Shown in pieces: positions 1 through 34,533 of a DNA stretch of 34,533 nt. Source of the DNA: an uncultured bacterium (GTDB lineage Bacteria; Bacillota; Clostridia; Lachnospirales; Lachnospiraceae); contig CANOLZ010000010.1 of assembly GCA_947567075.1 (NCBI GenBank), forward strand, positions 1 through 34,533, written 5' to 3'. The position numbers were made by a program, and so were the translations under genes. The notes beneath the pieces were generated by a model. The model was given only the letters and a program-made list of their open reading frames with translations, was not told the origin of the DNA and made no database searches. The first letter of the stretch is position 1. Each line of letters starts with the position of its first letter.

Positions 1-83
1 ATCATATAAAAGGAACCTCGAATCCATATACTTTTGTCCTTGATCATTTTGCTTAAAGGCTGAATTAAAGAGGCTAAACCATA

Positions 84-117
84 AATAGGGAACATCCAAA
101 TGCTGGTGTTCCCTATT
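84..117 (+). terminator. Hairpin, probable terminator of an upstream off-window unit
   Basis: The arms AATAGGGAACA (84-94) and TGTTCCCTATT (107-117) are perfectly complementary over 11 bp with a 12-nt loop. AGTTTTAATT follows, a weak U-rich tail. No coding frame is convincing in positions 1-314, so the hairpin most likely closes a transcript from the left of the window. The tail is poor, so direction and efficiency are uncertain. Confidence 0.5.
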
Positions 118-244
118 AGTTTTAATTCTCTTTTTCGAAAAGAGTCAAAAGAGGTAAATAAAATTTCAAGACACCATCCAAAAGCTCCACATTTTAAAAA
201 GTTGAGAATCATTTTTTTCATAACCATAGTTTTTCCAAATAAAA

Positions 245-273
245 ATGAAATATACAAAAATTTGTGCTATACT
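245..273 (+). promoter_or_regulatory. Putative sigma-A promoter of the folate operon
   Basis: ATGAAA (245-250) is a partial -35 match, separated by 17 bp from TATACT (268-273), a good -10. It lies about 40 bp before folC and after the hairpin at 84-117, as expected for the operon promoter. The -35 is imperfect, and no operator or riboswitch fold was recognised in the short leader. Confidence 0.45.
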
Positions 274-314
274 GTCAAAGGCGAGAAAATTACAGAAAGG
301 CATGGAACTAGGAG

Positions 315-1619
315 ATGACATATGAGGAAACGGTAAAATATATTGAAGAAAAACAGAGTCTTGGCAGTGTGTTTGGCCTTGAGACAATGAAGGAGCTCTT
401 AAGACGTCTTGGAAATCCCCAAAAATCTCTCTCCGTTGTCCATATTGCTGGAACAAATGGAAAGGGTTCTGTATTGGCTATGATTTCCACAGTTTTAAAG
501 GAAGGGGGATATTGTACAGGGAGGTATTTTTCTCCTTCTGTATTTCGGAAACTGGAAACAATCCAGGTAGGAAATCAACCTATTTCTAAAAAAAATTTTG
601 CCAAGCATATGACAGAGATACGGACAAAGGCAGAGGAAATGGTATTGGAAGGATTTTCCCACCCAACGGTTTTTGAGATGGAGACAGGTGCGGCTTTTTG
701 CTACTTTGCAGAGAAAAGCTGTGATATTGTTTTATTAGAAACAGGATTGGGAGGAAAAATGGATGCAACCAATGTTATAGAATCCCCTATGCTGACTGTC
801 TTTACTTCTATAAGCATGGATCACATGAATATTCTTGGGGAAGACTTAGAGCAGATTAGTAAAGAAAAGGCAGGCATTTTGAAAAAAGGCTGTCTGGCAG
901 TTACAACGAGACAACGAGAAGAAGTGATGAATGTCTTAAAAAAAGAAGCAGATTCTTTGGGCTGCCCTTTTACAGTAGCTGATATAAAAGATGCAAAAAG
1001 AATAGAGACAACTTTAGAAAAACAAGTTTTTTCTTATAAAGAGGAGGAAATTTTTGAAATAAGTTTGGCAGGGACATATCAATTAGAAAACGCAGTATTA
1101 GCTATTGAAGCATTAAGACTTCTTGAAAGGGTAGGTTTTCCAGTAAGTCGAAAGGAAATACAAAAAGGACTTTGGAAAACAAAATGGCAGGGTAGGTTTT
1201 CCGTGCTCTCAACCTCTCCTCTCTTTATAATAGATGGAGCCCATAATTTGGATGGGGCGAAAAAATTGGCAGAATCCATTGAATTTTATTTTACAAATAA
1301 AAAAATAATTTATATAATGGGAATATTAAAAGACAAAGACGTTCATGGCATTATCCGCATGACAGAAGAGTTTGCCAGTGACATTATTACAGTATCCACA
1401 CCAGAGAGAAACCGGACAATAGAGGCATTGGAATTGGCAAGCTGTGTGGGAAAGTATCACCAAAGAGTCAGTGCAGCGGATAGTTTGGAGGAGGCGGTGG
1501 AAATGGCATACTTGTTAGGAGATAAACATTCGGTTATTATTGCCTTTGGTTCTTTGTCCTTTCTAGGAAAAATAAAAGAAATTGTAAAAAAGAAAAGGAG
1601 CGTTCCAAATGGTAAATAG
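315..1619 (+). CDS. folC: Folylpolyglutamate synthase / dihydrofolate synthase
   Basis: This cytoplasmic Mur-ligase-family enzyme adds glutamate to dihydropteroate or folates using ATP. The P-loop [11 protein letters not shown] lies near residues 43-53. The family motifs [14 protein letters not shown] (about residue 140) and DGAHN (about 308) are also present, and 434 aa is normal for FolC. The start is forced: an in-frame TAG lies at 309-311 and the protein begins MTYEE, as FolC homologues do. The ribosome site is odd, because AGGAG abuts the ATG with no spacer; AAAGG at 296-300 is the alternative, about 14 nt away. It heads the folate operon and overlaps folE by 11 nt. Confidence 0.95.
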
Positions 1620-2175
1620 GCAAAAGGTAGAAGAAGGGGTTAGGCTTCTTTTAGAAGGGCTTGGAGAGAAGCTGGACAGAGAAGGGCTTTTGGAAACTCC
1701 GTCAAGAATAGCCAGAATGTACGAGGAGATTTTTGGGGGAACAATGGAAGATCCAAAAGAGCATTTGAAAAAGACCTTTCACCTTCCCAATAATGAATTA
1801 ATCGTAGAAAAAGATATTTGTTTTCATTCTATGTGCGAGCACCATATGATGCCCTTTTTTGGAAAGGCTCATGTAGCCTACATACCTGACGGCAAGGCAG
1901 TGGGACTAAGTAAGCTAGCTAGAACCGTTGATACATATGCAAAGAGACTGCAAGTTCAAGAAAGGATGACAGCCCAGATTGCAGATGCCCTTACAGAGCA
2001 TTTGCATCCAAAGGGAGTGGCTGTTTTTATTGAGGCAGAGCATATGTGTATGACAATGCGGGGAATTAAAAAGCCAGGAAGCAAAACAGCAACTTTTGTG
2101 ACAAGAGGAGAATTTGTAAATAATGACCAGTTACAGAAACGGTTTTTTTTAATGCTGAGAAGGAATGAAGGGTGA
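1609..2175 (+). CDS. folE: GTP cyclohydrolase I
   Basis: This enzyme converts GTP to 7,8-dihydroneopterin triphosphate, the first step of folate synthesis. Visible family motifs are [19 protein letters not shown], with a zinc-ligand Cys and His, and [28 protein letters not shown] supplies the second zinc cysteine. The length of 188 aa is typical. AAAGGAG sits about 9 nt before the ATG. The gene starts inside the end of folC, and its TGA overlaps the GTG start of the HD-domain gene, which points to translational coupling. It is the committing enzyme of the operon. Confidence 0.97.
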
Positions 2176-2666
2176 AGGAAGATAGAATAGAGAGAATTTG
2201 GAGCCATCCCAAATTCCAAAAAGTGGAAAAGGAGCTTTTAGAGTGGGAAAGGGAAAGAACATTTTGCAGACATGGAGTAGAACATTTATTAGATGTAGCC
2301 AGAATTGCTTATATTTTAGTATATGAAGCCCATAAGGAGAAAGAGTATCCAAAGGATGTTGTCTATGGGGCAGCTCTCCTCCATGATATTGGACGGCTAA
2401 GACAATACAAAGATAGGACACCTCATGAAATAGAAAGCGCCAGATTAGCTAAAGAAATTTTAAAAGACTGTGGTTATTCTAAAGAGGAGATAGGGCTGAT
2501 GACAGAAGGGATTGCATCCCACCGTCTTATAGAAGTAGAAAAGGAAGAGAATTTAAAGGGATTTTTGTACAGGGCAGATAAACTGTCAAGGAATTGTCCC
2601 TTCTGTCTGGCAAAAAAGGAATGCAACTGGGAGAAAGAAAAAAAAAATACATTTTTATTATATTAA
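2172..2666 (+). CDS. HD-domain phosphohydrolase in the folate operon
   Basis: A small (164 aa) metal-dependent HD-superfamily protein. [19 protein letters not shown] supplies the first His, LLHDIGR is the HD motif, and a later TPHEIESA segment could add a ligand. The C-terminal stretch [11 protein letters not shown] has three closely spaced cysteines, possibly a metal site. The start is GTG overlapping the folE stop (GTGA), with AAGGA 7 nt upstream. Its substrate is unknown. It sits between folE and folP, and no Nudix-type dihydroneopterin triphosphate pyrophosphatase is present. A role in dephosphorylating that intermediate is therefore conceivable, but this is inference from context. Confidence 0.85.
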
Positions 2667-2693
2667 AAGGACAAAAAAGGAGAGGTATTTATC

Positions 2694-3506
2694 ATGATGA
2701 AAATAGGTTCAAAGGTTTTTGACACGTATAATAAAACATATATTATGGGAATTTTAAATGTTACTCCAGACTCCTTTTCGGATGGAGGGAAATATAATAC
2801 CATAGATGCCGCATTACGCCATGCAGATAAAATGTTGGAAGAAGGGGCAGACATATTGGATATTGGAGGAGAGTCAACAAGGCCTGGGCATGAACAAATA
2901 TCCGAGGAAGAGGAAATAAAAAGAGTTGTGCCAGTTATTTTAGAAGTGAAGAAAAGATGGGATATACCCATTTCTTTGGACACATACAAAAGTAAGGTGG
3001 CTAAGGCAGGGATTGAAGCAGGAGCTGACTTAATCAATGACATTTGGGGGCTGAAGTATGATGAAAATATGGCTCGTGTAATTGCAGAAAATAAGACTGC
3101 CTGTTGCCTTGCACACAATCGGAAGGAAATAGGCAGTCAAAAATTGATGAGAGACATGGTAAAAGACTTAGGCGAGACAATTCGTCTTGCAGAGGAGGCA
3201 GGCATTGAGGAGGAAAAGATTATTTTAGATCCAGGAATTGGATTTGGGAAAACCTACGAGATGAATTTAGAAGCTATTCGTTCCCTGGAAGTTCTCCATA
3301 ACTTTGGATATCCTTTGCTGTTAGGAACTTCCAGAAAATCTGTCATTGGAAATACCCTTGATTTACCTGTGGAAGAAAGGTTGGAAGGAACATTAGCTAC
3401 TACAGTAATCGCTGTTATGAAGAGATGTACTTTTGTAAGAGTCCATGACATTTTACAAAATAAAAGAGTCATTCAGATGACAGAAGGGATTCTTTACAAA
3501 AAATAA
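2694..3506 (+). CDS. folP: Dihydropteroate synthase
   Basis: The enzyme condenses 6-hydroxymethyl-7,8-dihydropterin pyrophosphate with p-aminobenzoate, and it is the sulfonamide target. The signature motifs are all present in order: GILNVTPDSFSDGG near the start, DIGGESTRPG around residue 61, DPGIGFGKT around 182 and LLGTSRKS around 212. The length of 270 aa is normal. AAGGAGAGG lies upstream of two adjacent ATG codons (2694 and 2697), so the start may be one residue later. It lies 27 nt after the HD-domain gene and 20 nt before folB-folK. Confidence 0.97.
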   Translation: MMKIGSKVFDTYNKTYIMGILNVTPDSFSDGGKYNTIDAALRHADKMLEEGADILDIGGESTRPGHEQISEEEEIKRVVPVILEVKKRWDIPISLDTYKSKVAKAGIEAGADLINDIWGLKYDENMARVIAENKTACCLAHNRKEIGSQKLMRDMVKDLGETIRLAEEAGIEEEKIILDPGIGFGKTYEMNLEAIRSLEVLHNFGYPLLLGTSRKSVIGNTLDLPVEERLEGTLATTVIAVMKRCTFVRVHDILQNKRVIQMTEGILYKK

Positions 3507-3526
3507 AGAAGGGATGAACCTTTGCC

Positions 3527-4348
3527 ATGGATCAAATAAAAATTAAAAATTTAGAAGTATATGGGAATCATGGAGTGTTCCAGGAAGAGACAAAGCTTGG
3601 TCAGAAGTTCCTCGTATCTGCTATTTTGTACACAAACATAAGGCAGGCGGGACAGACAGATGAATTATCCAAATCCATTCACTATGGAGATATTTGTGCA
3701 GAAATAGATAGATTTTTGAGAAGGAACACATATAAACTAATAGAGACAGCAGCAGAGAAACTGGCAAGACATTTGCTTATCCATACAGATAGATTGGAAA
3801 AAATTCAGTTGGAAATAAAAAAACCATGGGCTCCTATTGGACTTCCATTGGAAACAGTGTCAGTGGAAATACTGCGGGGATGGAACAGAGCATTTATTGC
3901 CTTTGGCTCCAATTTAGGGGATAAAGAATCTTATTTAAACAGAGGGATTGGAAAAATTAAGGAAAGGGAGGACTGTAAGGTGGAAAAGATATCAAATTTT
4001 CTTCATACAGAGCCTTATGGGAAAACAGATCAACCTTCCTTTTTAAATGGAGTTTTAGAAATGAAAACATTGATGACTCCTTGGGAACTTCTTGACTGCC
4101 TTCATAAAATAGAGGAGGAAGAAGGGAGGGAGAGAAAAGTAAGATGGGGCCCAAGAACATTGGACTTAGACATTTTATTTTATGGGAATGAAGTAATACG
4201 AACAAAAGAGCTGACTATCCCCCACATAGACATGGCAAACAGAGACTTTGTATTAGCTCCTATGAAGGAAATCGCTCCGTACTTTTGTCACCCTTTAAGT
4301 GGAAAGACAATAGAGGAAATGTTTATGGAACGAAAAGGAAAGAAGTAG
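3527..4348 (+). CDS. folK: Bifunctional dihydroneopterin aldolase / HPPK
   Basis: Two consecutive folate enzymes are fused. Residues 1 to about 117 are FolB, with KNLEVYGNHGVFQEE at the start; it cleaves dihydroneopterin. From about residue 120 it is FolK (HPPK), which pyrophosphorylates the hydroxymethyl pterin. FolK is marked by FIAFGSNLGDKESYLN, a central region ending RWGPRTLDLDILFYG, and the closing R-x-FVLAPM segment. The protein has 273 aa. FolB-FolK fusions are known in other bacteria. It completes pterin synthesis except for dihydroneopterin triphosphate dephosphorylation and dihydrofolate reductase, neither of which is encoded in this operon. Confidence 0.95.
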   Translation: MDQIKIKNLEVYGNHGVFQEETKLGQKFLVSAILYTNIRQAGQTDELSKSIHYGDICAEIDRFLRRNTYKLIETAAEKLARHLLIHTDRLEKIQLEIKKPWAPIGLPLETVSVEILRGWNRAFIAFGSNLGDKESYLNRGIGKIKEREDCKVEKISNFLHTEPYGKTDQPSFLNGVLEMKTLMTPWELLDCLHKIEEEEGRERKVRWGPRTLDLDILFYGNEVIRTKELTIPHIDMANRDFVLAPMKEIAPYFCHPLSGKTIEEMFMERKGKK

Positions 4349-4357
4349 GAAATATAG

Positions 4358-4395
4358 CACCTCTCTCTATTCTATGAATAGATTATAGAGAGGTG
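4358..4395 (+). promoter_or_regulatory. Hairpin between folK and the MntP-like gene, containing its ribosome site
   Basis: CACCTCTCT (4358-4366) pairs with AGAGAGGTG (4387-4395). A shifted pairing of CTCTCTAT (4363-4370) with ATAGAGAG (4385-4392) and a small inner hairpin (CTATTC/GAATAG) are also possible. The right arm contains AGAGAGGTG, the only Shine-Dalgarno before the ATG at 4401. Only ATTTT follows, so it is a weak terminator candidate for the folate operon. It could equally be a translational switch for the next gene. Confidence 0.55.
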
Positions 4396-4400
4396 ATTTT

Positions 4401-4952
4401 ATGTCAATATTTCTTGCATTTATGATTGGCATCGCCGTTAATTTAGATAATGCTTTAATTGGGATGAGTCTTGGTGTCAGAGGTCAGAAAATTACAATTC
4501 GTTCCAATGCTTTGATTAGTCTCACAACGGGAATCTGTGCCCTGGCGTCCACCTATGGGGCAAGGATGGTGACAGGGCGTTTCATGGCATATGTGAATAT
4601 TATCGGCGCTGTTTTCATGATTTCCTTTGGTGTGTTTTGCTTTGGAAAAGATTTTTTTTCCAAGGAATCCAAAGAAAATATGGAAGAAAAATTTATGAAC
4701 ATGGAAGGTAAGGAAGTTTTTTTTCTTGGATTGCTTTTAGCTGTAAACTGCATTCCGCCAGCATTTAGTGCAGGAATTGTAGGAATTTCTTCTTTGTTAG
4801 TAGGATTTTTTTCTGCTTTTTTTTCTTATATCAGTTTATATTTTGGAAATAGAATGGGAAAGAGGCTTATAAAGTATTCTTTAGTCCGTTTTCTCTCCCC
4901 TCTTTCTTCGGTGTTTCTTGTAGTGATTGGGATAATGGAGTTATTTGTATAG
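4401..4952 (+). CDS. YtaF/MntP-like membrane protein (DUF204-type, possible manganese exporter)
   Basis: A 183-aa integral membrane protein with about six hydrophobic segments. The first helix carries IAVNLDNALIGMSLGVRG, which resembles the Asp-containing motif of the MntP/YtaF family, and a related NCIPPAFSAG segment occurs in the fourth. The two halves look like a tandem repeat joined by a charged loop (around residues 85-105: KESKENMEEKFMN). YtaF is a sporulation-linked paralogue and MntP exports Mn2+; which of these applies cannot be told from sequence. It has no promoter of its own that I could see. Its ribosome site lies within the hairpin at 4358-4395. Confidence 0.75.
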   Translation: MSIFLAFMIGIAVNLDNALIGMSLGVRGQKITIRSNALISLTTGICALASTYGARMVTGRFMAYVNIIGAVFMISFGVFCFGKDFFSKESKENMEEKFMNMEGKEVFFLGLLLAVNCIPPAFSAGIVGISSLLVGFFSAFFSYISLYFGNRMGKRLIKYSLVRFLSPLSSVFLVVIGIMELFV

Positions 4953-4961
4953 TTAAAAATG

Positions 4962-4991
4962 CCCACGCCAAAGTCCTTTCTTTGGCGTGGG
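4962..4991. terminator. Bidirectional rho-independent terminator between convergent genes
   Basis: CCCACGCCAAAG (4962-4973) and CTTTGGCGTGGG (4980-4991) form a perfect 12-bp GC-rich stem with a 6-nt loop. On the minus strand it is followed at once by CATTTTTAACT, a good U-tract serving the DUF5050 gene. On the plus strand AATTTTTT follows several bases later and can serve the YtaF/MntP-like gene. Confidence 0.85.
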
Positions 4992-5003
4992 TAAACAATT
5001 TTT

Positions 5004-6050
5004 TCAACGCTCGGATTTTGCCTGTTCTTGACGGGCAGCTTCCATAGCTGCTGTAAAGGAGGTAACATTGATAGTACCGTTAACTGGAGTGCGGTAAAGC
5101 TCTGTTCTAGAGTTAAATGCATGAAAGTAGGCAAAGGTAGAGGTTAAATTAATATTAGAAAAGTTTCCATTCATAACAATCTCAGGATTTAAACCGTCCA
5201 AATCCATTCGTTTCATAGCTGGTTCAGATGGATCGTTTTTTTGATAATAAATATAATTTTGTCCCACATTGAAATTGTCCACTCGGTCATCAGTAAGTTT
5301 TTCTGTGGAATGCCCGGAAAGCTCCATGCGGTATAGACGGTAATTGTCATCGGCATTCATGTAATAAATATATCCCCCTTGGATAATGGGAAACCATATA
5401 TTTCCTTCCGCTACACTGCTGACTGTGTTGTTATCCACATGGAAGGCATATAACCCTTGATTATCTGGGGTATTGCTAAAATAAACAATGCCATTTTGGA
5501 TGCATGCAGGATTTATCTCATAATCCACGACCATCTCGTTATTTTTTCCCCTTAAATCCGATTTAAATAAACTCATTCCTTCGTTGCCCTTAAAGCGTTG
5601 ATAGAGTAAATAATTTCCTGAAAGGCTGATAATCTGGGTTAAGTCTTTAGAAAAACAGTAGGCATTGCGTCCTTCTTTTGTAGTGCGGTATACCCCAGCC
5701 ATATTTTGGGATAAAAAGGAAAGCATATTGTTAGAATTGGCATTTTCCTGACAAAAGTAGAGGTGATCCCCTGCTGCATTAATGTATTTTACACTGGCAT
5801 GTACAAGTTTTTTCATTTGGGTTCCATCTGGGTTCATGGAATAGAGACAGCCGTTGTCATAAGGATTACTAAAATAGACGACACCATCATCCTCGCAAAA
5901 ATAGCCGCTGTTATGTAAATTGCCAGCCGTGTTTCCTATGGTAGATGGATCATTTGCCTTGATTTTCCCAGCGAAGAAAAAATTATAAATACAAAATGCA
6001 ATAAATAGTACAGCTAAAATGGATGTAATCACTGTTGCTTTTTTTCCCAT
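5004..6050 (-). CDS. Membrane-anchored DUF5050 protein, beta-propeller-like
   Basis: The 348-aa protein begins MGKK and then has one hydrophobic segment (about residues 6-27), with no obvious cleavage site. It is probably an N-terminally anchored extracytoplasmic protein. The rest is a series of repeats of the type xxVYFSNPYDNGCLYSMNPDG, NGIVYFSN and GYIYYMNADDNYRLYRM, typical of DUF5050 and propeller-like folds. No catalytic motif was recognised and the function is unknown. AGGAAGGAG lies 8 nt before the chosen ATG. An upstream ATG in ATGAGCC is too close to the ribosome site. The gene is monocistronic, with its own promoter and terminator. Confidence 0.8.
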   Translation of the reverse strand: MGKKATVITSILAVLFIAFCIYNFFFAGKIKANDPSTIGNTAGNLHNSGYFCEDDGVVYFSNPYDNGCLYSMNPDGTQMKKLVHASVKYINAAGDHLYFCQENANSNNMLSFLSQNMAGVYRTTKEGRNAYCFSKDLTQIISLSGNYLLYQRFKGNEGMSLFKSDLRGKNNEMVVDYEINPACIQNGIVYFSNTPDNQGLYAFHVDNNTVSSVAEGNIWFPIIQGGYIYYMNADDNYRLYRMELSGHSTEKLTDDRVDNFNVGQNYIYYQKNDPSEPAMKRMDLDGLNPEIVMNGNFSNINLTSTFAYFHAFNSRTELYRTPVNGTINVTSFTAAMEAARQEQAKSER

Positions 6051-6084
6051 GGCTCATACTCCTTCCTATTTTTACATGATTATA

Positions 6085-6113
6085 ATTATAAATCTTTAAG
6101 CTGAGAACTGCAA
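6085..6113 (-). promoter_or_regulatory. Sigma-A promoter of the DUF5050 gene
   Basis: Read on the minus strand, TTGCAG (6113-6108) is followed after exactly 17 bp by a perfect TATAAT (6090-6085). This is about 35 bp before the start codon at 6050. Confidence 0.65.
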
Positions 6114-6146
6114 TAAAAAATAGAAAAATTCTCTTTCATAAAGGAA

Positions 6147-6173
6147 TTGCAGATAGGAACGGTTTGTTATAAA
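6147..6173 (+). promoter_or_regulatory. Candidate promoter of the pheA-to-HAD run
   Basis: TTGCAG (6147-6152) and TATAAA (6168-6173) lie 55 bp before pheA, but the spacer is 15 bp, shorter than ideal. It is the best candidate in the 177-bp divergent gap. No leader peptide or attenuator was recognised. Confidence 0.3.
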
Positions 6174-6227
6174 ATGAAAAAAAGAGATATTTATGTTGTA
6201 AAAATTGAGAAAGGTATAGGATAGAAA

Positions 6228-7355
6228 ATGGATTTATTGGAATTCAGAGATGAAATTGATAAAATTGACAGGGAAATTGTGAGATTATATGAAGAAAGAA
6301 TGAAAATAAGCCGTCAGGTGGCAGAATATAAAATAGCAAATGGAAAAAAGGTATTGGATAAAGAGAGAGAGATGAAAAAGTTAAATGGAGTAAAGGAAAT
6401 GGTTCATAACGATTTTAACCGTTTTGGTATAGGGGAGCTTTTTGAGCAAATAATGTCCATGAGTCGGAAGCTTCAATATCAAATATTGACAGAAAAAGGG
6501 GTTTTTGGAAAACAGCCTTTTATGGAAGTGGATCATTTAGAGGTGAAAGGGGCAAGGATTGTATTTCCCGGTACAGAAGGAGCTTATTCCCAAGAGGCTA
6601 TGGATAAGTATTTTGGAGAGGGAATCAATAGTTTTCATGTCGATAAGTTTCGAGAAGCTATGGAAGTTATTGAGGAGGGAAGGGCTGATTTTGCCATTCT
6701 GCCCATTGAAAATTCACAGGCAGGTATTGTCCATGAAATATATGATATGCTTGTAGAATTTGAAAATTATATAGTGGGAGAGCAGATCATACCTATTGAG
6801 CACTGCCTTTTAGTTCTTCCTGGAACAAAATTAGAAGATATTCAGACAATCTATTCCCATCCCCAGTCTTTGATGCAAAGTTCCAAGTTTTTGTATGGAC
6901 ATAGTTCCATACGCCAAGTAGGAATGGAAAACAATGCTTTTGCGGCAAAGAAGGTGATGGAAGACGGGGATAGAAGCCAGGCAGCCATAGCCAGCGCCAA
7001 GGCAGGAGAAGTTTATGGACTTGAGGTTTTGGAAAGAGGAGTGAACAATAGTACAACTAATTCTACCCGTTTTATCATTGTCACCAACCAAAAAATATTT
7101 TGTAAAGATGCAAAAAAAATGAGCATTTGTTTTGAAGTTCCTCATAAAAGCGGCTCCTTATATCATATGCTTTCCCATTTTATTTATAACCATTTAAATA
7201 TGAATCGTATTGAGAGCCGTCCCCTCTTAGACAGAACATGGGAGTATCGTTTTTTTATTGATTTTGATGGAAACTTAGGGGATGGGGCAGTAAAGAATGC
7301 CTTAAGGGGACTTAGGGAAGAGGCAGCAAACATGAGAATTTTAGGTAATTACTAG
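6228..7355 (+). CDS. pheA: Bifunctional chorismate mutase / prephenate dehydratase (P-protein)
   Basis: It makes phenylpyruvate from chorismate via prephenate. Residues 1 to about 85 are an AroQ-type chorismate mutase (LLEFRDEIDKIDREIVRLYE, then KISRQVAEYK). The prephenate dehydratase domain runs from about 108 to 285, with FPGTEGAYSQEA, LPIENSQAGIVHEIYD and NSTRFIIV, the last carrying the catalytic Thr-Arg-Phe. The C-terminal ACT domain has the ESRP motif (IESRPLLDRTWEYRFF) of phenylalanine feedback control. The length of 375 aa is typical. A modest ribosome site (AAGGTATAGGAT) precedes the ATG. It is first in a run that continues into the DUF815 gene after 15 nt. Confidence 0.95.
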   Translation: MDLLEFRDEIDKIDREIVRLYEERMKISRQVAEYKIANGKKVLDKEREMKKLNGVKEMVHNDFNRFGIGELFEQIMSMSRKLQYQILTEKGVFGKQPFMEVDHLEVKGARIVFPGTEGAYSQEAMDKYFGEGINSFHVDKFREAMEVIEEGRADFAILPIENSQAGIVHEIYDMLVEFENYIVGEQIIPIEHCLLVLPGTKLEDIQTIYSHPQSLMQSSKFLYGHSSIRQVGMENNAFAAKKVMEDGDRSQAAIASAKAGEVYGLEVLERGVNNSTTNSTRFIIVTNQKIFCKDAKKMSICFEVPHKSGSLYHMLSHFIYNHLNMNRIESRPLLDRTWEYRFFIDFDGNLGDGAVKNALRGLREEAANMRILGNY

Positions 7356-7370
7356 AAGGGATAAAGGAAG

Positions 7371-8669
7371 ATGGGAACGACAGAACTTATTTTATACAAA
7401 AATATAGAACATGATGAAATATTAAAAGGAATGGAACGGCTAATGAACCAAGAAGAGGTGAAGGAGGGAAGAAAAGCTCTATATTTTGATGTGATTCATA
7501 AGATTCTGGACTTATCTGCAAAGTATGGGTTTGAAGGAAATCTATGGCATACTTACCTTACCTTTCTTCTTGTCAATGAGGAGACCGTTTTTAGCGTGGC
7601 AAATGAGCTATCAGGAAAGGTAAAAGGGAGCATAAATGAAATTGCCTTTCGAGACTATGGAATTTTTCGGGAATTTTTCCACTGGGATATAAAAAAACTG
7701 GATAAAGAATTTCATACAGACTGCTGTCGAATGATTGTCAATTATCGAAGAGCCCTAAGTGATAGCAAAGTCTTTCATCAAAAGATTAGGGAGCGTATTT
7801 GCCAGCTTAGCATCAAGTTGGCAAGTGCAAAAAATTCAAAAAGATTTATGAGTATTATGGTGAAGTTTTATAAAGATTTTGGAGTGGGGAAACTGGGACT
7901 TCACAAGGGATTTCGGGTGGAAAAAAAGGAAGGAAAGGTGGAGCTTTTGCCCATTACAACCATTGCACCTGTACGCCTAGAAGATTTAGTAGGGTATGAT
8001 ATTGGGAAAAAAAAGCTTATAGAAAATACAGAAGCTTTTATAGAAGGGAGAAGGGCCAATAATTGTCTCCTTTTTGGGGATGCAGGAACTGGAAAGTCCA
8101 GCAGTATGAAAGGCATACTCAATGCCTATTATGACAGGGGCCTTCGTATGATTGAACTATATAAACACCAATTAACCTATCTCCATGAAGTCATTGAACA
8201 AGTAAAACACAGAAATTATAAATTCATTCTCTTTATGGACGACTTATCTTTTGAGGATTTTGAGACAGAGTATAAATATTTAAAGGCAGTAATTGAAGGA
8301 GGTTTGGAAAACAAGCCAGATAATATTTTAATTTATGCAACGTCAAACCGCAGACATTTTATTAGAGAAAAGTTTACGGATAAGGAAGATAGAAGGGATG
8401 ATCTCCACACTTCAGATACGGTCCAGGAAAAATTATCTTTGGCATCTCGATTTGGCATTACGATCTTTTTTGGAGCTCCAGATAAAAAGGAATTTGAACA
8501 AATAGTCAAAGTATTAGGGAAGAGAAGAGGCTTAGATATGCAAGAGAAACAGCTGCTTTTGGAAGCAAATAAATGGGAACTGACTCATGGGGGACGATCC
8601 GGAAGGAGCGCCCAGCAATTGATCGATTATTTGCTAGGAAAACAAAAGGGGAGGAGAGACTTTGGATGA
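7371..8669 (+). CDS. DUF815-family AAA+ ATPase
   Basis: A 432-aa protein. Its N-terminal half (about 1-200) shows no motif I recognise. From about residue 205 it has a DUF815 ATPase core: LEDLVGYDIGKKKL, Walker A GDAGTGKSS, Walker B FILFMDDLSFED, sensor-like IYATSNRRHFI, and a late LASRFGITIFFGAPDKKEF stretch. It probably couples ATP hydrolysis to remodelling an unknown partner; its role is not established. GGATAAAGGAAG lies before the ATG. It overlaps ppx by 4 nt (ATGA), so the ATPase and the polyphosphate genes are probably co-expressed. Confidence 0.88.
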   Translation: MGTTELILYKNIEHDEILKGMERLMNQEEVKEGRKALYFDVIHKILDLSAKYGFEGNLWHTYLTFLLVNEETVFSVANELSGKVKGSINEIAFRDYGIFREFFHWDIKKLDKEFHTDCCRMIVNYRRALSDSKVFHQKIRERICQLSIKLASAKNSKRFMSIMVKFYKDFGVGKLGLHKGFRVEKKEGKVELLPITTIAPVRLEDLVGYDIGKKKLIENTEAFIEGRRANNCLLFGDAGTGKSSSMKGILNAYYDRGLRMIELYKHQLTYLHEVIEQVKHRNYKFILFMDDLSFEDFETEYKYLKAVIEGGLENKPDNILIYATSNRRHFIREKFTDKEDRRDDLHTSDTVQEKLSLASRFGITIFFGAPDKKEFEQIVKVLGKRRGLDMQEKQLLLEANKWELTHGGRSGRSAQQLIDYLLGKQKGRRDFG

Positions 8670-10252
8670 TAAAAACATTTGCAGCCATTGATGTGGGCTC
8701 TTATGAAATAGGAATGAAAATTTTTGAGATTTCCAAAAAAGGGATGAAAGAAATCGATTATGTAAGACATAGAATTGAGTTAGGTTCCGATATTTATCAG
8801 TGGGGAAAGCTAAGTTTTGAGAAAATGGACGAGCTTTGTGAAGTGTTAGGACGTTTTACAGAGATAATGAAAACCTATCGCACAGATAATTACAGAGCGT
8901 ATGGGACAAGCGCCATTCGAGAGGCGGAAAATACATTAATTATACAGGAGCAAATAAAAATAAAGACAGGACTTTTACTAGGAGTATTAAGCAATGCGGA
9001 ACAAAGATATTTAATATATAAGTCTGTAGCATCTAAGGGAGAGGCCTTTACCCATTTTATCGAAAAGGGAACAGCGATTGTGGATGTAGGGGGAGGGAGC
9101 ATTCAAGTCTCCCTTTTTGACAAGGATAAATTGTTTGCCACCCAGAACATGCGTATTGGTATATTGCGGATCCGGGAAATGCTTAGAAATCTTCAACCCA
9201 AATCCAGCCATTACGAATGTCTCATAGAGGAATTAGTGGATCATGAGCTTCATATGTTTAAAAAGCTCTATCTAAAAGATTGTAACATAAAAAATATCAT
9301 TGTGATTGATGATTATATATCCTATATTATGGGTAAGCTCAGCGAAGGATTTTCCCTTGACACGATTACAAGTGAGCAGTATATGAAATTTTTAAATATT
9401 TTAAGGGAGAAGTCTCCGGAACAAGTGGCTAAAGACATGGGAATTCCTGAAGAAAACTCTTCTTTGCTTGTGCCCTCAGCTATTTGCTATAAACGGATGA
9501 TTGAAGTAATGGATGCAGAAACCTTATGGGCTCCTGGAGTGACCTTAAGTGATGGAATGGCTTATGATTATGCAGAAAAAAATAAAATATTTAAGGTGCC
9601 TCACAACTTTGAAAATGATATTATTGCCTGTGCAAAAAATATAAGTAAACGTTATATGGGAAGTAAGAGCACAGGAACTGCCCTGGAGACAACGGCTCTT
9701 TCTATTTTTGACAGTATGAAAAAAGTTCATGGACTGGGAAAAAGGGAAAGACTCCTCTTACAAATCGCCTCTCTTTTGCATGATTGCGGAAAATACATTA
9801 GTTTTACAGATGTGGAGGTATGTTCTTACAATATTATTATGTCTACGGAGATTATTGGACTTTCCCAAAAAGAAAGGGAAATTATTGCCAATGTAGTGAA
9901 ATATAATGTTCAGTCTTTCCTTTCTTTTAGTGAGCTTTCCATAGGTTCTATGATGGATGAAAGTGATTATATTGTTATTGCAAAGCTTGCGGCTATTTTG
10001 CGGGTGGCCAATGGGCTGGACAGGGGACATAAGCAGAAGTTTAAAAAATTAAAGGCCACGGTGAAAGAAAAGCAGTTAGTATTATCTTTGGACTCTGAGA
10101 TGGACTTTACGTTGGAAAAAGGTTTGTTTCAGGAAAAGGTGAATTTTTTTGAGGAAGTTTTTAGCTTAAAACCAGTCATTAAGCAAAAAAGAATTTATGG
10201 ATCTTCCATAAATGTAGAAAGGATAGAAGATGAAGGAAGAGATGAACTTTAA
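8666..10252 (+). CDS. ppx: Ppx/GppA exopolyphosphatase with C-terminal HD domain
   Basis: It likely removes terminal phosphate from polyphosphate, or pentaphosphate from pppGpp. The ASKHA-fold N-terminal half has FAAIDVGSYEIGMKIFEI, YGTSAIREAEN, an acidic NAEQRYLIY segment that should hold the catalytic Glu, and AIVDVGGGSIQVS. The C-terminal half carries SLLHDCGKYI, an HD motif. Where related proteins have further histidines, this one reads VEVCSYNIIMSTE, so the HD part may be non-catalytic. I set the start at 8666 because ATGA overlaps the DUF815 stop and GGGGAGGAG lies 9 nt upstream. The frame remains open further upstream to 8573, inside DUF815. The protein has 528 aa. Confidence 0.88.
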   Translation: MIKTFAAIDVGSYEIGMKIFEISKKGMKEIDYVRHRIELGSDIYQWGKLSFEKMDELCEVLGRFTEIMKTYRTDNYRAYGTSAIREAENTLIIQEQIKIKTGLLLGVLSNAEQRYLIYKSVASKGEAFTHFIEKGTAIVDVGGGSIQVSLFDKDKLFATQNMRIGILRIREMLRNLQPKSSHYECLIEELVDHELHMFKKLYLKDCNIKNIIVIDDYISYIMGKLSEGFSLDTITSEQYMKFLNILREKSPEQVAKDMGIPEENSSLLVPSAICYKRMIEVMDAETLWAPGVTLSDGMAYDYAEKNKIFKVPHNFENDIIACAKNISKRYMGSKSTGTALETTALSIFDSMKKVHGLGKRERLLLQIASLLHDCGKYISFTDVEVCSYNIIMSTEIIGLSQKEREIIANVVKYNVQSFLSFSELSIGSMMDESDYIVIAKLAAILRVANGLDRGHKQKFKKLKATVKEKQLVLSLDSEMDFTLEKGLFQEKVNFFEEVFSLKPVIKQKRIYGSSINVERIEDEGRDEL

Positions 10253-12365
10253 AAATCCTGTGTATTATAAAAACAGAGAGCTTAGCTGGCTCCTTTTTAA
10301 CTATCGGGTGTTAAGTGAAGCAAGGGATAAGAACATTCCATTGTTTGAACGGTTAAAATTTTTAAGTATAACAGCTTCTAATTTAGACGAATTTTTTATG
10401 ATCCGAGTTGCCTCCTTAAAGGATCTTGTAAATGCAAAAATTGGGAGAAAGGATATTGCCGGTTTGACCCCAGAGGAGCAGCTAAGACAGGTGAATAAAG
10501 AGACTCACGAACTTGTATACCAGCAATATTCTATCTACAACCGTTCTCTTGTTCCCCTTCTAAAGGAAAAGGGGCTTCATCTTATTAGTTCCCATGAGCA
10601 GCTAAATAAGGAGCAGAAAAAATATGTGGATTCCTATTTTGAGGACAATGTCTACCCTGTTCTTACTCCTATGGCTGTAGATTCCAGCAGACCTTTTCCT
10701 CTTATACGCAACAAAACCTTGAATATTGGGGCTTTAGTTTCAAAAAAAGGAGGTGATGGGGAGGAGATCGATTTCGCCACAGTACAGGTGCCAGCGGTAC
10801 TTCCAAGAATGATTACAATTCCTTCAAATAAAAAGGGAATCTTGAATATTATTTTGCTGGAAGAGATTATTGAAAGGAATATTGAGAAACTATTTTTAAA
10901 TTATCATATTATATGTGCCCATCCTTTTCGAATTATGAGAGATGCAGACTTCACTATTGAAGAAGATGAGACAGAAGATTTGCTAAAAGAAATTGAAAGA
11001 CAGTTGAAGAAGAGACAGTGGGGAGAGGCCATTCGACTGGAAGTGGAGGAGGGAATGGATAAGCGGCTTTTGAAGCTTATTCGTAAAGAGCTGAATATTA
11101 AAGAGCAGGATATTTTTAATATTCATGGTCCCTTAGATTTGACATTTCTTATGAAGATGTATGGGATGGAAGGGTTTGACCATTTAAAGACACCCCCATT
11201 TCTTCCCCAGCCAGTAAAAGATTTTCAGGAAGATAAGGATATTTTTGAGAGAATTCGCAGGGAGGATATTTTGCTGAATCATCCTTATGAATCTTTTACT
11301 CCTGTTGTAGACTTTGTAAAAGCAGCGGCAAAGGATAAGGATGTACTGGCTATTAAGCAGACATTATACAGAGTCAGCGGAAACTCTCCCATCATAGCCT
11401 CTTTAGCCCAGGCTGCAGAAAATGGAAAACAAGTTTCTGTCTTAGTGGAATTAAAGGCTAGGTTTGATGAAGAAAATAATATTGTCTGGGCAAAAAAATT
11501 GGAGAAGGCAGGCTGCCATGTTATTTATGGACTGGTAGGATTAAAAACCCATAGTAAAATTACTTTAGTCGTGCGCAGGGAAGAAGACGGAATTCGCAGG
11601 TATGTCCACTTAGGAACAGGAAATTATAACGATGCTACGGCAAAGCTTTATACAGACATTGGGCTCTTTACGTGTTCAGAGGCTATTGGGGAGGACGCCA
11701 CAGCAGTCTTTAACATGCTTTCTGGCTATTCGGAGCCTTTATCCTGGAATAAATTATCTTTAGCGCCTTTGTGGCTGAAAGAAAAATTTTTAAATTTAAT
11801 TCGTAGAGAGAGAGACAATGCAGGGGAGGGAAAAAAGGCCCATATCATTGCTAAAATGAATTCTTTGTGCGATCAGGACATTATTGCGGCTTTGTATGAG
11901 GCGTCCTCAAAAGGAGTAAACATTCAGCTGATTATTCGAGGAATCTGTTGCTTACGAGTGGGCATTCCCCGTGTAAGTGAGAACATACAAGTGACTTCTA
12001 TTGTGGGGAACTTTTTAGAGCACAGCAGAATTTTTTATTTTTATAATGGAGGAAAAGAAGAATTTTACTGTTCCAGCGCTGACTGGATGCCTAGAAACTT
12101 AGAGAGAAGGGTAGAGATTTTGTTTCCTGTAGAACAGGAAGAATTGCAAAAAAGACTTTGGCATATTTTGCAGCTTCAGCTTAAGGATAATGTAAAAGCC
12201 CATATTTTGCAGACAGACGGAAGTTATGAAAAGATTGACAAAAGGGGAAAAACATTAGTAAATTCCCAGGAATTATTTTGTGAGGAGGCTATAGAAGGGG
12301 GAAAGAGTGAAAATGATGTTATAAAAACACGAAGATTTATTCCAGAGGAGAGAGTAGATGAATAA
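10230..12365 (+). CDS. ppk1: Polyphosphate kinase 1
   Basis: It reversibly transfers the gamma phosphate of ATP onto a polyphosphate chain. All PPK1 domains are visible in 711 aa: an N-terminal ELSWLLFNYRVLSEA, TASNLDEFFMIR, then CAHPFRIMRDADF. The phospholipase-D-like catalytic half has LYRVSGNSPI, VSVLVELKARFDEENN and LKTHSKI, with the autophosphorylated His near residue 440. LGTGNYND follows, and LEHSRIFYF carries the second His, near 597. AAAGGA lies 6 nt before the ATG. It overlaps ppx by 23 nt and maf by 8 nt. Kinase and phosphatase are therefore made together. Confidence 0.97.
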   Translation: MKEEMNFKNPVYYKNRELSWLLFNYRVLSEARDKNIPLFERLKFLSITASNLDEFFMIRVASLKDLVNAKIGRKDIAGLTPEEQLRQVNKETHELVYQQYSIYNRSLVPLLKEKGLHLISSHEQLNKEQKKYVDSYFEDNVYPVLTPMAVDSSRPFPLIRNKTLNIGALVSKKGGDGEEIDFATVQVPAVLPRMITIPSNKKGILNIILLEEIIERNIEKLFLNYHIICAHPFRIMRDADFTIEEDETEDLLKEIERQLKKRQWGEAIRLEVEEGMDKRLLKLIRKELNIKEQDIFNIHGPLDLTFLMKMYGMEGFDHLKTPPFLPQPVKDFQEDKDIFERIRREDILLNHPYESFTPVVDFVKAAAKDKDVLAIKQTLYRVSGNSPIIASLAQAAENGKQVSVLVELKARFDEENNIVWAKKLEKAGCHVIYGLVGLKTHSKITLVVRREEDGIRRYVHLGTGNYNDATAKLYTDIGLFTCSEAIGEDATAVFNMLSGYSEPLSWNKLSLAPLWLKEKFLNLIRRERDNAGEGKKAHIIAKMNSLCDQDIIAALYEASSKGVNIQLIIRGICCLRVGIPRVSENIQVTSIVGNFLEHSRIFYFYNGGKEEFYCSSADWMPRNLERRVEILFPVEQEELQKRLWHILQLQLKDNVKAHILQTDGSYEKIDKRGKTLVNSQELFCEEAIEGGKSENDVIKTRRFIPEERVDE

Positions 12366-12990
12366 AAAATACAAGTTTATTTTGGCCTCTTCTTCACCAA
12401 GAAGAAAGGAAATTTTAAATCAGATAGGAATGTATCCTTATATATGGCCAAGTCATTGTGAAGAAGTGATAACAAAAACAATACCTTTTGAAGTAGGGGA
12501 GGAATTAGCAAGACAAAAAGCAGAAGAGATCTTCCAAAAAGCAAAGAAGGAAGAAAATCCACAAAGTATATTGATTTTAGGGGCAGATACTATTGTTGCA
12601 AAGGAAAACAAAATAATGGGTAAACCAAAGACAGAGGGGGAAGCAAAGGAAATGCTCCTCCTTCTACAAGATGGAAGCCATGAGGTGTATACAGGAGTGA
12701 CGTTGATCTACCAGAGGGGAAAAGAGAAAAGAGAAGTGACCTTTCATGAAAAGACAGAAGTATTTGTATACCCTATGTCCATAAAAGAAATTGAGGAATA
12801 TATCCTCACAGGGGAGCCTATGGACAAGGCAGGGGCCTATGGAATACAAGGAATCTTTGCCCAATATATTGAAAAAATTCACGGAGACTTTTATAATGTG
12901 GCAGGACTTCCTATTGGAAGGATTAAAAGAGAAATGAAAAAAATATTAGGAGAAGAGGAAGAGATAAATGATTCGATTCATTGTGACTGA
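12358..12990 (+). CDS. maf: Maf-family nucleoside triphosphate pyrophosphatase
   Basis: Maf proteins hydrolyse non-canonical or pyrimidine NTPs and were first linked to septum inhibition. The 210-aa protein has the N-terminal LASSSPRRKEIL, the central GADTIVAKENKIMGKP and YTGVTLI, and the C-terminal DKAGAYGIQG and NVAGLPIG motifs. The tail after about residue 195 (EILGEEEE-like) is charged and extends beyond the usual fold. It overlaps ppk1 by 8 nt and the next HAD gene by 23 nt. Confidence 0.95.
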   Translation: MNKKYKFILASSSPRRKEILNQIGMYPYIWPSHCEEVITKTIPFEVGEELARQKAEEIFQKAKKEENPQSILILGADTIVAKENKIMGKPKTEGEAKEMLLLLQDGSHEVYTGVTLIYQRGKEKREVTFHEKTEVFVYPMSIKEIEEYILTGEPMDKAGAYGIQGIFAQYIEKIHGDFYNVAGLPIGRIKREMKKILGEEEEINDSIHCD

Positions 12991-13759
12991 TGTAGATGGT
13001 ACCTTAGTAAAGGATGGATCTCCAGAAGTGTACCCAGAGCTTTTTGATGTAGTAAAACAATTAAAGGAAAGAGGAATGATATTTGCTGTGGCCAGTGGAC
13101 GCCAGTATGATAGCATTCGCAGAATGTTTGAACCCATTGCCAATGATATGATTTTTATAGCGGAAAATGGCTCCCATGTTGTGTGCAGAGGTCAAAAGAT
13201 GGATGTCACCCTTATGGATCCAAAGATGGCCAGGGAAGTGATTGAAGAGCTTAGAACTTTAGGAGAAGGGTATGATCTTGTTGTATCCACGCCAAATGGC
13301 TGCTATATAGAATCCAAAAATAAACAATTTTTGGATCTTATTCGTCATGGATATCGAAATAAGATGACCTTAGTAGAAGATGTGCTAAAAGAACCTTTAT
13401 CTATTAATAAGGTGGCAGTTTTCCATCGACCTAGTATTCGGGATATAGGAGAAGGACGACTTATCCCTAAGTGGAAGGACAAGCTGAAAGTATGCATGGC
13501 TGGAGAAGATTGGGTAGATTTTATGGATCTGTCTGTGGATAAGGGGAAAGCCATGGAAAAAATACAAAAGTTTTTTGGCATTCTTCCTGAAGAGACAATG
13601 GCTTTTGGGGATAATGGAAATGATTTAGGAATGATGAAAATGGCAAAGGAAAGTTATGCTGTGGAGACAGGGAGAGAAGAGGTGAAAAAGGCTGCAAAAT
13701 ATATATGTGGCTCTTATGAAAAAAAAGGAGTTTATGAAGTTATGAAATCATTGCTGTAA
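12968..13759 (+). CDS. Cof-type HAD-superfamily phosphatase (IIB)
   Basis: A cytoplasmic 263-aa phosphatase. HAD motif I is IVTDVDGTLV, motif II is AVASGRQYD, a Lys lies in the cap-proximal DKGKAMEKI, and motif IV is AFGDNGNDLGMM. Members act on sugar phosphates or flavin/pyridoxal phosphates; the substrate cannot be assigned. The ATG lies 23 nt inside maf, with GAGGAAGAG just upstream. The next HAD gene follows after 15 nt. Confidence 0.9.
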   Translation: MIRFIVTDVDGTLVKDGSPEVYPELFDVVKQLKERGMIFAVASGRQYDSIRRMFEPIANDMIFIAENGSHVVCRGQKMDVTLMDPKMAREVIEELRTLGEGYDLVVSTPNGCYIESKNKQFLDLIRHGYRNKMTLVEDVLKEPLSINKVAVFHRPSIRDIGEGRLIPKWKDKLKVCMAGEDWVDFMDLSVDKGKAMEKIQKFFGILPEETMAFGDNGNDLGMMKMAKESYAVETGREEVKKAAKYICGSYEKKGVYEVMKSLL

Positions 13760-13774
13760 AGGAAAGGAAAAAAG

Positions 13775-14425
13775 ATGAAAGAAGTTATTTTTGATCTAGA
13801 CGGGACTTTACTGGATACAATCAAATCCATTGAGCTTTGTGGAAACAAAGCCTTAAAGGAATATGGATATGAGCCTATTCCTAGGAAAAAATATTGTTAT
13901 TTTGCTGGAGACGGGGCTAAGGAATTAGTGCGCCGTATGTTAAGGGAGAGGGGAGATGAAGAGCTTGAGAACTTGGATAAGGTATATGAAAAATATTGTG
14001 AATTTTTTCAGACAGACTGCTTCTACCAGGTAGCTCCCTATGAAGGAATCCCAGAGCTTCTTAAAAAACTAAAAGAGGCTGGGATGAAAATGGCCGTGTT
14101 ATCTAATAAACCCCACAAAAGAACAGTAGAGGTCATTGAGAAGTTTTTTGGGAAAGGATATTTTGACTGGGTACAAGGGCAAAAGGATGGATTGCCTAAA
14201 AAGCCAAGCCCAGAGGGGGCGTTGGCAATAGCTGAAAAATGGGGGATAGATCCAAAAGACTGTCTCTATGTGGGGGATACAGACACAGATATGAAAACAG
14301 GAAAATCAGCAGGCATGTATACGGTAGGAGTGCTTTGGGGATTTCGAAACAGGAAAGAGCTGGAAGAAAATAAGGCGGACGCCATTATTGAAAATCCAAA
14401 GGAGCTGTATACCTATTTTTTATAA
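13775..14425 (+). CDS. HAD-superfamily hydrolase, phosphoglycolate phosphatase-like
   Basis: A 216-aa HAD IA enzyme. Motif I is VIFDLDGTLLDT, motif II AVLSNKPHKRT, the motif III Lys lies in LPKKPSPEGAL, and motif IV is YVGDTDTDMKTGKSAGM. This set resembles Gph and PpaX, but substrate specificity cannot be called. AAAGGAAAAAAG lies before the ATG. It ends the plus-strand run, and its last 6 nt overlap the end of the convergent minus-strand gene. There is thus no room for an intergenic terminator. Confidence 0.85.
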   Translation: MKEVIFDLDGTLLDTIKSIELCGNKALKEYGYEPIPRKKYCYFAGDGAKELVRRMLRERGDEELENLDKVYEKYCEFFQTDCFYQVAPYEGIPELLKKLKEAGMKMAVLSNKPHKRTVEVIEKFFGKGYFDWVQGQKDGLPKKPSPEGALAIAEKWGIDPKDCLYVGDTDTDMKTGKSAGMYTVGVLWGFRNRKELEENKADAIIENPKELYTYFL

Positions 14426-15232
14426 TATAAATTTCTCGATTACTTCCTGAATGCCGTCCTGATTATGATCCTTTGTTGTAATATAATCAGCATACTGTTT
14501 TGCCACGTCTGTCCCATTTTTCATTACAACGCCAATGCCAGCAGCTTGCAACATAGAAATATCATTTTGCTCGTCCCCTACAGCAACAGAATTTTCAATG
14601 GGAATTTGAAAGTATTGGCACATAAATTTTAAAGAATTACCTTTGGAGGCTAAGTAGGAACCATATTCCAATAAAATAGGCTGGGAAAAAACACTATTCA
14701 TTTTCTTATCTGCCCAGTCAGTCATATACTTTTGGAAGTCTACAAGCTTCCTTTGGTCTTTTAAGTTCATAACAATCATTTTAATAGGCTCTTCTTCTAA
14801 AGCATCTAGAACGTCAGGTACAACGAGGGCGGGCATTTGAATATGATTTTTATATAATTCCAGTTCTTCTGTATCCCTTTCAGATAGGATATGGGTTCTG
14901 GAATAAGTGTGACAGTGGAGATGGAAAGAATGAGCCTTATCAAAAAGGTAGCGCACGTGTTCAAAAGGAATGGAAAGTTTTTGAATGGTTTTTTTCTCAT
15001 AGCAGTCATAAATAAGGGCTCCATTATAGCTGGAGATGTAAAATCCAGGCTGGATAAAGCCAAAGGTTTCTGCCAGCTTTAAGGCGCTTTGGATAGGACG
15101 GCCTGTGGCCATCATAAATTTATGCCCTTTGGAAATCATTTCTTCAATAGCTGCCTTGGAAGCAGGAGTAATTTCTTTTTTTGCATTCAATAATGTACCG
15201 TCTAAATCACTGAATAATATTTTCCTATTCAT
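14420..15232 (-). CDS. Cof-type HAD-superfamily phosphatase (IIB)
   Basis: About 270 aa with motif I ILFSDLDGTLLNA, motif II MMATGRPIQ, a Lys in SKGNSLKFM and motif IV AVGDEQNDISML. It resembles sugar-phosphate/Cof phosphatases; the substrate is unknown. I chose the ATG at 15232 because GGAG lies 8 nt upstream and the protein then begins MNRKILFSDLDG. An in-frame ATG at 15250, overlapping the PHP stop, would add six residues. It is the last gene of the ABC-F/PHP/HAD minus-strand operon. Confidence 0.88.
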   Translation of the reverse strand: MNRKILFSDLDGTLLNAKKEITPASKAAIEEMISKGHKFMMATGRPIQSALKLAETFGFIQPGFYISSYNGALIYDCYEKKTIQKLSIPFEHVRYLFDKAHSFHLHCHTYSRTHILSERDTEELELYKNHIQMPALVVPDVLDALEEEPIKMIVMNLKDQRKLVDFQKYMTDWADKKMNSVFSQPILLEYGSYLASKGNSLKFMCQYFQIPIENSVAVGDEQNDISMLQAAGIGVVMKNGTDVAKQYADYITTKDHNQDGIQEVIEKFIL

Positions 15233-15246
15233 TTTCAATTCTCCAT

Positions 15247-16089
15247 TCATGAGAGCAAAGATTGTAATTGTTCCAAAATAGATTCAGGAACAAAGAGACT
15301 TCCATAGCCTGTTTTTAAATCTAGGCCAGGCTTGTTGTCACCGTGAAAATCCGATCCGCCGCTTATGGCCAGGTTATATTTTTTTGCCAGTTCTTTCATT
15401 TCTTTTGTCTGGGCACCTGTATAGGTAGAATAGATAGCTTCTAGCCCCATTAATCCCCTTTTTGCCAAAGTTTTTACTAATGATTCCAATCCCTCTTTGC
15501 CCATATGATAGAGGGGTGGATGGGCCAATATAGGAATTCCTCCAGCTTTTTTTATGAGATCAATAGCTTGAAAGGGAGTGACTTTTTCCCTAGGGACAAA
15601 ATAGGGGCAGTCTTCCCCGATATAGCGTTCAAAGGCTTCTTTTCTGCTGGAGACAAACCCATGCTCTAACAAAAAGGCGGCATAGTGGGAGCGGGTAATG
15701 GTTGCATTGGGACAAAGCTCTTTGAGAGCTTCCACTGTAATGGGGATTCCAGCATCCTGGAGTTTCTGGCACATTTTTTCGTTCCGATGGATTCGTGAAT
15801 TTTTAAAAGTATTTAAATGTTCTAAAAATGGCTGGCTGTCTATTTGGATAAACAGGCCTAATATATGGATATCTTTTCCCTCATACTCTGTAGACAGTTC
15901 CACCCCAGGCACTACCATAAGCCCAGTTCCCATAGCAGCATCAAGGGCTTCCTGTACTCCGTCCACTGTGTCGTGATCCGTTAGGGCAAAGGCTTTTAAC
16001 TGTTTTTCCAAAGCATATTTCACAAGATGAGCCGGGGTATAGGTGCCGTCAGAGCATAGAGAGTGCACATGAAGATCAACGCCATTCAT
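15247..16089 (-). CDS. PHP-domain phosphoesterase
   Basis: A 280-aa PHP-family metal-dependent phosphoesterase of the TrpH/YciV type. Relatives act as 3',5'-nucleoside bisphosphate phosphatase or 5'-to-3' RNase AM. Metal-ligand motifs in order are VDLHVHSLCSDG, LTDHDTVDG, PGVELST, ILAHPP and GGSDFHG. It starts with ATGA overlapping the ABC-F stop and ends next to the HAD gene, so the three genes are translationally coupled. The exact substrate is not determinable here. Confidence 0.88.
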   Translation of the reverse strand: MNGVDLHVHSLCSDGTYTPAHLVKYALEKQLKAFALTDHDTVDGVQEALDAAMGTGLMVVPGVELSTEYEGKDIHILGLFIQIDSQPFLEHLNTFKNSRIHRNEKMCQKLQDAGIPITVEALKELCPNATITRSHYAAFLLEHGFVSSRKEAFERYIGEDCPYFVPREKVTPFQAIDLIKKAGGIPILAHPPLYHMGKEGLESLVKTLAKRGLMGLEAIYSTYTGAQTKEMKELAKKYNLAISGGSDFHGDNKPGLDLKTGYGSLFVPESILEQLQSLLS

Positions 16090-17726
16090 TCATTTTCATC
16101 CTCCTCTAAAGAAGCAGTATATATAAAACGTTTTCTAGCTGTTTCATCATTTTCCAAATATTCATCATAGGTCGTAATTTTATCAACGAGAGAGCCATCT
16201 GGAAGAATTTCCATAATGCGGTTTGCAGTTGTCTGGACAAATTGGTGGTCATGGGATGCAAAAAGAAGAACACCGGAAAATTTTATGAGTCCGTTATTTA
16301 AGGCGGTAATGGATTCCATGTCCAAATGATTGGTAGGCTCATCTAAAAGGAGTACATTGGAAGCAGAAATCATCATTTTGGATAAAAGACAGCGTACCTT
16401 TTCTCCTCCAGATAAAACCTTTATGTTTTTTACCCCATCTTCTCCAGGAAATAACATACGTCCAAGAAATCCCCGCACATAAGTAACGTCCTTGACAGGA
16501 GAATAGCCAGTGAGCCATTCTGTAATCGTCAAGTCTTTATTAAATTCCTGGGAGTTATCCTTTGGAAAATAAGCTTGCGAGGTAGTGACTCCCCATTTAA
16601 AGGAGCCTTCATCTGGCTCTAATTCCCCCATTAAAATTTTAAAAAGGGTTGTTTTTGCCAGTTCGTTTCCTCCTACAAAGGCAATTTTATCGTCATGCCC
16701 TACAATGAAAGAGAGATTGTCCAGAACTTTTTGACCGTCAATCGTTTTAGAGATGCCTTCCACGGTTAGAACTTCATTTCCAATTTCCCGTTCTGGACGA
16801 AAGTCGATGTAAGGATATTTCCTGCTGGAAGGTTTAATTTCATCTAATTCAATTTTCTCCAGAGCCTTTTTACGGGAAGTAGCCTGCCTGGATTTGGAAG
16901 CATTGGCGCTGAATCGGGAGATAAATTCTTGAAGTTCTTTTATCTTTTCTTCTTTTTTCTTATTGGCTTCTTTCATTTGTTTTATTAAAAGCTGACTGGA
17001 CTCATACCAGAAATCATAATTCCCTGCATATAACTGAATTTTTCCATAATCAATGTCTGCAATATGAGTACATATTTTATTTAAAAAGTACCGATCATGG
17101 GAAACAACAATGACTGTGTTTTCAAAATTAATTAAAAACTCTTCCAGCCAGGCAATAGCGTCTAAATCTAAATGGTTCGTAGGCTCGTCCAAAAGAAGAA
17201 TATCTGGGTCTCCAAAAAGAGCTTTTGCCAAAAGTACCTTCACTTTTTCATTTCCATTTAAATCTTTCATATAAGAGGAGTGAAGGGAAGTGTCAATGCC
17301 TAGTCCATTTAAAAGCATAGCTGCATTGGATTCCGCTTCCCATCCATCCATTTCTGCAAATTCCCCTTCCAGCTCGCTGGCTCGAATGCCATCCTGGTCT
17401 GTAAAGTCTTCTTTGGCATAAATGGCCTCTTTTTCCTTCATAATATCATAAAGCTTCTGATTACCCATGATGACTGTGTCTAAGACGGGAAAATCATCAT
17501 ATTTGAAATGATCCTGTTCTAAAAAGGAAAGTCTCTGGCCTGGAGTCATAGCAATATCTCCCTTTGTTGTGTCCAGCTGGCCGGATAATATTTTTAAAAA
17601 GGTAGACTTACCTGCCCCATTAGCTCCAATGAGGCCATAGCAGTTTCCTTCTGTGAATTTAATATTGACGTCGTCGAATAAGGCTTTTTTTCCTATTCTT
17701 AATGTTACATTGTTTGCACTGATCAT
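16086..17726 (-). CDS. ABC-F ATPase (YkpA/YbiT-like translation factor)
   Basis: A soluble 546-aa twin-NBD protein without membrane segments, of the ABC-F class that acts on ribosomes. NBD1 has Walker A GANGAGKST (about residue 35) and LLLDEPTNHLD. NBD2 has LSGGEKVR and LLLDEPTNHLD. The inter-domain linker FSANASKSRQATSRKKAL is typical of this class. Two motifs are degenerate: the NBD1 signature reads LNGNEKVKV instead of LSGGEK, and the NBD2 Walker A reads GGNELAKTT instead of GxxGxGKT. Resistance versus housekeeping roles cannot be told apart. GAGGGATTCAT precedes the ATG. It heads a three-gene operon. Confidence 0.92.
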   Translation of the reverse strand: MISANNVTLRIGKKALFDDVNIKFTEGNCYGLIGANGAGKSTFLKILSGQLDTTKGDIAMTPGQRLSFLEQDHFKYDDFPVLDTVIMGNQKLYDIMKEKEAIYAKEDFTDQDGIRASELEGEFAEMDGWEAESNAAMLLNGLGIDTSLHSSYMKDLNGNEKVKVLLAKALFGDPDILLLDEPTNHLDLDAIAWLEEFLINFENTVIVVSHDRYFLNKICTHIADIDYGKIQLYAGNYDFWYESSQLLIKQMKEANKKKEEKIKELQEFISRFSANASKSRQATSRKKALEKIELDEIKPSSRKYPYIDFRPEREIGNEVLTVEGISKTIDGQKVLDNLSFIVGHDDKIAFVGGNELAKTTLFKILMGELEPDEGSFKWGVTTSQAYFPKDNSQEFNKDLTITEWLTGYSPVKDVTYVRGFLGRMLFPGEDGVKNIKVLSGGEKVRCLLSKMMISASNVLLLDEPTNHLDMESITALNNGLIKFSGVLLFASHDHQFVQTTANRIMEILPDGSLVDKITTYDEYLENDETARKRFIYTASLEEDENE

Positions 17727-17777
17727 ATGAATCCCTCGTATTTTTTAGATTAACGGGCATTTTAGCCGTTTCCTTCT

Positions 17778-17805
17778 ATTATACATGAAACATTGATAAT
17801 TTCAA
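17778..17805 (-). promoter_or_regulatory. Sigma-A promoter of the ABC-F/PHP/HAD operon
   Basis: Read on the minus strand, TTGAAA (17805-17800) and TATAAT (17783-17778) are separated by 16 bp, about 50 bp before the ABC-F start. The leader contains the small AACGG/CCGTT inverted repeat. Confidence 0.6.
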
Positions 17806-18026
17806 GGATAATACAGGATTTCATAGGAAAAAAAGAGGAGAGGAAATCTGTTGAAAACTTTGGAGAACGTTGAAAAAACAGGAGAGATGGATGTTCTTTA
17901 TAAAAGTGATTTAAAAATAAATGGGTAGTTTTGCCATAAAAACAGTTAGTTACGAAGAAAACTTCTTAAGTTCGACAGAAAAACTGTATGATATATCTCA
18001 ACGAAAAAAAGAAGTGATTTGAAGCA

Positions 18027-18240
18027 ATGGTTAGCTTAATGACAGAAAAGAATACAGAAGAAGTATAGAAAATCTGGACAGATATTTCCAATTGGCCAAA
18101 GTGGGATGATTCCCAGAAAGTGGTAAATCAGCATCTGTAGAGATTTTAAGTTTATACAACTGCCAAGGGTTCAAGCATTTCTTTTCAGTCTATAAATATA
18201 AGTTATTCCGTACATTTTGACTCTCCCTATTTTTGAAGAA
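18027..18240 (+). pseudogene. Decayed SRPBCC-family (polyketide cyclase-like) gene
   Basis: Starting from ATG 18027, one frame reads MVSLMTEKNTEEV, a stop, then KIWTDISNWPKWDDSQKV, two further stops, and VYTTAKGSSISFQ. The pieces resemble the N-terminal part of SRPBCC proteins, which carry a W-K-x-W-[ST]-D-x-x-x-W-x-x-W-D pattern followed by a G-T-T-x-K segment. The first stop (TAG, 18066-18068) sits where a Trp is expected, one transition from TGG, and the third (TAA) would be a Lys codon. Similarity is lost after about 18195. The family call is from memory of the motif. Confidence 0.5.
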
Positions 18241-18325
18241 TGCCTAGGATTTATAAAAACACTCTGTATATATATGGAGCATAGAATATATATGCAATAT
18301 ATTAAAGGAAGAGTAGGCAAATTTC

Positions 18326-18354
18326 TTGCATTTTTATAGAAAAAAAATTATAAT
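18326..18354 (+). promoter_or_regulatory. Sigma-A promoter of rel
   Basis: TTGCAT (18326-18331) is followed after 17 bp by a perfect TATAAT (18349-18354). A 12-bp palindrome, ATATACGTATAT (18361-18372), begins 7 bp after the -10, where transcription should start, and could be an operator. The rel start codon is about 57 bp further on. Confidence 0.65.
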
Positions 18355-18428
18355 ATAAAAATATACGTATATATTGGCGTATACTGGGAAAAGGTCATGA
18401 TAAAAGGGCAAGATGGTTGGTGAGAAGT

Positions 18429-20720
18429 ATGGAAGAAGAAATTCAGAAATCAAAAGTAGAATTAACAATGGAAAAAGGAAGGGTTATTTCAGTGGCAGAG
18501 TTTTTAAGTCCTCATGAATTATATGAGGATTTAATTTGCCGCATAAAAAAATATCATCCTTCTGGGGACATAACATTAATTGAAAAGGCATACAAGATTG
18601 CCAGTGACGCCCACAAAGAGCAGGTAAGAAAATCAGGAGAGCCTTATATTATTCACCCTCTTTGTGTTGCCCTTATTTTGGCAGACTTAGAACTGGATAA
18701 AGAAACAATTGTAGCAGGGCTTCTTCATGATGTTGTGGAAGATACTATTATGACAGATCAGGAGATTGCAGATGTATTTGGCAGTGATGTGGCCCATTTA
18801 GTAGATGGGGTGACAAAATTGAGCCAGCTCACCTATGAGGGAGATAAAGTGGAACTTCAAGCTGAAAACTTAAGAAAAATGTTTTTAGCTATGGCAAAAG
18901 ACATCCGGGTCATTATGATAAAATTGGCAGACAGGCTCCATAATATGCGTACTTTAAAACATATGGCGAAAGAAAAGCAGATGGAGAAAGCAAGGGAGAC
19001 AATGGATATTTATGCACCCATTGCTCAAAGACTAGGGATATCCAAAATTAAAATAGAATTAGATGATTTATCATTAAAATATTTAAAGCCAGACGTATAT
19101 TATGATCTGGTTGATAAAATTGCAATCCGTAAAGGAGAGAGGGAAAAGTACGTTCAGAGCATTGTGGACGAGGTCAGTGTACACATTAAGAATGCAGGAA
19201 TCAAAGCAAAAATTGATGGAAGGGTAAAACATTTTTTTAGTATATATAAAAAAATGGTCAACCAGGATAAAACCATTGACCAAATATATGATTTGTTTGC
19301 CATCCGCATCATTGTGGACAGTGTGCGGGATTGCTATGGGGCCCTTGGGGTTATCCACGAAATGTATAAGCCAATACCAGGACGGTTTAAAGACTATATT
19401 GCTATGCCAAAGAAAAATATGTATCAATCCCTGCATACAACGTTAATCGGCCCTACAGGGCAGCCTTTTGAAATTCAAATCCGTACCTATGAAATGCATA
19501 AGACAGCAGAATATGGCATTGCCGCTCACTGGAAGTATAAGGAAGCTTCAGATGGAAAAAAGGTCACCCTTCAGGAAGAAGAAAAATTAAATTGGTTAAA
19601 GCAAATATTAGAATGGCAGAGGGATATGTCAGACAACAGGGAGTTCATGCATATTTTAAAAAGTGATCTGGATTTATTCTCTGATGATGTGTATTGTTTT
19701 ACTCCAACAGGAGATGTAAAAAGTTTACCAAAAGGTTCCACAACCATTGATTTTGCTTACAGTATTCATAGTGCAGTAGGAAATAAGATGATTGGAGCAA
19801 GAGTAAACGGAAGGCTCGTAACGATTGACTATGTAGTGAAAAACGGAGACCGCATTGAGATTTTAACATCTCAAAATTCCAAAGGACCTAGCAGAGATTG
19901 GCTGAATATAGTAAAGAGCACACAGGCTAGAAATAAAATCAACCAATGGTTTAAAAACCAATTAAAAGAAGACAATATTTTAAAGGGAAAAGAAATGCTT
20001 GCTTCCTACTGTAAAACAAAGGCTGTGAATATGACAGACTTAATGAAACCAGAATATATGGAAGCAGTCATGAAAAAATATGGATTTAGAGACTGGGATT
20101 CTGTGTTAGCAGCCATAGGTCATGGAGGGTTAAAGGAAGGCCAGATTATTAATAAGATGGCTGATTTGTATGGAAAAGACAGAAAGCAGGTAATGTCCGA
20201 TGAGGACGTCTTAAAGGAAGTAAGTGAACATACAAAGGCAAAAACCCAAGGACTTCAAGGAAGTGGAATTGTAGTAAGGGGCATTCACGATGTGGCAGTG
20301 CGGTTTTCAAAATGTTGCAGTCCATTACCTGGAGATGAGATTGTAGGTTTTGTCACAAGGGGAAGAGGGATTTCCATTCATCGGACGGACTGTGTAAATA
20401 TTATCCATATGAGTGAATTTGACCGGGTCAGGCTCATTGATGCAGAATGGGAGACAAAGGAAGAGCTGGCAGGAAAAGAAAAATATTTAGCAGAGATCAG
20501 CATTTTTGCGGATAATCGAAATGGACTTTTGGCCGATGTTTCTAAAGTACTTACAGAGAAAAATGTGGATATTCTTACAGTCAATTCTAGAACAAGCAAA
20601 CAGGGAAATGCGACGATTTCCTTATCCTTCGAAGTGAAGAATAAGGATGAACTAAAAAAGGTGATGGATCGTCTGCGTACAGTAGAAAGTGTTATTGATA
20701 TAACAAGATCTATTGGATAA
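18429..20720 (+). CDS. relA: Bifunctional (p)ppGpp synthetase/hydrolase
   Basis: A 763-aa long RelA/SpoT homologue controlling the stringent response. The hydrolase HD domain (about residues 40-200) has SGEPYIIHPL and LLHDVVEDT. The synthetase domain (about 230-370) has the KHFFSIYKKM region and PGRFKDYIAMPKKNMYQSLH. RFKD around residue 318 is the basic RXKD motif of bifunctional enzymes. TGS (DVYCFTPTGDVKSLPKGSTT), a Cys-rich zinc segment (RFSKCCSPLPGDE) and a C-terminal ACT domain follow. I start at ATG 18429, with GGTGAG nearby; a TTG at 18417 is less likely. It leads the rel-MBL-hemZ run, whose next gene is 18 nt away. Confidence 0.95.
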   Translation: MEEEIQKSKVELTMEKGRVISVAEFLSPHELYEDLICRIKKYHPSGDITLIEKAYKIASDAHKEQVRKSGEPYIIHPLCVALILADLELDKETIVAGLLHDVVEDTIMTDQEIADVFGSDVAHLVDGVTKLSQLTYEGDKVELQAENLRKMFLAMAKDIRVIMIKLADRLHNMRTLKHMAKEKQMEKARETMDIYAPIAQRLGISKIKIELDDLSLKYLKPDVYYDLVDKIAIRKGEREKYVQSIVDEVSVHIKNAGIKAKIDGRVKHFFSIYKKMVNQDKTIDQIYDLFAIRIIVDSVRDCYGALGVIHEMYKPIPGRFKDYIAMPKKNMYQSLHTTLIGPTGQPFEIQIRTYEMHKTAEYGIAAHWKYKEASDGKKVTLQEEEKLNWLKQILEWQRDMSDNREFMHILKSDLDLFSDDVYCFTPTGDVKSLPKGSTTIDFAYSIHSAVGNKMIGARVNGRLVTIDYVVKNGDRIEILTSQNSKGPSRDWLNIVKSTQARNKINQWFKNQLKEDNILKGKEMLASYCKTKAVNMTDLMKPEYMEAVMKKYGFRDWDSVLAAIGHGGLKEGQIINKMADLYGKDRKQVMSDEDVLKEVSEHTKAKTQGLQGSGIVVRGIHDVAVRFSKCCSPLPGDEIVGFVTRGRGISIHRTDCVNIIHMSEFDRVRLIDAEWETKEELAGKEKYLAEISIFADNRNGLLADVSKVLTEKNVDILTVNSRTSKQGNATISLSFEVKNKDELKKVMDRLRTVESVIDITRSIG

Positions 20721-20738
20721 CGAAAGGATGGAAGAAGA

Positions 20739-21362
20739 ATGGTTAAAGTAAACAGAATGGTTCTTGGACCAGTGGAGACAAACTGCTTTTATGCCTTTGT
20801 GGAAGGAAATAAAGAGGCGCTTGTCTTTGATCCGGGAGATCAAGGAGAAAGGGTATATGAAAGGCTGAAAGGAGAAGGACTTATTGTAAAAGGGATTTTA
20901 CTCACCCACGGCCATTTTGATCATATTTCTGGTGTAGAAAAACTAAGGGCATTATCAGGAGCTAAAGTGTACGCCTCAAAGGAAGAAAAAGAAATTTGTG
21001 AGAGACCAGAGCTAAACTGTTCCAGCCAGATGGGAAGGCCAGTAAAAATTCAGGTGGATTTTTTCCTAAAAGATGAGGAGATATTGGAAATAGCAGGGAT
21101 GAAAATCAAAACTCTCTATACGCCAGGACACACAAAAGGAGGAGTATGCTATTATATAGAGGAGGAAGGGATTCTTGTAAGCGGCGATACTCTTTTTCAA
21201 GACTCAGTAGGAAGAACAGATTTACCTACAGGAAATATGGGAACTCTCGTCCGTTCTATTAAAGAAAGGATTTTTGTACTCCCTGATAACGTACAAATAT
21301 ATCCAGGCCATGGAGATGTCACTACTGTGGCCCATGAAAAAGCCTATAATCCTTTTGTATAA
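20739..21362 (+). CDS. MBL-fold metallo-hydrolase (glyoxalase II-like)
   Basis: A 207-aa cytoplasmic metallo-beta-lactamase-fold hydrolase. The metal motif is LTHGHFDHISG, with further ligands in TPGHTKGGV, SGDTLF and the C-terminal YPGHGD. The family includes hydroxyacylglutathione hydrolases, but low-GC anaerobes often lack glutathione, so the substrate is open. AAAGGATGGAAGAAG precedes the ATG. It lies 18 nt after rel and 13 nt before hemZ. Confidence 0.88.
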   Translation: MVKVNRMVLGPVETNCFYAFVEGNKEALVFDPGDQGERVYERLKGEGLIVKGILLTHGHFDHISGVEKLRALSGAKVYASKEEKEICERPELNCSSQMGRPVKIQVDFFLKDEEILEIAGMKIKTLYTPGHTKGGVCYYIEEEGILVSGDTLFQDSVGRTDLPTGNMGTLVRSIKERIFVLPDNVQIYPGHGDVTTVAHEKAYNPFV

Positions 21363-21375
21363 AAAGGAGAGGGCA

Positions 21376-22791
21376 ATGCTTTTAATTACAATGAATCAAG
21401 AACAATATGAATATGACGTTCATTCTCTTGTAAAAGCTTTTTATCCCTTAGAGGAAGTCCAAGTAAAAAAAGAGGGGGAACTTCCTTTTATAGATATAAA
21501 GTACAAGGAGGCCTCCATTTCTTTTACAATGAAAAATCAAAAAAGAGAGATTAAGGTAAATAGGGAAGACAGGATAGGGACGAAAAATAAGTTGAAAAGA
21601 GAGCTATATGAGTTATTATCTCAGGAAACGAAAAAAAACCTTCCTTGGGGAACATTGACAGGCATCCGTCCAGTGAAGCTTACTATGAAGCTTTTGGAGG
21701 CTGGGAAGGAGGAGAGGGAGGTAAGAGAATATTTAAAAGAAAATTATTTGCTCTCCAATAAAAAATTAGAACTTTCCCTTGAAATTGCTAAGAGGGAGAG
21801 ACAAATGGTAAGTCAGTTTCATAGATTGGATGGATACAGCCTATACATAGGAATTCCTTTTTGTCCTACAACATGTCTATACTGTTCTTTTCCCTCCTAT
21901 CCTATTCATCAATGGAAGGAAAGGGTGAAAGACTATCTGGAGGCTTTAGAAAAGGAAATAAAGGGTACATGGAGCATTTTTAAAGAAAAAAAGCTGGATA
22001 CCATTTATATAGGGGGAGGAACGCCTACATCTCTTGAGCCAGAGGAGCTTTCTTGTTTGCTATCCATGGTTGAGAAGCATTTTCGTATAAAGGAAGCCTT
22101 AGAATTTACTGTAGAGGCAGGACGTCCTGACACAATGACAAGGGAGAAACTTAAGACCCTTAGGGAATATGGCATGGAGAGAATATCCATTAATCCCCAG
22201 ACAATGGAGGAGAGCACTTTAAAGTTAATTGGAAGAACCCACAGTAAGGAGCAAGTAAAAGAAGCCTTTTTCCTAGCAAGAGAGCTGGGTTTTTCTAATA
22301 TAAACATGGATTTGATTTTAGGTCTTCCAGGAGAAGGAACAAGAGAGGTAAGGAAGACGATAGAAGAAGTGAAAAAAATGGATCCTGATAGTTTAACAGT
22401 CCATTCTTTAGCAGTAAAGAGAGCTTCCAAATTAGGGCAGTGGATGGAGGAGCATCCAGAACAGCTTCTACGAAATAATGAGGAGATGATGGATATTCCT
22501 TATGAAGGGGCAAGGCAGATGGGACTTTTGCCCTATTATTTATACCGGCAAAAAAATATAGCAGGAAATTTTGAAAATGTTGGTTATGCAAAGCCAGGGA
22601 AATATGGTCTGTATAACATTGTGACAATGGAAGAAGTGCAGAGCATAGCAGCTTTTGGGGCAGGAAGCATCTCAAAACGGGTTTATCCAGATGGAAAAAT
22701 TGAACGGTGTGAGAATGTAAAAGATGTTGCCCAATATATTGAGAGAATTGAGGAAATGATAGAAAGAAAGCGTGTATTGTTTCGTGATTAA
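21376..22791 (+). CDS. hemZ: Coproporphyrinogen dehydrogenase HemZ-like radical SAM protein
   Basis: A 471-aa radical SAM protein of the HemN/HemZ group. The cluster motif CPTTCLYCSF (CX3CX2C) lies near residue 166. IYIGGGTPTSLEPEEL and an MDLILGLPGEG segment follow, as in HemN relatives. The N-terminal 150 residues match the HemZ pattern, ending LPWGTLTGIRPVKL. Whether it acts on coproporphyrinogen here is uncertain, since no other heme gene is present. The start is ATG 21376 with AAAAAGGAGAGGG 5 nt upstream; the frame continues upstream only into the MBL gene. The expected downstream neighbour hisS is displaced by about 3.2 kb of accessory DNA. Confidence 0.88.
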   Translation: MLLITMNQEQYEYDVHSLVKAFYPLEEVQVKKEGELPFIDIKYKEASISFTMKNQKREIKVNREDRIGTKNKLKRELYELLSQETKKNLPWGTLTGIRPVKLTMKLLEAGKEEREVREYLKENYLLSNKKLELSLEIAKRERQMVSQFHRLDGYSLYIGIPFCPTTCLYCSFPSYPIHQWKERVKDYLEALEKEIKGTWSIFKEKKLDTIYIGGGTPTSLEPEELSCLLSMVEKHFRIKEALEFTVEAGRPDTMTREKLKTLREYGMERISINPQTMEESTLKLIGRTHSKEQVKEAFFLARELGFSNINMDLILGLPGEGTREVRKTIEEVKKMDPDSLTVHSLAVKRASKLGQWMEEHPEQLLRNNEEMMDIPYEGARQMGLLPYYLYRQKNIAGNFENVGYAKPGKYGLYNIVTMEEVQSIAAFGAGSISKRVYPDGKIERCENVKDVAQYIERIEEMIERKRVLFRD

Positions 22792-23109
22792 AATTCAAAA
22801 CTTGGACGAACATTGCTACCTATAGATGGGATTTAAGGATAGGAAAAACTAGTGCTAATCCACAGGTGATTAAGGAACGTTTCAGAAATAATGGATGCCC
22901 TCCTTTTTGTCATCTATCAAGAAGGATTTCAGCCTTTTAGTGGAATGTGTAAAGCAGGTATTTCATTTAAAGAAAAGACGATTCAAAACATAAACAACAC
23001 ATAGCTAGGAGAGGAGGGGGAAACAAGAGACATAGTTTCCTCTTTCTAGTAAGCAGAAAGAGGAAAGGAGTATGTGCTTTATTTTCTCCCGTTAATAAAA
23101 TGCCTACTG
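22792..23109. other. Non-coding gap with two competing hairpins
   Basis: No gene is convincing. TTTCCTCTTTCT (23036-23047) pairs perfectly over 12 bp with AGAAAGAGGAAA (23055-23066), loop AGTAAGC. The same arm can instead pair upstream, with GGAAAC at 23019-23024 against GTTTCC at 23035-23040, extended by G-U pairs. A short open frame around 22890-23003 (MDALLFVIYQEGFQPF...) has no recognisable relative. Neither hairpin has a clear adjacent U-tract. It may be the 3' end of the hemZ transcript or a border of the insert. Confidence 0.5.
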
Positions 23110-24657
23110 TTATAAAATGCCATATTCTTCAAAGAGTTTATTTCTATAATTTGTATCTTCCAAAACATGGTTCAAATCATCAAGGCGGTTTTCTGATAGG
23201 AGTATTTTGATTAAAGAAGCCATCTGTTTGTTGCCTTCCTCACGCCTTAATTTAATATTTTCTCTGTCCCGCTGTAACAAAGTCATATACTCAACTTCCA
23301 GTTTTTTTTGTTTTATTTCGGTTACTCTTTTATGGATCTCTTTTATAAGTAAGCTGCTAGACTGCGCTGCGAAAGCATCGGTAGTATTTTCCACATAGGA
23401 GAGGAACTCCAGCATTTCCATATCCACATCATCCATGACTCCTTTAGTATTCAGGAAAATCTTAGTGGTGCCATCTCCCAATGTAAGAGAGGGGTTCTCC
23501 CTGCATCGGTTTTCAAAGGTGTAAATGTGCTGTCTGACAGAAAAGGGATCAAAGGTGCAGATGAAGATAATGAAAGTTTTCTTCAGATCTTTGTAGCTCT
23601 CTCCAGCAGAAATTTGGTCTGAGTCAATGTTACTTTGGTAAAATCTTGATCTTCTGGGAAGCTCCTTTTTCCTTCCCCGCTGCATTTCTACATTGTAAAC
23701 AGTGCCTTGATCATCTTGGACGTAGACATCAAGACGGATGCCCTTGCCATCAAGGAGGACATCGATAGTCTTCTGGGTGACAGTATCTGTAACGTTCAGC
23801 TGTCCAATGAGCAGGGGAGACAGAGGATTATGGAGCTTATTGTTTTCAAATGCCTTATGTGGGTTTTTGTTTGCATAACAATATTTACAACTGTTCATAC
23901 AAGTATCGTAGGCGCCAATATCACGACTTTCGATGCAATGGCAGCCCTGCCTCATTCCTTTGTGTTTCAGATTCTTGAATGTTATGCCATTTGCCTGTCC
24001 AAGAATATCAAGTGTTATACATCCTGATGAATGGATGCCATAAGAGGTAAAACTTCCATTTGTTCCACAAGTTTGAATAGAAATATTCTGCTTCTTTGCA
24101 ATGGTTCCAAGTCCTTTGGCAAGTATTCTCTTATCCTCCTTAGTAAGAGGGATGAGCTCAGGCATAGTTGTCTTTAGCTTTTTATACATCTCAACAAAGC
24201 TGAAAATGCAGCGGTCAATGTAGGGAGCAAGTATATTTGCCATATATGAAAAGGTTTGTAAATGCATTTCAACTGTGTACTTTTCGGTTAAGAGTATGGG
24301 ATCATATCTCCAAGCAATACGTTTTTTGCCAACCTGCTTTGACAGTTTTATAAGAGTTTCCATACTCTCATCAATAGATGGAGCGCCTGGTTCTGTATCT
24401 TTTTTGTAGGCGGTAATCGTGTAATGGAAATAGGTATGGAATTTGTCCGTGATTTCCTGGAGCCTTGGTAAAATCGGTTTATAGTTCTTAGAGCAGAACA
24501 CAACGCAATCCACCTTATCTGGCGTCAGTTGATAGCGGTTTACCTTGTTGGGAAACAGGGGATTACGGGTTAAAACATAGCCCTCATGAAATCTGTTTAA
24601 AAGCCAGTCAGTATAATACTGAACAGTGTCAGTTCTTGCGCCAGTGTTAATAATCAT
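23110..24657 (-). CDS. DUF1848 protein fused to Rpn/PD-(D/E)XK transposase-type nuclease
   Basis: A 515-aa chimera. Residues 1 to about 287 are DUF1848, running from MIINTGARTDTVQYY through a radical-SAM-like cysteine region, GCHCIESRDIGAYDTC then MNSCKYCYAN. This gives CX3CX2C at C253, C257 and C260. From about residue 290 it becomes the catalytic part of the Rpn/PDDEXK_2 family: IRLDVYVQDDQGTVYNVEMQ with D310, E324 and Q326, then FICTFDPF, IYTFENRC and FLNTKG. About 50 N-terminal residues usual for Rpn proteins are missing, as is the DUF1848 tail. There is no stop or frame change at the junction (near nt 23790). It overlaps marR by 4 nt, with AGGAGGGGAGCTT before its ATG. Confidence 0.85.
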   Translation of the reverse strand: MIINTGARTDTVQYYTDWLLNRFHEGYVLTRNPLFPNKVNRYQLTPDKVDCVVFCSKNYKPILPRLQEITDKFHTYFHYTITAYKKDTEPGAPSIDESMETLIKLSKQVGKKRIAWRYDPILLTEKYTVEMHLQTFSYMANILAPYIDRCIFSFVEMYKKLKTTMPELIPLTKEDKRILAKGLGTIAKKQNISIQTCGTNGSFTSYGIHSSGCITLDILGQANGITFKNLKHKGMRQGCHCIESRDIGAYDTCMNSCKYCYANKNPHKAFENNKLHNPLSPLLIGQLNVTDTVTQKTIDVLLDGKGIRLDVYVQDDQGTVYNVEMQRGRKKELPRRSRFYQSNIDSDQISAGESYKDLKKTFIIFICTFDPFSVRQHIYTFENRCRENPSLTLGDGTTKIFLNTKGVMDDVDMEMLEFLSYVENTTDAFAAQSSSLLIKEIHKRVTEIKQKKLEVEYMTLLQRDRENIKLRREEGNKQMASLIKILLSENRLDDLNHVLEDTNYRNKLFEEYGIL

Positions 24658-25115
24658 AAGCTCCCCTCCTTTATTTTATCAAATCTGCTCTGCATTTCAT
24701 TTGAAAATAGGGTAGTAAGCCGCACAAGCTCTCTTATGTCAGTCTCAGATAGTTCTGACATAGCGTCAATCTCTGCTTTTGCAGCAGGGGGAATAATTGG
24801 TTCTGTGTATTTGATACCTATGTCAGTCAAGTGGATGACCTTATTTCTTCGGTCTTTTTCCCCTTCCCTTAAAGTCAAATAGCCAAGTTTTAGAAATTTT
24901 TTGATAATGGCGCTAATAGTCTGTTTTGTAGCAGATAAACGTTCACAAATATCTGATTGCAGACAGCCTTCAGGTGCAAACCAAATGATATCTAACACAA
25001 ATAATTCCTTTGCTGTCAAACCATGTTTCCTTGCATATAATTCATAGGCGGCAAATTGGATATCCCTTAGCTTGCAGTATTCATTGACATATCTTCTTAT
25101 TTCTTCCCTTTCCAT
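24654..25115 (-). CDS. MarR-family transcriptional regulator
   Basis: A 153-aa winged-helix regulator. The recognition helix region reads LSATKQTISAIIKKFLKLGY, and the wing is LREGEKDRRNKVIHLTDIG; both are typical of MarR. AAAAGGAGAACCTTT lies before the ATG. Its stop overlaps the start of the DUF1848 fusion gene (ATGA), so the two form one operon. The inverted repeat at 25141-25160, just upstream, is the likely autoregulatory operator. The inducing ligand is unknown. Confidence 0.92.
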   Translation of the reverse strand: MEREEIRRYVNEYCKLRDIQFAAYELYARKHGLTAKELFVLDIIWFAPEGCLQSDICERLSATKQTISAIIKKFLKLGYLTLREGEKDRRNKVIHLTDIGIKYTEPIIPPAAKAEIDAMSELSETDIRELVRLTTLFSNEMQSRFDKIKEGSL

Positions 25116-25140
25116 AAAGGTTCTCCTTTTAAAATATTTG

Positions 25141-25160
25141 ATAGTCTTATATTTGACTAT
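25141..25160. promoter_or_regulatory. Probable MarR operator
   Basis: ATAGTC (25141-25146) and GACTAT (25155-25160) are perfect inverted repeats with an 8-bp AT spacer. The element lies directly downstream of the -10 of the marR promoter, over the expected transcription start, where a bound dimer would block initiation. Confidence 0.65.
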
Positions 25161-25189
25161 AAATTAGCATAAGTATTCTTCAGTGTCAA
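25161..25189 (-). promoter_or_regulatory. Sigma-A promoter of the marR-DUF1848 operon
   Basis: Read on the minus strand, a perfect TTGACA (25189-25184) is followed after 17 bp by TAATTT (25166-25161). TGC before the -10 gives an extended -10. The start codon of marR is about 45 bp further downstream. Confidence 0.75.
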
Positions 25190-25706
25190 TGAGATTCGAT
25201 TTTTTTCAAATTTAGCGTAAGCTTTTGAGACTCAAAAAACGGGCAGTAAACCTTTGCAAGGAAGGAATTTGACCAAACATATTCTCTAAGGGATATAGGA
25301 CAGATACTGCTCTGCTTACAGCAAGAAATGAATAGGACAAGGTATTTCATTAAAATATAATGTTTTGTTTTACTAGACTGCATAGATGTAAGGAGAGAGT
25401 ATTTTCTATAAAAAGAGTAAAAGGAGACATAGGGCAATACATGGAAAGATAGAAAAAATAAAAACGGAAAAGAGGAATTGCTTTTATCCTATACAAACAT
25501 TAAGATATCGTTGATTGGCTCTTGACTTTTTTGTCATACAAAAATATAATAATAACTTAGGAATAAATGAGAGAAACATTTGGAAAGTTTCCCACTAAAA
25601 TTTTGATTAGCAGGTCAGGTGTGGGAAGAAGAAATGCCTCATAAGTCATTTGTTTACTTTGTAAATAGGATGCCTGGGACTTACTGTTTTCAGGCAAAGG
25701 AAAGGC
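25190..25706. other. Intergenic region before the RHH gene and hisS
   Basis: About 0.5 kb lies between divergent transcripts. No convincing gene was seen in 25190-25500, which is AT-rich. A strong promoter lies at 25522-25550. The leader that follows has a small hairpin, TGCCTG (25671-25676) with CAGGCA (25691-25696), just before the ribosome site of the RHH gene. No T-box core sequence was seen. Confidence 0.6.
25522..25550 (+). promoter_or_regulatory. Strong sigma-A promoter driving RHH gene and probably hisS-aspS
   Basis: TTGACT (25522-25527), a 17-bp spacer and a perfect TATAAT (25545-25550) make this the closest promoter match in the window. It is about 155 bp before the small RHH gene. 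No other promoter is evident before hisS, so hisS and aspS probably depend on it now that they are separated from hemZ. Confidence 0.75.
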
Positions 25707-25898
25707 ATGGTTAGGAATATGTCAAAAGCAGGTCGTCCAAAGGCAAAAGTAACAAAAGAAAAAGTAGTAAGTGTGAGAATGAAGCCAGAGGATTATGCAA
25801 AAGTCAAACAATATGCCCAATCCTCAAACAAGACTATTACCCAAGTGATGCAAGAAGGTATTACAAAGCTTATTGACGAAGACAAGAAAGGTCAATAA
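25707..25898 (+). CDS. Small ribbon-helix-helix (CopG/Arc-like) protein
   Basis: A 63-aa protein reading MSKAGRPKAKV, then KVVSVRMKPEDYAKVKQYA and an ITQVMQEGITKLI helix. That is the strand-helix-helix layout of CopG/MetJ/Arc DNA-binding proteins. Such proteins often act as antitoxins or plasmid/element regulators, but no toxin gene is adjacent. AAAGGA 5 nt before ATG 25707 supports this start; the second ATG, 25719 (MSKAGRPK), is an alternative. It lies 77 nt before hisS, inside the displaced hemZ-hisS gap. Confidence 0.72.
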   Translation: MVRNMSKAGRPKAKVTKEKVVSVRMKPEDYAKVKQYAQSSNKTITQVMQEGITKLIDEDKKGQ

Positions 25899-25975
25899 AT
25901 ATACTTTGATTGAAAAGCTGTGAATATTAAGAGAAAGAAGAGACTGGGAATCATGCAAAGGAAAGGAGAAAAACA

Positions 25976-27226
25976 ATGGCCTTAAGCAAAAAGCCAATGA
26001 CAGGGATGAAAGATATTCTTCCTGCTGAGATGCAAATGCGGGAATATGTGATCCGCTTAATAAAAGAAACCTATGGGACATTTGGGTTTTCTTCCATAGA
26101 AACACCCTGTGTGGAACATATAGAGAATTTGACAAGTAGACAGGGAGGAGAAAATGAAAAACTTATATTTAAAATATTAAAAAGAGGAGATAAGCTGAAC
26201 GTGGGGACTGCAGAAGATGAAAAAGAGCTGGTAGACAGCGGTCTTCGCTATGATTTAACCCTTCCCCTTTCCAGATATTATGCGCAACACAAAAATGACC
26301 TTCCTATGCCTTTTAAAGCCCTTCAAATAGGAAGTGTATGGAGAGCGGACAGGCCTCAAAAAGGGCGGTTTCGTCAGTTTACCCAATGTGATATTGATAT
26401 TTTAGGGGAGGATTCCTCCCTTGCTGAAATAGAGCTTATTTTGGCAACAACTACATTATTAGGAAAGCTGGGATTTCAAAATTTTAAGGTTCGTCTCAAT
26501 GATCGGAGAATATTGAAGGCCATGGCCGCTTACAGTGGTTTTCCTGAAGAGAAGCTGGATCTTGCCTTTATTATTTTAGACAAATTGGACAAAATAGGTT
26601 TAGACGCAGTAGCCAGGGAATGGAGAGAGGCAGGATTTTTAGAAACTGCTGTGGAGACATACATGGATCTCATAAAGAGCCTTACTGTGGAGAAAAAGGG
26701 ACTTGCCTATCTAAAAGAAAAGCTGGGAGAATATTTAGAAGAAGAGGTTTATGAATCTTTAGACTGTATTATGGATAGTGTGGAGAAAGTAAAAAGGACT
26801 CCTTTTCAAATGGTGTTTGATCCTACCCTTGTTAGGGGAATGTCTTATTACACAGGTTCTATATTTGAGATAGAAATGGAAGAACTGAATAGTTCCGTTG
26901 CAGGGGGAGGACGCTACGATAAAATGATTGGAAAATTTACTGGAAAAGATGTAAGCGCCTGCGGTTTTTCCATTGGATTTGAGAGAATTATTACGATTTT
27001 GCAGGATAGGGGATTTAAAGTACCTGTAAAAGCCAGGAAAAAAGTATATCTTCTGGAAAAGGGAATGGACAGAGAAACAATGTGCCAAGTGATGAAAATG
27101 GCAGGGAAAGAAAGAGAAGAAGGGGCTGATGTCCTTGTGGCACAGATGAATAAAAATAAAAAATTCCAGAAAGAGCAGCTCATGAAAGAAGGATACGAAG
27201 AGTTTAAAGAATTTTTCAATAAATAA
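25976..27226 (+). CDS. hisS: Histidyl-tRNA synthetase
   Basis: This class II enzyme charges tRNA-His. Motifs in the 416-aa protein are GMKDILPAEM at the start, motif 1 around FSSIETPCVEHIEN, RYDLTLPLSRY, motif 2 GSVWRADRPQKGRFRQFTQC, histidine-binding LVRGMSYYTGSIFEIEM and motif 3 GFSIGFERI. The histidine-binding motif reads RGMSYY where many bacterial enzymes have RGLDYY, which suggests a distinct HisRS subtype. AAAGGAAAGGAG lies before the ATG. It precedes aspS by 13 nt. Confidence 0.96.
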   Translation: MALSKKPMTGMKDILPAEMQMREYVIRLIKETYGTFGFSSIETPCVEHIENLTSRQGGENEKLIFKILKRGDKLNVGTAEDEKELVDSGLRYDLTLPLSRYYAQHKNDLPMPFKALQIGSVWRADRPQKGRFRQFTQCDIDILGEDSSLAEIELILATTTLLGKLGFQNFKVRLNDRRILKAMAAYSGFPEEKLDLAFIILDKLDKIGLDAVAREWREAGFLETAVETYMDLIKSLTVEKKGLAYLKEKLGEYLEEEVYESLDCIMDSVEKVKRTPFQMVFDPTLVRGMSYYTGSIFEIEMEELNSSVAGGGRYDKMIGKFTGKDVSACGFSIGFERIITILQDRGFKVPVKARKKVYLLEKGMDRETMCQVMKMAGKEREEGADVLVAQMNKNKKFQKEQLMKEGYEEFKEFFNK

Positions 27227-27239
27227 TGAGGAATGGATA

Positions 27240-29042
27240 ATGGAAAGGAGCAGCAAAGAAATGGCAGAAGAAATGCGGGGCCTAAAGAGAAGCCACAGAT
27301 GTACAGAAGTGAACAATGGTCATGTAGGGCAGACAGTGACAGTGATGGGCTGGGTACAAAAAAGCAGAAATAAGGGAAGCATTATTTTTGTGGATTTAAG
27401 AGACCGAACAGGAATTTTACAAATCATTTTCGAGGAAAAGGATATTGGAAAAGAAGGGTTTTCAAAGGCAGAACAGCTTCGAAGCGAATTTGTTATTGGG
27501 GTTGTAGGAAGAGTGGAAAAAAGGGCTGGAGCAGTTAACAAAGATTTAGAAACAGGGGATATTGAAATAAGGGCTAAGGAGCTTCGCATTTTATCAGAGT
27601 CTAAGACACCTCCCTTTCCCATTGAGGAAAAAAGTAAGACAAAAGATGAATTAAGATTAAAATATCGGTATTTAGATTTAAGGAGACCAGACTTACAGAG
27701 AAATTTAATGATGAGAAGTAAGATTACAACATCCATTCGGAATTTTTTGGCAGAGGAAGGATTTTTAGAAATGGAGACTCCATTATTAGGAAAGAGCACC
27801 CCAGAAGGCGCAAGGGATTATTTAGTGCCAAGCAGGGTACACCCAGGAAAATTCTATGGTCTCCCTCAGTCTCCCCAACTTTATAAACAGCTGTTTATGT
27901 GTGCAGGCTATGATCGGTATTTTCAAATTGCCAAGTGCTTTCGAGACGAAGATTTAAGGGCGGATAGACAACCAGAATTCACCCAGGTAGATATGGAGCT
28001 GTCCTTTGTTGATGTGGACGATGTCATTGACGTTAACGAAAGACTTTTACAAAAAGTATGCAAAGATGCCATAGGATTGGATATTCCCCTGCCTATTCAG
28101 AGAATGACATGGAGAGAGGCTATGGATCGCTTTGGTTCAGACAAGCCAGATACTCGATTTGGAATGGAGTTAGTAGATGTCTCCAAAGTGGTGGAGGGTT
28201 GCAAATTCAGTGTTTTTACTGCGCCTTTAGAGAAGGGCGGTTCTGTCAGGGGAATTAATGTAAAAGGCCAGGCTTCCATGCCTCGGAAAAAAATAGATGC
28301 CCTTGTGGAATTTGCCAAAGAATTTGGGGCAAAAGGACTTGCTTATTTTGCTGTTTTGGAAGATGGAACTTATAAATGTTCCTTTGGAAAATTTATGGAA
28401 GAGGAGGAGCTAAAAAGTCTGGCAGATGCTATGGAAGCAAAGAAAGGGGATCTTTTGCTATTTGCAGCAGATAAAAATGCTATTGTTTGGGATGTTCTTG
28501 GAAATCTGCGCATAAAACTGGCAAAAGATTTAGAACTGATTGATACGAATGCATTTCATTTTCTTTGGGTGACCCACTTCCCACTTTTGGAATGGAATGA
28601 GGAAGGGGAACGATTTGTGGCAATGCACCACCCTTTTACAATGCCCATGGAAGAAGATCTGCCTTTGCTAGATAAAGAACCAGAAAAAGTTCGGGCAAAA
28701 GCTTATGATATTGTATTGAATGGAACAGAATTAGGTGGGGGAAGCGTACGTATTTTCCAAAGAGAAGTACAAGAGACCATGTTTCGGGTTTTAGGATTTG
28801 AGAAAGAGGAGGCTTATGAACGTTTTGGATTTTTGCTTCATGCCTTTGAATATGGGGTTCCTCCCCATGCAGGGCTTGCCTATGGCTTAGATCGCCTAGT
28901 CATGCTTTTAGTCAAGGCAGAAAGCATTCGGGAAGTCATTGCTTTTCCAAAAGTAAAGGACGCTTCCTGTCTTATGACAGATGCTCCAAACCTTGTGGAT
29001 AAGGAGCAGTTAGATGAACTAAAATTATCAATCCCCACTTAA
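27240..29042 (+). CDS. aspS: Aspartyl-tRNA synthetase
   Basis: A 600-aa bacterial-type AspRS. The N-terminal OB anticodon-binding fold has TVMGWVQKSRNKGSIIFVDL. Class II motif 1 is near LEEGFLEMETPLL-type residues 145-160, then the GAD insertion domain. The active site has QSPQLYKQL, CFRDEDLRADRQPEFTQ and GLAYGLDRLVMLL. The start is uncertain: ATG 27240 has GAGGA about 7 nt upstream, but the second ATG at 27261 has the stronger AAAGGAG. Its 3' end overlaps the convergent AraC gene by 4 nt. Confidence 0.96.
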   Translation: MERSSKEMAEEMRGLKRSHRCTEVNNGHVGQTVTVMGWVQKSRNKGSIIFVDLRDRTGILQIIFEEKDIGKEGFSKAEQLRSEFVIGVVGRVEKRAGAVNKDLETGDIEIRAKELRILSESKTPPFPIEEKSKTKDELRLKYRYLDLRRPDLQRNLMMRSKITTSIRNFLAEEGFLEMETPLLGKSTPEGARDYLVPSRVHPGKFYGLPQSPQLYKQLFMCAGYDRYFQIAKCFRDEDLRADRQPEFTQVDMELSFVDVDDVIDVNERLLQKVCKDAIGLDIPLPIQRMTWREAMDRFGSDKPDTRFGMELVDVSKVVEGCKFSVFTAPLEKGGSVRGINVKGQASMPRKKIDALVEFAKEFGAKGLAYFAVLEDGTYKCSFGKFMEEEELKSLADAMEAKKGDLLLFAADKNAIVWDVLGNLRIKLAKDLELIDTNAFHFLWVTHFPLLEWNEEGERFVAMHHPFTMPMEEDLPLLDKEPEKVRAKAYDIVLNGTELGGGSVRIFQREVQETMFRVLGFEKEEAYERFGFLLHAFEYGVPPHAGLAYGLDRLVMLLVKAESIREVIAFPKVKDASCLMTDAPNLVDKEQLDELKLSIPT

Positions 29043-29905
29043 GGCTGGTTGGGAGAAGAAGAATGGGCATACTCAGAAGGAGTGATGCCTTTTCTTTTAT
29101 GAAAAGCTTTTGAGAAATATAAGCTGTCTTCAAAACCAACCGAGTTAGCGACAGCAGCTATAGACAAAGAGGATTCTTTTAATAGGTGGCATGCTTGTTT
29201 TATCCTATATTGGGAGAGGAATTCCTTGGGAGACATACCAGTATATTGACGGAACACCCGAAACAAATGGCTTCTGCTAATACCTACATAGCGGGCAATA
29301 TCTTCTATGGAAATATTATAAGAATAATTGGCGCAGACATAGTCGACTCCCTTTTTTACGTAACTTATATAGGATGGATTTGTATCCTCTTTTTTTCCAG
29401 AACTTTTTACAAACAATGCCAAAGCTGTATAGAGACGTCCAGTCATTTCGATTCTATGGGAAAAGGCATTTCCCCTGGCTTCATAAATATGGAAGAGATG
29501 TTTTTGAATGATGTCCCCTTGGGGATGGGAACGAATGACAGGAGACTTTCTTGAGAAATCAGTGGCGTTTAATATAGTTGCAGCGTCAGTGCCGGCAAAG
29601 CCAGCCCAATAATATTCCCATGGATCCTTTTTATCTGCATAATAAGTAACTTCCACATAAGGATAAACGAGAAAAACATCTCCTGGATATAAAGGAAAAA
29701 CGCTTCCTTCTGTTTGATAATAACCTTTTCCAGATAGGACATAATGGATTAAATAGTGATCCCTCATTCCCGGGCCCCATTGATGGAGAGATTCACATTT
29801 TTGAAAACCTACATTATAGACGGATAAGGACATAAGCTCCTTTTCTTTAGATTTAAAATTATTTTTAAAAGTTTCCTGCACAAATACGTCCCCCTTTTGT
29901 TCCAT
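29039..29905 (-). CDS. AraC-family transcriptional regulator of galactose genes (probable)
   Basis: About 288 aa. The N-terminal cupin-like sensor domain has HYLIHYVLSGKGYYQT, LYPGDVFLVYP and WEYYWAGFAG, as in sugar-responsive AraC regulators. The C-terminal double helix-turn-helix has NISIEDIARYVGISRSHLFR, GMSPKEFLSQYRIKQA and VANSVGFEDSLYFSKAFHK. The open frame reaches 30043, inside galK; I set the start at ATG 29905 with AAAGGA upstream, but 29926 or 29947 cannot be excluded. It is divergent from galK-galT, which suggests control of that pair. Confidence 0.85.
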   Translation of the reverse strand: MEQKGDVFVQETFKNNFKSKEKELMSLSVYNVGFQKCESLHQWGPGMRDHYLIHYVLSGKGYYQTEGSVFPLYPGDVFLVYPYVEVTYYADKKDPWEYYWAGFAGTDAATILNATDFSRKSPVIRSHPQGDIIQKHLFHIYEARGNAFSHRIEMTGRLYTALALFVKSSGKKEDTNPSYISYVKKGVDYVCANYSYNISIEDIARYVGISRSHLFRVFRQYTGMSPKEFLSQYRIKQACHLLKESSLSIAAVANSVGFEDSLYFSKAFHKRKGITPSEYAHSSSPNQP

Positions 29906-29921
29906 CTTTCCTTTATTATGC

Positions 29922-29971
29922 AACATTTTTCCATGGATTTCAAACATTTCCTTCTTGTTTTCTATGGAAAA
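29922..29971. promoter_or_regulatory. Repeats in the AraC-galK divergent gap
   Basis: AACATTT occurs twice in direct orientation, 21 bp apart (29922-29928 and 29943-29949), the spacing of two helical turns used by AraC dimers. TTTTCCAT (29927-29934) also recurs inverted as ATGGAAAA (29964-29971). The region overlaps the two alternative AraC starts at 29926 and 29947. No clear -10/-35 pair was found for galK, which would fit activation. Confidence 0.35.
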
Positions 29972-30010
29972 GAAAAGTAAACTGAAAGAAAAAGAAAAGG
30001 AGCGATAAGG

Positions 30011-31183
30011 ATGAAAGAGAAGGCAGTGGAAAAATTTAAACAATTATTTGGAGATAAGGGAGATATTCGTATTTATTTTGCCCCTGGACGAGTGAATTTA
30101 ATTGGGGAACATACAGATTATAACGGAGGACATGTATTTCCATGCGCCTTGACTATTGGAACTTATGGAGTGGCAAGAAAGAGAGAAGACAGAAAACTTT
30201 GCTTTTATTCCATGAATTTTCAAGACAGAGGGGTCATGGAGTCTTCTCTAGATGACTTAAAGCCAAAGAAAGAAGAAGGATGGATCAATTATCCAAAGGG
30301 AGTTATCTGGGCTTTCTTGGAGAAAGGCTATGAGGTGGAGAAGGGACTAGATATGCTGCTGTTTGGCAATATACCAAATGGTTCTGGACTTTCTTCTTCT
30401 GCCTCTGTAGAAGTACTTACAGGATTTGTCATAAAAGATTTGTTTGGATTGCCGGTATCCTTAAAAGAAATTGCACTCCTAGGACAGTACTCAGAAAACA
30501 ATTTTAATGGGGTGAACTGTGGAATTATGGATCAGTTTGCCATTGCTATGGGGAAAAAGGATCATGCAATTTTCCTTGATACAAGCAATTTATCTTATGA
30601 ATATGCTCCGTTAAAATTAAAAGGGGCGAAGCTTGTGATTGGATGCACCAACAAAAAGAGAGGCTTATTAGACTCGAAATATAATGAACGAAGAGAGGAG
30701 TGCGAAAAGGCCCTGGAAGAAATAGGTCAAGTTGTAGGTATTCAAACACTAGGTGATTTGACGCAGGAACAGTTTGAAGCATATAAAGATGCAATTCATG
30801 ATGAAACACGAAAAAAGAGGGCAAAGCATGCTGTCTATGAGAACGAGAGAACAATAAAGGCTGTGGAGGCCCTGAAAAAGGGGGACATTCCTTTGTTTGG
30901 ACAATTAATGAATGAATCTCATAGTTCTCTTCGAGAGGATTATGAAGTTACAGGTGTGGAGTTGGACACTCTTGTGGAAGAAGCATGGAAGATAGAGGGA
31001 GTCATTGGTTCCCGTATGACAGGGGCAGGATTTGGAGGATGTACTGTAAGTATTGTGAAAGAGGAAGCAGTAGAGGAATTTATTCAGAAGGTTGGAAAAG
31101 CTTATGAAGAAAAAATAGGGTATAAGGCAGATTTTTATGCTGTGAACATTGGAGATGGACCTTTTGTGGAAAGGATCAAATAA
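30011..31183 (+). CDS. galK: Galactokinase
   Basis: It phosphorylates galactose to galactose-1-phosphate, the first Leloir step after mutarotation. GHMP kinase motifs: FAPGRVNLIGEHTDYNGG near residue 25, the ATP loop GSGLSSSASVEV near 125, and MTGAGFGGCTVSIV near 337. The length of 390 aa is normal. AAGGAG lies 7 nt before the ATG. It is followed by galT after 23 nt. Confidence 0.97.
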   Translation: MKEKAVEKFKQLFGDKGDIRIYFAPGRVNLIGEHTDYNGGHVFPCALTIGTYGVARKREDRKLCFYSMNFQDRGVMESSLDDLKPKKEEGWINYPKGVIWAFLEKGYEVEKGLDMLLFGNIPNGSGLSSSASVEVLTGFVIKDLFGLPVSLKEIALLGQYSENNFNGVNCGIMDQFAIAMGKKDHAIFLDTSNLSYEYAPLKLKGAKLVIGCTNKKRGLLDSKYNERREECEKALEEIGQVVGIQTLGDLTQEQFEAYKDAIHDETRKKRAKHAVYENERTIKAVEALKKGDIPLFGQLMNESHSSLREDYEVTGVELDTLVEEAWKIEGVIGSRMTGAGFGGCTVSIVKEEAVEEFIQKVGKAYEEKIGYKADFYAVNIGDGPFVERIK

Positions 31184-31206
31184 GGACTAGAAGGGAGGTA
31201 AAAGAA

Positions 31207-32706
31207 ATGCTGAATAAATATATAAAAAAATTAGTCACCTATGGATTGCAAAAGGGCTTGATCCATGAATGGGAACGAATTTACGCTACAAATCTTCTCT
31301 TAGATATATTTAAGGAGGACGAATATGAAGATGTCCAGGTAGAAGAGGGAGAAATAGATTTAGAAGATACACTAAAACATTTGTTAGACATTGCTTATGA
31401 AAGAGGGATAGCGAAGGAAAAGGACATTGTGTCCAGAGATTTGTTGGACACAAAGATGATGAACTGCCTTATGCCTAGGCCTTCAGAGGTGATACGAAAG
31501 TTTTATGAATTATATGCCTCTTCACCAAAGGAGGCAACGGATTATTTCTATAAGCTGAGCCAGGATTCAGATTATATACGCAGGTACCGTATAAAAAAAG
31601 ATATAAAGTGGAAAACAAAAACCCCTTATGGGGAGCTGGATATGACCATTAATTTGTCAAAACCAGAAAAGGATCCAAAAGCTATTGCAGCAGCAAAAAA
31701 TGCAAAACAAAAGGGATATCCCAAATGCCTCCTCTGTATGGAAAATGTTGGATATGCAGGGAGGATCAACCATCCTGCAAGACAAAACCACAGAGTCATC
31801 CCTGTGAAAATAAATAACCGTGACTGGGGATTTCAGTATTCCCCTTATGTTTACTACAATGAACATTGTATTGTCTTTTGCGGGGAGCATGTTCCAATGA
31901 AAATTGAAAAAGAGACATTTCAAAAGCTTTTTGACTTTATTACTTTATTTCCCCATTATTATTTAGGGTCAAATGCAGATCTGCCTATTGTTGGAGGCTC
32001 CATATTAAGCCATGATCACTTCCAAGGAGGCAATTATGAATTTCCTATGGCAAAGGCGCCCATGGAGAAAACATACAAGATTGGAGGATTTGAAGATGTG
32101 GAAGTAGGAATTGTCCATTGGCCTTTGTCGGTCATTCGCACAAGATGCAGAGAGGCAGAGAGGCTTATAGAACTGGGAGATTTTATTTTATCAAAATGGA
32201 GAAATTATACAGACGAAGAGGCATTTATATATGGATATACAGATAAAGAGCCTCATAATACCATTACACCCATTGCAAGGAAGAGGGGAGAGATGTTTGA
32301 ACTGGATTTGGCCTTGCGCAATAATATTACAACAAAGGAACATCCCCTTGGATATTATCATCCCCATGAGGAATATCATCATATTAAAAAAGAAAATATT
32401 GGCTTAATTGAGGTTATGGGCTTAGCTATTCTCCCATCAAGACTTAAAGAAGAGATGGAGCTGTTAGAACAATGCCTGGCAGAAGGAAAAGATATAACCT
32501 CTTATGATTCTTTAGAGAAGCATAAAGACTGGGTGAAAAAATTAAAAGAAAAGTATCACTCCTTTGACAAAGAAAATACGGGAGACATTTTAAAAGAAGA
32601 AATGGGACTTGTTTTCCAAAAGGTTTTGGAAGACGCAGGTGTCTATAAATGTACAGAGGAGGGAAGAAAGCATTTTGAGAAATTTATCCATTCTTTATCA
32701 GAATAG
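31207..32706 (+). CDS. galT: Class II galactose-1-phosphate uridylyltransferase
   Basis: It exchanges UMP between UDP-glucose and galactose-1-phosphate. The 499-aa length, LLCMENVGYAGRINHPARQNHRVIP segment (cut here to families' shared C-x-x-C-x-x-N idea) and SHDHFQGG identify the Gram-positive class II type; the His-x-His-x-Gln-like HDHFQ carries the nucleophile. Class I motifs are absent. AAGGGAGG lies before the ATG. No galE or transporter is in the window. Confidence 0.95.
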   Translation: MLNKYIKKLVTYGLQKGLIHEWERIYATNLLLDIFKEDEYEDVQVEEGEIDLEDTLKHLLDIAYERGIAKEKDIVSRDLLDTKMMNCLMPRPSEVIRKFYELYASSPKEATDYFYKLSQDSDYIRRYRIKKDIKWKTKTPYGELDMTINLSKPEKDPKAIAAAKNAKQKGYPKCLLCMENVGYAGRINHPARQNHRVIPVKINNRDWGFQYSPYVYYNEHCIVFCGEHVPMKIEKETFQKLFDFITLFPHYYLGSNADLPIVGGSILSHDHFQGGNYEFPMAKAPMEKTYKIGGFEDVEVGIVHWPLSVIRTRCREAERLIELGDFILSKWRNYTDEEAFIYGYTDKEPHNTITPIARKRGEMFELDLALRNNITTKEHPLGYYHPHEEYHHIKKENIGLIEVMGLAILPSRLKEEMELLEQCLAEGKDITSYDSLEKHKDWVKKLKEKYHSFDKENTGDILKEEMGLVFQKVLEDAGVYKCTEEGRKHFEKFIHSLSE

Positions 32707-32722
32707 AGATGAATAAGAAGAA

Positions 32723-32780
32723 AAGGAGGAACAACAAAATTCAAATTTCCACATACATTAAAAGAAAGAACGTAATGTAT
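32723..32780 (+). promoter_or_regulatory. Orphan ribosome site and hairpin before the amidase gene
   Basis: A perfect AAGGAGG (32723-32729) has no ATG, GTG or TTG at the right distance. An ATT at 32739 opens a 20-codon frame ending in TAG across the amidase start. ATACATTA (32753-32760) and TAATGTAT (32773-32780) form an 8-bp hairpin just before the amidase ribosome site. It may be a decayed start or a leader. Confidence 0.35.
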
Positions 32781-32793
32781 AGAGGAGATTTTA

Positions 32794-33339
32794 ATGGCTA
32801 GAAAAGTATATATTGACCCAGGGCATGGGGGAAGCGATCCAGGAGCTGTTTACGAAGGGAGAATGGAAAAAGACGATGTTTTGCAGCTGGCGCTAAAAGT
32901 TGGAGAATTGTTGGAAAACGCAGGATTGGACGTGGAGTATACAAGGGTGACAGATATTTATGAAATGCCCTTTAAAAAGGCCCAAGACGCCAATGAAGCC
33001 AATGCAGATTTTTTTGTATCTATTCACCGCAATTCCAGTGAGGCACCAGCTCAATATAAGGGAGTGGAGACATTGGTCTTTGCAGATTATGGCATACAAG
33101 GAGAGATGGCAAGAAATATCAATGCTCAGTTAGAGCAGGTGGGATTTCGCAATATAGGAGTAAAGGAGAGGCCAAATTTAGTAGTGTTAAAGAGAACCCA
33201 GATGCCAAGCGTTCTTGTAGAAGTAGGATTTATCAATAATCCTGAGGACAATGAAATCTTTGATAATAATCTGGATGAGATAGCAAGAGGGATTGCCGAT
33301 GGGATTTTAATGACCTTATATGAAGAGGGGTATGAATAA
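32794..33339 (+). CDS. N-acetylmuramoyl-L-alanine amidase (Amidase_3)
   Basis: A 181-aa zinc amidase that cleaves the bond between MurNAc and the peptide stem. Motifs are YIDPGHGGSDPGA (zinc His), FVSIHRNSS (second zinc His) and VLVEVGFINNPEDN with the catalytic Glu. It is a bare catalytic domain: there is no signal peptide or cell-wall-binding repeat. Export is therefore unexplained, and phage-like, spore-mother-cell or intracellular roles are all possible. AGAGGAG lies before the ATG. Confidence 0.9.
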   Translation: MARKVYIDPGHGGSDPGAVYEGRMEKDDVLQLALKVGELLENAGLDVEYTRVTDIYEMPFKKAQDANEANADFFVSIHRNSSEAPAQYKGVETLVFADYGIQGEMARNINAQLEQVGFRNIGVKERPNLVVLKRTQMPSVLVEVGFINNPEDNEIFDNNLDEIARGIADGILMTLYEEGYE

Positions 33340-33344
33340 ATAAA

Positions 33345-33405
33345 AAGGCCATGTTCCCCCTAGGGAAGAAAGGAAAACGAAGAAGAGAACTAGGGGGAGC
33401 GCCTT
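33345..33405 (-). terminator. Rho-independent terminator of the right-edge gene
   Basis: TCCCCCTAG (33355-33363) pairs with CTAGGGGGA (33390-33398), and AAGGC (33345-33349) with GCCTT (33401-33405), across a 26-nt loop. On the minus strand the stem is followed by TTTTTATTT, as expected for a terminator. The plus strand has no U-tract. Confidence 0.7.
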
Positions 33406-33428
33406 GTTAAGAAAAATGACTTTAAGAC

Positions 33429-34533
33429 TTATAAGGTGACAATGGTAGCCTCATGATCCATGGCAGGAAGTACTTTTTCCAATACGTCCTTTGTCTTAAT
33501 TTTCAAACTCGTTGTGTTGTTGCAAGGATGCAGGGCAATATATTCTTCCTTTAGAACATCTTTATCAATTAATAGACGAACTTTATTTTCTTCATCATGC
33601 ATAAGTCCTAATATGCTCACAGATCCAGAAGACAGTTTTAAAAATTCCTTCATATAGATTTCATCAGCAAAGGAAAGTCTGGAGATGCTTAGCTGGCTGG
33701 ACAAATCTTTTGTCTTAAACCGTTTATCCCCAGGCATTAAAAGAAGATAGAATTGATTTTTCTTAGTATTACAGAGAAATAAATTTTTACACATTTTTGT
33801 CTCAAGGATGCCATCAATAGAGTGGCTGTCCTCAATGGTAGCCATAGGCTCGTGATCAACCCGAAAGAATGGAATATGAAGCTGTTCTAGAAAGTCATAG
33901 CACTGGATTTCTGTATCCGTTCGCTTGGTTTGATCCGTAGGCCTTCCCTCATAAAGGACATAGGAAGTTTGAACCGTTTGGGGAAGATACATATGTACCC
34001 TGTCAATGCGGTTCTTATCTTTAGCTTCCACAACAAGAGTAATTCCATTGGAGGTTGTTACAGATTCTCCTACTTCAGGTATTCGATCAATTAATTCAAT
34101 AATTAATCCTCCTATGGAATCATAATCTTTGGAATCTAAATGCAAGTCTAATATATCATTAATATCGTCTAGTTTCATGGAACCTTCCACAGAATACTCA
34201 TTGACAGCAACTTCCTGCAAAAGTTCTTCTTCTTCCTCATCATATTCATCTCGAATTTCACCTACAATTTCTTCCAGCAAATCTTCCAATGTAATAAGAC
34301 CAGAGGTGGCCCCATACTCATCTAAAACAATGGCCATATTAATAGACTGGTTTTTCATAAGAATTAAAAGTTCAGAAGTATGTTTATACTCATACGTATA
34401 ATAGGCAGGGCGCATAACGTCTTGGATGCGAAAACGGTTCCCATGTTCTATGAGAAGGAGATCCTTTACATTGACAATTCCTACAACATTATTGGTATCT
34501 TCTTCATAAATAGGAATACGAGTATACTTGTCC
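33429..34533 (-). CDS. CBS/CorC hemolysin-type protein fused to prolyl-tRNA deacylase (partial)
   Basis: The gene runs off the right edge, so its N-terminus (presumably a membrane CNNM domain) is not seen. In order from the edge: CBS repeats (DKYTRIPIYEEDTNNVVGIV, then VLDEYGATSGLITLEDLLEE), an acidic stretch, and a CorC_HlyC domain (YSVEGSMKLDDINDIL to HMYLPQ). Without a break comes a YbaK/PrdX-type domain starting YVLYEGRPTDQT and including FFRVDHEPMATIED, KNLFLCNTKKNQFYLLLMPG and SVSILGLMHDEENKV. The latter removes Ala mischarged on tRNA-Pro in known relatives. Such domains are normally separate proteins. No start codon with a ribosome site exists near the junction (about 33965). Confidence 0.82.
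   Translation of the reverse strand, partial: DKYTRIPIYEEDTNNVVGIVNVKDLLLIEHGNRFRIQDVMRPAYYTYEYKHTSELLILMKNQSINMAIVLDEYGATSGLITLEDLLEEIVGEIRDEYDEEEEELLQEVAVNEYSVEGSMKLDDINDILDLHLDSKDYDSIGGLIIELIDRIPEVGESVTTSNGITLVVEAKDKNRIDRVHMYLPQTVQTSYVLYEGRPTDQTKRTDTEIQCYDFLEQLHIPFFRVDHEPMATIEDSHSIDGILETKMCKNLFLCNTKKNQFYLLLMPGDKRFKTKDLSSQLSISRLSFADEIYMKEFLKLSSGSVSILGLMHDEENKVRLLIDKDVLKEEYIALHPCNNTTSLKIKTKDVLEKVLPAMDHEATIVTL

Follow-up and report, generated by a model that had tools for sequence, protein, structure and literature searches.

Substitutions D11A, D63A, E82A and Q84K in Escherichia coli RpnA each abolished recombination, toxicity and SOS induction (PMC5350276). RpnL is blocked by RpnS, a product encoded within rpn genes, and one rpn gene of C. 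difficile makes RpnS too (PMC10327210). Rpn genes also readily undergo horizontal transfer, and they insert without defined ends (PMC10327210). For DUF1848, the second family met at the locus described here, no paper naming it or the term 'radical SAM mobile pair' was found in the literature searched.

The window, meaning the whole stretch of 34,533 nucleotides that was analysed, is contig 10 of a gut bacterium's assembly of 2.29 Mb. Because this assembly is in 161 contigs and an estimated 79% complete, the genome is almost certainly metagenome-derived. It alone represents its genus, and the named relatives closest to it, judged by DUF1848, come mainly from Lachnospiraceae and elsewhere in Clostridia. 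The features of the locus are as follows.

23110-24657, reverse strand: chimeric open reading frame of 515 aa, DUF1848 (1-295) followed by an N-terminally truncated Rpn (296-515)
23773-24657, reverse strand: nearly complete DUF1848 part, residues 1-295 (full PF08902 model; AlphaFold pLDDT mostly 82-97)
23770-23778, reverse strand: junction T294-Q295/K296 (ACCCAG/AAG), inside sequence common to both parent families
23113-23772, reverse strand: Rpn/PDDEXK_2 part without its N-terminus, with D310, E324 and Q326 retained (TIGR01784, 87.8 bits; core pLDDT 31-41)
23113-23223, reverse strand: candidate RpnS-like internal product of 37 aa from M479, behind GAGGAAGG (by analogy with PMC10327210)
24654-25115, reverse strand: MarR-family regulator with a 4-nt overlap with the DUF1848 start (the gene pair recurs in other loci)
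25116-25181, reverse strand: promoter/operator-like region before marR, TTGACA and ATAGTC-N8-GACTAT (sequence match only)
21274-22791, forward strand: hemZ-like gene, left flank of the insert (extent as listed for the open reading frame; the true start may be later)
25976-27226, forward strand: hisS-like gene, right flank of the insert (adjoins hemZ in relatives)

The chimeric frame contains no internal stop, and its 515 codons all read as amino acids. Residues 2-262 match the Pfam DUF1848 model PF08902 over its entire length (positions 1-262 of 262; 325 bits against a cut-off of 30.5). Residues 302-376 match PDDEXK_2 in Pfam, the match beginning only at model position 50, and the NCBIfam Rpn model TIGR01784 covers residues 276-477 with 87.8 bits, passing the family cut-off of 52.1. 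Both family assignments (325 and 88 bits) are beyond chance. An earlier note on this DNA had described one open frame uniting two unrelated families, and the frame and the Pfam and NCBIfam matches bear this out. The same note had placed the loss of the DUF1848 tail near residue 287; the loss is confirmed and the position is not, as DUF1848-like sequence runs to T294-Q295.

What was lost on the DUF1848 side is visible from approximately 105 homologues read to their stop codons, which terminate at 292-324 aa. Relative to these proteins, the fusion is typically short of 9-29 C-terminal residues, among them those of a conserved Q-K-S-[FYW] motif (Q in 96/105, S in 94/105, F/Y/W in 95/105). This tail, with its stop at ∼300-324 aa, is replaced in the fusion after Q295, and QKTI stands where homologues have QKSF. 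The possibility that all DUF1848 homologues share the C-terminus of the fusion was tested, and 0 of the ∼105 do. A second DUF1848 gene start, 46% identical and cut by a contig end, is present in the same genome (contig 25:25070-25276).

Past residue 287, comparison of homologues gives the usual DUF1848 tail as ...SPLLxGxLxxxDTVTQGAQKSFxxx. The fusion matches it up to ...TDTVTQ and then continues with KTIDVLLDGKGIRLDVYV, which is Rpn sequence. Since several Rpn homologues have ...(D/T)TQKT(I/L)... ahead of that segment, and the DUF1848 tail has the same Thr-Gln, either parent can carry these two residues at the join. The DNA of the window reads GATACTGTCACCCAG up to the join and AAGACTATCGAT after it; the equivalent DNA is GATACTGTAACCCAAGGT in a DUF1848 relative (L034) and GATACCCAGAAAACT in an Rpn relative (L119). 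The simplest account, drawn from these relatives rather than from the actual parents, would be a 6-nt microhomology join within ACCCAG.

The Rpn part begins near K296. Compared with intact homologues, 47-64 residues are missing from its N-terminus, where the earlier note had given ∼50. The missing segment contains a DDF motif that is nearly invariant in the family, and the second Asp of this motif aligns with D11 of E. coli RpnA (MG1655 sequence). The fusion consequently has no complete PD-(D/E)XK core with the D11-equivalent Asp, and the DDF is found in the intact relatives. The catalytic D and E-x-Q are in place as D310, E324 and Q326, whose retention the earlier note had correctly stated. 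Judged by comparison with RpnA, which shares only 19% identity with the Lachnospiraceae Rpn protein L117, the retention of these three residues would be insufficient for activity. The Rpn part is therefore probably an inactive nuclease, because it has lost the D11 equivalent together with the first helices and strand.

Structural models are consistent with this. The fusion was modelled with AlphaFold from an alignment (A3) with both parts in register. Mean pLDDT over 10-residue blocks was mostly 82-97 in the DUF1848 part, with dips to 77 and 63, 31-41 in the nuclease core (residues 301-410), and 78-88 in the final 45 residues (from 471), which form C-terminal helices. For the intact relative L117, with about as many Rpn rows in the alignment, the model has a helix-helix-strand-strand-strand core (block means of 82-92 for residues 11-50, 44 for 51-60 and 56-86 for 61-140). 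This contrast agrees with a fold lost along with the first helices and strand, as support rather than proof, and the low core pLDDT may partly be due to a shallow alignment. A fold search with the intact Rpn model gave weak matches to McrBC (Z 4.4, rmsd 3.8, 115 aligned), Shedu (Z 4.3, rmsd 4.3, 122 aligned) and MspJI (Z 4.2, rmsd 4.1, 128 aligned), which would fit a PD-(D/E)XK core without being specific. Sequence searches against solved structures yielded nothing useful.

The DUF1848 part may be related to radical SAM enzymes. When its model was re-aligned with VIA, the top 20 rows were all radical SAM enzymes (Z 9.0-10.7), with MqnE as the top match (Z 10.7, rmsd 4.3, 197 aligned), and biotin synthase (Z 10.1, rmsd 5.3, 193 aligned) and spore photoproduct lyase (Z 9.6, rmsd 3.4, 175 aligned) among them. 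Residue 1 of the model pairs with chain positions ∼70-170 of the matched enzymes, downstream of their N-terminal cysteine motif. A Cx3Cx2C motif lies at residues 253-260 of the DUF1848 part, and because it is C-terminal, a permuted order is implied. These models suggest that DUF1848 is a circularly permuted radical SAM barrel, a lead rather than proof. Identity with 'radical SAM mobile pair A' (TIGR04471) was rejected, since the DUF1848 proteins tested fail that model, as does the genome. The PADLOC model PDLC03815 'RTasDUF1848' (DRT defence reverse transcriptases) matches residues 1-265 with 128.8 bits, and no reverse transcriptase was noticed among the open reading frames between 18.4 and 30 kb of the window.

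In eight relatives hemZ and hisS lie side by side, 12-135 bp apart in six and ∼0.6 kb apart in two; in the window, the marR-DUF1848-Rpn block is inserted between them. Apart from the copies in the window itself, the marR-DUF1848 pairing is found in 41 loci, and operator-like TAGTCAAATATTAGAC precedes marR in many relatives, the window copy carrying small changes. The earlier note had held promoter, operator and marR to be intact. This stands for the sequence itself (TTGACA, ATAGTC-N8-GACTAT and the 4-nt overlap), while a generic promoter scan detected sites no more numerous than in shuffles.

Of 74 close relatives with enough sequence, 33 carry a radical SAM gene behind DUF1848 on the same strand; an Fpg/MutM DNA glycosylase gene follows in 25 of 69. 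The radical SAM gene of locus L045 scores 444.6 bits with the model for 'radical SAM mobile pair protein B' (TIGR04470), above its cut-off of 410, and the Fpg/MutM copy of L086 was checked with Pfam and NCBIfam. One or both of these genes are present in about half of the close relatives, and the window has neither. In the source genome no close mobile pair B was found (best match 31% identity), and no match to Fpg was found in this incomplete assembly. A recurrent cassette of marR, DUF1848, sometimes a nitroreductase-like gene, mobile pair B and Fpg/MutM is exemplified by L038:665-4409, where the gene between DUF1848 and pair B is nitroreductase-like as judged by eye. It occurs also in L045, L048, L058, L059, L080, L171 and others, with a patchy distribution in Clostridia and beyond. 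From its gene content, this cassette looks like a mobile DNA-repair module.

The full DUF1848-Rpn architecture was sought in overlapping sets of related genomes, namely 145 relatives, 398 genomes of the phylum and, separately for each part, 397 of the family. Among the matches listed in ∼840 distinct genomes, 80 further loci, plasmids and phages, the two parts occurred separately and were never joined, so that no second fusion was seen; viral contig scans with either part returned no relatives. A diverged fusion among weaker matches is still conceivable. Two near cases were observed. On the reverse strand of contig 17 of genome G765 (2023-3557), an intact DUF1848 gene of another branch is followed after ∼130 bp by an Rpn gene truncated at its 5' end, the two being unfused. 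In locus L110, an internally deleted Rpn pseudogene immediately precedes DUF1848, both on one strand (4887-5425 and 5723-6637). Rpn fragments thus do come to adjoin DUF1848, which fits accident better than design.

The preferred explanation, to which we assign a probability of about 0.7, is a private chimeric gene that arose by illegitimate recombination, with DUF1848 possibly working and Rpn dead as a nuclease. A private recombination product is favoured because no second case was found and because a segment shown by experiment to be essential in RpnA is missing from the Rpn part. The earlier note had offered a recent insertion artefact or a new domain architecture; the evidence favours such a private product and speaks against a new architecture. 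In this history, a horizontally mobile marR-DUF1848 cassette occupies the space between hemZ and hisS, and the 3' end of DUF1848 would have been joined to the inside of an Rpn gene by non-homologous recombination at the common ACCCAG. MarR control of the chimera would persist. The DUF1848 barrel would still fold and possibly work, with QKTI substituting for the C-terminal QKSF, and the Rpn remnant would fold poorly, as a tail whose end is an RpnS-like helical domain. The chimera is either recent or tolerated, and is not a conserved architecture. A counterpoint to this reading is that the Rpn part is without visible decay. It stays open across 220 codons and departs at 3 of 43 otherwise invariant or nearly invariant columns of the retained region (most other rows depart at 0-2, one at 12), so long neglect is not clearly indicated, and the join may be recent. 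The relatives are too distant at synonymous sites for dN/dS.

That the assembler created the join, with the two genes separate in the organism, is unlikely, even if a metagenome-derived assembly of this kind and a fusion seen only once lend it some weight. Because hemZ and hisS are neighbours in relatives, a gross misassembly is improbable, and because both outer flanks belong together, an assembly origin of the fusion would require a local misjoin within the insert. Against such a misjoin, the ∼6 nt common to both sides of the join are too short for the usual k-mer misjoin, G+C is similar on either side, the genome holds no other strong copy of either part, and the reading frame is maintained across the join.

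Somewhat more doubtful again is that selection keeps the C-terminal RpnS-like part, either as the M479 product or as a tail for oligomerisation, with the capacity to neutralise a related Rpn. The C-terminal helices modelled at pLDDT 78-88, an internal ATG (M479) with a good ribosome-site-like sequence upstream, and the precedent of RpnS in rpn genes, including that of C. difficile, argue for it. However, no intact Rpn to be neutralised was found in the incomplete genome, the reading rests on a single case, and it leaves the open nuclease core unexplained.

A functional new architecture, in which the DUF1848 barrel stands in for the initial elements of the nuclease fold to give a MarR-regulated, two-domain, DNA-acting enzyme, is less probable still. 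Both parts are in frame without stops, the D310/E324/Q326 residues are retained with few departures at conserved Rpn columns, and DUF1848 relatives adjoin a DNA glycosylase; yet an essential N-terminal Rpn element is gone, AlphaFold fails to build the nuclease core, and no second genome with the fusion appeared among the matches listed. It is very improbable indeed that the protein works as two domains with the permuted radical SAM barrel supplying the missing Rpn elements and DNA cleavage coupled to a MarR-regulated repair cassette.

As a private chimera with a damaged second part, the fusion itself matters little beyond being one example of a chimeric gene from a short-homology join, and it serves as a warning that no new architecture should be named from one metagenome-derived genome. 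The intact parent cassette has spread horizontally and is MarR-controlled, and its second radical SAM protein and Fpg/MutM suggest a module for DNA repair or DNA modification; no paper on it was found in the literature searched. With its probable permuted radical SAM DUF1848, this cassette is a better lead than the fusion.

The locus compares with known systems as follows. The fusion is up to 82% identical over residues 1-290 to the DUF1848 proteins of the marR/mobile pair B (TIGR04470)/Fpg cassettes, with which it also shares marR ahead, an operator-like motif, and the Cx3Cx2C near the C-terminus; it differs in having Rpn sequence for the Q-K-S-[FYW] tail and in lacking both mobile pair B and Fpg downstream. 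Among the Rpn family nucleases (TIGR01784/PF12784), it is up to 70% identical to single-domain Lachnospiraceae Rpn and retains D310 and E324-x-Q326 as well as the C-terminal segments, whereas the 47-64 N-terminal residues bearing the D11 equivalent, first helices and first strand are missing and the remainder sits behind another protein. Relative to E. coli RpnA, its PD-(D/E)XK residues align with D63/E82/Q84, whereas the D11 equivalent is absent. Like the RpnL/RpnS toxin-antitoxin genes (PMC10327210), it has a candidate internal start for an RpnS-like end.
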